A model generated the notes under the pieces. That model did no database searches. It was not told where the DNA came from and saw only the letters and a list, made by a program, of their open reading frames with translations. A stretch of 47,191 nucleotides of DNA, from assembly GCF_000763055.1 (NCBI RefSeq), contig NZ_KN214135.1, positions 417,946 to 465,136 on the forward strand. Direction: 5' to 3'. This DNA comes from Collinsella sp. 4_8_47FAA (GTDB taxonomy: Bacteria > Actinomycetota > Coriobacteriia > Coriobacteriales > Coriobacteriaceae). How positions within the stretch are numbered: the stretch's first letter is position 1; the number at the start of each line of letters is the position of its first letter. The position numbers and the translations under genes were made by a program. Shown piece by piece: positions 1 through 47,191 of the stretch.

Positions 1-173
1 CCGACGACCGCACAGCTCCCCGGGTCGCCTATCGCCTCCGCCAGCCTGTCGTAGCCCTCGGGGTCGGCCCTGAAGCTCCCGCTCCAGATCTTCCTCCCGA
101 GGCCGTCGAGCAGGCACAGGACATGCACGTCCTTGTGCGTGTCGACGCCCGCGATGACCGTTTCGCCTTCCAT
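1..173 (-). CDS. IS110-family transposase, N-terminal part (cut by window edge)
   Basis: The 57 visible residues start MEGETVIAGVDTHKDVHVLC, the N-terminal RuvC-like (DEDD) segment of IS110/IS1111-type recombinases. The Asp in GVDTHKD is the first acidic residue of the catalytic set. The ATG at 173 is preceded by a good ribosome binding site (GAGGGGAG about 6 bases upstream). The C-terminal serine-containing domain lies outside the window, so it is not possible to tell whether the element is intact. Known members cut and paste DNA guided by a structured RNA encoded in the element's non-coding end. Base composition is clearly more GC-rich than the next chromosomal genes, as expected for a mobile element. 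Confidence 0.85.
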   Translation of the reverse strand, partial: MEGETVIAGVDTHKDVHVLCLLDGLGRKIWSGSFRADPEGYDRLAEAIGDPGSCAVV

Positions 174-601
174 TTTCGCTCCCCTCGGTCTGCCGCCTGC
201 TCCGCGCCCGAGCCTCCCAGACATTGCACTGACGGGAGCGCTACAATCAAGTTGCCTTATCCGATTGTCCGCGCTCATGCTCCTATTAGGTCATGGCAGG
301 ACTCCGGGTCGCGGAAGCCGGGGCGAGACAGGTCGGATTTGAGGACGGCCGAAGAGGCGTCAGCAGGTCAGTGGGTCATCGTCCCGGCGTTCAGCATCAG
401 GGTAGCGCTGCGACGCGGAAATCGCGCGCTGTTGACGCGCCCCCGCAGTGCCCGCTTCCCCCAAGGACAATTATCAGTGCAGGTCGCGAGAGTCTAAAAA
501 GGCGGTGTGCTCAGGAGGTTCGCGTTTTTCCCCGCACTTCCGAAATTCGAGTGCACAGAAGGCTGCAACAAAACGATTTACGCAACATATGTCCAAGCAA
601 A
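174..601 (-). other. Non-coding region upstream of IS110-type transposase; possible guide (bridge) RNA region
   Basis: About 430 bases separate the transposase start from the terminator of the next gene, and no convincing protein is found on either strand. In IS110-group elements the element end and a guide (bridge) RNA lie just upstream of the recombinase gene on the same strand, so the part nearest 173 is where such an RNA would be encoded. On the minus strand a short hairpin with arms GCGCG/CGCGC lies around 425-442. I could not place the element boundary or the guide loops from one copy. The assignment rests on family knowledge, not on a recognised structure. Confidence 0.35.
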
Positions 602-636
602 AACGGGTGGTAGCCGGTACGGCCACCACCCGTTTG
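602..636 (-). terminator. Rho-independent terminator of the activase gene
   Basis: Inverted repeat with arms AAACGGGTGGT and ACCACCCGTTT, extended by GCC/GGC towards the loop. On the minus strand it is followed by TTGC. It lies 28 bases past the stop codon of the gene ending at 664. Confidence 0.85.
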
Positions 637-663
637 TCTCATATCCAGCCCATAGCAGGCCAG

Positions 664-3600
664 CTACTTCTTAATGCCGCGTCCCAGGCGCTCAGCGACC
701 GACGCCACGGCGCTCTCATCGACCGAACCGCAGCTCACGCAGCCGTCGTGGGCACGCATCTGGCCGGTGACCTCGTCCATCGCGAGCGGCGCCACCTTCT
801 CGAGCTTAAAGCCCTTGCCGGCGCGCATGTTTTCCTTGGCCACGCTGATCATGAGCTTAATGCGGTTGAGCTGGTTGACCTCGGACGCACCAGGATCATA
901 GTCCACCGCAACGATGTTGCTCTCGGGATGCTGGCGGCGCAGCTCCTTAATCACGGCCTTGCCCACCACGTGATTGGGCAGGCACGCGAAGGGCTGCGTG
1001 CAGATGATATTGGGTGCGCCATGATCGATCAGGTCGAGCATCTCGGCCGTGAGCAGCCAGCCCTCGCCCATGTTGTTGCACACCGAAAGCACCGTGCGGG
1101 CCTTGTCGGCCATGGTGCCGATGCGCTCGGGCGCCTCGAAGCGGCGGGACTTCTCGAGCATCTCCTCCACCGGCGTGCGCATCCAGTCCACGAGCTTGAT
1201 GAGCGCCTGCATACCAGCGCGCGTGGTAGCGGAGCTTCCCAACTCGTCCTTCTGCAGCTCGGCGTTGCTCATGGAGTACAGGAAAAAGTCGAGCAGACCC
1301 GGCACCACGGCCTCGCAGCCCTCGCGCTCGATGACATCGACCACGTGGTTGTTGGCTGTGGGATGGAACTTGACCAGGATCTCGCCGACCACGCCCACGC
1401 GCGGCTTGGTACCCTCGCCCACGAGCGGCATGGTGTCGAACGCGCGGATGGCCTCGCGGCACAGCTTGGTGTAGTTGTGGCGGTTAAACTTGGGCGCCAG
1501 CTTGCGAGCGCGCGCCATGTACTCCTCGTAGAGCGCGTTGGCGGCACCGGGCGTAGCCTCGTACGGGCGGCAGCGATAGAGCATCTGCATCATCACGTCG
1601 CCAAAGAGCACCGCGTAGACTGCCTGCTTAAGCAGCGCCGGCGTAATCTTAAAGCCGGGGTTGTCCTCGCCCAGCGCCACGGCCGAAAGCGAGATCACCG
1701 GGATCTCGGGGTGGCCGCTCTCGCGCAGGGCCTTGCGGATGAGTGCGATGTAGTTGGTGGCACGGCAGCCGCCGCCGGTCTGGCTGATAACCACGGCTGT
1801 CTTGGACAGGTCGTATCGACCGCTCTCGATGGCCTCCATAATCTGGCCCGTCACCAGGATCGACGGATAGCAGATGTCGTTGTTCACGTAGCGCAGGCCG
1901 GCCTCGACGGCATCGTGATCGGTCGAGGGCAGCAGCTCCAAGTTGTAGCCGGCACCGCGGAACACCTCTTTGACCAGGTCAAAGTGGATCGGCGCCATCT
2001 GCGGGCACAGGATGGTGTAGCCCTCCTCGCGCATCTGCTCGGTAAAGGGCACCTTGGGCCACGCGGTCGAAGCACTCTCGCGCTGCGCCTCGAACGTGTA
2101 CTTACGGCTCGCGAACGCGGGGGCATCCGTGGAGGGCGCCACCGGCGCGGCATCGCCCTGCTCGTAAGTCTCGCCCGCGGCCGTAGCCTCGGCCAGGCGC
2201 TCGGCCTCCTGGTCCTTGAGCGCCGCCATGAGCGAGCGAATACGGATACGCGCGGCGCCCAAGTTGGACACCTCGTCAATCTTGAGCACGGTGTAAATCT
2301 TGCCGCTGGCCTCCAGGATCTCCTGCACCTGATCAGTGGTCAGAGCGTCCAGGCCGCAGCCGAAGGAATTGAGCTGGATCAGGTCCAGGTCGTTGCGCAT
2401 CGTCACAAAACGGGCGACGGCGTACAGGCGGCTGTGATACATCCACTGATCGACGACGCGAATCGGACGCTCGGGCTTCACCAGATGCGCGAGCGAATCC
2501 TCGGTAAAGACCGCAAAGCCAAAGCTCGAGATAAGCTCGGGCAGGGCATGGTTGATCTCGGGGTCGTTATGGTAGGGACGACCGGCGAGCACGATGCCGT
2601 GACCGCCGTGGTCCTCGACCCACTTGAGAGCCTCCTCGCCCATGGTCTGGATATCCTCGTGGAAGCGCGCGTCGGCCTCAAAAGCAGCGTTGACGGCGGC
2701 ATCAACCTCGGAGCGCGTGATTTTAGGACCGCGCACGCGACCGCGACCGGCCTCAGCATCGGCCACACGGTCGACGGCGAGCACCTGGTACAGGCGGCGC
2801 TTGAGCTCGGTCTTGTCGTGATACGGCACAAACGGATACAGGAACTCGATGTTCTGCTCGCGGATCTCGTCAATATTGAGCGCCAGCGCCGTGGGGTAGC
2901 TCATGACGATGGGGCAGTTATAGCAGTTGCCAGCCGTCGGATCCTCCTTGCGCTCCCAACGCACGCACGGCATCCAGATGAAGTCGACATCGCGGTCGAT
3001 GAGGTTCATCACATGGCCGTGGCTCATTTTTGCCGGGTAGCACACGCTCTCGGACGGCATGGACTCGATGCCCGCCTGGTAGGTCTTCTTGCTCGACTGG
3101 TCGGACAGCTGCACGCTAAAGCCCAGGCGCGTAAAGAACGCGTGCCAGAAGGGGTAGTTCTCGTACATGTTGAGCGCGCGCGGGATGCCGACGGTGCCGC
3201 GCGGGGCCTCGTCGGGGCTCAGGACCTCGCGGTTAAAGAGCAGCTCGTTTTTCTTTTTGAAGAGGTTGGGGGCCTCGGTCTTCTGCTTTTTGTGGCCGGC
3301 GCCCTTCTCGCAGCGGTTGCCGGTAATGAAGCGCCTGCCACCGCCAAAGTCGTTGACGGTAAGCTGGCAGTTGTTGGAGCAACGGCCGCAGCGGACATGC
3401 TTTTGCGTCACGGTGAGGTGCGCGATGTCCTCAGCCGAAAGAATGGTCGAGGTGCCGTCGGCGCCGGCGCGATCGCGGGCGAGCAGGGCCGCACCGTAGG
3501 CGCCCATGCAGCCGGCGATGTCGGGACGCACGGCATGAACGCCGGTGAGCTGCTCAAACGCGCGCAGCGTGGCATCGGACATAAAGGTGCCGCCCTGGAC

Positions 3601-5445
3601 GATTACCTGGCTGCCGATCTCCTTGGGATCGCGCAGCTTAATGACCTTGAACAGGGCATTCTTGATGACGGAATAGGACAGGCCGGCGGCGATGTCGCCC
3701 ACCGTGGCGCCTTCCTTTTGCGCCTGCTTGACGCGCGAGTTCATAAAGACCGTGCAGCGACTTCCCAGGTCGACCGGGGCTTTGGCATGGATGGCGGCGT
3801 TGGCGAACGCGCGCACGTCCATGTTCATAGAGACGGCGAAGCTCTCGATAAAGCTACCGCAACCCGACGAGCAGGCCTCGTTGAGCATGATGTGCTCGAT
3901 GACGCCGTCCTTGACGCGCAGGCACTTCATGTCCTGGCCGCCGATGTCCAGAATGAACTCGACGCCGGGCAGGAACGCCTTGGCGCCGCGCAGGTGCGCG
4001 ACGGTCTCGATCTCGCCGGAGTCGGCCTTGAGGGCCTCGATGAGCAATGCCTCGCCGTAGCCCGTGGTGGTCACGTGGCCAATGGTGCAGCCGGCGGGAA
4101 TGTGGTTGTAGAAATCGGCCATGATGACCTTGGCCGTGCCCAGGATGTCGCCGTTGTTGTTGCCGTACCAGGTGTGCAGCAGCTGGCCGTCCTCGCCCAC
4201 GAGTGCGGCCTTCATGGTGGTGGAGCCGGCGTCGATGCCGATGAACACGCGGCCGGTGTAGCCGTCGAGTTTGCCCTTGGGGACGACCTCGGTGTCGTGG
4301 CGACCCTTGAACTCGGCAAAATCATCGTCGGTGGCAAAGAGCGGATCCAGACGCTCGACCTCGGCACCCTGTGTGTCGCCCAGGGCATCGATGGCCTCGA
4401 TGAGCTGCGGGAACGTGCTGAGCTTGTTGGACTCATGCGCCATGGCGGCACCGCTCGCCACAAACAGGTGAGCGTTTTGGGGCACGATACGGTGCTCCTC
4501 GTCCAGGTTGAGCGTGAGGTAGAAGCGGTGGCGCAGCTCGGAGAGATACTGCAGCGGGCCGCCCAGGAAGGCAACGTTGCCGCGGATGGGACGGCCGCAC
4601 GCCAGGCCCGAGATGGTCTGGGTCACGACGGCCTGGAAGATGGAGGCAGCCACGTCCTCGGGGCGGGCGCCCTCGTTGAGCAGCGGCTGGACGTCGGTCT
4701 TGGCAAAAACGCCGCAGCGGCTGGCGATGGGATAGATGGTGGTGGCGTTGGCAGCGAGCTCGTTGAGGCCGCTCGCGTCGGTGTGCAGCAGGGTTGCCAT
4801 CTGATCGATGAACGCGCCCGTGCCGCCGGCGCAGGTGCCGTTCATGCGCTGCTCGATGCCGTTGTCGAAGTAGATGATTTTGGCGTCCTCGCCGCCCAGC
4901 TCGATGGCAACATCGGTGGCCGGGATGAGGGTCTCGACGGCACGCTTGCTGGCGATGACCTCCTGAACAAACTCCAGGTCGAGCCACTGGGACAGCAGCA
5001 GACCGCCCGAACCGGTAATGGCACAGGTCATCTGGGCCGTCGGCAGCACGGTCGCAGCACCCTCGAACAGGTCGCGGGCGCAAGCGCGGACGTCGGTGTG
5101 GTGGCGCTGGTACTTGGCGTAGACAATCTGGTTATCGTCGTTGAGCACGGCGAGCTTAACGGTGGTGGAGCCCACGTCAATGCCCAGGTGCAGGTTGCCG
5201 CGGGCGGCCTCGGGGTTGAAGATCGCGCCTTCGGGGGCCTGGGCGGCGGCTACGGGCTCAGCGGCGGTGGCGAGCTCGCTAGCGACGGACGTCTCCCCTG
5301 CCGCGTTCTTGGCATCGGCAACTGCCTCGGCAACTTTCTCGGCAGCTGCGGTCGCGGCCTTCTGCGCGGCATCCACCACGGCGGGTGCAGCCTCACGCGC
5401 GGCAGCGACCATACGGTCCTTAATGCCCTCGACGAGTTTGCTCAT
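664..5445 (-). CDS. Giant 2-hydroxyacyl-CoA dehydratase activase-related protein (two BadF/HgdC ATPase domains plus DUF2229 and HgdB-like region)
   Basis: A 1593-residue protein. After an Ala-rich stretch (about 1-80) come two ASKHA-fold ATPase domains of the BadF/BadG/HgdC type, starting GIDVGSTTVK at about 88 and GIDAGSTTMK at about 403. Each holds the cysteines expected for a bridging [4Fe-4S] cluster (C205 and C244; C525/C529 and C564). A Cys-rich segment follows (CGRCSNNC near 686-693, then C712), then a DUF2229-type region and an HgdB-like C-terminal part ending with a CVSC pair. Simple HgdC activators use ATP to drive an electron onto a radical dehydratase or benzoyl-CoA-type reductase. 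The target of this long fused form is not established. It follows a TetR-type gene by 12 bases with its own GAGGAGAG ribosome site, so the two form an operon. The long open frame on the opposite strand is a shadow. Confidence 0.9.
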   Translation of the reverse strand: MSKLVEGIKDRMVAAAREAAPAVVDAAQKAATAAAEKVAEAVADAKNAAGETSVASELATAAEPVAAAQAPEGAIFNPEAARGNLHLGIDVGSTTVKLAVLNDDNQIVYAKYQRHHTDVRACARDLFEGAATVLPTAQMTCAITGSGGLLLSQWLDLEFVQEVIASKRAVETLIPATDVAIELGGEDAKIIYFDNGIEQRMNGTCAGGTGAFIDQMATLLHTDASGLNELAANATTIYPIASRCGVFAKTDVQPLLNEGARPEDVAASIFQAVVTQTISGLACGRPIRGNVAFLGGPLQYLSELRHRFYLTLNLDEEHRIVPQNAHLFVASGAAMAHESNKLSTFPQLIEAIDALGDTQGAEVERLDPLFATDDDFAEFKGRHDTEVVPKGKLDGYTGRVFIGIDAGSTTMKAALVGEDGQLLHTWYGNNNGDILGTAKVIMADFYNHIPAGCTIGHVTTTGYGEALLIEALKADSGEIETVAHLRGAKAFLPGVEFILDIGGQDMKCLRVKDGVIEHIMLNEACSSGCGSFIESFAVSMNMDVRAFANAAIHAKAPVDLGSRCTVFMNSRVKQAQKEGATVGDIAAGLSYSVIKNALFKVIKLRDPKEIGSQVIVQGGTFMSDATLRAFEQLTGVHAVRPDIAGCMGAYGAALLARDRAGADGTSTILSAEDIAHLTVTQKHVRCGRCSNNCQLTVNDFGGGRRFITGNRCEKGAGHKKQKTEAPNLFKKKNELLFNREVLSPDEAPRGTVGIPRALNMYENYPFWHAFFTRLGFSVQLSDQSSKKTYQAGIESMPSESVCYPAKMSHGHVMNLIDRDVDFIWMPCVRWERKEDPTAGNCYNCPIVMSYPTALALNIDEIREQNIEFLYPFVPYHDKTELKRRLYQVLAVDRVADAEAGRGRVRGPKITRSEVDAAVNAAFEADARFHEDIQTMGEEALKWVEDHGGHGIVLAGRPYHNDPEINHALPELISSFGFAVFTEDSLAHLVKPERPIRVVDQWMYHSRLYAVARFVTMRNDLDLIQLNSFGCGLDALTTDQVQEILEASGKIYTVLKIDEVSNLGAARIRIRSLMAALKDQEAERLAEATAAGETYEQGDAAPVAPSTDAPAFASRKYTFEAQRESASTAWPKVPFTEQMREEGYTILCPQMAPIHFDLVKEVFRGAGYNLELLPSTDHDAVEAGLRYVNNDICYPSILVTGQIMEAIESGRYDLSKTAVVISQTGGGCRATNYIALIRKALRESGHPEIPVISLSAVALGEDNPGFKITPALLKQAVYAVLFGDVMMQMLYRCRPYEATPGAANALYEEYMARARKLAPKFNRHNYTKLCREAIRAFDTMPLVGEGTKPRVGVVGEILVKFHPTANNHVVDVIEREGCEAVVPGLLDFFLYSMSNAELQKDELGSSATTRAGMQALIKLVDWMRTPVEEMLEKSRRFEAPERIGTMADKARTVLSVCNNMGEGWLLTAEMLDLIDHGAPNIICTQPFACLPNHVVGKAVIKELRRQHPESNIVAVDYDPGASEVNQLNRIKLMISVAKENMRAGKGFKLEKVAPLAMDEVTGQMRAHDGCVSCGSVDESAVASVAERLGRGIKK

Positions 5446-5457
5446 CTGTCTCTCCTC

Positions 5458-6168
5458 TTAGTTGTTGGACTCGACGGTTGCGGCGGTGTCGACCGCGTCC
5501 TCGAGCTGCAAGTTCAATAGCTTCATGCCGTATTCCGGCACGTTGATATCGATGGGTTGGCCATACAGGTCGCCGGGGCGCACAAAGGCGATAACCGTCA
5601 TAATGCGCGCCATGGCTTCGGGCGATTCGGTGAGCCCACGCTCAAACCAGCGCTGAATCAGACCGACCTCGGCACTCACGACGTAGGTGACGTAGTAGTC
5701 AAAGAACGTGCCCAGCGCCAGGCCCAAAATGCCCGTCTGCGCACGAGGCACCACGGCCTCACGCGCGGTGTCGATAATCTTTTTAATGAAAGCCTGGTCG
5801 CCGCCCGGGCCCAGCAGCGATCCGATTAAATCGCGGTTGGCCGCAAGGTAGCGCAGCAACTCAACCGAACCGGGTGCCGGCTCGAGCTCATCGATGTTGT
5901 GATAGAGATCGGGTAGCTGAGCTGCGGTGATGAGCTCAATGCGCTCACGGATCTCGGCCAGCAAGCCGTCCTCGATTTGATTGATAAAGTCGGGGATATC
6001 ACGGTAGTGCGAATAGAACGTGCGGCGTGTAAGACCGGCACGCTCGGTGAGCGACGCGACGCTAATGCGCGAAAGGTCGCCGCTTTCGGCAAGTTCGCTG
6101 GCAAGTGCCTGGCGAAGGGCACGCTGCGAGCGAAGGGACCGGCGATCGCATTTCTCGAGCTGGGACAA
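5458..6168 (-). CDS. TetR/AcrR-family transcriptional regulator, likely controlling the activase operon
   Basis: The 236-residue protein has an N-terminal helix-turn-helix of TetR type (about 10-60: RALRQALASELAE..., TERAGLTRRTFYSHYRDIPD) and an all-helical C-terminal ligand/dimer domain. I chose a TTG start at 6168. It has AAGGAGG four bases upstream and gives the normal spacing ahead of the helix-turn-helix; no ATG fits better. The gene lies 12 bases ahead of the activase and is transcribed with it. A palindrome in its own promoter region (6220-6234) suggests autoregulation. The effector is unknown. Confidence 0.85.
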   Translation of the reverse strand: MSQLEKCDRRSLRSQRALRQALASELAESGDLSRISVASLTERAGLTRRTFYSHYRDIPDFINQIEDGLLAEIRERIELITAAQLPDLYHNIDELEPAPGSVELLRYLAANRDLIGSLLGPGGDQAFIKKIIDTAREAVVPRAQTGILGLALGTFFDYYVTYVVSAEVGLIQRWFERGLTESPEAMARIMTVIAFVRPGDLYGQPIDINVPEYGMKLLNLQLEDAVDTAATVESNN

Positions 6169-6198
6169 GCGTCCTCCTTGTTACTCTGCCTGTGCGCT

Positions 6199-6234
6199 AT
6201 TGCACAGTGCGAGTATTATTGCACACCGTGTGCA
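6199..6234. promoter_or_regulatory. Palindromic operator candidates upstream of the TetR-activase operon
   Basis: A perfect 15-base palindrome with one central base, TGCACACCGTGTGCA, lies at 6220-6234. A second, looser dyad (TGTGC...GCACA) lies at about 6191-6206, next to the TetR start codon. On the minus strand a TTGATG box overlaps the palindrome, with TA-rich hexamers 14-17 bases further on. Position and symmetry fit self-repression by the TetR protein; binding is inferred. Confidence 0.55.
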
Positions 6235-6289
6235 TCAACACGTAAAGGCAATATTTGGGATGTGACGAAGGGGCAGTCCTTTTGTCGCA

Positions 6290-7147
6290 TTATTCGATGA
6301 CGGTGCGGGAGTTTTGCTTATGCATGGTGGCAAGCATGTGTTTGGGGACGGCGTGGACCATGCAGCTGCCGATGGTCGCGCTCGCAGCGGCCTTGGCTGC
6401 ATCGCTAGCGTTTTTGGTCGCGTAGCTGTGACGGAAGCGTTTGAGCATTGCAATGTCATTGCCGCCGTCGCCGTAAACCGCGACCTCGTCCTCGGCAATA
6501 CCGTAGTAGCCCGCCAGCCAGGCCACGCTCTCACCCTTGTTGCACGCCACGTCCGTGATCTCGAACATCACCGGATCGAACGGCGCGTTGACCACGCGGT
6601 CCGATCGCTCGGCCAGATACGCCTTAAGGTCACGCTCCAGCTCGGGCGAGGTCACGCGGCAGTTGATCTTGCACACATCGTGGCGCAGGATGTCGCCGAT
6701 CGACTGATCGAAATACTGTTCCTCGTGATAGCCGCCACGCGCGCGCATGCCGCGCATCACGATGCGCTTGATAGGACTGTCCTTTTTAAAGCCTGCCTGG
6801 TGCATCTCGAACGATCCACTCGAGAACATGCCATCGGGCGTGGAGCAGTCAAAACAGATATCCGGAAACTCCTTGAGCAGCTCCTCGGTAATCTGCGGGT
6901 CGATGGTCCAGGTCCTGAGCACCTCGCCATGGCTGTCGCGCACGATGGACCCATTGGAGCAGCAGGCGTCAAGCGCCAGGCCCGTAAAGCCATGCTCGCC
7001 GATCGGCAGCGTCGAGCGTCCGGTCGCGGGAACCACATGCAGGCCAGCCTCGGTCAGCTCGCGAATGGCGCGGCGGATGGTCCCATCCGCCTCATGCAGG
7101 GCGTTCAGCAGTGTTCCGTCTAAGTCACTCGCAAACATCTTGATCAT
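6290..7147 (-). CDS. Cof-type HAD-superfamily phosphatase
   Basis: A 285-residue protein. Motif I is SDLDGTLLN near residue 7, motif II a Thr in VVPATGRS, then a conserved Lys, and motif IV GDGGNDIAML near 225. A C2-type cap domain lies between motifs II and III. This layout marks the Cof/YbiV group, cytoplasmic sugar-phosphate or cofactor phosphatases with broad specificity. The frame is open further upstream, but the ATG at 7147 fits because the protein then begins just before motif I and GAAGGAAAGG lies 7-8 bases ahead. The ribosome site sits inside a long inverted repeat (7148-7201). The substrate cannot be read from the sequence. Confidence 0.85.
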   Translation of the reverse strand: MIKMFASDLDGTLLNALHEADGTIRRAIRELTEAGLHVVPATGRSTLPIGEHGFTGLALDACCSNGSIVRDSHGEVLRTWTIDPQITEELLKEFPDICFDCSTPDGMFSSGSFEMHQAGFKKDSPIKRIVMRGMRARGGYHEEQYFDQSIGDILRHDVCKINCRVTSPELERDLKAYLAERSDRVVNAPFDPVMFEITDVACNKGESVAWLAGYYGIAEDEVAVYGDGGNDIAMLKRFRHSYATKNASDAAKAAASATIGSCMVHAVPKHMLATMHKQNSRTVIE

Positions 7148-7201
7148 GGGCGTGCCTTTCCTTCGTCTGCACGATATTGTAGACGAAGGAGAGGCATGCC
7201 C
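7148..7201. promoter_or_regulatory. Long leader hairpin sequestering the HAD gene ribosome binding site
   Basis: Two 21-base arms (7148-7168 and 7181-7201) pair at 19 of 21 positions around a 12-base loop. The arm next to the start codon contains the whole GGAAAGG ribosome site, so a folded minus-strand transcript would hide it. The two mismatches become G-U pairs in a plus-strand transcript. It may therefore be a general palindromic element rather than a dedicated switch. Confidence 0.6.
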
Positions 7202-7260
7202 AGACAACGGCGTCCCGGCGCGGTGCGCCACTGCCTCCACAAATTCACGGTGCCTCAGCG

Positions 7261-8523
7261 CTAAGACAATCGCCACAAGCGACTTTTCAGCCGATAAAAC
7301 AGCGCCGTCGTCAACGTCAGCACCGCCAACATGCCTGCGAATACAATCGCCGGTGTCCATCGATCATATGCGAGCCCATAAACCAATTGGCCAATAGGCG
7401 TTGCACAGGAAAGCATCATATAAACGAGTGCCAGCACTTTTCCGCAGAGTTCCTTTGGCGCTGACCGCTGAACGAATGAAACGATTTCAACCGATGTAAT
7501 GCTTGCCCACGCCATGACCCATGCCGAGCCGGCCGCAAGCGCGGCAAACGCAAATTCATCAGGACCGCTCAGTAGCGTGACAATAATCGGTACGACTCCA
7601 AAACAGACCATCGCAACATATCGACATATGCCCTTGAAGGAAAAACGATGCGGCCAAATACCGACCAAACCACTGCCGACAAGACCACCCAAGCCCATAG
7701 CCACCTCAATAATCCCAACAAAGGATGACTGTATTCCGAAATGCTTTGAAACAACAATGGGAGCACCAATCGTTAACCCAACTAACGCAAGGTTCAAAAT
7801 AGCCGCAAGCAAAAACACAACGAGCAATGATGTGTTTTGAACCAGGTACCGAATCGACTCCCGGAAATCGCTTCGGCATGTCGAGCAAGTCGTAATGTCC
7901 CCTGTCATTCCAAATGAGGCATATCGCTTGAGTGTGCCCCCGAACAGTAGGGCTGACATCGCAAACGTCAACGCCGCGGTTTCGCATAGAGCATCGATAC
8001 CAAAGCACCCATAGACTGCCGTCCCGACTACAGGCCCCAAGATATTGCTCGCCATGGTTACCTGCGAGACCAACGCTGTGGCACGCTCAACCTTTTCTTG
8101 GCCCATCATGTGCACCGTCTCAATTTGAAGCATCGGTTTCAGCAGCGATTGGATGCCATATTGGACGCAAAGTATTGCTACCACGACAACGGCAAGAGGC
8201 AGCGAACGCTTCATGGGGATAAACAGCAGTGATGCAGTCATCAGAACAATGCCGAGCACCACAAGAACCCCGCGATGTCTTCCCCGATCCGCCAAAATCC
8301 CGCCAACCGGAGTCGCGAGCACGCCCGGTATGAACGCTATCGCCGCGACGGCGCCATATAACGTTGACGAGCCGCTGCAATCGAACAAGTAAAGCGGGCA
8401 CACAAAGCACAGTGCCGACAACATCGAATACGCGCACAGCTGTGCAACAAGAAGACCGAAAAGCCTGATAGATCGCACTGTTTTTTGCGCCAACGAGACA
8501 TTGCTCCTCCGCATTCCAGCCAT
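7261..8523 (-). CDS. MFS efflux transporter (multidrug/macrolide-type)
   Basis: A 420-residue membrane protein with about 12 hydrophobic spans. It has the MFS loop 2-3 signature (GGILADRGRHRGVLV), and its overall form resembles the DHA3/macrolide-efflux group. I chose the ATG at 8523, with AGGGGGCAGG just upstream; an ATG three codons on is possible. It lies 100 bases after a TetR gene on the same strand, and that gap holds two near-identical palindromes. A drug-type exporter repressed by its neighbour is the natural reading. The pair is visibly richer in A+T than adjacent genes, a sign of recent transfer. The substrate is unknown. Confidence 0.8.
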   Translation of the reverse strand: MAGMRRSNVSLAQKTVRSIRLFGLLVAQLCAYSMLSALCFVCPLYLFDCSGSSTLYGAVAAIAFIPGVLATPVGGILADRGRHRGVLVVLGIVLMTASLLFIPMKRSLPLAVVVVAILCVQYGIQSLLKPMLQIETVHMMGQEKVERATALVSQVTMASNILGPVVGTAVYGCFGIDALCETAALTFAMSALLFGGTLKRYASFGMTGDITTCSTCRSDFRESIRYLVQNTSLLVVFLLAAILNLALVGLTIGAPIVVSKHFGIQSSFVGIIEVAMGLGGLVGSGLVGIWPHRFSFKGICRYVAMVCFGVVPIIVTLLSGPDEFAFAALAAGSAWVMAWASITSVEIVSFVQRSAPKELCGKVLALVYMMLSCATPIGQLVYGLAYDRWTPAIVFAGMLAVLTLTTALFYRLKSRLWRLS

Positions 8524-8536
8524 AAGCCTGCCCCCT

Positions 8537-8557
8537 ATACATACCATTAGTATGTAT
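8537..8557. promoter_or_regulatory. TetR-type operator 1, next to the MFS start
   Basis: The 21-base dyad starts ATACATACC and ends AGTATGTAT, and 9 of its 10 outer pairs are symmetric. TACATAC/GTATGTA dyads are typical of TetR-family repressor sites. It lies 14 bases ahead of the MFS gene, so binding would block transcription. Confidence 0.7.
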
Positions 8558-8601
8558 TTAATGACTTGAAAAGGGCAGCCGTGGCTACCCTTACAAATCA
8601 A

Positions 8602-8622
8602 TTACATACCGTCAGTATCTAT
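8602..8622. promoter_or_regulatory. TetR-type operator 2, at the end of the TetR gene
   Basis: A second copy (TTACATACC...AGTATCTAT) of the operator at 8537, centred 65 bases away and directly after the TetR stop codon. Between the two lies a 22-base near-palindrome at 8571-8592 (AAGGGCAGCC/GGCTACCCTT), which on the minus strand is followed by TTTTC. It may end the TetR transcript weakly or form a third element. Confidence 0.65.
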
Positions 8623-8623
8623 A

Positions 8624-9286
8624 TTACCACCCGGCACGGTTCCATACGTCCCAAATCTGGGCCGTTGTCTGGAGCACTTCATTACCCAAATCAAGCCCCA
8701 CCGCGGCCGCCATCTGCGCCAAACATTGTGCGCGAGCAAGCATTCGCTCCTTGGGCTCGAGCGGACGGAACAATGGCAGCAGCCAAAGATTCGCTAACAA
8801 CGATACGGCCTCCGCTGCTTCGCGCGGGCATTCGCACGCAATGGAGCCGTCGGCGATGCCCTCCTCGATTACTGGCAAGAGATTGCCATCGGCCGACTCG
8901 TCAAACGAACCTTGGTACTGCATCGCCAGCAGCCGCGAGCTTTTTACCGGATCTGCCGCAGGATGCATGCGAGCCCATAGCTCGATTTGCGGAACGACGG
9001 ACTCGGGCGCATAAAGTCGTTTGAGCTTTTGAGCTCCCGTCATATTGCCAGCACCGAGTGTCGCGCGACGGTGCTCAGCAATCGGAGCCGTTGCCCGATC
9101 AAATGCGGCGTTGAAAATCTCCTCTTTGCTCTTAAAGTGATGATAGACAGCACCCTTGGTCATGCCATCGAGGCGGTCGACGATGTCTTGAATGCTCGTC
9201 CCCTCATAACCCTGTACGCAGAATAGCTCCAACGCCGCGTCGAGAATCTTCGCGACAGTCTCCTCGGGATATTTATTACGACCCAT
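8624..9286 (-). CDS. TetR-family regulator of the adjacent MFS exporter
   Basis: A 220-residue protein with an N-terminal TetR helix-turn-helix (about 8-55: VAKILDAALELF, GTSIQDIVDRLDGMTKGAVY, HHFKSKEEIF) and a helical effector domain. The frame is open 12 codons further upstream, but the start at 9286 (MGRNKYPEET) places the helix-turn-helix at the family's usual distance. Its ribosome site is weak (GGATGG). It shares strand and low GC with the MFS gene it precedes. Two matching palindromes lie between them, so it most likely represses the exporter until an exported compound binds. Confidence 0.82.
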   Translation of the reverse strand: MGRNKYPEETVAKILDAALELFCVQGYEGTSIQDIVDRLDGMTKGAVYHHFKSKEEIFNAAFDRATAPIAEHRRATLGAGNMTGAQKLKRLYAPESVVPQIELWARMHPAADPVKSSRLLAMQYQGSFDESADGNLLPVIEEGIADGSIACECPREAAEAVSLLANLWLLPLFRPLEPKERMLARAQCLAQMAAAVGLDLGNEVLQTTAQIWDVWNRAGW

Positions 9287-9360
9287 AATCCGTCCATCCA
9301 CAACGCAAGTCTTGTGCCTCATTGCAGCATTTTAACGTTGCGGATGGCAGGCGGTCGATT

Positions 9361-9699
9361 CTACACCGCGGCGGGGCCGCGTTCGCCGGTACGGATGCGG
9401 ATGACTTCCTCGACCGGCTCGACCCAAATCTTACCGTCTCCAACGGCACCGGTGCGAGCGGCGTTGCAGATAATCTCGACAATGCCATCAACATGTTCAT
9501 CGGCACAGATAAGGGTGAACTGTACCTTGGGAATCGTGTTGACAAGCAACTCGTTGCCGCGCACGTATTCCTTCCAGCCATGCTGTGCGCCGCAGCCCTG
9601 CACCTGGTTGATAGTCATGCCGCGAACATCGGCAGCAAACAGCGCGTCTTTAAGAACCTCAAGTTTCTCAGCACGAACGATCGCCGTAATCTTCTTCAT
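9361..9699 (-). CDS. glnK: Nitrogen regulatory protein PII (GlnK type) lacking Tyr51
   Basis: A 112-residue protein, exactly the E. coli GlnB length, aligning without gaps: MKKITAIVRAEKLE at the start, GDGKIWV and VIRIRTGE near the end (B- and C-loops binding ATP/ADP and 2-oxoglutarate). PII trimers sense carbon/nitrogen status and block AmtB by inserting the T-loop. Here the T-loop reads GWKEYVRGNELLVN: the residue at position 51, the Tyr that is uridylylated in E. coli or adenylylated in other actinobacteria, is Leu. Position 46 is Val and the only nearby Tyr is residue 45. It follows amtB on the same strand, after a structured 150-base gap, with its own AGAGGAA ribosome site. Control is probably by ligand binding alone. 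Confidence 0.92.
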   Translation of the reverse strand: MKKITAIVRAEKLEVLKDALFAADVRGMTINQVQGCGAQHGWKEYVRGNELLVNTIPKVQFTLICADEHVDGIVEIICNAARTGAVGDGKIWVEPVEEVIRIRTGERGPAAV

Positions 9700-9752
9700 A
9701 GTGAATTCCTCTCTTCAATAAAAGAAATGAATTGCCATTCAATGACGCGGGT

Positions 9753-9845
9753 TTCCCAGGTGCCGCAGATTGGGTTGAAAGAGGAGCGCCGCGTACTTTT
9801 GTACGCAAGCGACGGTTTGAAACCCAAGGTGCGGTGCCTGGGGAA
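9753..9845. repeat. Type II nested hairpin element between amtB and glnK
   Basis: Three nested stems: outer 9753-9767 with 9830-9845 (two G-T pairs and a bulge), middle TTGGGTT 9770-9776 with AACCCAA 9821-9827, and inner GCGTAC 9791-9796 with GTACGC 9801-9806 around TTTT. Read on the minus strand, the unpaired parts are TCAAACCGTCG on the left and CTCCTCTTTC on the right. The element at 26171 carries nearly the same segments in the same positions, although its stems are unrelated. It starts directly after the amtB stop, so it could end or tune the transcript before glnK. Confidence 0.75.
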
Positions 9846-9849
9846 GCCG

Positions 9850-11127
9850 CTAATCGAGCCCGGAGAACGAAGGATACGCGCTCTCGCCGTGCTGACTCGC
9901 ATCCAGGCCCAGCGCCTCGTCGGCCTCGTCCACACGCAGGCTGCCATGGAACAGCGCCTTGACCACCGCGGCGATCACCAAGTCGAGCACCAGCACAATA
10001 ACGACCGTCACCACAATGCCCAGGACCTGCGAGACGAGCAGCGACACGTCACCCGTGTAGAACAGGCCACCCTTACCGGTCCACGAGAGCTCCGGCACAC
10101 AGAACAGGCCCGTGAGCACGCCGCCCAAGATGCCGCCGATACCGTGGCAACCGAACGCGTCGAGCGCATCGTCGTAGCCAAACTTGGTCTTAAGATGGCT
10201 GATGGCCAGGTAGCAGACGGGCGATACAATCAGGCCCATGACCAGCGCTGCCCACGGTTCGACAAAGCCCGCGCCCGGCGTGACCACCACAAGGCCCGCA
10301 ACCAAACCGGTGCTGGCGCCCACCAGCGTGGGACGACCGGTGTGCACGCGCTCAACGGCGAGCCACGAGACCATGCCCGCCGCGCTGGCCGTCACGGTAT
10401 TGAGGATGGCGAGTGCCGCAACGGCGTCGGCATTAAACTCGCTGCCGCCGTTAAAGCCAAACCAGCCAAACCAAAGCAGGCCGGCGCCCAGCGCCACAAA
10501 CGGCACGTTATGCGGACGGTAGCTCACCATGCCAAAACCACGACGACGGCCGAGCATTAAGCAGAGAATCAGGCCCGTCAGACCGGACGAAATGTGTACC
10601 ACGTCGCCGCCGGCAAAGTCGAGTGCGCCGATGATGTCGCCGATAAAGGAGCCATCGCCGCCCCAGACCATGTGGGCGAGCGGCGCATAGACCACGAGCA
10701 GCCAAATGCCCAGGAAGGCCGTCATGGCACCAAACTTAACGCGGCCGGCCAGGCTGCCCGTGACGATGGCGGCAGTGATCATGGCAAACGCCATCTGGAA
10801 GGCGATGTTGATGATCTGAGGGTAGACGGCACCATCCGCAGCATTGCCCTCGGCCGCCTGCAGCACCTGGCCGAGCACCGGCAGGCACAGCAGCTGGTCA
10901 AGGCCTCCAATAAACGGGCTCGAGCCGTCGCCGCCGTAGGCCAGCGACCAGCCGGCAACAATCCACAGCACACCAACCAGACCAATGGCGCCAAAGCACA
11001 TGAGCATAGTGTTGATGACATTTTTGCGCCTGGACAGGCCGCCATAGAAAAACGCCAGACCCGGTGTCATTAAAAACACGAGCATGGTGCAGATGAGCAT
11101 AAACGTTGTCGATCCCGTATCGTACAT
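9850..11127 (-). CDS. amtB: Ammonium transporter AmtB
   Basis: A 425-residue protein with 11 predicted membrane spans. The pore twin histidines are H152 (PLAHMVWGG) and H328 (FGCHGIGG), and the FYGGLSRRKN segment of the first span is typical. The C-terminal tail ends with the family's HGESAY motif, which takes part in PII control. The frame is open for 19 codons more, but the ATG at 11127 has GGGGGAG a few bases upstream and gives the standard N-terminus. It is paired with glnK downstream, the usual arrangement for nitrogen-limited ammonium uptake. No clear promoter was identified in the 198-base gap upstream. Confidence 0.95.
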   Translation of the reverse strand: MYDTGSTTFMLICTMLVFLMTPGLAFFYGGLSRRKNVINTMLMCFGAIGLVGVLWIVAGWSLAYGGDGSSPFIGGLDQLLCLPVLGQVLQAAEGNAADGAVYPQIINIAFQMAFAMITAAIVTGSLAGRVKFGAMTAFLGIWLLVVYAPLAHMVWGGDGSFIGDIIGALDFAGGDVVHISSGLTGLILCLMLGRRRGFGMVSYRPHNVPFVALGAGLLWFGWFGFNGGSEFNADAVAALAILNTVTASAAGMVSWLAVERVHTGRPTLVGASTGLVAGLVVVTPGAGFVEPWAALVMGLIVSPVCYLAISHLKTKFGYDDALDAFGCHGIGGILGGVLTGLFCVPELSWTGKGGLFYTGDVSLLVSQVLGIVVTVVIVLVLDLVIAAVVKALFHGSLRVDEADEALGLDASQHGESAYPSFSGLD

Positions 11128-11325
11128 TCGCTCCCCCTTGGTCGCATGAACGTTGTCGGCGCCCATAATGGGGCCGAGGGGCAACTGGTGTAGACCAGAT
11201 ACGGCGTTGTTAAACGCTGCGTTGTCGAATGGAAACGGTGCCGCAATCTTGGAAACGGCGCAGCAACGGGCGCGAAACGAACGGGAAATACGCGGGCAAG
11301 GGAGCCGTGGGCGCGCCCGTCCCGG

Positions 11326-12885
11326 CTAGCGCCGAAACAGCTCGTGAGCGCGGTCGCGGAGATTGGTTGCTCGAATGACACCTTCGTAGCGATTGATGCG
11401 CAGACGCGGGAAGGCGTTAAAGAAGCGTAGGTCGCGGCGGCTGAGTGACACGCTCGGCACCGGACGGCTCATGCGCTTGCCGGCAAGGCGACGACTGAGC
11501 GACGGACGCGGCATGCTCGGCGCGGCATCGGCCACGCGGCGGGCAGCGAGTGCCAGGCCGCGAGCACCATCCGCGATAAACGTCGGCATCGAAGCCTTCT
11601 CACGAAGAGCATCGAGCGCCGCGTCGCCTAGCTCGGCCAGCCACGCGTTAACCGCACGGCTGCGGACATGCGTCTGTGCCACCGAGTCGATCGCCGAATC
11701 GGGAATACGTTCGAGCATGGAGTCGGACGCATCGGCAAGCGACTCATTGATGCGGTCGGCAAGGTCAGCACGCACACGCTCCAGCTGATCGGACAGGCGA
11801 CGCCAGCTGGCCAACGAGCACGCCGCGTCGACCATCATCGCAACCGCGGCGATAAAGGCGGACAGCCGCACAATCAGCACCGGCAGATGGCCAAGCAGCC
11901 CCAGCAATGCCGGCTCTACTAAACGGCAAATGCACAGCGCACCCAAGCCAAACGCGCAGGCCCAGTACAGACAGATGCGTCCGTGCAAGTTAAACGGCAG
12001 GTGCGAGTAGTCCCAAAAGCGCGCGCCTGTTGTTTTTTCCAGCAGCGCGCCTACGCTGTACTCGATCACGCTGCATACGAGCGCCGCGGCGACAAACTGG
12101 CTCGAGGCATCCGGAATCCCACGCAGCAAAAGCCAGCAGGCTATGCCGCCCACACCATAGATAGGACAACACGGCCCCAGCAAAAATCCACTGTTGGCAA
12201 ATCGTCCGTGATTGAGCATGGCGCAGACCGTCGACTCCCATGCCCAGCCGCAAAACCCGTAAAAGGCAAATGAGAGCACCAGTGCCGAGAGCGGGCAGGC
12301 GGCAAGCGTCGCGCCGCCAAGCGCCATATCAATCGCGGTTTCCACCGTCTGCCCTCTCCTCTTTTCACTCGATGCTTTACTCACGCTATCGTCCGCCCCG
12401 TCCTTGCGCGGCAGGCGGCCGGCGACCGTCTCGCGCAGAGCACACCATTTATCCGCCAGGCACACAATCCAAGCCTCACGACACGTCGGCGGCACCGGCA
12501 CCAGCGGAAACATATGCCGCACGATAATATTCCGTTCGCGCGACGTCAGCTCAAAATCTTCCTCCGCGCGCGCTAGGGCAAAAAACGGGTGGCGAAAGCC
12601 ATGCAGCCGATGGCTTGGGTCGGGATCGTGCCAATCGTAGAGAAAGTAATCGTGTAACAAGGCTCCGCGCAGCAGCGAGGCACGGTCGATCGAAACACCG
12701 ACGCGGCCCAGGCGCTCGGCAAAGGACAGGCTCGTCCGCGCTACCGAAGTCACATGTGCATAGACCGTCACGTCACCATGCTGGATAAACTCGCGCGTCA
12801 GGTCCAAGCGACCCGCCTGGGCCAGCTGGCGGGCGGCATCGTCGACCTCGTGCGCGATTTTCTCGGCACGGACGGCATCGGACAT
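11326..12885 (-). CDS. HD-domain protein fused to a CmpB-type (DUF1113) membrane domain
   Basis: A 519-residue protein. The first 150 residues form an HD-type hydrolase domain (H45; HD pair at 78-79 in ALLHDYFLYDW; later His in HGFRHP). From about 185 to 370 there are several membrane spans with FYGFCGWAWESTVCA and GPCCPIYGVG, the marks of the putative ABC-transporter type IV (CmpB) family. The last 130 residues are basic and helical. The ATG at 12885 has GGAAGGAGG upstream; earlier in-frame codons lack one. HD domains of this kind are often nucleotide or phosphate hydrolases. The role of CmpB domains is unknown, so the joint job cannot be stated. No operon partner is visible. Confidence 0.75.
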   Translation of the reverse strand: MSDAVRAEKIAHEVDDAARQLAQAGRLDLTREFIQHGDVTVYAHVTSVARTSLSFAERLGRVGVSIDRASLLRGALLHDYFLYDWHDPDPSHRLHGFRHPFFALARAEEDFELTSRERNIIVRHMFPLVPVPPTCREAWIVCLADKWCALRETVAGRLPRKDGADDSVSKASSEKRRGQTVETAIDMALGGATLAACPLSALVLSFAFYGFCGWAWESTVCAMLNHGRFANSGFLLGPCCPIYGVGGIACWLLLRGIPDASSQFVAAALVCSVIEYSVGALLEKTTGARFWDYSHLPFNLHGRICLYWACAFGLGALCICRLVEPALLGLLGHLPVLIVRLSAFIAAVAMMVDAACSLASWRRLSDQLERVRADLADRINESLADASDSMLERIPDSAIDSVAQTHVRSRAVNAWLAELGDAALDALREKASMPTFIADGARGLALAARRVADAAPSMPRPSLSRRLAGKRMSRPVPSVSLSRRDLRFFNAFPRLRINRYEGVIRATNLRDRAHELFRR

Positions 12886-13113
12886 GCTGCCTCCTTCCAG
12901 CGGCTCACGGCGGCAAGCCACGGCTTACACGCATGAAATAAAATCATCATCGAATCTATCAGTATGGCATCGGACAAAACGTTTTGCCCCGCCAGTTGGC
13001 GAATTACCGCGCCGCCGTCACATATCAAACGCCAAAATGTGCGAGACTGTTTTGTGCAATTGTGCCGGCCGAGGGAGTGCCGGCGCACGATTCGCATGGA
13101 GTAACCCACAACG

Positions 13114-14895
13114 ATGCTGCTTACGCAAACGACAACGCCCGAGGACGTCAAGGCTCTCGACCGCGCCGAGCTTCCGCTGCTCTGCGGCGAGATTCGCCAC
13201 GCCATCCTCGAAAGCTCCGCCGCCGTCGGCGGGCACGTTGCCCCCAACTTGGGCGTCGTTGAGCTCACGGTCGCGCTCCATCGCGTGTTTAACTCCCCCA
13301 CCGACAAAATTGTCTTTGACGTGTCGCACCAGACCTACGCCCACAAGGCGCTAACCGGGCGCGCGTACACCTATATCAATCCGGAACGTTATGGTGAGGC
13401 TTCTGGCTTTGCCAATCCCAACGAGTCCGAGCACGACCTGTTCGCCATGGGCCACACCTCCACGTCGGTGAGCCTGGGCTGTGGCCTGGCGCACGCTCGC
13501 GACCTGGCGGGCGACACGTATAACGTCATCACCATCATTGGCGACGGCTCGCTTTCGGGCGGCTTGGCGTTTGAGGGCTTCAACAATGCCGCCGAACTCG
13601 ACAGCAACCTGATCATCATCGTCAACGATAACGACCAGTCCATCGCCGAGAACCACGGTGGCCTCTATCGCAATCTGGCCGAGCTGCGCACCAGCAACGG
13701 CACCTGTGAGCGCAACGTTTTCCGCGCGATGGGACTCGACTACCGTTATTTGGACGCCGGCAACGACGTTTTGGCCCTGGTCGACGCGCTGCAGGAACTG
13801 CGCAATATCGATCATCCCATCGTGCTGCACGTCTCCACCGCCAAGGGCAAGGGCTTTGAGCCGGCCCAGAGCGACCCCGAACGCTGGCACCACGTGGGTC
13901 CGTTTGACATGGCGACTGGGCGCAAGCTCTGCCCGGGCCATCCGAGCGAGCCCGCACCGCGCACCTATGCCGATATTACGGGCGAGGCGCTCAGCACCGC
14001 CATCGAGCGCGATTCGCAGGTCGTGGGCATCACGGCCGCCACGCCCTACATCATGGGCTTTACACCCGAGCTTCGCGCTGCGGCCGGCAAGCAGTTTGTC
14101 GACGTGGGCATTGCCGAGGAGCACGCTGTGACCTTTGCCACCGCGCTTGCGCGCTCGGGCGCCAAGCCAGTCTTTGGTGTGTACGGCACGTTTTTGCAGC
14201 GCGCCTACGACGAGCTGTGGCACGACCTGTGCCTCAACGATGCCCCCGCAACCATCTTGGTGTTTGGCGCGTCGATCTTTGGCACCACATCCGAGACGCA
14301 CCTCTCGTTCTTTGATATTTCCATGCTGGGCGCTCTTCCCAACATGCGCTACTTGGCGCCGGCCTGCATGGAGGAATACCTGTCCATGCTGAGCTGGTCG
14401 CTCGACCACCGCGAGCATCCCGTGGCGATCCGCGTACCGGGCATTGGCCTGGTTAGCCGCCCCGATTTGGCGCCCGCCGAGGACACCGACTACAGCGCCG
14501 TTCGCTACAACGTGGTGCGCCAGGGCCGCGACGTTGCCGTGCTCGCGCTCGGCGATTTCTTTGAGCTAGGCGAGCGTGTGGCAAACCGCTTGGCCGCCGA
14601 GTACGGTATCGAAGCCACGCTCGTCAACCCGCGCTTCGCAACCGAGCTCGACCGCGAGTTCCTCGACAGCCTTGCCGCCGAGCATCGCGTCGTCGTCACC
14701 CTCGAGGACGGCATCTTGGACGGCGGCTGGGGCGAGCGCGTGGCGTGCTACCTGGCCTGCACGCCCGTGCGCACGCGCACCTTCGGCATCGCCAAGGGCT
14801 TCCCCGACCGCTATGACCCCAACGAGCTGCTCGCTCAGAACGGCATGACGGTCGAGAACATGGCTGCCGAAGCCGTAAGGCTACTCAACGAGTAA
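13114..14895 (+). CDS. DXS-like thiamine-diphosphate enzyme (annotated family: 1-deoxy-D-xylulose-5-phosphate synthase)
   Basis: A 593-residue protein of the transketolase/DXS fold. The N-terminal domain has VSHQTYAHKALTGR (70-83) and the thiamine-diphosphate/Mg motif GDGSLSGG...NN (143-158). The central domain has the catalytic Glu335 in DVGIAEEHAVTFA, then YGTFLQRAYDELWHD. The order matches DXS rather than transketolase. However, the DRAG motif that follows in DXS is FGASIFG here (384-390), and the later PRG is VPGIG, so phosphate-contacting arginines of DXS appear lost. His396 (SETH) is kept. It may use another aldehyde acceptor, or be the sole diverged DXS. The ATG at 13114 has GGAG 11 bases upstream. 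It is a single-gene unit ended by a strong terminator. Confidence 0.75.
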   Translation: MLLTQTTTPEDVKALDRAELPLLCGEIRHAILESSAAVGGHVAPNLGVVELTVALHRVFNSPTDKIVFDVSHQTYAHKALTGRAYTYINPERYGEASGFANPNESEHDLFAMGHTSTSVSLGCGLAHARDLAGDTYNVITIIGDGSLSGGLAFEGFNNAAELDSNLIIIVNDNDQSIAENHGGLYRNLAELRTSNGTCERNVFRAMGLDYRYLDAGNDVLALVDALQELRNIDHPIVLHVSTAKGKGFEPAQSDPERWHHVGPFDMATGRKLCPGHPSEPAPRTYADITGEALSTAIERDSQVVGITAATPYIMGFTPELRAAAGKQFVDVGIAEEHAVTFATALARSGAKPVFGVYGTFLQRAYDELWHDLCLNDAPATILVFGASIFGTTSETHLSFFDISMLGALPNMRYLAPACMEEYLSMLSWSLDHREHPVAIRVPGIGLVSRPDLAPAEDTDYSAVRYNVVRQGRDVAVLALGDFFELGERVANRLAAEYGIEATLVNPRFATELDREFLDSLAAEHRVVVTLEDGILDGGWGERVACYLACTPVRTRTFGIAKGFPDRYDPNELLAQNGMTVENMAAEAVRLLNE

Positions 14896-14896
14896 G

Positions 14897-14940
14897 AAAA
14901 CCTCCGCAAGGGAAGCATCCCTGCGGAGGTTTTAATTTTC
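14897..14940 (+). terminator. Rho-independent terminator of the DXS-like gene
   Basis: Arms AAAACCTCCGCA (14897-14908) and TGCGGAGGTTTT (14922-14933), with an inner GGG/CCC pair, followed by AATTTTC. Confidence 0.92.
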
Positions 14941-14952
14941 GCGACGCGATTA

Positions 14953-15170
14953 TCTCAATCTGTAACATCTAGAGCCCGAATTCCCGTCCAACTGTTACAG
15001 ATCTAGATAAGACGTCTTAGTCCCAGACCTTTGTCTCAATCTGTAACAGATAGAGACCTTTTGGCCGTCCAGATGTTACAGATTGAGACATTCGAATTCC
15101 CCTGAAGAGAAAATCTCGATCTGTAACAGTTAGAACCCATTTCCTCGTCTACCTGTTACAGATTGAGACA
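14953..15170. repeat. Three tandem palindromic repeats TGTAACA-N25-TGTTACA
   Basis: Copy 1 has arms at 14958-14967 and 14993-15002. Copy 2 is a perfect 17-base inverted repeat at 15032-15048 and 15074-15090. Copy 3 lies at 15114-15128 and 15154-15168 with one G-T pair. All three loops are exactly 25 bases. The loops share a TAGA near the start and similar text such as CGTC, but otherwise differ. Copies are about 80 bases apart. They lie between the DXS-like terminator and the promoter of the amino acid importer. The function is unknown. Confidence 0.85.
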
Positions 15171-15202
15171 AAGCAGCGAGGCAGGCCGTCACATCTGCAA
15201 GA

Positions 15203-15237
15203 ACCACCACAAAGGTGCCTGTCCCTTTTTGGTAGGT
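15203..15237 (+). repeat. CCTGTCCCTTTTTGG hairpin repeat, copy 1 (variant)
   Basis: Shares CCTGTCCCTTTTTGG with copies at 25139, 26375 and 34331. The arms are here ACCACCACAAAGG and CCTTTTTGGTAGGT, a diverged inverted pair. It lies 43 bases ahead of the promoter of the amino acid importer. Confidence 0.65.
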
Positions 15238-15279
15238 AGAATAACCCATAAGGTCAGTATGTTTCTGAGTTATTTCGTG

Positions 15280-15309
15280 TTGACCCATTTGAGCGCGATA
15301 GGGTATAAC
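15280..15309 (+). promoter_or_regulatory. Sigma-70-type promoter of the amino acid ABC operon
   Basis: TTGACC at 15280-15285 and TATAAC at 15304-15309, 18 bases apart, lie 44 bases ahead of the start codon at 15353. GAAAGG serves as ribosome site. Confidence 0.7.
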
Positions 15310-15352
15310 TCTACTCAACCGCTAGGGATTTTATTGAGAAAGGTGTTCTACC

Positions 15353-16348
15353 ATGAGCAAGAACCTCTCCCAGCAGGTCGTTCTCGACCGTCGCGGCTTC
15401 GTTGCCGCCACCTTCGCAACCGTCGCCGGCCTTGGTCTTGCCGGCTGCTCCGACACCAGCGCCGAGGCCGACAAGGGTTCCGCCGCCGGTTCCTCCAAGA
15501 GCTCCGAGGATACCGAGGTTTCCGCCACGCTCGATGCCAAGGCATTCGACAAGCTCGTCAACGACGGCCCCAAGGCCGATGACGACGCCATCACCGCCAG
15601 CACCTGGGCCACGGCCGTCAAGGACGCCGGCGTCTTTAAGATCGGTGGCGTTCAGACCTCCACGCTCTTCTCCCTCCTCAACGAGAAAGACGGTCAGACC
15701 CGCGGCTTCGATGCCGGTATCGCACAGCTCCTGTCCAACTACATTCTGGGCGAGAACAAGGTCGAGATCACCCAGGTGACCTCGGACACGCGCGAGTCCG
15801 TCCTGCAGAACGGCCAGGTCGACGCTGTCTTTGCCACCTACACCATCACTGACGAGCGCAAGAAGCTCGTCTCCTTTGCCGGTCCCTATTACTACACGCA
15901 GCAGGCTATCCTGGTGCTCGCCGATAACGACGACATCAAGAGCGTCGACGACCTGGCCGACAAGAACGTCGCCGTCCAGTCCGGCTCCAACGGCCCCGCC
16001 ATCCTGGAGGAGCTCGCTCCCAAGGCCAGCCAGCAGGAGTTCAAGACCGACGAGGAGGCCCGCCAGGCACTCCAGCAGGGTCGTGTTGACGCCTACGTCA
16101 TCGATAACAACATGCAGCAGAGCGCCCTGGTCCGCGAGCCCGGCAAGTACAAGATCGCCGGCAAGCCCTTCGGCAGCAAGGAGCCCTACGGCATCGGTCT
16201 GCCGCTCGATTCCGACGGCGTCGCCTTTGTCAATGACTTCCTTAAGAAGATCGAGGACGACGGCACCTGGACCGAGCTGTGGCAGATCTGCATCGGCGAC
16301 CGTACGGGCGACACCAATGTTCCCGAGCTGCCCGAGATCGGCGCCTAG
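15353..16348 (+). CDS. Polar amino acid ABC transporter, substrate-binding lipoprotein (Tat-type signal)
   Basis: A 331-residue protein of the periplasmic-binding type 3 (SBP_bac_3) family, which captures glutamate, glutamine, aspartate or similar amino acids. The signal peptide carries twin arginines (DRRGFVAAT, 13-14) and a lipobox LAGC with Cys32, so it should be exported folded by Tat and lipid-anchored. A Ser/Ala/Lys/Glu-rich linker follows. The binding domain begins near 85 with FKIGGVQTS and contains RGFDAGIAQLL and the conserved arginine region TSDTRESVLQNGQVDA. It heads an operon with two permeases and an ATPase. A hairpin after it would lift its level over theirs. Ligand: glutamate or a related amino acid (inference). 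Confidence 0.9.
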   Translation: MSKNLSQQVVLDRRGFVAATFATVAGLGLAGCSDTSAEADKGSAAGSSKSSEDTEVSATLDAKAFDKLVNDGPKADDDAITASTWATAVKDAGVFKIGGVQTSTLFSLLNEKDGQTRGFDAGIAQLLSNYILGENKVEITQVTSDTRESVLQNGQVDAVFATYTITDERKKLVSFAGPYYYTQQAILVLADNDDIKSVDDLADKNVAVQSGSNGPAILEELAPKASQQEFKTDEEARQALQQGRVDAYVIDNNMQQSALVREPGKYKIAGKPFGSKEPYGIGLPLDSDGVAFVNDFLKKIEDDGTWTELWQICIGDRTGDTNVPELPEIGA

Positions 16349-16436
16349 GCAGCGAGCCTGGTAACGGCCGCAACGAAACCATATGGAAACGCATGATGCG
16401 CTTTATTGCGGTAAACTGTTTCCTCACTGAGTTGTC

Positions 16437-16466
16437 GGGGCTTCCGTATACACGGGAGCCCCTTTC
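16437..16466 (+). terminator. Partial terminator/processing hairpin between binding protein and permease genes
   Basis: GGGGCTTCCGT (16437-16447) pairs with ACGGGAGCCCC (16452-16462), followed by TTTCC. Such hairpins in importer operons commonly keep binding-protein mRNA more abundant than permease mRNA. Confidence 0.7.
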
Positions 16467-16486
16467 CTTATCGGCGGGAGGTCCGC

Positions 16487-17146
16487 ATGAGTCTTTCCGA
16501 GCTCTGGTCGCTCTATGGCCAGAACTATATCGACGCGCTGCTAGCAACCTGGGGCATGACGCTTGAGTCGTTTGCCATCGCCATGGTGCTGGCCGTCGCC
16601 GTCACCGTGATGCGCGTGTCGCCGCTCAAGCCGCTGCGCGTCTTTGGCGACCTGTATGTCCAGGTCTTCCGTAACATCCCCGGCATCGCGCTGCTCATCA
16701 TCGTCGTCTACGCGCTGCCACCGCTCAAGGTCGTCCTGCCCTACCGCACCTGCGTTATCGTCGCCACGGTCCTTTTGGGCTCGGCCTTTGGCTCCGAGAA
16801 CTTTATGAGCGGCATCAACACCGTCGGCGTCGGCCAGGTGGAAGCCGCCCGCTCGCTGGGCATGAGCTTCAGCCGTATCCTCGCCAAGATCGTGATTCCG
16901 CAGGCACTGCGCTCGAGCGTGCTGCCCATGACCAACCTCTTTATCGCCGTCATGCTCACCACCGCGCTCGGCAGTCAGGTGCCGTTGCAACCGCAGGAGC
17001 TCACCGGCGTGGTGAGCTACATCAACACGCGCTCGCTCGGCGGCGTCGCCGCGTTCTTTATCTCGGCGCTCGGCTACCTGGGCACGGCCTTTGTGGTGAG
17101 CCACATTGGCAACTACATCGATAAGAAGGTGAGGATCCTCCGATGA
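16487..17146 (+). CDS. Polar amino acid ABC transporter permease 1
   Basis: A 219-residue HisM/GluC-type permease with five hydrophobic spans. It has the EAA loop EAARSLGMSFSRILAKIVIPQALR (about 123-146), which docks on the ATPase. FRNIPGIALLI near 62 is typical of amino acid permeases. CGGGAGGT lies ahead of the ATG. Its stop overlaps the start of the second permease (ATGA), so translation is coupled. It forms a heterodimeric channel with the next gene product. Confidence 0.92.
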   Translation: MSLSELWSLYGQNYIDALLATWGMTLESFAIAMVLAVAVTVMRVSPLKPLRVFGDLYVQVFRNIPGIALLIIVVYALPPLKVVLPYRTCVIVATVLLGSAFGSENFMSGINTVGVGQVEAARSLGMSFSRILAKIVIPQALRSSVLPMTNLFIAVMLTTALGSQVPLQPQELTGVVSYINTRSLGGVAAFFISALGYLGTAFVVSHIGNYIDKKVRILR

Positions 17147-17976
17147 GCAAGCACTCCTCCCCTGCGCTTACCATGCGCGATGCGCTCTACGAGGCTCCCG
17201 GCCCCAAGATGCGCACCAAGATTCGCATCGGCACCGCCATCTCGCTTGTTGCCGTCGCCGCGCTCGTCGTCCTGGTACTGCAGCGCTTTTATGTGACCGG
17301 CCAGCTTTCGGTCCACTATTGGTATTTCTTTACGCACCTCACCACCTGGAAGTTCTTGCTTGCCGGCTTTGAGGGCACCGTTAAAGTCGCACTCACCGCT
17401 GGCGCCATCGCGCTGGTGCTGGGCTTAGCCCTTATGCTCGGCCGCACCAGCGACATTAAGCCGCTGCAGCTGGCCTGCCGCGTGCTCACCGATTTCTTCC
17501 GCGGCGTGCCGAGCCTGCTGTTCATCTACTTCTTCTTTTTGGTGCTGCCCCAGTACAAAATTGCGCTGCCGTCGTTTTGGATGCTCACGCTTCCCGTCGC
17601 GCTCGCTGCCGCCGGCGTACTCGCCGAGATCTTCCGTGCCGGCGTCAACGCCGTGCCGCGCGGCCAGGTCGAGGCGGCCCAGGCACTCGGTCTCTCCAAG
17701 GCTAAAATCACCTTTAAAATCGTGTTGCCGCAGGCTATTCGGTTTATCATTCCGTCGTTGATTTCACAGCTTGTGGTCGTTGTCAAAGACACCACCGTCG
17801 CCTACGTGGTGAGCTACCCCGACCTGATGCAAAATGCCCGCGTGCTCATTACCAACTACGACGCCCTCGTGTCGGTCTACCTGGTAATCGCGGTCATCTA
17901 CATCCTCATCAACGTCGCGATCAACAAGGCCGCTGTCTATGTTTCGCACAAGACCGGCGCGACCATCATCCGCTAA
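17143..17976 (+). CDS. Polar amino acid ABC transporter permease 2
   Basis: A 277-residue permease with a 30-residue cytoplasmic lead and about five or six spans. The FRGVPSLLFIYFFF segment and EAA loop (EAAQALGLSKAKITFKIVLP) are conserved. It overlaps permease 1 by four bases and is followed by the ATPase gene after 36 bases. The arrangement binding protein, permease, permease, ATPase resembles actinobacterial glutamate importers (GluBCD/A) with the ATPase moved to the end. Confidence 0.92.
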   Translation: MSKHSSPALTMRDALYEAPGPKMRTKIRIGTAISLVAVAALVVLVLQRFYVTGQLSVHYWYFFTHLTTWKFLLAGFEGTVKVALTAGAIALVLGLALMLGRTSDIKPLQLACRVLTDFFRGVPSLLFIYFFFLVLPQYKIALPSFWMLTLPVALAAAGVLAEIFRAGVNAVPRGQVEAAQALGLSKAKITFKIVLPQAIRFIIPSLISQLVVVVKDTTVAYVVSYPDLMQNARVLITNYDALVSVYLVIAVIYILINVAINKAAVYVSHKTGATIIR

Positions 17977-18012
17977 CGCTTTACCATTTCGAGTCATAAG
18001 GAGCCGAGCACC

Positions 18013-18777
18013 ATGGCACAGAGCACCTCTTCCACCGGCAATCAGCCGCTGATCGAGCTCAAGCACGTCGATAAGCACTATGGCGACCTGCACGTCCTCA
18101 ACGACATCAATCTGTCGGTCGACCGCGGCGAGGTCGTCGTTGTAATTGGCCCCTCGGGCTCGGGCAAGTCGACCATGTGCCGCACCATCAACCGCCTGGA
18201 AACCATCGACTCGGGCGAGATCCTCATCGAGGGCGAGCCCCTGCCGCAAGAAGGCAAGGATCTTGCCCGCATGCGTGCCGAACTGGGCATGGTGTTTCAG
18301 CAGTTCAACCTGTTTGCACATATGACGGTGCTGCAGAACGTCATGCTGGGACCGGTCGACGTGCTGGGCGTCTCCAAGGACGAGGCTCGTGAGCGCGCCA
18401 TGGACCTGCTGAGCCGCGTGGGCGTGGCCGAGCAGGCCGATAAGGTGCCCGCACAGCTCTCGGGCGGCCAGCAACAGCGCGTAGCCATCGCCCGTTCACT
18501 CGCCATGCAGCCCAAGGCCATGCTCTTTGACGAGCCCACAAGCGCCCTCGATCCCGAGATGATCAACGAGGTGCTCGAGGTCATGGTCCGTCTGGCCCAG
18601 CAGGGCATGACGATGATCGTCATCACGCACGAGATGAACTTTGCCCGTCGCGTGGCCGACCGCGTCGTGTTTATGGCCGACGGCCAGATCGTAGAAACCG
18701 GCACGCCCGACGAGTTCTTCGACCACCCCCAGACCAAGCGCGCCCAGGACTTCCTCAACTCCATCAAGGGCCACTAA
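18013..18777 (+). CDS. Polar amino acid ABC transporter ATP-binding protein
   Basis: A 254-residue ATPase of the GlnQ/HisP class. It shows Walker A GPSGSGKST (46-54), the Q-loop in MVFQQFNLFAHMTVLQN, the signature LSGGQQQRVAIAR, Walker B LFDEPTSALDPE, and the switch His in VITHEM. AAGGAG precedes the ATG. It closes the importer operon and powers uptake through the two permeases upstream. Confidence 0.95.
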   Translation: MAQSTSSTGNQPLIELKHVDKHYGDLHVLNDINLSVDRGEVVVVIGPSGSGKSTMCRTINRLETIDSGEILIEGEPLPQEGKDLARMRAELGMVFQQFNLFAHMTVLQNVMLGPVDVLGVSKDEARERAMDLLSRVGVAEQADKVPAQLSGGQQQRVAIARSLAMQPKAMLFDEPTSALDPEMINEVLEVMVRLAQQGMTMIVITHEMNFARRVADRVVFMADGQIVETGTPDEFFDHPQTKRAQDFLNSIKGH

Positions 18778-18828
18778 CCAGACCGCCCGCCCGCCAGCCA
18801 TGCCCATCCAAACTCGAAAGCTACACCT

Positions 18829-19638
18829 ATGATCGGAACTCGCACTTCATCGTCCTACACCCCGCATGTCGACGTTGCCCCCGCCGACCGTCCGCTCATC
18901 CTCGTCGCGCCGCGCTGGGAAGAGGCAGAGCCGTTTTTAACCGAGATGCTCTCCCCCAACGAGGAAATCGCAAGTGTCTTTGTCGATGCCATCCTTGCCG
19001 CTGGCGGCCTGCCGCTGCAGATGTCCATCACCGAGGACATTGAGGTCATCCGTCATTACGTTGATATCGCCGACGGCATCGCCATCCCCGGCGGCCCCGA
19101 CGTCAATCCCAAACGTTGGGGCGATGATCGACCCTACGATCCCACCCTCTGCTGCGAGATCCGCGATAGCTTTGAGTTTAAGCTGGTCGGCGAGGTGCTC
19201 CGTGCCAAAAAGCCGCTCTTTACCACCTGCCGCGGCACGCAGTTGCTCAATGTCGCCACCGGCGGCACCCTGTGCATGGACGTGCCAAGTCTGGGCGCTC
19301 GCGAGGGCCGCACGCAGTGGCGCCATACCCACGTGCTCAACGACCCCGTACATCCCGTCGAAGTCGTGCCGGGCTCGCTGCTTGAACGCGCGGTTGGCGG
19401 GCACAGGCTGATCCAGACCAACTCCGCACACCACTGCTGCGTCGATCGTCTGGGTAAAAGCACGCGCTTGGTCGCCAAGGCAACCGACGGCGTTCCTGAG
19501 TGCATCGAGGTCGAAGGCCAGCCGTTCTGCTTGGGTGTGCAATGGCATCCCGAGTACACCTGGCAGACGCTCGAGACCGACTTTAACCTGTGGAAGTCGT
19601 TTGTCGAGGCAGCGGCAAAGGTTAAGCAGGCCCGTTAG
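18829..19638 (+). CDS. Class I glutamine amidotransferase-like hydrolase (peptidase C26, PuuD type)
   Basis: A 269-residue protein of the gamma-glutamyl-gamma-aminobutyrate hydrolase family. GGPDVNP (88-94) forms the oxyanion region, Cys134 in TTCRGTQLLN is the nucleophile, and VQWHPEYT near the end gives the catalytic His and acidic residue. Family members split gamma-glutamyl amides. Start at 18829; the ribosome site is weak (GAAAG). It lies 51 bases after the importer ATPase gene with no terminator between, so it is probably co-transcribed. That suggests it processes an imported gamma-glutamyl compound to glutamate (inference). Confidence 0.85.
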   Translation: MIGTRTSSSYTPHVDVAPADRPLILVAPRWEEAEPFLTEMLSPNEEIASVFVDAILAAGGLPLQMSITEDIEVIRHYVDIADGIAIPGGPDVNPKRWGDDRPYDPTLCCEIRDSFEFKLVGEVLRAKKPLFTTCRGTQLLNVATGGTLCMDVPSLGAREGRTQWRHTHVLNDPVHPVEVVPGSLLERAVGGHRLIQTNSAHHCCVDRLGKSTRLVAKATDGVPECIEVEGQPFCLGVQWHPEYTWQTLETDFNLWKSFVEAAAKVKQAR

Positions 19639-19659
19639 TTCGCGGACCGCACAACAGAC

Positions 19660-19703
19660 AAGGGCTCCCCGCCGGCCACATGGTCCGACGGGGAGCCCTT
19701 TTA
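19660..19703. terminator. Terminator after the importer operon, shared with the convergent HPt gene
   Basis: AAGGGCTCCCCG (19660-19671) pairs with CGGGGAGCCCTT (19689-19700), extended by CGG/CCG, then TTTT on the plus strand. On the minus strand the stem is the same but the T-run is weaker. Confidence 0.9.
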
Positions 19704-19743
19704 CCTATATGTAGCCGGCACACAGCCCAAGGCTCGCAAGCCC

Positions 19744-20100
19744 TTATTCAGCCGCCTCGCGCAGGGCCGACATCGTCGCCGCATATTGCTGCTGCAGCGC
19801 ATGCATTCCCTCGCGAGCGCCGTCAACGGTATCGGCACCGCGCAGCGCCTCGGTCACCACGACCGCCGGCTCGTACAGATTATCGAATCCCAGGTTCTGG
19901 CTCACGCCTTTGAGCGTGTGCGCTGCCATAAACGCACCTTCGGCGTCTCCTGCCGCCATGGCGGCCTCCAGCTTGTCCATGCTCTCGTCATCCAAAAACT
20001 TGAGGGCAAAGCGGCTAAGCATTTCCTCGCCCATCAGCCGAGCGCACGCGTCATCATAATTGGCGCCAATCTTCTCATACGCCTCACGCATGGAAATCAT
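19744..20100 (-). CDS. Histidine phosphotransfer (HPt) domain protein
   Basis: A 118-residue stand-alone HPt four-helix domain. The phospho-accepting His61 sits in AAHTLKGVSQNLGF, matching the family pattern AHxLKGxxxxxG. It lies 23 bases behind the REC/HD-GYP gene on the same strand, so it most likely passes phosphate to or from that protein's receiver domain. No histidine kinase lies nearby, so the phosphate donor is elsewhere in the genome. Confidence 0.9.
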   Translation of the reverse strand: MISMREAYEKIGANYDDACARLMGEEMLSRFALKFLDDESMDKLEAAMAAGDAEGAFMAAHTLKGVSQNLGFDNLYEPAVVVTEALRGADTVDGAREGMHALQQQYAATMSALREAAE

Positions 20101-20123
20101 GGATTAAAACTCCTTTGGTCAAA

Positions 20124-22004
20124 CTAAATCGTGGGAAACGCGACAACGTCGGCGGGGCGTGCCAACGTCTCGGCAATACGGTCTTGCACCTCGAGCAGGC
20201 AGTCGAGCAACAGCGGGTTAAAGGTGCCGCACTTACCGTCCAAGATCATCTGGATCGCCTCCTTGTGCGGGATAGCGTCCTTGTACACGCGCACGCTCGT
20301 CAGCGCATCGTACACGTCGGCCACCGAAACCACCTGTGCGGCAATGGGAATTTCGTCGCCCTTAAGGCCATCGGGATAACCCTTGCCGTCCCAGCGCTCG
20401 TGGTGCCAACGCACGATCTGGTACGCATATTCCATAAGCGCATTGCCGGCGTGATGGCTACCCAGCTCACGCAGCATGTCGGCGCCAATCGTGGTATGCG
20501 TCTTCATAATCTCGAACTCCTCGGGCGTAAGGCGTCCGGGCTTGTTGAGAATCGCATCGTCTATCGACATCTTGCCGATATCGTGTAGCGCCGAAGCCAG
20601 GGCGATCGTGGAGCGTTCCTCATTGTCGAGGGAGATCGCGCCGCTACGCCGGACCAGACAGCCAAGCAGCAGCTCGGTCAGCTTCTCGATGTTCGTAACG
20701 TGCCTGCCGCTCTCGCCGTTGCGAAGCTCCATGACGCCGGCCATGATGTCGATGAGCATGCGACTGTTCTTGACGCGCTCATTGTACTGCTGGGACAGCA
20801 GGTTCGTCAGGCGGCGCTGTTTGGCGTATAGGCGGATGGTGTTGCTTACACGGCGGCGCACGACACGGGAGTCAAACGGGCGGTTGATATAGTCCGAGGC
20901 GCCCAGCTCGTACGCGCGCAGAACCATATCATCGGAATCTTCGCTCGAAATCATGATGACAGGCAGATTGTCACTAACCGATCGGCGCGACAGATCGGCC
21001 AGCACCTCAAAGCCGCTTACGCCCGGCATGACAATATCCAGCAGCACGAGCGACAACTCATCGCCATAGCGGTCGACCATGTCGAGCGCCGCACGACCGT
21101 GGTCGGCCTCGAGGATGCAATACTCGTCCTTGAGCATCTCGCTGAGAATGGCTCGGTTCATCTCGGAGTCATCGACAATAAGCACCAAAGGCTTTTCGCT
21201 TTGGAAGACCTCGATGGAATCGGCATCGGTCACGACCGTACCGGCTTTTGCCTTAGCGCGGCTCAATAACTGGACAGCGCGGCCAACGCCCTCATCGACC
21301 GTCTCGCCATGAATGAGAACGCCACCAACACATGCCGTCAAGCTCACGTACTCATGGCCCGGAATAATCGTGGAACGAACGGCATCGGATACCTGATGCA
21401 GGCGACGGGTGAAGTCATCGGAGGGAATATTGGGCATGACAACCACAAACTTGTCGCAGCCATAGCGCACAAGCTCGTCAGTCGAACGGATTCCGCTGCG
21501 CATGGCTGTCGCCACAGCACCGAGCGCAAGGTCGCCGGCATGACGGCCACACGTATCGTTGAAGACCCTAAAATCATCAAGGTCGATCATCGCAATGCCG
21601 GCATTCATGCGGGCGCTACGGAGCTTTTCCTCGTAATATCGGCGATTGCGCACGCCCGTCAGCACGTCGGTGTAGACAAGGTCCTCTTCTGTGGCCTCTT
21701 GCTCATCAATCGGACGCACCATCAGCAAGACGTGAGGCTCGCCCTCGACCTTTAGAGGGCGCAGACGGGCGCGGTACTCAACACCATCGTTGAGTAGTTG
21801 CTCCGATACATCATCGGAACCTTCCAAGGCCTCAAGACTCGACTGACGCAGACAAGGGCAGCGATTGCCGGCGAGTAGGCAGTTAGGCTCGCTCTTAATC
21901 TGATCGGCCGACAGCAAACGCACCACGGGGTAGGTCTTCGCGACGCGGGCGACCTCAGCGGCAGCCTCCTCGTCGGTTAGATTTGCCTCGTGATTATTGA
22001 GCAT
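20124..22004 (-). CDS. Cyclic-di-GMP signalling protein: degenerate GGDEF, receiver and HD-GYP domains
   Basis: A 626-residue cytoplasmic protein. The first 105 residues are sensor-like with a cysteine cluster (C42, C49, C51). A GGDEF-type domain (about 108-265) starts DVLTGVRNRRYY. Its active site reads GCDKF instead of GGDEF, so cyclase activity is unlikely, yet an I-site RSTD lies exactly five residues before it. A receiver domain (about 268-395) has VDDSE and the phospho-Asp in LLDIVMPG. The HD-GYP domain (about 410-615) has ALHDIGK and an intact HHERWDGKGYPDG, the c-di-GMP phosphodiesterase motif. Likely logic: phosphorylation from the neighbouring HPt protein and c-di-GMP binding at the dead GGDEF set the phosphodiesterase rate (inference). 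Confidence 0.9.
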   Translation of the reverse strand: MLNNHEANLTDEEAAAEVARVAKTYPVVRLLSADQIKSEPNCLLAGNRCPCLRQSSLEALEGSDDVSEQLLNDGVEYRARLRPLKVEGEPHVLLMVRPIDEQEATEEDLVYTDVLTGVRNRRYYEEKLRSARMNAGIAMIDLDDFRVFNDTCGRHAGDLALGAVATAMRSGIRSTDELVRYGCDKFVVVMPNIPSDDFTRRLHQVSDAVRSTIIPGHEYVSLTACVGGVLIHGETVDEGVGRAVQLLSRAKAKAGTVVTDADSIEVFQSEKPLVLIVDDSEMNRAILSEMLKDEYCILEADHGRAALDMVDRYGDELSLVLLDIVMPGVSGFEVLADLSRRSVSDNLPVIMISSEDSDDMVLRAYELGASDYINRPFDSRVVRRRVSNTIRLYAKQRRLTNLLSQQYNERVKNSRMLIDIMAGVMELRNGESGRHVTNIEKLTELLLGCLVRRSGAISLDNEERSTIALASALHDIGKMSIDDAILNKPGRLTPEEFEIMKTHTTIGADMLRELGSHHAGNALMEYAYQIVRWHHERWDGKGYPDGLKGDEIPIAAQVVSVADVYDALTSVRVYKDAIPHKEAIQMILDGKCGTFNPLLLDCLLEVQDRIAETLARPADVVAFPTI

Positions 22005-22215
22005 ATGGGGGCCTTTCTATCGTCACGCACGGCAACGGCACATATCAAATGATACAAGGGTAACATCTAACAGCTGCAGGCAAACGCGCGATTATCGTTG
22101 CATTTTTATGACCTGGCAAACAGTGGTAATGGAGCCGCGGGCGCGCGGTTATGGGCGCATTCGTTAACAATGACGAAACGCCAACAGTCCCCCTCCCCGC
22201 AGGTCATCGAGCGCG

Positions 22216-23013
22216 CTAACGCTCCAAGACATCGCGAACGGCGTTTGCCGCTGTAACGGGACGATCGCGCAGACCGTTATGCGCGCCCGGGATCGTCACG
22301 AGGGGGCAATCGAGATATTCGGCAGCCGCTCGCGTACCAGCCTCGCGGGGCGTACCGACCGAAAGCTCGCCGAGAAGCACAGCAGCAACGGACTTCGATG
22401 CGCGGACACTATCCCAAATGGGAACGTAAGTCATATTTGTTCCGTATTCATTGGCCATGAAGCAACGACCATTGCGCAGGGCATGTTTGGCTTCCGCTTC
22501 GGTCGTCCCAGGAGCCTCGGGGTCCAAGTCGCCGAGGGCTCCCAAGAAAAGCCGGAGCGCCCTTGAAACCTTTCCAGCCGCAATCATATCGAGCAAAACC
22601 GGAGCTGCGCCCATGCCGACGCCTTCGGCCGACACAGCTGGCTCGTGCAGAATCGCACGGGCGACGAGATGGGGTTCGGTGCGAAGAAGCTCCAGCGCCA
22701 CCAACGTACCGGCGCTGTGCGCAAGCACATTTGTCGGAGCGCCAACGTGTTCGATCACGGCCTGCAGGTCGGCGGCCTGAGCGGCAAGATCATAGCTGCC
22801 GTCTGCCGCTTTGCTGCTGCCACCACAGCCACGGCGGTCGTAGGCAATTACGCGGTAGTTGCGGCTGAGCTCACAAGCGATGCCGTCGAAAAATGTGCCG
22901 TCGACACAGGCGCCGTGCACGCACACCAAGGCAGGAGTATCAGGCAACACATCCGGGCCGGCATATTCGCGGCAGGCGATCGTGGTGCCCGCATTCTCGA
23001 CCGTAAAATCCAT
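22216..23013 (-). CDS. Alpha/beta-hydrolase
   Basis: A 265-residue alpha/beta-hydrolase fold protein. The oxyanion motif is CVHGACVDG (31-39), DRRGCGGSS is typical of strand 4, the nucleophile is Ser100 in LAHSAGTLVA (a variant of GxSxG with Ala at the first position), and the catalytic His lies in PGAHNGL near the C-terminus. There is no signal peptide. A GGGGGC ribosome site precedes the ATG. It is divergent from the radical SAM gene across 225 bases. Substrate not predictable; esterase or lactonase roles are both possible. Confidence 0.85.
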   Translation of the reverse strand: MDFTVENAGTTIACREYAGPDVLPDTPALVCVHGACVDGTFFDGIACELSRNYRVIAYDRRGCGGSSKAADGSYDLAAQAADLQAVIEHVGAPTNVLAHSAGTLVALELLRTEPHLVARAILHEPAVSAEGVGMGAAPVLLDMIAAGKVSRALRLFLGALGDLDPEAPGTTEAEAKHALRNGRCFMANEYGTNMTYVPIWDSVRASKSVAAVLLGELSVGTPREAGTRAAAEYLDCPLVTIPGAHNGLRDRPVTAANAVRDVLER

Positions 23014-23238
23014 GTTGTGCCCCCATCATCAATGCCCATCCAATTGCACGTCAGTACGGTTGGATGGACCCGCATTGCCTTACGCCTTGTTAACAGATTA
23101 ACTGTACCCGACCCGAGGCTTTTCATGGCACGGCATCATGAGCGACGTGAAAAAACGAAACTTGTAAAGCAAGAGCCCGCACCTTGCTTTGGAGCCGATG
23201 CTATGCTTAGGCACAATTGTCTTGAGGAGCATATGCCT

Positions 23239-24015
23239 ATGTCTACGTTTTTGAATGCCAGCCCCATCTTTGGGCCCGTTCGCAGCCGTCGCCTTGGTCT
23301 CTCGCTCGGCGTCAACATGATGCCGGCCAGCGGCAAAATCTGCACGTTCGACTGCATTTACTGCGAAAACGGCCTCAACGCCGAGCGCCCCTGCCATGAA
23401 CCGTACAACACGGCCGCCGTGGTACTCGACGCGCTCGAGGCAAAGCTGCGCGAGATGGCAGCCGAGGGCGAGCTCCCCGATGTGATCACCTTCGCAGGCA
23501 ACGGCGAACCCACCGCCGCACCGGAGTTTCCGCAGGCCATCGCCGGCGCCATCGCGCTGCACGACGAGCTTGCCCCAAACTCCAAGATCGCCGTGCTCTC
23601 CAACGGCACGCGCGCCGACCGTCCCCAGGTGCACGACGCGCTCATGATGGTCGACGACAACATCCTCAAGCTCGATACCGTCGACCCGGCGTTTATCCAG
23701 CTGCTCGACCAGCCCGTTGGCCCCTACGACGTCGAGCACCAGATCGAGACGTTCGCAAGCTTTGACGGTCACGTTATTATCCAGACGATCTTTTTGACCG
23801 GCGAGTACCGGGGCAAGTCTATCGATAACACCGGCGAGGAGTACGTCGGCCCCTGGCTCGCGGCGCTTGAGCGCATTCGCCCACAAGAAGCGACCATCTA
23901 CACGGTGGCGCGCGAGACACCGATCGCCGGCCTTGCCAAAGCGGCGCCCGAGGTGCTCGACGCCATTGCCGCGCGCGTCCAAGCCCTCGGCATTCCCTGC
24001 CAGGTGAGCTACTAG
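23239..24015 (+). CDS. Radical SAM protein (COG0731 type)
   Basis: A 258-residue protein with the radical SAM cluster motif CTFDCIYC (C35, C39, C42), followed by TFAGNGEPT, the GGE-like SAM-binding strand, and a half TIM-barrel. The sequence resembles the Fe-S oxidoreductase group COG0731, whose substrates are mostly unknown. The frame is open far upstream, but the N-terminus there is not family-like. GAGGAG at 23224-23229 fits the ATG at 23239 (spacing 9) better than the one at 23233. It is a single-gene unit ended by a long hairpin. Confidence 0.85.
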   Translation: MSTFLNASPIFGPVRSRRLGLSLGVNMMPASGKICTFDCIYCENGLNAERPCHEPYNTAAVVLDALEAKLREMAAEGELPDVITFAGNGEPTAAPEFPQAIAGAIALHDELAPNSKIAVLSNGTRADRPQVHDALMMVDDNILKLDTVDPAFIQLLDQPVGPYDVEHQIETFASFDGHVIIQTIFLTGEYRGKSIDNTGEEYVGPWLAALERIRPQEATIYTVARETPIAGLAKAAPEVLDAIAARVQALGIPCQVSY

Positions 24016-24056
24016 CAAAACCACGCAGCAGCCAGTGTCCGCCATCCCGCTCCATC

Positions 24057-24127
24057 AGTTGCGGTGATATAGTTCCTATTTATGCTGTTAAACCGCTTAA
24101 ATCGGAACTATATCACCGCAACTTTTA
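24057..24127 (+). terminator. Long-stem terminator after the radical SAM gene
   Basis: A perfect 20-base inverted repeat (24057-24076 and 24104-24123, inner end GTTCC/GGAAC) with a 27-base loop, followed by TTTAT. The stem is unusually long and symmetric for a terminator and recalls the palindromes at 14953 and 45510. Confidence 0.7.
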
Positions 24128-24175
24128 TGGACGCGTGGGTGGGCTATACTAGCTGCGGATGAAAGGAAGTTAGCC

Positions 24176-25063
24176 ATGTATGACAAAGGACCCGTGCCTG
24201 GCCGCAACGACGCTTGCTGGTGCGGCAGCGGCAAGAAATACAAGAAATGCCATAGCGCCTTTGATGAGCGCCTCGAGCGCTTGTGGGAAGAGGGCTGGGA
24301 GGTTCTGCCTCGCACGCTCTACAAGACTCCCGCCGATATCGAGGGCATCAAGCGCTCGGCCGCCATCAACGTGGGCGTGCTCGATTATGTGGGCGAGCAT
24401 ATCGCCGCAGGCATGACCACCAACCAGATCGACCAGATGATCTACGACTACACCGTCGAGCACGGCGGCACGCCGGCAGACCTCAACTACGAGGGTTACC
24501 CCAAGAGCGTGTGCACCTCGATCAACGACGTCGTCTGCCACGGTATCCCCTGCGATGCGGATGTGCTGCACGAGGGCGATATCATCAACGTGGACTGCTC
24601 CACGATCCTGGACGGTTACTTTAGTGATTCGAGCCGTATGTTCTGCATCGGCGAGGTATCTGCCGAGCGCCAGCGCCTGGTCGACGTCACCCGCGCCAGC
24701 GTGGAGGCGGGTCTGGCGGCCGTCAAGCCATGGCTGCCGCTGTCCGTAATGGCCGAGGCCGTGCAAAAGACGGTCGAGGACGCCGGTTTTAGTGTGGTGC
24801 GCGAGTACGGCGGACACGGCATCGGTAAGGAGTTCCACGAGGACCCGTTTGTGGGCTTTACCACCGAGGCGCCCGATGTGGACACCATCATGGCTCCGGG
24901 CATGGTCTTTACCATCGAGCCCATGGTCAATGCCGGAGCGCCCGACATCAAGATTAGCAAGGGTGACGGCTGGTGTGTGCGCACCAAGGACGGCAGCGAT
25001 TCGGCCCAGTGCGAGGTACAGCTCGTGGTGACCGAGGACGGTTACGAGCTGCTCAGCTGGTAG
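24176..25063 (+). CDS. map: Methionine aminopeptidase, type I, with N-terminal SEC-C zinc motif
   Basis: A 295-residue protein. The first 30 residues hold a SEC-C zinc motif (GRNDACWCGSGKKYKKCH; C14, C16, C25, H26), thought to help binding at the ribosome. The catalytic pita-bread domain follows, with metal ligands in NVDCSTILDGYFSDSS (two Asp), GGHGIG (His), FTIEPM (Glu) and QCEVQ (Glu). It removes the start Met from new proteins. The ATG at 24176 is preceded by GAAAGGAAG. It stands alone with its own terminator. Confidence 0.95.
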   Translation: MYDKGPVPGRNDACWCGSGKKYKKCHSAFDERLERLWEEGWEVLPRTLYKTPADIEGIKRSAAINVGVLDYVGEHIAAGMTTNQIDQMIYDYTVEHGGTPADLNYEGYPKSVCTSINDVVCHGIPCDADVLHEGDIINVDCSTILDGYFSDSSRMFCIGEVSAERQRLVDVTRASVEAGLAAVKPWLPLSVMAEAVQKTVEDAGFSVVREYGGHGIGKEFHEDPFVGFTTEAPDVDTIMAPGMVFTIEPMVNAGAPDIKISKGDGWCVRTKDGSDSAQCEVQLVVTEDGYELLSW

Positions 25064-25072
25064 CTGTGGATG

Positions 25073-25119
25073 CGCCGGATGCCGACGGGCACGCCCGTCT
25101 TGCATCCGGCGTTTTATTT
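25073..25119 (+). terminator. Rho-independent terminator of map
   Basis: CGCCGGATGC (25073-25082) pairs with GCATCCGGCG (25102-25111), with an inner perfect hairpin GACGGGC/GCCCGTC, then TTTTATTT. Confidence 0.92.
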
Positions 25120-25138
25120 GAGCGTTTTGCCTGATAAA

Positions 25139-25173
25139 ACCTGCCAAAATTAACCTGTCCCTTTTTGGCAGGT
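25139..25173 (+). repeat. CCTGTCCCTTTTTGG hairpin repeat, copy 2
   Basis: ACCTGCCAAAA pairs with TTTTTGGCAGGT around a loop containing CCTGTCCC. It lies directly ahead of the 2-hydroxyacid dehydrogenase gene, 20 bases before its GTG start, and so falls within its leader. Confidence 0.8.
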
Positions 25174-25192
25174 CGAGCGGAGAGGACTGCTT

Positions 25193-26128
25193 GTGAACAT
25201 CCTGGTTTTGTTGCCTGTCAACGACCGTCATCGCGCGATCCTCGAGTCGAGCGCTCCGGGCGAGGACTTTATCTACACGAGCGCCGACGCCGCCACGCGC
25301 GAGCAGGTCGCCGATGCCGACGTGATCTTGGGCAACATTGACCCTGCCCTGCTTACCGCGTGCAAGCACCTCCAGCTGTTGCAATTGCAGACCGCCGGCT
25401 ATGACGATTACTTGGCCGCCGGCACCGTGCCGGCTGAAGCCAAGCTATCTTGCTCGATCGGCGCCTACGGTCAGGCCGTGAGCGAGCACATGTTTGCCAT
25501 GGTGCTGTCTATGATGAAGCGCCTGCCCGGCTATCACGACTTGCAGCGCGAGCATCGCTGGGAGGATTTGGGCCCGGTTACCTCGCTCAAAAACGCCAAC
25601 GTGCTGGTGCTGGGCGCGGGCGATATCGGCGGCCACTTCGCCACGCTCTGCCGCAGCATGGGCGCGCACGTCCGCGGCATCAAGCGCCATCCGCTCGTCT
25701 ACCCCATTGTATTTGAGGACATGGACGGCATGGATGCCCTGTCTGAGCGCCTGGCCGAGGCCGATGTCGTCGCATCCTTTATGCCGAGCACGCCCGAGAC
25801 CCGCGGTCTGGCGAATGCCAAGTTCTTCGCCGCGATGAAGCCGGGCGCCTTCTTTGCCAACGGCGGCCGCGGCGATCTTGTGGTCGCCGACGACTTGGTT
25901 GTCGCTCTGGAGTCGGGGCATCTCGCCGGTGCCGCGGTCGACGTCACCGACCCCGAGCCGCTGCCTGCCGCAAGCCCGCTGTGGGATGCGCCCAACATGC
26001 TCATCACACCGCACGTCTCGGGCTGGTTCCATCTGGCAGCCACGCTCAACAACGTGGTCGACATCGCCGCGGAAAATCTTCGCCATCTGCAAGCCGGCGA
26101 AACCCTGCGCTGCTGGATTGAACACTAA
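25193..26128 (+). CDS. D-isomer-specific 2-hydroxyacid dehydrogenase
   Basis: A 311-residue NAD(P)-dependent dehydrogenase reducing a 2-keto acid or oxidising a D-2-hydroxy acid. The Rossmann motif is VLGAGDIGG (139-147), and the catalytic triad residues are Arg226 in NGGRGDLV, Glu255 in DPEPLP and His274 in TPHVSGW. The conserved Asn before the active-site Arg is shifted. GTG start at 25193 with GGAGAGGA upstream. No neighbour gives a pathway, so the substrate stays open. A strong 12-base hairpin follows the gene. Confidence 0.88.
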   Translation: MNILVLLPVNDRHRAILESSAPGEDFIYTSADAATREQVADADVILGNIDPALLTACKHLQLLQLQTAGYDDYLAAGTVPAEAKLSCSIGAYGQAVSEHMFAMVLSMMKRLPGYHDLQREHRWEDLGPVTSLKNANVLVLGAGDIGGHFATLCRSMGAHVRGIKRHPLVYPIVFEDMDGMDALSERLAEADVVASFMPSTPETRGLANAKFFAAMKPGAFFANGGRGDLVVADDLVVALESGHLAGAAVDVTDPEPLPAASPLWDAPNMLITPHVSGWFHLAATLNNVVDIAAENLRHLQAGETLRCWIEH

Positions 26129-26130
26129 TT

Positions 26131-26158
26131 GTTCCGGCGTTTTGCCAAACGCCGGAAC
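26131..26158. terminator. Perfect hairpin after the 2-hydroxyacid dehydrogenase gene
   Basis: GTTCCGGCGTTT (26131-26142) pairs with AAACGCCGGAAC (26147-26158) around TGCC, two bases past the stop codon. It has no T-run, so it may protect the 3' end rather than terminate. Confidence 0.6.
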
Positions 26159-26170
26159 CCCTCGACGCTG

Positions 26171-26272
26171 CGAGCCCGCCAGAGCGGCAATCTGACGTTC
26201 AATCGTCGGGCATGGCCAAAAGGCCTATGCCCTCCTCTTTCACGTCACCTTGCTCGCTCTGGCGGGCTCTCG
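26171..26272. repeat. Type II nested hairpin element between convergent genes
   Basis: Outer arms 26172-26186 (GAGCCCGCCAGAGCG) and 26255-26269, perfect over 15 bases. Then GCAA/TTGC, TGACGT (26193-26198)/ACGTCA (26242-26247), and an inner GGGCATGGCC/GGCCTATGCCC hairpin with an AAAA loop. The unpaired segments TCAATCGTCG (left) and CTCCTCTTTC (right) match those of the element at 9753 read on its minus strand, while all the stems differ. It lies between the dehydrogenase and the M18 aminopeptidase. The stretch 26280-26374 holds nothing I recognise. Confidence 0.75.
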
Positions 26273-26374
26273 CTGACTTTTGCTCTACCTGCGGCGTTCC
26301 GCTGGCGCCGGCTTTATTTGCAGGCCCTAGCAGTTCCGTCTTGTCGTTGGCGTTGAAGCATTTGCCCAAATAAA

Positions 26375-26409
26375 ACCTGCCAAAGTAAACCTGTCCCTTT
26401 TTGGCAGAT
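26375..26409 (+). repeat. CCTGTCCCTTTTTGG hairpin repeat, copy 3
   Basis: ACCTGCCAAAG pairs with TTTTTGGCAGAT; the loop includes CCTGTCCC. It lies one base past the stop codon of the M18 aminopeptidase gene (minus strand). Copy 4 is placed the same way after the histidine kinase gene. Confidence 0.8.
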
Positions 26410-26410
26410 T

Positions 26411-27796
26411 TTAGAGCTCCACGCTTTCGGCACCGTTGATGTTTAGGTCGCGCTCGTAGAAAGCCGTGAGGGCACGGATCGCGTACATCACGTCGCGCAC
26501 GCCACCGGTCTCGTAGCTCGAGTGCATGGCCAGCTGCGGCAGGCCCACGTCCACGGCGTGCATACTCGCCTGCATATTGGACAGATTGCCGAGCGTGGAG
26601 CCACCCGCCATATCGCTCTTGTTGGCAAAGGCTTGCGTGGGCACGTCTGCGTCATCGCAGATGGCCTGGAACACTGCGCGGCTAAAGGCATCGGTGCAGT
26701 AGTGCTGGTTGGCGGCTTCCTTGATGACGATACCGCCGTTGAGCACGACCTGGTTGTGGGCATCGCACTTCTCGGCGTGGTTGGGATGCACGGCGTGCGC
26801 GTTGTCGCAGCTCACGAGCATCGAGGCGGCAAGCGCACGGTGGTACGACTCGTCATCAAAGCCCAGCGACCCGTTAATGCGACGCAACGCATCGGCCAAG
26901 AACGTCGACATGGCGCCCTGCTTGGTCTCGGAGCCAACCTCCTCGTTGTCGAAACAGCAAAAGACCGAGATGTCGTGCGCATTCTCGGCGCCCAAAAATG
27001 CCTGCAGCGAGGTGTAGGCGCAGGCTAGGTCGTCGAGCTTGGGCGTCGAGATAAACTCGTCGGCCCAGCCCCAAATGCGCGCGTCCTGACGATTGACCAG
27101 AAACAGATCGCGGCCCAAAATCTGCTCGGGCTCGACGTCCAGTTCGTCGGCGATCAGAGCATCAAAGTCGCCCTGCTTAAGCTCGCCGGCGCTGATGAGC
27201 GGGCACAGGTCGACAGCGCGGTTGGGTGCAAAGCCCTCATTGACGCCACGGTTCATATGGATAGCAAGGCTCGGAATGATAGCGACCTCGCGCTCGGTGG
27301 CAAGCAGGCGGCTCTCAATACGGTCGCCCTCGCGCACCAGCACGCGTCCAGCCAGCGCCAACGGGCGATCGAACCAGGTGTAGTCGATCATGCCGCCGTA
27401 GGCCTCGGTGTTCAGGCGCAGCGTCTCGCCCGCGCCGTCAAGCTCGGGCACGGCCTTAACCTTAAACGTCGGCGAGTCGCTGTGCGACGCCGTCAGCTGA
27501 AAATGGTAGTCGCCGGCAACGCCGTCCTCGCCCCACGTAGCAGCCAGGTCCTCGCCCACCTTAAAGGCGATAACGCTCGAGGTGTTGCGCTGCGTGTAAT
27601 AACGCCCGCCCGGCTCGATGTCCCACGCCGCGTTCTCGGACAGGTAGGTAAAGCCCGCCTCGTCGAGCTCGGCCATAATGGTCGCCGCCGTATGGAACAT
27701 GCTGGGGCATGCCTCGATAAAGTCGATAAGGTCGTTGGCGGCCTCGATATCATCGGCCGTCACATGCGCGCGCTCGGGCGTTTCCTGATCCGTCAT
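26411..27796 (-). CDS. M18-family aminopeptidase
   Basis: A 461-residue zinc aminopeptidase of the M18 (aspartyl aminopeptidase/ApeB) family. Metal and catalytic residues are His105 and Asp107 in TASHSDSP, the Glu pair in CFDNEEVGS, an Asp in SCDNAHAVHPN, and a C-terminal His in AMHSSYE. These form a cytosolic dodecamer in known members and trim N-terminal acidic or hydrophobic residues from peptides. The frame runs further upstream, but the ATG at 27796 has AAGGGGAG at the right distance. It is divergent from the Ntn hydrolase gene across 161 bases. Confidence 0.92.
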   Translation of the reverse strand: MTDQETPERAHVTADDIEAANDLIDFIEACPSMFHTAATIMAELDEAGFTYLSENAAWDIEPGGRYYTQRNTSSVIAFKVGEDLAATWGEDGVAGDYHFQLTASHSDSPTFKVKAVPELDGAGETLRLNTEAYGGMIDYTWFDRPLALAGRVLVREGDRIESRLLATEREVAIIPSLAIHMNRGVNEGFAPNRAVDLCPLISAGELKQGDFDALIADELDVEPEQILGRDLFLVNRQDARIWGWADEFISTPKLDDLACAYTSLQAFLGAENAHDISVFCCFDNEEVGSETKQGAMSTFLADALRRINGSLGFDDESYHRALAASMLVSCDNAHAVHPNHAEKCDAHNQVVLNGGIVIKEAANQHYCTDAFSRAVFQAICDDADVPTQAFANKSDMAGGSTLGNLSNMQASMHAVDVGLPQLAMHSSYETGGVRDVMYAIRALTAFYERDLNINGAESVEL

Positions 27797-27957
27797 GCTC
27801 TCCCCTTTCGCTGGGTTGATGGTCCCTTCCAGCATACCCCGCCGCGCCAGCGCTGCACTCTTCATTCCGTGTTTAATCCCGCACCGCTCACCAAGTTGAG
27901 CCATCATGCCCGTGCACCTTTTGCGACAATTACGCTAACAGGACGAGAGGAGCCGCC

Positions 27958-29043
27958 ATGAAGCCACGTAACATTGCCATCGCCTGCGGCGTCGCGGGAG
28001 TCGCCGTCGGCCTTGCCGCTGCCACCGGTATCGTTTATCACAAGCAAATCAAGTCCGCCGCGTCGCTCAAACGCTTGACCGGCTACGCGGATGGCTATGA
28101 CCTGTACGCAATCGACATCGCCTACGACTACGATCTTGATCGCATCATCGCCGCTGGCGTGCGCGACGACCAGGCCTACATCGATGCCGTGGTGGCGCAG
28201 GTGCTGCCCGGTGTGCCGGTACATGTCCAGGCGCCCCAGTTTGCCTGCAGCGCTTTTGTCGCCGTAGATGCCGAAGGCCGCGTGCGCACCGGTCGCAATT
28301 ACGACTTTAAAGACGACACTTCGGCGCTGCTGGTACGCAATCACCCACGCGGCGGCTATGCCTCCATCGGCTTTGCCGCCCTTAACAACCTGGGCGTTAA
28401 CACTCCACTTGACTCCTTCGCCGGACGCGCCGCCGCACTCATGGGCCCATTTGCCCAGCTCGACGGTGTTAACGAATGCGGCGTGTCCATTGCCGTACTC
28501 ACCCTGGACTCCAAGCCCTGTGACCAGGACACGCAGCGCCCCGTCATCAACACTTCGCTCGCCATCCGTCTGGTGCTCGACCGCGCGGCTACCACGCAAG
28601 AGGCCGTCGACCTACTTTCCGCCCACGACATGCACGCCATGGCCGGACGCGATTACCACTTCTTTATCAACGACGCCGCCGGTGACGCGCGCGTAGTAGA
28701 GTGGGATCCACACGATCCGGACCGCGCATGCAAGGCGACGCCCGTGCGCCAGGTCACGAACTTCTACGCCTGCTATGGTGACGAAGTGCTGCCCAACCAA
28801 AAGAATGGCGAGCTGGGCCATGGTAAAGAGCGCGCCATCGCAATCGCCGATGTCCTTGACGCCCATGTCGGTGCCCAAGACGAGGCAGTCGCTTGGAAGG
28901 CCCTACGCGCTGCAGCGCAAGAACCCAATCCGAAAGACATCACCAGCAATACGCAATGGTCGGTCATCTTTGACAATACCGAGCCCGCTGCCGCCATCAC
29001 GCTGCGCCGTCACTGGAGCGACGTCGACGCCTTCGCACTGTAA
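27958..29043 (+). CDS. Membrane-anchored or exported Ntn hydrolase (choloylglycine hydrolase/acyltransferase C45-C59 like)
   Basis: A 361-residue protein. Residues 5-27 form a hydrophobic anchor or signal. After a linker, ACSAFVAVD places Cys97 as the likely N-terminal nucleophile released by cleavage. It is followed at normal spacing by TGRNYDF (R113, N114, D116), the conserved pattern of linear amide C-N hydrolases (bile salt hydrolase, penicillin V acylase, isopenicillin-N acyltransferase). Here the Cys is internal rather than at position 2 as in cytosolic bile salt hydrolases, so a propeptide must be removed. Ribosome site AGAGGAG. It may split amide bonds outside the cell (N-acyl amino acids, bile acid conjugates); the substrate is not established. 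Confidence 0.75.
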   Translation: MKPRNIAIACGVAGVAVGLAAATGIVYHKQIKSAASLKRLTGYADGYDLYAIDIAYDYDLDRIIAAGVRDDQAYIDAVVAQVLPGVPVHVQAPQFACSAFVAVDAEGRVRTGRNYDFKDDTSALLVRNHPRGGYASIGFAALNNLGVNTPLDSFAGRAAALMGPFAQLDGVNECGVSIAVLTLDSKPCDQDTQRPVINTSLAIRLVLDRAATTQEAVDLLSAHDMHAMAGRDYHFFINDAAGDARVVEWDPHDPDRACKATPVRQVTNFYACYGDEVLPNQKNGELGHGKERAIAIADVLDAHVGAQDEAVAWKALRAAAQEPNPKDITSNTQWSVIFDNTEPAAAITLRRHWSDVDAFAL

Positions 29044-29112
29044 GGAGCTGGCACCGTCGTCCTTACGCCCGCCTGACGTTGTTTACATTTCTATACGCTT
29101 GAGCCAACACGT

Positions 29113-29145
29113 TTTACCCCCGCATCAACAGTGTGCGGGGGTAAA
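29113..29145. promoter_or_regulatory. Strong hairpin ahead of pfkA
   Basis: TTTACCCCCGCA (29113-29124) pairs with TGCGGGGGTAAA (29134-29145) around a 9-base loop. It lacks a T-run on the plus strand. It could close the upstream Ntn hydrolase transcript or sit in the pfkA leader, whose start is 38 bases away. Confidence 0.55.
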
Positions 29146-29183
29146 CTTATGCGCATGTTATAACTTGCCCGGAAGGATTCACC

Positions 29184-30263
29184 ATGCTTAGGATCGGTCT
29201 TCTTACTAGTGGCGGCGACTGCCAGGCGCTCAACGCCACCATGCGCGGCATTGTCAAAACGCTTATGACCAATAGCGAAGAACCTATCGAGATTTATGGC
29301 TTTGAGGACGGCTATCAGGGCCTTATCTACAGCAGGTTCCGCGTCATGACGCCCGCCGATTTTAGCGGCATCCTCACCCGCGGCGGCACCATCCTGGGCA
29401 CGAGCCGCACACCGTTCAAGCGTCTGGATACCCCCGAGGCCGATGGTGTCGAGAAGGTGCCGGCGATGGTCCACACCTATCATAAGCTGCAGCTCGACTG
29501 CCTGTTTATGCTGGGCGGTAACGGCTCCACCAAGACCGCCAACCGCCTGCGCGAAGAGGGCCTCAACGTTATCGCGCTGCCCAAGACCATCGATAACGAC
29601 ACCTGGGGCACCGAGCTGACGTTTGGCTTTACGAGCGCCATCGACGTCGCCACCAAGTGCATCGACGACATTCACACCACCGCTTCGAGCCACGGCCGCG
29701 TGTTCGTTATCGAGATCATGGGCCACAAGGTTGGCTGGATTCCACTGTACGCCGGCGTCGCGGGCGGCGCGGACGTCATCCTGATTCCAGAGATCCCTTA
29801 CGACATGGAAAACGTCATCAAGACCATCGAACATCGCATGGAGACCGGCAGCCGCTTTACCATCGTGGCCGTCGCCGAGGGCGCTATCTCCAAGGAGGAC
29901 GCGGCTCTGTCCAAGAAAGAGTACAAGAAGAAGCTCGCCGAGCGCACGAGCCCGTCGATTGTCTACGACATCGCCAAGGAGATCGAAGCCAAGACCGGTC
30001 GCGAGACCCGCGTCGCCATCCCCGGTCACACGCAGCGCGGCGGTCAGCCCGACGCCCAGGACCGCATCTTTGCGACCCAGTGCGGCGTCGAGGCGGCTCT
30101 CGGCTGCCTACGCGGCGAGTTTGGCTACATGATTGCCCTGCGCGACGGCAAGATGTGCCACATGCCGCTCGAGGATGTCGCCGGCAAGCTCAAGTATGTC
30201 GATCCCCAGAGCGATCTGGTGCGCGAGGCCAAGGCGTTGGGCATCAGCTTCGGCGACGAATAG
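29184..30263 (+). CDS. pfkA: 6-phosphofructokinase (actinobacterial/clostridial type)
   Basis: A 359-residue protein phosphorylating fructose 6-phosphate in glycolysis. Substrate site PKTIDND (133-139) has the catalytic Asp137, with IPGHTQRGG and MGHKVGW also conserved. The Gly at position 114 (GGNGS) corresponds to Gly104 of E. coli PfkA, which marks ATP rather than pyrophosphate use. Lys134 is the residue common to PPi enzymes and actinobacterial ATP enzymes. The Asp that normally comes before that Gly is Asn113. CGGAAGG precedes the ATG. It is a single gene followed by a type I hairpin element. Confidence 0.92.
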   Translation: MLRIGLLTSGGDCQALNATMRGIVKTLMTNSEEPIEIYGFEDGYQGLIYSRFRVMTPADFSGILTRGGTILGTSRTPFKRLDTPEADGVEKVPAMVHTYHKLQLDCLFMLGGNGSTKTANRLREEGLNVIALPKTIDNDTWGTELTFGFTSAIDVATKCIDDIHTTASSHGRVFVIEIMGHKVGWIPLYAGVAGGADVILIPEIPYDMENVIKTIEHRMETGSRFTIVAVAEGAISKEDAALSKKEYKKKLAERTSPSIVYDIAKEIEAKTGRETRVAIPGHTQRGGQPDAQDRIFATQCGVEAALGCLRGEFGYMIALRDGKMCHMPLEDVAGKLKYVDPQSDLVREAKALGISFGDE

Positions 30264-30286
30264 CCTCGGCCGAAACTGCTCTCATC

Positions 30287-30407
30287 GGAGGCCCCAGGGC
30301 TTACCTCCCAAATCGTCCTCGGACATGTCAGGATCCCGCCGTGTGCTTCGCGCGGCGGGATCCTTCCGTCCTGCGGAAAGATTTGGGAGGTAAGCCCTGG
30401 GGCCTCC
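30287..30407. repeat. Type I nested hairpin element after pfkA
   Basis: A perfect 27-base outer stem (30287-30313 with 30381-30407) and an inner hairpin of about 16 pairs (30330-30345 with 30349-30364) with a CTTCG-type loop. Between them, the left segment CGTCCTCGGACATG (30314-30327) and right segment CGTCCTGCGGAAAG (30367-30380) are identical to those of the element at 42936. GGAC on the left can pair with GTCC on the right. Confidence 0.85.
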
Positions 30408-30450
30408 TGCGGTAACTAGGGAGGCCGTGGCTATTCGTCTTCTTGCTGCG

Positions 30451-30690
30451 GGTGCCTGGGGTAGGATGCGGCGTGCATTTTTGGGAGTATTCAGCAGCCG
30501 AGGGTGCCTGCATACTGGATTTTGGGCGAAAGGCAGGCACCATGGGCCGCATCCTGTAAAAAAACGAGCGGCTCTAGAGGCGTTGGGACTCAGAATCGGG
30601 GCTTTCAGCGCGGTTTTGTGCACCCGCCCCCGCGCCCGCGGACCCCGGGATGCTGAATACTCCGGAATTTGCACGGCGCCCCCTGGGGTA
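30451..30690. ncRNA. Candidate structured RNA with crossing stems (pseudoknot)
   Basis: Stem 1: AGGATGCGGC (30463-30472) with GCCGCATCCT (30546-30555). Stem 2, nested inside it: GGTGCCTGC (30503-30511) with GCAGGCACC (30533-30541). Stem 3: GGAGTATTCAGCA (30484-30496) with TGCTGAATACTCC (30651-30663), a perfect 13-base match that crosses stem 1. CCTGGGGTA occurs at both ends (30455-30463 and 30682-30690). No protein is supported here. The strand and any promoter are undecided. Confidence 0.45.
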
Positions 30691-30699
30691 CCTGTGGGC

Positions 30700-30743
30700 A
30701 AAAAGCAACCGCCCCGTCAAAGTATGCATTTGGCGGAGCGGTT
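30700..30743 (-). terminator. Terminator of the two-component/ABC operon
   Basis: AACCGCCCCG (30707-30716) pairs with CGGAGCGGTT (30734-30743) with one G-T pair. On the minus strand it is followed by GCTTTTTG. It lies 62 bases past the permease stop codon. Confidence 0.88.
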
Positions 30744-30804
30744 TATGCAAAAATACTGCTGCGGGCGCGTCGGCAGCTCGCTAGAACTTGAATCCCAGGA
30801 CAGG

Positions 30805-33570
30805 TTACTCGGCGCTCTTGAGGGCGCCGACCATGTCGATCTTATTGAGAGTTCGGTTGGTGGCGAGGTTGACGATGATCGTAAAGCCGAAGGAAAGCAC
30901 CACGGCAAGCACGTAGCTCAGCGGCTCGACTTCGACGTCAAAGTACAGCGACGGCATCTGCAGGATGTACGTAAAGCTCTCGGCAAGCAGGCCACCCAGC
31001 GGCACGCCCAGTGCGGTGCCAATCGCCGTGAGGATCAACGTCTCCTTGTTGACGTAATGGTGTACCTCGCCACGGCGGAAGCCCAGCACCTTGATGGTCG
31101 CCAGCTCGCGCTCGCGCTCGGAGATATTCGTGTTGGACAACGTAAACACCACCACAAACGACAGGCACGCCGCCATAAAGGTCACGAGCACCACGACGGA
31201 ATTGATGATAGTGAAGTTCGCCTCGTAGTTCTGCCAATGTTCGGCCGTGCTCGAGATGGTGAGCCAACCGTCACTCTTAAGATTCTTGCTAAACGCAATC
31301 TGGTCGGCCGACGAGCCCTTAAGCAGCACAAAGATGCCGTTAAGACGCGCGCTTCGGCCGAACGCGCGCTCATAGGTGCCCTGCGTCATATAGAGCGTGT
31401 TGCCCAAATAGTTGAGCGAGATGTCGCTGACTTTGACCTTGGCGACGTTGAGCGACGAATCCTGGACCTGCGCCGTGTCGCCCGGCTGAATCCCAAGAAC
31501 CAGCTGTGAACTCTTGCTCAGATACACGTCTCCGTCACGCAAAGACAGTGGCTCTTTGGACTCATCCTCGAGACGCGCGTAGTCGTCCAGGTCGTTCGTG
31601 CGGTCATCGGGCACCACGATCAGCTGCACGGTCTCGCTCTTGCCGCCAAATGTAAAGGTGACGTTGTCGGTCATAATCGGCAGCGTCGAAGACACCGTCA
31701 CGTTAGAATCCTTAGCCGCGCTGCGCTCATCCAATGCCGCGCACGTCTGCGAAAAATCGTCGGGATTGGCAACCGCCAGCAAGTCATAGCGCGTGATATG
31801 CCCATACTGCTTGGGCGAAAGCGCGACCGACGTGTCGCGAATACCCATACCGCAGATCACAAGCGCGGTGCAACCCGCGATACCGAAGATGGTCATAAAG
31901 GCGCGCTTTTTGTAGCGAAACAGGTTACGTGCTGCCACCTTGTTCAAAAAGCCCATGCGGCGCCAGATAAAGCCGATGCGCTCGAGCAAGATACGCGAGC
32001 CGGCGCGCGGGGCCTTGGGGCGCATGAGCGAGGCCGGAGTCTCGGCCATCTCGTGGCGGCAGGCGATAATCGTGGCGCCCACCACGCCCACGGCAAACAG
32101 CGCCACCGAGACGATCGAGGACACGATGTCGTACGAAAGCAACATCTGGGGCAGCGAGTACATGTCGTCGAACACCGTAAACAAGAACAGCGGCAGGCCC
32201 ACAAATCCGATGATGTTGCCGAGCACGCCGCCGATCAGACAAGCCCACAGCGCATAGTCCACGTATTTGGACAGGATGCGTCCGCGCGAATAGCCGAGCG
32301 CCTTATACAGGCCGATGAGCGTGCGCTCCTCCTCGACCATACGCGTGGCGGTGGTAAGGCTGATGAGCACGGCGACGATAAAGAAGATGAACGGGAACAC
32401 CGTGGCGATGGCTTCAATTGACGAGCTATCGCTCTCCACGCTCGAGTAGCTTGCGATATTGCCGCGGTCCTGGATGTACCAGGTGCATTCTCCCAGATCG
32501 GAAAGCTCGGCGCGGGCGTCGGCAAACTGTTGGTCGGCGGCGGCACGGCGCTGGTCCAGGTCGGCTTGCGCCTGCGCACGCTCGTCGCTGCCCTCGGCCA
32601 TGCGATTGATGTTGTCCTGCTCGATCCCAAAGAGCATGGCGGCCTGACGCTCGGCCGCATCCAAGCTTGTCGGCGTGTCGACCGTCAGCTCCTGAGCGCG
32701 CGCCTTCTCACGCTCCTCGCGGATCTTCTCTATATTGCCCTTGACCTCATTGATCTTTGCCGCGTAGGCATCCGAATATGAGTTGAGATCCTTGGCTCCC
32801 TCGACGACCACGTGGACCGCGGAGTAGGAAGAAGATGTCGCGGCGTCCTCGCTCACATAGAACTTATAGTCCGCCGCCGAGGCGGCACGGAAGGCGTTGA
32901 CCGTCGAGTCGGAGCTCACATCAGTGGGATCGAGAACCTCGGCCGTGATGGTGTAATCGCCATCGGCAAACTGATCCTTGGCGCTTTGGTTCGACGAGCT
33001 CGCATCGTTGGCAGCAAAGCTCACCGTATCGCCGAGCTTTTTGCCCGAAGCCTTCAGGAACTTCGAAGTCACCGCGACCTCATCGGCGCTCTCGGGCAAA
33101 TCGCCGTTCACGAGCACTGGCTGATCGATATTCTCCTTGGAGAGACTTTGCACGACCACGCGCTCGCGCGTTGTGCCCACGGCGGTGTAGGCGGTCTCGG
33201 TGTAGATGCCCTCGGCCGTTTCGACGCCATCGACCTCTTGGATGGCGTCGAGATCATCGTCAGTCAGGCCATAGGTCGACTGCACGTTAATGTCATAGAC
33301 ATTTTGCTGGTCGAAGTAGGCGTCAACCGAATCGCACAGGTCCTCGCAACCCGCCTTAAGGCCGCACATCACGCTCACGCCAAGCGCGGTGATGACCACG
33401 ATTGACAAGAAGCGCTTAAGACTGCCTCGGATTGTGCGGTAAATGCCACGGCGAAAAATCGTCGGGACCATATCGTTTGAGCTTTGAGCAGTGCGGTAGG
33501 TCGCGAACTCCCAGTCGCGGTCTGCGTGCTCCGTATCGTGGTTTTGGCTGTTTTGGCGATCTTGGTCCAT
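30805..33570 (-). CDS. Large ABC transporter permease with two FtsX domains
   Basis: About 921 residues. A first membrane span at about 45-65 (RFLSIVVITALGVSV) is followed by a large outside domain with a coiled-coil (about 260-360, rich in Glu, Arg, Ala and Gln). Then come an FtsX block of three spans (about 390-510), a further span and a second outside domain, and a C-terminal FtsX block (about 800-915). This is the layout of peptide-defence and lipoprotein-type permeases, which work by mechanical transmission. The ATG at 33570 lies 5 bases after the ATPase stop; a GTG at 33582 overlapping that stop is the alternative. It works with the ATPase upstream and is likely controlled by the two-component pair. 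Confidence 0.9.
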   Translation of the reverse strand: MDQDRQNSQNHDTEHADRDWEFATYRTAQSSNDMVPTIFRRGIYRTIRGSLKRFLSIVVITALGVSVMCGLKAGCEDLCDSVDAYFDQQNVYDINVQSTYGLTDDDLDAIQEVDGVETAEGIYTETAYTAVGTTRERVVVQSLSKENIDQPVLVNGDLPESADEVAVTSKFLKASGKKLGDTVSFAANDASSSNQSAKDQFADGDYTITAEVLDPTDVSSDSTVNAFRAASAADYKFYVSEDAATSSSYSAVHVVVEGAKDLNSYSDAYAAKINEVKGNIEKIREEREKARAQELTVDTPTSLDAAERQAAMLFGIEQDNINRMAEGSDERAQAQADLDQRRAAADQQFADARAELSDLGECTWYIQDRGNIASYSSVESDSSSIEAIATVFPFIFFIVAVLISLTTATRMVEEERTLIGLYKALGYSRGRILSKYVDYALWACLIGGVLGNIIGFVGLPLFLFTVFDDMYSLPQMLLSYDIVSSIVSVALFAVGVVGATIIACRHEMAETPASLMRPKAPRAGSRILLERIGFIWRRMGFLNKVAARNLFRYKKRAFMTIFGIAGCTALVICGMGIRDTSVALSPKQYGHITRYDLLAVANPDDFSQTCAALDERSAAKDSNVTVSSTLPIMTDNVTFTFGGKSETVQLIVVPDDRTNDLDDYARLEDESKEPLSLRDGDVYLSKSSQLVLGIQPGDTAQVQDSSLNVAKVKVSDISLNYLGNTLYMTQGTYERAFGRSARLNGIFVLLKGSSADQIAFSKNLKSDGWLTISSTAEHWQNYEANFTIINSVVVLVTFMAACLSFVVVFTLSNTNISERERELATIKVLGFRRGEVHHYVNKETLILTAIGTALGVPLGGLLAESFTYILQMPSLYFDVEVEPLSYVLAVVLSFGFTIIVNLATNRTLNKIDMVGALKSAE

Positions 33571-33575
33571 GGGCG

Positions 33576-34277
33576 CTACCACTCGATCGTCTCGATAGGC
33601 ACGGGATTTTGCTGGACCGTCTCGCTCTCCACGCGGCCGCTCTTAAAGCGGATCAGGCGATCGGCCATGGGCGCCAGCGCGGAGTTATGGGTGATGATGA
33701 TGACCGTGATGCCCTGCTTGCGACAGGTGTCCTGTAGCAGCTGCAAGATCTGCTTGCCGGTTTTGTAGTCGAGTGCGCCCGTGGGCTCGTCGCACAGGAG
33801 CAGCTTGGGGTTCTTGGCCAGCGCGCGGGCGATGGACACACGCTGCTGCTCGCCGCCCGAAAGCTGCGCCGGAAAGTTAGCAAGACGGTCGCCCAGGCCA
33901 ACCTGACGAAGCGTTTGCTCGGCATCGAGCGAATCGGGGCAAATCTGCGCCGCAAGCTCGACATTTTCGAGCGCCGTCAGGTTGGGGACCAGATTGTAGA
34001 ACTGGAAGACAAAGCCGACGTCGGCACGGCGGTATTCCACGAGCTGCGCCTCGTTGGCGGAGCTCACGTCGCGCCCGTCCACCGTCACAGTGCCGGAGGT
34101 TACCGTATCCATGCCACCCAGGATGTTGAGCGCCGTAGTCTTGCCGGCACCCGAGGCGCCCAGGATAATGGCGAGCTCGCCGCGCTCAACGGTAAAGCTC
34201 GCGCCGTCGAGCGCGTGAATGCGGGCATCGCCCTCGCCGTACGCCTTGATGACGTCTTTGAATTCGATATAAGCCAT
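33576..34277 (-). CDS. ABC transporter ATP-binding protein (MacB/LolD class)
   Basis: A 233-residue ATPase. It shows Walker [10 protein letters not shown] (40-48), the signature [16 protein letters not shown], Walker [13 protein letters not shown] and the switch His in IITHNS. The TGALD form and [12 protein letters not shown] segment are typical of the MacB/LolD/BceA class that partners FtsX-type permeases. It lies 85 bases downstream of the kinase gene and immediately ahead of the permease gene. Confidence 0.94.
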
Positions 34278-34330
34278 CGATTAATTCCCATCTGGTCGGA
34301 TAACTCCTTAGTATTACCCATTTCACACCG

Positions 34331-34361
34331 ACCAAAAAGGGACAGGTTCATTTTGGCAGGT
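34331..34361 (-). repeat. CCTGTCCCTTTTTGG hairpin repeat, copy 4
   Basis: Read on the minus strand: ACCTGCCAAAA, then a loop with CCTGTCCC, then TTTTTGGT. It begins right after the histidine kinase stop codon (34363), inside the operon and ahead of the ATPase gene, so it may lower expression between the two halves. Confidence 0.75.
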
Positions 34362-34362
34362 T

Positions 34363-35724
34363 TTAGAGGCGGACGGTGAAGGTGATCTGGTTGCCGTGGC
34401 CGCAGACAGAAGCGCTCCCACCATGGGCTTCGGCGATGGCACGCACCACGGATAGGCCCACGCCCGAGCCGCCCGTCTTGGAGCTGCGCGACACGTCCGC
34501 ACGATAGAAGCGGTCGAACAATCGATCTAGATCGCCTTCGGGCAGCTCGTCCACGGCGTTCGAAACGACAAGCTCGGCCGAGCCTTTGCCCGCACCGCGC
34601 GAAACAGCACGCAGGCTCAGCTCGATAACGCTGTCTTCGCTTGCGTAGCGTGTGGCGTTGTCCAGCAGTAGTTCAACAACCTGCGCCACTGCCGCGGCAT
34701 CGGCATGGGCCCGCACACCGCTCGCGATCGACGTCGACAGCCGCTTGCCGCGCGAAACCGCCACCGATTCAAACGGCGCCGCCGCCTTGTCCACCGCCTC
34801 CGAAAGATCAAACGATGTCATGGCAAAGCCCGCCGAGCCCTCGTCCATGCGAGCCAAAAATACCAGACGCTCCGTAAGTGCCGTCAGCCGCGCGACCTGC
34901 TCGTGAATGCTCTGCGTCCACTCGCTTTCGCCGCCCTCAATCTCCTGTACCTCGTTAGCGGCGTCGATCACGGCCAGCGGCGTCTTGATCTCGTGGCTCG
35001 CATCGGTAATAAAGCGCTTTTGCTTGCTGTAGCTCTCGACCATCGGTCGAATCACCGCGCCCGAGGCCACCGTCACAATCGCCAATACCGCCAGCCAGCC
35101 AATGCAGCTGATGGCCACGCTCGCGCTTAAAAACGAATGGAAGCTTGTGAGCTCGCGTGAACAGTCCACGAACACATAGGTGGTCTCATCGTCTTGAACG
35201 TCAGTCGTATAGCGATAATTGCCAGAAAAACCCGAGACCCACCCCTTGGAATGCAGCTTTGCGGCAATACTGGCAGCACGCTTGGCGCCCACCGCGGCAA
35301 TGCGGGCCGTATTGACATCGGTCACCTGTCCACCGGCAATCGACACCGTAAAGTAACGCGTGTCGAAGGGAGACTCCGCCGTCATACCTTCGAAATGCCT
35401 GATGCGAACGCCCGCTTGGCTATCGCCGGTATCCTTGCCATTAGCGGGATCGTCTTTAGACTCATCCCCCCAATCGATGCTGCCCTTGTCCGCCAGGATA
35501 TAGCCCAGACGCGCATCGGCCATCTTGCAGACATGCGAATAATTGACGATGTTGATGGCGGCGATGATGAGCGTGAGCACCACGGTCACAGCACCCATGG
35601 CAACCAGGATGAATTTGCGACGCAGACGGCGGCCCAATGCGTCAGCAGAATTTGTCCGCCCTGTACCACTCGAGGCAGCGTGAAACCGCTCCGTCATGCG
35701 CTCCCACCACGCGCTCGCGCTCAC
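34363..35724 (-). CDS. Sensor histidine kinase
   Basis: A 453-residue membrane kinase. Two spans (about 38-60 and 200-222) enclose a 140-residue extracellular sensor. The dimerisation/phosphoacceptor motif is FITDASHEIKTPLAVI with His244, followed by the N-box LLLDNATRYA and G-box TGGSGVGLSVVRAIAE. A GTG start at 35724 lies two bases after the response-regulator stop, so translation is coupled. The signal is unknown; the attached ABC genes suggest cell-envelope stress or an antimicrobial peptide. Confidence 0.93.
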   Translation of the reverse strand: MSASAWWERMTERFHAASSGTGRTNSADALGRRLRRKFILVAMGAVTVVLTLIIAAINIVNYSHVCKMADARLGYILADKGSIDWGDESKDDPANGKDTGDSQAGVRIRHFEGMTAESPFDTRYFTVSIAGGQVTDVNTARIAAVGAKRAASIAAKLHSKGWVSGFSGNYRYTTDVQDDETTYVFVDCSRELTSFHSFLSASVAISCIGWLAVLAIVTVASGAVIRPMVESYSKQKRFITDASHEIKTPLAVIDAANEVQEIEGGESEWTQSIHEQVARLTALTERLVFLARMDEGSAGFAMTSFDLSEAVDKAAAPFESVAVSRGKRLSTSIASGVRAHADAAAVAQVVELLLDNATRYASEDSVIELSLRAVSRGAGKGSAELVVSNAVDELPEGDLDRLFDRFYRADVSRSSKTGGSGVGLSVVRAIAEAHGGSASVCGHGNQITFTVRL

Positions 35725-35726
35725 GC

Positions 35727-36410
35727 TTATTCGCCCTCCTCGACAACCTCAAGCGAATATCCCTGATTGCGCGACGCGCGGATGGCCACATTGGCACCAA
35801 GCGCCGTCAGCTTTTTGCGCAGGTACGAGATGTAGACCCACACCACGTTGGCGCCTTCGGGCGCGTCCTCACCCCAAACCCCGAGCATCAGACGCTCGGT
35901 GGGCATGCGCGTGCCGGCGTTGCGCATAAAGAGCTCCATAAGCTGAAACTCACGATTGGCCAGGTGTTCCTCGCCCAAAGGGCCAACGAGCGTGCACGAT
36001 GCCGTGTCGAGACGTACGTTGCCCACACTGAGCGTCGTGGCGTCAATTGCCGTCGCGGCACGCGTCATGGCACGAATACGCGCAAGCAGCTCCTTGGCGG
36101 CAAACGGCTTGGTCAGGTAATCGTTGGCGCCGGCATCCAGGCCCTCGACCTTATCGGACACCTCGCTTTTTGCCGTGAGCATAATGATGGGCAATCGCTT
36201 ACCGGCGGCGCGTGTGCGCTTGAGCACCTCGATGCCATCCATGCCGGGCATCATGATGTCCAGGATTGCGGCGTCATAGTCGTTGGCGAGCAGATATTCG
36301 AGCGCCGTCAGACCGTCGAGGGCGGTGTCGACCTCGTAGTCGCTATGTTGAAGAATCGCGGTAAGAGCGCGGGAGAGGCCGGGTTCGTCCTCGGCAAGCA
36401 TCAACTTCAT
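35727..36410 (-). CDS. OmpR/PhoB-family response regulator
   Basis: A 227-residue regulator. The receiver domain has the acidic pocket AEDEP, phospho-Asp51 in AAILDIMMPGMDG, Thr in MLTAKS and Lys in LTKPF. The winged-helix DNA-binding domain (about 128-222) has ANREFQLMELFM and VVWVYISYLRKKL. AAAGGAG precedes the ATG. It is the first gene of the operon with the kinase and ABC exporter. Direct repeats upstream at an 11-base period fit binding by its own product. Confidence 0.94.
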   Translation of the reverse strand: MKLMLAEDEPGLSRALTAILQHSDYEVDTALDGLTALEYLLANDYDAAILDIMMPGMDGIEVLKRTRAAGKRLPIIMLTAKSEVSDKVEGLDAGANDYLTKPFAAKELLARIRAMTRAATAIDATTLSVGNVRLDTASCTLVGPLGEEHLANREFQLMELFMRNAGTRMPTERLMLGVWGEDAPEGANVVWVYISYLRKKLTALGANVAIRASRNQGYSLEVVEEGE

Positions 36411-36442
36411 AGTTGCTCCTTTGGCGCATGGCTATACAGGTT

Positions 36443-36493
36443 TTGATACTGCCGATAATAGCGTACCGTCAACCGCCTTAGCGCAGCCTTAGC
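36443..36493 (-). promoter_or_regulatory. Promoter and 11-base-period direct repeats upstream of the response regulator
   Basis: On the minus strand, two copies of GCTAAGGC (complement at 36486-36493 and 36475-36482) lie exactly 11 bases apart, ending beside TTGACG (complement at 36467-36472). A TATCAA -10 candidate follows 18 bases on. OmpR-family regulators bind such same-face direct repeats next to the -35 box, so autoactivation of the operon is likely. Confidence 0.65.
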
Positions 36494-36638
36494 TGCTCAA
36501 CCTGCGCGTTTTTAAATACGCAGGATATGGCTTAGCCAAACTTAAGGCGCACGTGTCGAGCGCTTTGACGCATGCCGAGCGCGAAGGGACAGTGACTCGT
36601 CCTTTCACGGCGTCCTAGTTATGCAAAGTGCTCGAGCG

Positions 36639-37217
36639 TTACTCCTCGTACGCGCCCTCAAGCCGCAGCAGCCACTCCTTGCGGTCAAGCCCGCCGGCAT
36701 ACCCGTTAAGCGAACCATCGGCGGCAACCACGCGATGGCACGGCACAATAATCGAAATGGGATTACGCGCGACCGCGGCCCCCACGGCACGGGGAGACGC
36801 AACGGGTGCTTCGTTTCCCGGTACACGATGTCGAGCCGCAACACGCTGGGCGATCTCACCATACGTAGCGACCTCGCCACGCGGGATAGAAAGCAGCTCA
36901 AACCAAACCTCGCGCTGAAACGCCGTACCAATCATATGCAACGGCGGCGTAAACTGAGGCTCCTGCCCCGCAAAATAAGCATTCAGCCAAGCCCAAGAAC
37001 GCTCAAGTACCGACGAGGCAGCACCGTTTGTCGGATTCACCGAAGACATGCCGCCAGCACCAGAAACCGCATCGGCGCCTTCAACATGTTCGGGATCTTC
37101 TTTGAGAAGCGTGGAGCCAAAGTGCTCCTGCCCCTCAAACCAAAGCCCCGTCAAACCGCGGCCATCAGCGGCAAGCAGGATCTCGCCCAAAGGCGAAGCA
37201 AACGTCGTCGTGACCAC
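36639..37217 (-). CDS. ogt: Methylated-DNA--protein-cysteine methyltransferase
   Basis: A 192-residue repair protein that moves the alkyl group from O6-methylguanine to its own Cys160 in the conserved IIVPCHRVV. The helix-turn-helix segment (VATYGEIAQRVA) and the Asn-hinge region ARNP are present. An insert rich in Gly/Ala/Ser at about 45-70 is outside the family core. It is not in an operon. Downstream, a short hairpin (36583-36590 with 36599-36606) may mark the transcript end. Confidence 0.95.
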   Translation of the reverse strand: MVTTTFASPLGEILLAADGRGLTGLWFEGQEHFGSTLLKEDPEHVEGADAVSGAGGMSSVNPTNGAASSVLERSWAWLNAYFAGQEPQFTPPLHMIGTAFQREVWFELLSIPRGEVATYGEIAQRVAARHRVPGNEAPVASPRAVGAAVARNPISIIVPCHRVVAADGSLNGYAGGLDRKEWLLRLEGAYEE

Positions 37218-37278
37218 CAGCGGCTCCTTTCAAAACTCCGCAAACATAATACCGCGAACTGTGCAGACAACCCCAATC

Positions 37279-37380
37279 GACCCCAAAGTCACCCAAAGCA
37301 GCAGGCGTGCAGCGCCGCAGCTGCCGCACGACCCCAAAGTCCCCAAAGGCGGCAGGCGCAAAGCGCCGAGGGCGCCGCCG
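37279..37380. repeat. Two imperfect 51-base tandem repeats in a GC-rich gap
   Basis: Both copies start GACCCCAAAGTC (37279 and 37330), then CCAAAG, GGCAGGCG and AGCGCCG with small changes. Each can fold on its own GGCG/CGCC core. The gap 37218-37477 has no supported gene; short open frames there merely follow the GC bias. The remaining part, 37381-37477, is GC-rich without clear structure. Confidence 0.6.
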
Positions 37381-37477
37381 GGACCAGGGCCCGCAACGGC
37401 CACGTGCCCCCACATCAGCCCAGCGGCCTCAACCAACAACGGCCCCATCGCAGGCCGCTCGCAGCAGCGTCACCGCA

Positions 37478-37607
37478 GGCGGGGGCCGGGCTTAGCTTTC
37501 AGAACACTCCGCAGACCAGTGTGGCGCCTTGTCCGCGGCTCCGAAGGAGCAGGACAAGGCGCCACACATGGTCGAGGACGTTCTGAAAACTAAGCCCGGC
37601 CCCCGCC
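37478..37607. repeat. Type I nested hairpin element, diverged copy, downstream of asd
   Basis: A 28-base outer stem (37478-37505 with 37580-37607) with one mismatch that becomes a G-U pair on the minus strand. The inner hairpin TGTGGCGCCTTGTCC pairs with GGACAAGGCGCCACA. On the minus strand the left segment is CGTCCTCGACCATG and the right segment contains GGTCTGCGGA, close to the elements at 30287 and 42936. The stems are unrelated to theirs. GACCA and TGGTC can pair, replacing GGAC/GTCC. It lies 12 bases past the asd stop codon. Confidence 0.8.
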
Positions 37608-37619
37608 GGACAGGCCACA

Positions 37620-38645
37620 CTACTCGCAGAGCAGCTTAGCGATCTGGACGGCGTTGGTTGCCGCGCCCTTACGGATTTGGTCGCCGCAGCACCAGAAGGT
37701 GATACCGCGCGCGGCCTCGGGGTTCGAGATGTCGCGACGCACGCGGCCGACCCAAATCAGGTCCTGGTCGGAGGTGTCCATCGGCATGGGGAAGCGATCG
37801 TGCGCATCCTCGGCAGCCATATCGTCAACCAGCTTGACGCCGGGAGCGGCAGCCAGCGCAGCACGGGCCTCCTCGACCGTAATATCGCGCTCAAACTCGA
37901 GCGTAATGCTCTCGGAGTGCGAACGCAGCACGGGCACGCGCACGCAGGTGCAGTTCACGCGCAGCTCGGGCAGGTGCATAATCTTGCGGCCCTCGTTTTG
38001 CAGCTTCATCTCCTCGGAGGTAAAGCCCTCCTCCTTGACGCCGCCAATCTGCGGAATCAGGTTGCTCGCCAGCTGGGCGGCAAAAGCACGCGGCTCGGGA
38101 ATCTCCTCGCCACGGCCCAGGGCGGCAAGCTGCGCTTCGAGCTCGGCCATACCGGGAGCACCGGCACCAGAAGCCGCCTGATACGTCGAGACGATCATGC
38201 GCTTCACGCCGGCAAGCTGATGCAGCGGCCACGTGGGAACCAGGCCGATGATGGTCGCGCAGTTGGGATTGGCGATAAGGCCGTGATGCCATTTGATATC
38301 GTCGGCATTGATCTCGGGCACGACCAGCGGCACCTCGGGATCCATGCGGAAGGCGTGGCTGTTGTCGACCACGACGGCGCCGCGCTTGACGGCCTCGGGC
38401 AGCAGCTCCTTGGCGATATCGTCGCCGGCAGCGCCGAGCACGATGTCGCAGCCCTCAAAGGCCTCGGGGCAAGCCTCTTCAATCACAACCTGCTCGCCGC
38501 GGAACTCAACGGTCTTGCCCGCAGAGCGCGCGCTCGCCAGCAGCTTGAGCTTACCGACCGGAAACTCCTGCTCGTTGAGGCACTCGAGCATCTGGGTGCC
38601 CACGGCTCCCGTCGCGCCCAAAATAGCAACCGTGTACTGTTTCAT
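37620..38645 (-). CDS. asd: Aspartate-semialdehyde dehydrogenase
   Basis: A 341-residue NADPH-dependent enzyme making aspartate semialdehyde from aspartyl phosphate. It has the N-terminal GATGAVGTQML nucleotide motif (10-20), catalytic Cys129 in IANPNCATI, and a conserved RSHSES region with the active-site His. The frame is open upstream, but the ATG at 38645 has AAAGGGGG just ahead and starts at the nucleotide fold. It follows lysC on the same strand; the two encode consecutive steps. Confidence 0.95.
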   Translation of the reverse strand: MKQYTVAILGATGAVGTQMLECLNEQEFPVGKLKLLASARSAGKTVEFRGEQVVIEEACPEAFEGCDIVLGAAGDDIAKELLPEAVKRGAVVVDNSHAFRMDPEVPLVVPEINADDIKWHHGLIANPNCATIIGLVPTWPLHQLAGVKRMIVSTYQAASGAGAPGMAELEAQLAALGRGEEIPEPRAFAAQLASNLIPQIGGVKEEGFTSEEMKLQNEGRKIMHLPELRVNCTCVRVPVLRSHSESITLEFERDITVEEARAALAAAPGVKLVDDMAAEDAHDRFPMPMDTSDQDLIWVGRVRRDISNPEAARGITFWCCGDQIRKGAATNAVQIAKLLCE

Positions 38646-38719
38646 GCTTCCCCCTTTAAAGGTTGTGGCTTTTGCCCGCACGCCGAGCAGGCCGATTATT
38701 GTTGCCAGTGTATACAAGA

Positions 38720-38746
38720 ACGGGGCGGGCACGAAACCCGCCCCGT
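38720..38746 (-). terminator. Hairpin between lysC and asd
   Basis: ACGGGGCGGG (38720-38729) pairs with CCCGCCCCGT (38737-38746); on the minus strand it is followed by TCTTGT. It may partly end the lysC transcript. CGAAAC recurs four times next to it (38747-38770). Confidence 0.7.
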
Positions 38747-38819
38747 CGAAACGAAACCGAAACGAAACGCCCCGCCGTAGATTTCTGGCACTTGTCCCAA
38801 AAATTCACCGGGATGGCAG

Positions 38820-40208
38820 CTACTTGTGGAGCGTGGCCAGGGCGGGATCGACCGGCGCGGGAGCCTCCAGATCGGAGACCTTCACAATGCCGTTCTCGTC
38901 GGAGAAGGCACGGTAGATGGTCTGAATCGCTAGGTCGAAGTCCTTCTCCTCGACACCGATAATGATGTTGATCTCGTCACAGCTCTGCGAAATCATACGC
39001 ACGCTCACGCCGGCCTGGCCAAGCATGCCAAACAGGTGACCCGAGATACCTGCGCGCCCGCGCAGGTTACGGCCGACGGTCGCGATAAGTGCCAGGCCCT
39101 CGACAACCTCGATCTCGAGCGGCTCGACCTCCTGTTGAATGTCGCCCACGAGCGAGTACAGCGAGTCGTGCACATCCTGCTCCTGCACCACGGCGCCAAA
39201 GCGGTCGACACCGGTGGGCATGTGCTCGACGGAAACGTCATAGCGCTCGAAGACCGAAAGCGCGCGGCGCATAAAACCGACACGGGGTTTGGTGCGGTCG
39301 CGGGCAACGTTGATGGCGACAAAACCGCGCTTGCCGGTCACACCGGTAATGATGGGCTCCGCCTCGCCCTCATCAGCCGTCTCGCTAATGATGGTGCCGG
39401 GGTCCTGCGGCGCATTGGTGTTCTTGATGACCAGCGGAATGCCGGCCTCGCGCACGGGGAACACGGCCTCCTCGTGCAGGACGCTCGCACCCATGTACGA
39501 AAGCTCGCGCAGCTCCTCGTAGGTAACGCGCGCAATGGGCTGAGCCTCGGGAACAATACGCGGATCAGCAGAATAGAAGCCCGAGACGTCGGTCCAGTTC
39601 TCGTACAGATCGGCACCCAGGCACTTGGCCAGAATCGAGCCGGAAATATCGCCGCCGCCACGGTCGAGCAGCTTAATCTGGCCCTCACGCGTCGCGCCGT
39701 AGAAACCGGGCATAACAAAGCCGCCCTGCTGACCGTACTCCTGCACCAGCTCGGAGGTGCGATTCATGCTGAGCGTACCGTCGTGATGGAACGCCACAAC
39801 CGTCGCGGCGTCCAGGAACGGCAGGTCCAGGTACTCGGCCATCAGGCGAGCGGTGAAGTACTCGCCGCGGCTCACGAGCTCCTCGGTAGAGTAGCCGCCC
39901 GAGCGGGCACGCTCGGCAAAGGCCGCAAACTCCTCGCGGATGGGATAGGTAAGTCCTAGCTCGTCAGCAATATCAAAGTAGCGCTGGCCAATGTCCTCGA
40001 GCAGCTCCTCACACGACACGTGATACTTAACGTGCGCGTTAACCAGGTAGAGCAGGTCGGTCACCTTGGTGTCGCCTTTAAAGCGGCGACCGCAGGCGGA
40101 AACCACCACAAAACGGCGGGCAGGGTCGGCATCGACGATGGCCTTGATCTTCTTGAAGTGTTCGGCGTCGGCGACCGACGAGCCGCCAAACTTGGCAATC
40201 TTAATCAT
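38820..40208 (-). CDS. lysC: Aspartate kinase, monofunctional
   Basis: A 462-residue kinase phosphorylating aspartate, the first step to lysine, threonine and methionine. The kinase domain has KFGGSSVAD at 6-14 and GRGGSD-like DRGGGDISG, with ELVSRGE in between. Two ACT domains (about 310-460) carry the allosteric site for feedback inhibition. No homoserine dehydrogenase domain is fused. It is divergent from thrC over 104 bases. Confidence 0.94.
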   Translation of the reverse strand: MIKIAKFGGSSVADAEHFKKIKAIVDADPARRFVVVSACGRRFKGDTKVTDLLYLVNAHVKYHVSCEELLEDIGQRYFDIADELGLTYPIREEFAAFAERARSGGYSTEELVSRGEYFTARLMAEYLDLPFLDAATVVAFHHDGTLSMNRTSELVQEYGQQGGFVMPGFYGATREGQIKLLDRGGGDISGSILAKCLGADLYENWTDVSGFYSADPRIVPEAQPIARVTYEELRELSYMGASVLHEEAVFPVREAGIPLVIKNTNAPQDPGTIISETADEGEAEPIITGVTGKRGFVAINVARDRTKPRVGFMRRALSVFERYDVSVEHMPTGVDRFGAVVQEQDVHDSLYSLVGDIQQEVEPLEIEVVEGLALIATVGRNLRGRAGISGHLFGMLGQAGVSVRMISQSCDEINIIIGVEEKDFDLAIQTIYRAFSDENGIVKVSDLEAPAPVDPALATLHK

Positions 40209-40312
40209 GGGCTGGAGGTTACCTTTCTAAAAAGCCTCTGCGAACCTGTTTTGCGCGCTCTGATACCATGGTTTCACCGATTGGGACCAAGGCATCCGAG
40301 GAGCAGTGTTAT

Positions 40313-41830
40313 ATGGGAACTTATCATAGTACACGAGGACGCACTTTATCGTGCTCAAGTAAGGTGGCAATCCGTACCGGCATCGCTCCCGACGGGGGTC
40401 TGTTTGTCTCGGACGAGCTTGGCACCCAGCAGGTCGATATCAGCTCGCTTGCAGATAAATCGTACTTTGAAATCGCTCAAGATGTGTTGGGAATGTTACT
40501 GAATGATTACACGGCCGAAGAAATTTCGGCGTGTGTCGACGAGGCATACCGCGGCACGTTCGCGAGTGAAGAGGTTACGCCGCTCGTCAAACTCGACGCA
40601 GCGCCGGGCGCTGACGCCCCTCAGACCTATGTGATGGAGCTCTTTGGCGGCCCCACAAGCGCCTTCAAGGACGTCGCCCTGCAGATGCTCCCCCGCCTGA
40701 TGGCCCGCACTTCCGCCAAGGACGGCGGCGCCGAGCGCATCATGATCGTCACCGCCACGTCAGGCGACACCGGCAAGGCCGCGCTCGCCGGTTTTGCCGA
40801 CGCTCCGGGCACGGGCATCACCGTCTTTTATCCCGAGGGCAAGGTCAGCCGCGTCCAGAACCTGCAGATGTCCACGCAGGAGGGCAGCAACGTCGCCGTC
40901 TGCGGCATCCGCGGCAACTTTGACGACGCCCAGAGTGCCGTCAAGCGTATCTTTGCCGATAAGGAGCTAGCTGAGCGTCTTGAGGCCGCCGGCACGGTGC
41001 TTTCGAGCGCCAACTCCATCAATGTCGGCCGTCTGGTACCGCAGGTCGTCTACTACTTTGCCGCCTATGCGCAGTTGCTGCGCGCCGGCGCCATCGAGGC
41101 CGGCGACGCCGTGGAGTTCTGCGTACCGACCGGCAACTTTGGCGATATCCTGGCCGGCTACTATGCCAAGCGCATGGGCCTGCCCGTCGCCAAGCTCATC
41201 GTCGCGAGCGACAAGAACAACGTGCTCGCTGACTTCCTGACCACCGGCGTTTACGACCGTAACCGCCCGTTCTTCACGACCATCTCGCCGTCGATGGACA
41301 TCCTCATCAGCTCTAACCTGGAGCGCATGCTGTACTTCCTGTCCGATGGCGACTGCAAACTCGTTGCCGGCCTTATGGAGCAGTTGGCACAGACCGGTCG
41401 CTACGAGGTACCCGCCGAGCTGCTGGCCAAGATCCAGAGCGTCTTTGGTTGCGGCTGGGCCAGCGAGGACGAGGTCCGCGCTGCCATCAAGAGTTGCTGG
41501 GATGCGAACGGCTACGTGATCGACCCGCACACCGCTTGCGGTTATCACGTCTTTGAGCAGGTCGCCCCCGCCGAGGGCGCCAAGGCCCGCGTGCTGCTTT
41601 CGACCGCTAGCCCCTACAAGTTCCCGCGCGCTTGCTGCGACGCCCTGGGGCTCGACGTTCCCGAGGACGACTTTGAGGCCATGCGCGTGCTCGAGCAGGC
41701 GACCAACACGGTTGCACCGGCCCAGCTCGCCGAACTCGAATCCAAACCCGTCCGCTTCGAAGACGTCTGCGACGTAGCCGACATGGCCAACTACGTCGAG
41801 TCTGCAGCAAAAAAGATGACTACCAACTAA
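40313..41830 (+). CDS. thrC: Threonine synthase
   Basis: A 505-residue PLP enzyme converting O-phosphohomoserine to threonine. The N-terminal YHSTRG is typical, Lys119 in FGGPTSAFKD binds PLP, and the glycine-rich phosphate loop ATSGDTGKAAL follows. The length matches the long (E. coli/fungal) class. The ATG at 40313 with GAGGAG 9 bases ahead is better than the upstream one at 40268. It ends with a strong terminator, so it is transcribed apart from thrB. Confidence 0.95.
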   Translation: MGTYHSTRGRTLSCSSKVAIRTGIAPDGGLFVSDELGTQQVDISSLADKSYFEIAQDVLGMLLNDYTAEEISACVDEAYRGTFASEEVTPLVKLDAAPGADAPQTYVMELFGGPTSAFKDVALQMLPRLMARTSAKDGGAERIMIVTATSGDTGKAALAGFADAPGTGITVFYPEGKVSRVQNLQMSTQEGSNVAVCGIRGNFDDAQSAVKRIFADKELAERLEAAGTVLSSANSINVGRLVPQVVYYFAAYAQLLRAGAIEAGDAVEFCVPTGNFGDILAGYYAKRMGLPVAKLIVASDKNNVLADFLTTGVYDRNRPFFTTISPSMDILISSNLERMLYFLSDGDCKLVAGLMEQLAQTGRYEVPAELLAKIQSVFGCGWASEDEVRAAIKSCWDANGYVIDPHTACGYHVFEQVAPAEGAKARVLLSTASPYKFPRACCDALGLDVPEDDFEAMRVLEQATNTVAPAQLAELESKPVRFEDVCDVADMANYVESAAKKMTTN

Positions 41831-41840
41831 AACCCCTTAT

Positions 41841-41876
41841 AAGGCGCCGGCGAAAGCCGGCGCACCTTCTTTTTAT
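41841..41876 (+). terminator. Rho-independent terminator of thrC
   Basis: GCGCCGGC (41844-41851) and GCCGGCGC (41856-41863) around GAAA, flanked by AAGG and CCTT, then CTTTTTATTT. Confidence 0.92.
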
Positions 41877-41906
41877 TTAGCTTTCGGGATAATGACGAGC
41901 ATGCGA

Positions 41907-42018
41907 GCGGGTCTGGCCGTTTAGTTCGTCGCGAGTTCCGCACGAGCCGGAAAGCACTTAATGTGCTTTCCGAGCGAGCCAGGACTGCCCGAGCAGCGAA
42001 CTAAACGGCCAGACCCGC
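41907..42018. repeat. Nested hairpin element directly ahead of thrB (possible type I relative)
   Basis: A perfect 22-base outer stem (41907-41928 with 41997-42018) and inner hairpin CGGAAAGCAC (41948-41957) with GTGCTTTCCG (41963-41972). Read on the minus strand, the internal segments contain GTCCTGG on the left and TGCGGAACT on the right, a faint match to type I. The outer stem ends 3 bases before the AGGAGG ribosome site of thrB, so folding could influence its translation. Confidence 0.65.
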
Positions 42019-42032
42019 CCAGGAGGACCCAC

Positions 42033-42914
42033 ATGATCAAAATCACCGTCCCAGCAACCAGCGCCAACCTAGGCATCGGCTACGACACCCTCGGCATGGC
42101 CGTCAGCCTCTACTCGCACTTCACCTTCGAGCGCGCCGACAAGCTCACCATCACGGGCTGCCCCGAGGAGTTCCAAAACGAGAATAACCTGGTCTATGTG
42201 AGCTTTGTCGATGCTCTGGCCGCGTGGGGCGAGACAGCTTTCCCCGTTGCCATCGACATTCAAACCGACGTGCCCGTCGCCCGCGGCCTGGGCTCCAGCT
42301 CCACCTGCGTCGTCGCCGGCATCATGGCAGCCGCCGCACTGACGGGCCACACCGTCGACCGTGCCGAGCTTGTTCGCATTGCCACCGAAGTCGAGGGGCA
42401 TCCTGATAACGTCGCTCCCGCCATCCTTGGCGGCGCCGTCTGCTCCTTTACGCCGACCAATTCGCTCCCCCAATGTCTGCGCTACGAGGTGAGCGATCGC
42501 TTGCGTTTTATTACCGTGATTCCGCCCTACGAGGTACATACGAGCGAGGCGCGCAAGGTCGTGCCGCAGGAGATTCCACTCTCCACCGCCGTATGGCAAA
42601 TGGGCCGCATCGCCGGCATGACGCGCGGCCTGGAGACCGGCGGCCTTGACCTGATTGCCGCCGCCAACGACGACCGCATCCAGGAGCCCTATCGCCGCCG
42701 CCTCATCCCCGACTACAACGCCGTGCGCGACACCTGCCTTAACGGAGGCGCCAAGACCATCTGGATCAGTGGCTCCGGCTCGACCCTCATGGCCGTGACT
42801 GACGACACCATCGTGGCGAAGTTCCTGCAGGTCAAGCTGCGCGAGCAGTTCCCCAAGTGTGACACGCACATTCTGACGTGCGACACCGAGGGCGCCCAGA
42901 TCGAATACCTGTAG
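42033..42914 (+). CDS. thrB: Homoserine kinase
   Basis: A 293-residue GHMP kinase that makes O-phosphohomoserine for ThrC. The N-terminal PATSANLGIGYDTLG and the ATP loop PVARGLGSSSTC (81-92) are diagnostic; EGHPDNVAPAILGG and SGSGST near the end complete the fold. An ATG at 42033 with AGGAGG is clear. It sits between two long hairpin elements. Homoserine dehydrogenase, needed between asd and this step, is not in the window. Confidence 0.96.
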   Translation: MIKITVPATSANLGIGYDTLGMAVSLYSHFTFERADKLTITGCPEEFQNENNLVYVSFVDALAAWGETAFPVAIDIQTDVPVARGLGSSSTCVVAGIMAAAALTGHTVDRAELVRIATEVEGHPDNVAPAILGGAVCSFTPTNSLPQCLRYEVSDRLRFITVIPPYEVHTSEARKVVPQEIPLSTAVWQMGRIAGMTRGLETGGLDLIAAANDDRIQEPYRRRLIPDYNAVRDTCLNGGAKTIWISGSGSTLMAVTDDTIVAKFLQVKLREQFPKCDTHILTCDTEGAQIEYL

Positions 42915-42935
42915 TCGCCGTCCCGTATACTCGCC

Positions 42936-43060
42936 GGGGAGGCCAGGGGCTTTGCCCCCAAATCGTCCTCGGACATGGCAGGACCCCCGCTGTGCACTTC
43001 GTGCGGCGGGGGTCCTGCCGTCCTGCGGAAAGATTTGGGGGCAAAGCCCCTGGCCTCCCC
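42936..43060. repeat. Type I nested hairpin element after thrB
   Basis: A perfect 28-base outer stem (42936-42963 with 43033-43060). The inner stem is GCAGGACCCCCGC (42978-42990) with GCGGGGGTCCTGC (43006-43018). The internal segments are CGTCCTCGGACATG (42964-42977) and CGTCCTGCGGAAAG (43019-43032). It sits between the convergent thrB and engB genes. Confidence 0.85.
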
Positions 43061-43150
43061 TATGTTAACTTCGCCGGCGGCGGCTACAGGGACCTACACT
43101 CTGGAAAGTCGCCGGGCTGATGTTCTGCATTTTATTGATAGGGGCCCTTA

Positions 43151-43741
43151 CTAGAGGCAAGCCTCGGCGATGCGCTTTTTGAGTTCGTCGATGCCAGTGC
43201 CGGTCTGGGAGCTCGTAATGATTACGTTCTCGGCCGGGACGTTGAGCTGCTTTTTGATGGCTGCTGCCTGGCGGGCCTGCTGGGTGCGGCTGAGCTTGTC
43301 GGCTTTGGTGAGGCAGACGATAAAGTTGAACTCGTTGCCCTGCAGGTAGTCGATCATGTCATGGTCGAGTTTACTGGGGTCGTGGCGAATGTCCACCAGC
43401 GGCACAACCAGGTTAAAGCTGCGCTCTGAGTCGAAGAAGTCGCCGATAAGCTCGGCCCAGCGGTCGCGCTCGGCCTTGGAACGACGGGCGAAACCGTAGC
43501 CCGGCAGGTCCACAAAGTGCACGTCGTCGGCCTCGAAGAAATTGATGTTGCTCGTCTTGCCCGGCGTGCTCGAAACCTTGACCAGGTTCTTGCGGCCGAA
43601 GAGTTTGTTCATGATAGACGACTTGCCCACATTGGAGCGGCCCACAAAGCTCACCTCGGGACAGGTGGACTCGGGGATCTGCGAAACCTTGCCGTAGCTG
43701 GCAACAAACTTGGCAAGCTGATAGTTAATGGAATCGGCCAT
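43151..43741 (-). CDS. engB: Ribosome biogenesis GTPase YsxC/EngB
   Basis: A 196-residue GTPase needed for large-subunit assembly. G1 is GRSNVGKSS (34-42), G2 a Thr in STPGKTSN, G3 DLPGYG, G4 TKAD, G5 SSQTGTG. It lies 39 bases after the nucleosidase gene on the same strand and is probably co-transcribed. Confidence 0.96.
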   Translation of the reverse strand: MADSINYQLAKFVASYGKVSQIPESTCPEVSFVGRSNVGKSSIMNKLFGRKNLVKVSSTPGKTSNINFFEADDVHFVDLPGYGFARRSKAERDRWAELIGDFFDSERSFNLVVPLVDIRHDPSKLDHDMIDYLQGNEFNFIVCLTKADKLSRTQQARQAAAIKKQLNVPAENVIITSSQTGTGIDELKKRIAEACL

Positions 43742-43780
43742 GGATACTCCTTGGTCGTAGATTTTTACAAAACGGGTGTG

Positions 43781-44521
43781 CTATTGCGCGGCGGCGATAC
43801 GACGAACGATGTCAAGCGTGATGCCGCTCGCGGTGCGAGCGTACTCATCCAGATCGAACTCGCGCTCGCAAAACGCGTCATATGCCTCGTCACAATTATC
43901 GCTGATAGCGCGCAGCACCAGGCAATCGACACCATTCTTGGCCGCGATGTGCGCAATTGCCGCGCCCTCCATCTCGACGCAATCGGCATGCGTGGCCTCA
44001 ATCGCAGCGTTACGCATGGCGTCACCCGTAACAAAGCGGTCACCCGTGGCGATAGTGCCACACAGGAACTGCTTGGGGTCCTTCTCCGCAGAATTCTCAT
44101 CCGCCGAGGCATCCACAAATCCATGCTCGGCAAGCACGGCGGCGGCAACATCAGCCAACGCCGGCGTCGAGACAAACTCCTCGAGTCCCGGCGCCGACTC
44201 GGCGATGAGCGCCGTGTCAGTATCGAGATAGCGCAGGCACTTGCCTATAACCACGTCGTTAATATGGAGCTTAGGGTTTAGGCCACCCGCAATGCCCGAA
44301 AACACAACGGCCTGCGGGGCATATTTGCTGATGAGATGCTGCGTTGCCGCCGCGGCGTTTACGGTTCCCATGCCAGCGGTCGTAGCAACAACGGACAAAC
44401 CGTCGAGCTCGCCGTTGACAACGGTCAAGCCCGCCTCTTGTGCCACACGAGCGCCGTTCAGTTCTTCTTTAATCTGCGCAACCTCTTTTTCGAGTGCACC
44501 GATGATTGCGATGGTAGGCAT
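43781..44521 (-). CDS. mtnN: 5'-methylthioadenosine/S-adenosylhomocysteine nucleosidase
   Basis: A 246-residue enzyme that removes adenine from methylthioadenosine, S-adenosylhomocysteine and 5'-deoxyadenosine. IIGALEKEV has the acidic Glu11, VEMEGAAIAH the ribose-binding Glu, and RAISDNCDE the catalytic Asp. An insert rich in Asp/Glu/Ser near 130-140 is unusual. The ATG at 44521 with GGGGGAT is preferred over the longer frame because it begins at the first beta-strand. It would clear 5'-deoxyadenosine made by the radical SAM enzymes nearby (inference). Confidence 0.93.
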   Translation of the reverse strand: MPTIAIIGALEKEVAQIKEELNGARVAQEAGLTVVNGELDGLSVVATTAGMGTVNAAAATQHLISKYAPQAVVFSGIAGGLNPKLHINDVVIGKCLRYLDTDTALIAESAPGLEEFVSTPALADVAAAVLAEHGFVDASADENSAEKDPKQFLCGTIATGDRFVTGDAMRNAAIEATHADCVEMEGAAIAHIAAKNGVDCLVLRAISDNCDEAYDAFCEREFDLDEYARTASGITLDIVRRIAAAQ

Positions 44522-44643
44522 ACCATCCCCCAAACCCGTGAAAACTGCTATCCACGGTATGGTACCAGCATTTTGACTCAACCGCGCAATACGAAGTCGC
44601 TAGACCACCGCAGCGCGGGTATCGTAGAGGAGCAAAAGACTTG

Positions 44644-45462
44644 CTAGCCGATGGCGTTTTTTAGCTCCGCGCGGCGCTTTTTCATGCCGGTCATAACGGC
44701 ATTACGCAACTCGGGCATGCGCGCGGTATCCATCTGGGGCACGCCCTCGAGCTTATAGGGAATGCCCAGTTGCTCGTACTTGACGACACCCATCGTGTGA
44801 TACGGCAGCATTTCCAGGCCCACCACGTTGTGCCATGGAGCGATGAGGCGACCGAGCTTCTCGCACTCCTCCACCGTGTCGGTAATGCCCGGCACCACCA
44901 CGTGGCGGATAACGACCTTAATCTTGCGACGCGCGAGCTCATCACCAAACGCCAGAATGCGTGCGGGATCGCAACCGGTCAGCTTTTTATGCTCGACTGG
45001 GTCGGCATGCTTAATATCGAGCAGTACCATGTCGGTCTCGTTGAGCACGGCATCGAACTTCTCGGGGTGGTTGGGGTCAAATACATAGCCACAGCTATCT
45101 AGGCAGGTATGTACACGGCCATCGGGGTTGTTGTGCATTGCACGGAACAGGTCGGCCAAAAACTCGGGCTGCAGGAGCGGCTCGCCGCCCGAAACGGTAA
45201 TGCCGCCGCTGCGGTAAAACTCATGGTTACTCTGGAACTCATCCATCAGGTGTTCGACGGTCACCATGGTGCCGCCGTTGACCGACCAGGTATCGGGATT
45301 GTGGCAATACGCGCAGCGCATGGGACAGCCCTGAACAAACACCACAAAGCGGATGCCGGGTCCGTCGACCGTTCCCATCGTCTCGATCGAATGCACGCGG
45401 CCAAGGGCAAACGCAGAGTCCTCGGGACGAGCGTCCACACCCTCAAGCGTCATTTCTGCCAT
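44644..45462 (-). CDS. pflA: Pyruvate formate-lyase activating enzyme
   Basis: A 272-residue radical SAM activase that installs the glycyl radical on pyruvate formate-lyase. The cluster motif is CPMRCAYC (C46, C50, C53), and TVSGGEPLLQ is the SAM-binding GGE segment. GTVDGPGIRFVVF is typical of the group. The start at 45462 has AAGGAGAGG about 16 bases ahead; an ATG three codons on is possible. The lyase gene pflB is not in the window. The next gene upstream encodes a DegV protein, beyond a hairpin. Confidence 0.93.
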   Translation of the reverse strand: MAEMTLEGVDARPEDSAFALGRVHSIETMGTVDGPGIRFVVFVQGCPMRCAYCHNPDTWSVNGGTMVTVEHLMDEFQSNHEFYRSGGITVSGGEPLLQPEFLADLFRAMHNNPDGRVHTCLDSCGYVFDPNHPEKFDAVLNETDMVLLDIKHADPVEHKKLTGCDPARILAFGDELARRKIKVVIRHVVVPGITDTVEECEKLGRLIAPWHNVVGLEMLPYHTMGVVKYEQLGIPYKLEGVPQMDTARMPELRNAVMTGMKKRRAELKNAIG

Positions 45463-45509
45463 TCGCGCTACCTTGCCTCTCCTTGGATGTAACCAATTAA
45501 AATGCCAGA

Positions 45510-45558
45510 GCCATTCTAGCCCATGCGTTTGCGTTTAAACGTCTCGGGCTAGAATGGC
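45510..45558 (-). terminator. Perfect 13-base inverted repeat between degV and pflA
   Basis: GCCATTCTAGCCC (45510-45522) pairs with GGGCTAGAATGGC (45546-45558); the 23-base loop contains the palindrome CGTTTAAACG. T-rich text follows on both strands (TTTTAAT). Probably the transcript end of the DegV gene. Confidence 0.6.
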
Positions 45559-45636
45559 ACGTTTTAATCTATTCCCCATCACCATGGTTGGGGTCTACGT
45601 CGAGATGTCAGGCTGAAGAACGCTCGCCTGAGGCCT

Positions 45637-46491
45637 TTACGCCTTAAGCGTGAGCACCGCACCGAAGGCGGTCGGGCCGCAATGGCTCGAGATGACGCCG
45701 CCGACTTGAGTCCAGGTAACGTCCTTAAAGCCCAGGTCATGCGCATAGACTTCCATGTCATCGCGCAGCTCCTGGGAAAGGCCCACCGAATACGCCAGGC
45801 CAATGTGCGAGTAGTCAATCTCGCCCTTCGCAACCATGTGGTCAATGAAGGCGCGGGCGCACTTGAGCATAGAACCGCGGAACTTCTTGGTCGCCACGAA
45901 CTTACCGCCCGTCACCTCAATGCAGGGCTTAATCTTGAGCAGATGGGCGCCCAGGAACGCGACGTTGGACAAGCGACCGCCCGCCTTAAGGAAGGCAAGG
46001 TCCGTAGGAACAAAGCCCAGCAGCACGCGGTCCATGACGGAGTTCGCGAAGGCGAAGATCTCGTCGACGGTGGCATCGGGGTGAGCCTCGATGTATTTGG
46101 CGGTCTCGACGACAACAAGCGACTGGCCCACCGAGACAAAACGCGTGTCCATGGAGTAGACGTAGTCGCGACCCTTGGCGGCGATCTTCGATGATTGATG
46201 CGAGCAGGTCGTGGCCTCGGAATATGCAAGATGCAGAATGGTCGCGTCGGGTTGCTCGGCATGGATGCGGTCGTACACATGCGCAAAATCTGCCGGCGCA
46301 CAGCCGCTGGTCTTGGGCATCACGCCAAACTCGTTGCAGCGCGAATAAATCTCGAGCGGATCGATCGAGCCGTCCTCGACGGTCTCGTCACCAATCGTGA
46401 CATGCATAGGCACGCGCACGATGCCGTAGCGCTCGCAGAGCTCTGGCGTCACATCCGAACCAGATTCAACCACGATTATGTACTTGCCCAT
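45637..46491 (-). CDS. DegV-family fatty-acid-binding protein
   Basis: A 284-residue DegV protein; known members hold a fatty acid for the FakA kinase. YIIVVESGSDV starts the fold, MPKTSGCAPADF carries the conserved T/S that contacts the carboxylate, and LKIKPCIEVTGGK the second half. I chose the ATG at 46491 because the upstream extension is not family-like; GAGATGGG is a modest ribosome site. No fakA gene lies nearby. Confidence 0.9.
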   Translation of the reverse strand: MGKYIIVVESGSDVTPELCERYGIVRVPMHVTIGDETVEDGSIDPLEIYSRCNEFGVMPKTSGCAPADFAHVYDRIHAEQPDATILHLAYSEATTCSHQSSKIAAKGRDYVYSMDTRFVSVGQSLVVVETAKYIEAHPDATVDEIFAFANSVMDRVLLGFVPTDLAFLKAGGRLSNVAFLGAHLLKIKPCIEVTGGKFVATKKFRGSMLKCARAFIDHMVAKGEIDYSHIGLAYSVGLSQELRDDMEVYAHDLGFKDVTWTQVGGVISSHCGPTAFGAVLTLKA

Positions 46492-46577
46492 TATTATCAC
46501 GACCCATCTCGACGTTGGCTTTTTAATATGTGACACACGCCCGCCGTCCTGCTACAGAACGACCCCCAAGCGCCAAA

Positions 46578-46616
46578 GAGACGCCGCCCTTTGCACATAA
46601 CAAAGGACAGCGTCTC
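46578..46616 (-). terminator. Two-step hairpin upstream of degV
   Basis: GAGACGC (46578-46584) pairs with GCGTCTC (46610-46616), and CCTTTG (46588-46593) with CAAAGG (46601-46606). On the minus strand it is followed by TTTGG. It may end a minus-strand gene that lay to the right before the IS30 insertion. Apart from this and the palindrome at 46735, the gap 46492-46825 holds no gene. Confidence 0.5.
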
Positions 46617-46734
46617 CCTGGAAAACTCCGTGCTTATCTGAGATTCTACACGGTTTATTAAGGAGTGTTACTTATTCCGCAAACGGTCACTATATGCGGT
46701 AAGCGGTCCTTGATTATCAACTTCATCCGAACAC

Positions 46735-46774
46735 TTCCCACATTCATCCGCACATGTGCGGATGAATGTGGGAA
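46735..46774. repeat. Perfect 40-base palindrome upstream of the IS30 transposase
   Basis: TTCCCACATTCATCCGCACA (46735-46754) is followed at once by its exact reverse complement (46755-46774), with no loop. A partial third copy of TTCATCCG lies just before it (46722-46729). It is 51 bases ahead of the transposase start. It could be the element's inverted end placed against another end, or the palindromic type of target that IS30 elements prefer. Confidence 0.7.
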
Positions 46775-46825
46775 CCCGATACCCTGAGGGCCGGACCGGC
46801 CGGCCCCGGGAGATCGGAGGACGGC

Positions 46826-47191
46826 ATGTCCGGAAAGAAGAATAGGGGCTCCGCGAGGGCGGTCCCGAGGGCCTACGGAAGGCTCACGAGGCACGAGCGG
46901 GACACGGTCCAGAGGATGCTGGAGCGCGGGGCCTCGTGCAGGGAGATCGCGAGGGAGCTGGGCAGGTCGCCCTCGACGGTGAGCGCCGAGGTGGCGTCGC
47001 ACAGGTTCGTGACGGCGCCGAAGCCCAGGCGCGGCGAGCGCGTGGACGCCTCCGCCGACCTGTCGGCGGCCTGCCCGCGCCTGGCCGCGTGGCCGCGATG
47101 CTGCAACGGCTGCGGCCGGTACCGCGCGATCGGCTGCAAGCGCCGCCCCCACGTCTTCTACGAGGCCCGGGCCGCGCAGCTGTGCGCCGAC
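46826..47191 (+). CDS. IS30-family transposase, N-terminal part (cut by window edge)
   Basis: 122 residues are visible. After a basic lead, YGRLTRHERDTVQRMLERG and REIARELGRSPSTVSAEV (18-55) form the helix-turn-helix of IS30-type transposases. A cysteine cluster (C92, C93, C96, C104) follows, as in actinobacterial members. The DDE catalytic core lies outside the window. ATCGGAGG precedes the ATG. GC content is near 70 percent, well above the neighbouring genes. Confidence 0.85.
   Translation, partial: MSGKKNRGSARAVPRAYGRLTRHERDTVQRMLERGASCREIARELGRSPSTVSAEVASHRFVTAPKPRRGERVDASADLSAACPRLAAWPRCCNGCGRYRAIGCKRRPHVFYEARAAQLCAD

What the first reader, a model, noticed from the sequence alone, without database searches (positions are those of the whole stretch)
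42936..43060. Type I giant nested hairpin with conserved internal segments: a repeated structured element
The copies at 30287-30407 and 42936-43060 have perfect outer stems of 27 and 28 bases whose sequences differ by matched changes on both arms, and inner stems that also differ. Yet the 14-base internal segments (CGTCCTCGGACATG and CGTCCTGCGGAAAG) are identical. Paired changes in stems with fixed internal loops are the mark of selection on shape. Both copies lie at 3' ends between convergent genes. I do not know a described family with this layout.
Basis: partly seen in the sequence, partly recalled or inferred. Interest (0 to 1): 0.82.

Follow-up and report, generated by a model that had tools for sequence, protein, structure and literature searches.

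The report
Capped giant hairpins behind bacterial genes
Behind many genes of Collinsella and of some gut and rumen Clostridia sits a long hairpin whose two arms change together while a small sequence near its tip stays fixed, which looks like an undescribed signal at the ends of messages.

Summary
The hairpin at 42936-43060 is one of 13 full-length copies in its genome (a Collinsella); a third window copy lies at 37478-37607, minus strand. The fixed part is small: GTCCTC facing TGCGGA; the adjoining GGAC/GTCC is helix and covaries. A scan of 84,980 genomes for the compact core hit Collinsella, Enorma, Slackia and 11 Bacillota MAG contigs. In the order of one of these, 100 of 188 genomes hold the looser pattern, 48 copies in the richest against 0 for the reversed pattern. 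In 19 of 23 Coriobacteriia site clusters a sense stop codon lies 7-38 nt upstream. In Bacillota the arms hold an A-tract and T-tract, as in two-way intrinsic terminators; in Coriobacteriia they do not. No Rfam match. Best reading: a structured 3'-end RNA element (terminator or 3'-end protector) with a sequence-specific cap. Transcription, termination and a cap-reading factor are inferred, not shown. Against it: a wobble-pair strand test is not significant, and a Y1 transposase is present in 11 of 11 Collinsella carriers tested (3 of 8 non-carriers), though absent from the richest Bacillota carriers.

The parts
42936..42964 (+). outer stem, left arm (29 bp, perfect)
42965..42970 (+). cap, 5' side: GTCCTC
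42971..43023 (+). variable terminal hairpin closed by GGAC/GTCC, with AT bulge on the 5' side
43024..43029 (+). cap, 3' side: TGCGGA
43032..43060 (+). outer stem, right arm
42908..42920 (+). third layer, left: CCTGTAGTCGCCG, contains the stop codon of the GHMP-kinase gene
   Evidence: above 95% of mismatched flanks
43078..43090 (+). third layer, right partner CGGCGGCTACAGG
41961..42914 (+). upstream gene: GHMP kinase (homoserine kinase by eye), stop 21 nt before the hairpin
30287..30407 (+). second copy: arms 30287-30314/30380-30407, GTCCTC 30315-30320, TGCGGA 30372-30377
30255..30271 (+). third layer of the second copy, left: end of the phosphofructokinase gene with stop codon
30423..30439 (+). 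third layer of the second copy, right
29184..30263 (+). upstream gene: phosphofructokinase, stop 23 nt before the hairpin
37478..37607 (-). third copy, reverse strand
37620..38732 (-). upstream gene of the third copy: semialdehyde dehydrogenase, stop 12 nt before the hairpin

Best explanation
A structured element of messenger 3' ends. SHOWN: a long hairpin begins a few tens of bases after a stop codon, mostly in the sense direction of the gene before it; its arms are free in sequence but stay complementary; near the tip a fixed asymmetric internal loop (GTCCTC/TGCGGA; in predicted folds a U-C mismatch, a bulged U and unpaired A-side bases) carries a variable terminal hairpin. INFERRED: it is transcribed as the end of the message and works as RNA. 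In Bacillota, where the arms hold an A-tract and a T-tract, it ends transcription as an intrinsic, probably two-way terminator. In Collinsella, without a T-tract, it more likely blocks 3' exonucleases after factor-dependent termination or marks a processing site. The fixed cap is probably read by a conserved factor, still unknown.
For: Covariation of stems (39 of 52 pairs) and of the cap's inner helix across two phyla (99.1% of cells paired against 86.0% shuffled, 40 caps). Place: sense stop 7-38 nt upstream in 19 of 23 clusters; with 100 open codons and 60 nt, 18 of 23 sense against 2 of 23 reverse; 12 of 14 own sites follow a Pfam-confirmed gene. Persistence: the GHMP-kinase and semialdehyde-dehydrogenase ends carry it in the own clade and in C. 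tanakaei contigs with different stems. Bacillota: T 0.61 and 0.52 at +12 to +19 of the right arm against 0.26 background, n=58.
Against: No RNA data. Wobble pairs in outer stems show no significant strand preference (sense/antisense 78/67 in 54 Bacillota hairpins, p=0.54; 29/12 in 23 Coriobacteriia sites, p=0.09). In Bacillota direction is only biased (24 sense-only, 10 reverse-only, p=0.024) and reverse stops (18 of 49) also exceed random positions (208 of 1160 for sense stops). Coriobacteriia copies have no T-tract (T5 in 0 of 139). Two of 14 own sites follow no recognised gene. Patchy occurrence and lineage-specific amplified caps, for example G221, would also suit a mobile repeat.
Confidence: 0.5

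Rival explanations
1. A mobile or amplifying hairpin repeat (REP/REPIN- or MITE-like) that settles near gene ends; the cap is the recognition site of a transposase acting on folded single-stranded DNA.
For: Many dispersed copies; near-identical caps amplified within single genomes; patchy occurrence; inner hairpins shared by different sites (3 of 64 inner sequences). Y1_Tnp (PF01797) is present in 11 of 11 Collinsella carriers tested and in 3 of 8 genus members chosen for lacking R1 matches.
Against: Y1_Tnp is absent from the Bacillota carriers G399, G400, G402 and G403, among them the richest. Copies stay at the same gene ends in distant species while stems change (argG-like ends in two Bacillota genomes). 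Direction follows the upstream gene. Other transposase families were not tested.
Confidence: 0.2
2. A DNA-level site: cruciform or folded single strand bound by a DNA protein; the message plays no part.
For: Wobble pairs are rare in outer stems and show no significant strand preference.
Against: Place and direction follow the upstream gene; terminator-like A/T tracts in Bacillota.
Confidence: 0.12
3. Palindromes made and kept perfect by template switching in replication, without function.
For: L010 is fully symmetric while orthologs keep the asymmetric cap, as after one arm was copied from the other. The mechanism is described in PMC8794818 (abstract seen).
Against: Two-arm changes between nearest orthologs are mostly single bases (23 of 26 runs) beside many one-arm intermediates; the fixed asymmetric cap would be erased by repeated arm copying.
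Confidence: 0.08
4. Ordinary two-way terminators or 3' hairpins; the cap is an accident of descent without its own role.
For: Terminator-like tracts in Bacillota; other hairpin types occupy the same slot in some genomes (L139, L142-L144).
Against: The same cap in two phyla on unrelated stems, with a covarying inner helix.
Confidence: 0.1

Closest known systems
Intrinsic (Rho-independent), two-way terminators
   Same: Hairpin behind genes; in Bacillota an A-tract before and a T-tract after.
   Different: Sequence-specific cap; no T-tract in Coriobacteriia; stems far longer than usual (recalled).
REP/BIME, ERIC and other stem-loop repeat families (PMC2267715, abstract and one section seen)
   Same: Dispersed intergenic hairpin repeats.
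   Different: There the repeat sequence itself is conserved (recalled for REP); here stems are free and only the cap is fixed; no Y1 transposase in the richest Bacillota carriers.
Palindromic candidate structured RNAs of human microbiomes (PMC8040213, passages seen)
   Same: Two-strand hairpins, many predicted as terminators; a source in which this motif could already be listed.
   Different: The passages seen name no such cap; the tables could not be opened.
Eukaryotic histone 3' stem-loop with its binding protein (recalled)
   Same: In logic: a conserved hairpin at many message ends that a factor may read.
   Different: No factor is known here; other organisms and sequence.

Membership tests
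Any Rfam 15 family | match at the gathering score | tested here: not met
   0 matches in the window; in seven carrier loci no match near a gathering score, best E 0.033 to a microRNA model
Intrinsic terminator | hairpin followed by a T-tract, Bacillota copies | tested here: met
   T-rich right arm; T5 or longer in 31 of 58; termination itself not tested
Intrinsic terminator | hairpin followed by a T-tract, Coriobacteriia copies | tested here: not met
   T5 in 0 of 139
REP/REPIN with RAYT | Y1 transposase in carrier genomes | tested here: inconclusive
   present in 11 of 11 Collinsella carriers tested, absent from G399, G400, G402, G403
REP/REPIN with RAYT | conserved palindrome sequence | tested here: not met
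   stems differ between sites with 39 of 52 pairs changed on both sides
MITE / insertion sequence | fixed terminal repeats and precise empty sites | tested here: inconclusive
   no common terminal repeat sequence; orthologous slots show replacement, a remnant or loss, no precise empty site was established
Integron attC site | R and L boxes, cassette arrays, integrase | not tested
   set aside from recalled features and from the position behind housekeeping genes

The most novel reading that the evidence does not exclude
A cap-reading factor shared by Coriobacteriia and Clostridia recognises GUCCUC/UGCGGA at the 3' ends of tens of messages per genome and controls their termination, processing or life span: in logic a bacterial counterpart of the histone 3' stem-loop system, with the long free stem serving only to present the cap.
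Probability: 0.25. Interest if true: 0.9.

Novelty: new variant of a known kind. Interest (0 to 1): 0.72.

Why it matters
A sequence-specific motif on otherwise free hairpins behind genes such as phosphofructokinase, aldolase, chaperonin and PEP carboxylase, found in two phyla and absent from Rfam 15, points to an unknown layer of control at bacterial message ends. It is directly testable: 3'-end maps of gut Collinsella or rumen Clostridia and a pull-down with the cap would show what it does.

Tried and rejected
Rejected or set aside: (1) Template switching as the whole cause, although L010 shows one arm conversion. (2) RAYT/REPIN: weakened, not excluded; other transposases were not tested. 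(3) A first wobble-pair count seemed to show strong sense bias because flanks and core were included; restricted to outer stems it is not significant, so I do not use it. (4) The gene-direction table compared frames without stop codons and is biased in G+C-rich DNA; discarded and replaced. (5) Phage carriage: three viral scans without a match and one hit that lies among long ORFs without a long capped hairpin. (6) Searches of the open paper library gave no description of the motif; most subscription papers are not held and supplementary tables could not be opened.

Limits of the counts: the cap letters are constant partly because I searched for them. One search's pattern also favours a paired inner helix, and caps were kept only with at least 3 inner and 14 outer pairs. 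One search prints only hits with at least three inner pairs, so not all 40 stretches appear. The Bacillota set may hold a few Coriobacteriia or chance rows (among L283-L312 and L371); eight such loci and L371 were left out. Lists of places were cut by the tool; tallies are whole. In one search many matches in other families are probably chance, so 185 of 386 is no count of carriers. The 23 clusters may split two sites (L004/L187, L007+/L189). My notebook says 20 of 23 with a sense stop; recounted it is 19.

Scripts that failed: time limit; redone; error; replaced; error; redone.

Full report
CHECK. The hairpin at 42936-43060 and its copy at 30287-30407 are as described: outer stems of 29 and 28 perfect pairs and identical 14-base segments inside. 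A third copy lies at 37478-37607 on the minus strand. A covariance model (R1) built from 12 own copies finds 13 full-length places in the own genome and five weaker ones: an inner part without outer stem, compact copies, and one of a different hairpin type. The genus is Collinsella: loci of same-genus genomes lie on contigs of the same length as ones titled Collinsella tanakaei.

ANATOMY. Read in the sense of the upstream gene: an outer stem of about 28 nearly always perfect pairs whose sequence differs between sites; GTCCTC; a helix GGAC/GTCC that covaries (GACCA/TGGTC, GCAC/GTGC); an AT bulge; a variable inner stem; the other side with TGCGGA; the outer right arm. On 12 own copies 39 of 52 pairs change on both sides and 94.3% of cells pair, against 69.8% in shuffles and at most 55.1% when slid. 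In distant relatives the inner part shrinks to GTCCTC-GNCC-NNN-GGNC-TGCGGAAT, on stems of up to 46 bp. In 9 of 23 site clusters a further layer outside the stem pairs better than 95% of mismatched flanks, in some with coding sequence of the gene end.

POSITION. In 19 of 23 Coriobacteriia site clusters a sense stop codon with at least 90 open codons lies 7-38 nt upstream. With 100 codons and 60 nt it is 18 of 23 in sense and 2 of 23 in reverse. In the own genome 12 of 14 sites follow a Pfam-confirmed gene: GHMP kinase, phosphofructokinase, semialdehyde dehydrogenase, TPP enzyme, class II aldolase, oligopeptide ABC ATPase, class IV aminotransferase, glycyl radical protein, MIP channel, chaperonin, a hydrolase (P-type ATPase by eye) and PEP carboxylase. 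The two without are L004 and the copy at L007 1163-1288; near the latter is a tRNA-Leu gene on the other strand.

EVOLUTION. Behind the phosphofructokinase and GHMP-kinase genes, the orthologs read hold the element, the element with other stems, another hairpin with similar flanks (L139, L142-L144), a remnant (L109) or no such hairpin (L141). Among distinct arms at the same site, nearest neighbours differ at 54 positions on one arm and 30 on both, the latter mostly single bases (23 of 26 runs). One own copy, L010, is fully symmetric while orthologs keep the asymmetric cap. The GHMP-kinase end in C. tanakaei and other Collinsella contigs (L121, L245, L257, L265) and the semialdehyde-dehydrogenase end in L091 carry compact elements with different stems. 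Of eight loci fetched with the GHMP-kinase region outside the clade (one of them, L120, by the downstream gene) two carry a cap; of eight phosphofructokinase loci none does.

DISTRIBUTION. R1 matches 34 of 43 genomes of the genus at E 1e-6 and 38 of 396 of the class. The compact core, scanned in 84,980 genomes, hits 44 stretches: 29 titled Collinsella, one each Enorma, Slackia and Candidatus Limicola, 11 Bacillota MAG contigs (some near-duplicates) and one Treponema MAG. GTCCTCN{9,34}TGCGGA occurs 50, 36 and 63 times in G399, G400 and G403 against 11, 4 and 15 for the reversed pattern; in G402 15 against 3 and in the Collinsella G407 36 against 14; little or no excess in G401 (16/9), G404 (12/8), G406 (14/9) and the Treponema genome G405 (8/7). 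In the order of G400 (Mageeibacillus sp. UBA3781, Clostridia by NCBI) GTCCTCGN{7,13}CTGCGGA is in 100 of 188 genomes, 48 in the richest against 0 for the control. In the class the clear excess is in the own family, for example G102 (20 against 1), G285 (19 against 0) and G311 (17 against 0), and in isolated genomes such as G221 (26 against 0) and G349 (16 against 1).

BACILLOTA COPIES. Forty stretches were fetched, 37 from two Bacillota genomes and 3 from G407. The cap sits on long stems with an A-tract in the left and a T-tract in the right arm (T 0.61 and 0.52 at +12 to +19, background 0.26, n=58), as in two-way intrinsic terminators; Coriobacteriia copies lack it (T5 in 0 of 139). Of 49 sites, 24 have a sense stop only within 80 nt, 10 a reverse stop only, 8 both, 7 neither (p=0.024 for direction); at random positions a sense stop is found in 208 of 1160. 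argG-like ends carry it in G400 and G403 (L315, L349), truA-like ends too (L335 by Pfam; L271 by eye). In L336 two copies face each other, each in the sense of its own upstream ORF.

CAP COVARIATION. On 40 distinct 25-base caps of both phyla 99.1% of cells pair against 86.0% in shuffles; four of eight pairs change on both sides, all in the inner helix; three never vary. Constancy of GTCCTC and TG-GG is in part imposed by the search.

WHAT IT IS. Fixed cap, free but paired stems, and place and direction set by the upstream gene fit a structured 3'-end RNA element best. Against it stand the missing RNA data, the lack of a significant wobble-pair strand bias, reversed copies, and patchy occurrence. 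The mobile-repeat rival has amplified lineage-specific caps and a Y1 transposase in 11 of 11 Collinsella carriers tested (3 of 8 non-carriers) on its side, but the carriers G399, G400, G402 and G403 have none. Rfam has no match. Papers seen: abstract of PMC8794818, passages of PMC8040213, abstract and one section of PMC2267715; PMC1590033 only as a listing.

Noticed in passing
window 41907-42018; L063 near 1461-1640: A second type of giant hairpin (22-bp perfect outer stem in the window) with a related-looking inner motif, AGTCCTG...GTGCGGAACT on the minus strand.
   Followed up: partly
window 26172-26269; L012 16016-16109: Another repeated long hairpin with conserved arms (CCCGCCAGAGCG...), between genes.
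   Followed up: no
window 24057-24123; also behind the phosphofructokinase gene in L141 and others: A 67-base inverted repeat (AGTTGCGGTGATATAGTTCC...) similar to one seen at the phosphofructokinase slot of related genomes.
   Followed up: no
window 14947-15173: A cluster of inverted and direct copies of TCTCAATCTGTAACA upstream of the ORF at 15353.
   Followed up: no
L139, L142, L143, L144 behind the phosphofructokinase gene: A different nested hairpin occupies the slot with similar flanks, as if tops of hairpins were exchanged.
   Followed up: partly
L010 891-1015: A copy with 55-base fully complementary arms; the cap has become symmetric, as after copying of one arm onto the other.
   Followed up: partly
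L012 6521-6587 and 6630-6733: Two neighbouring elements; one has lost its left arm beside a compact newer-looking hairpin.
   Followed up: partly
window 46735-46774: Perfect 20+20 base palindrome without spacer.
   Followed up: no
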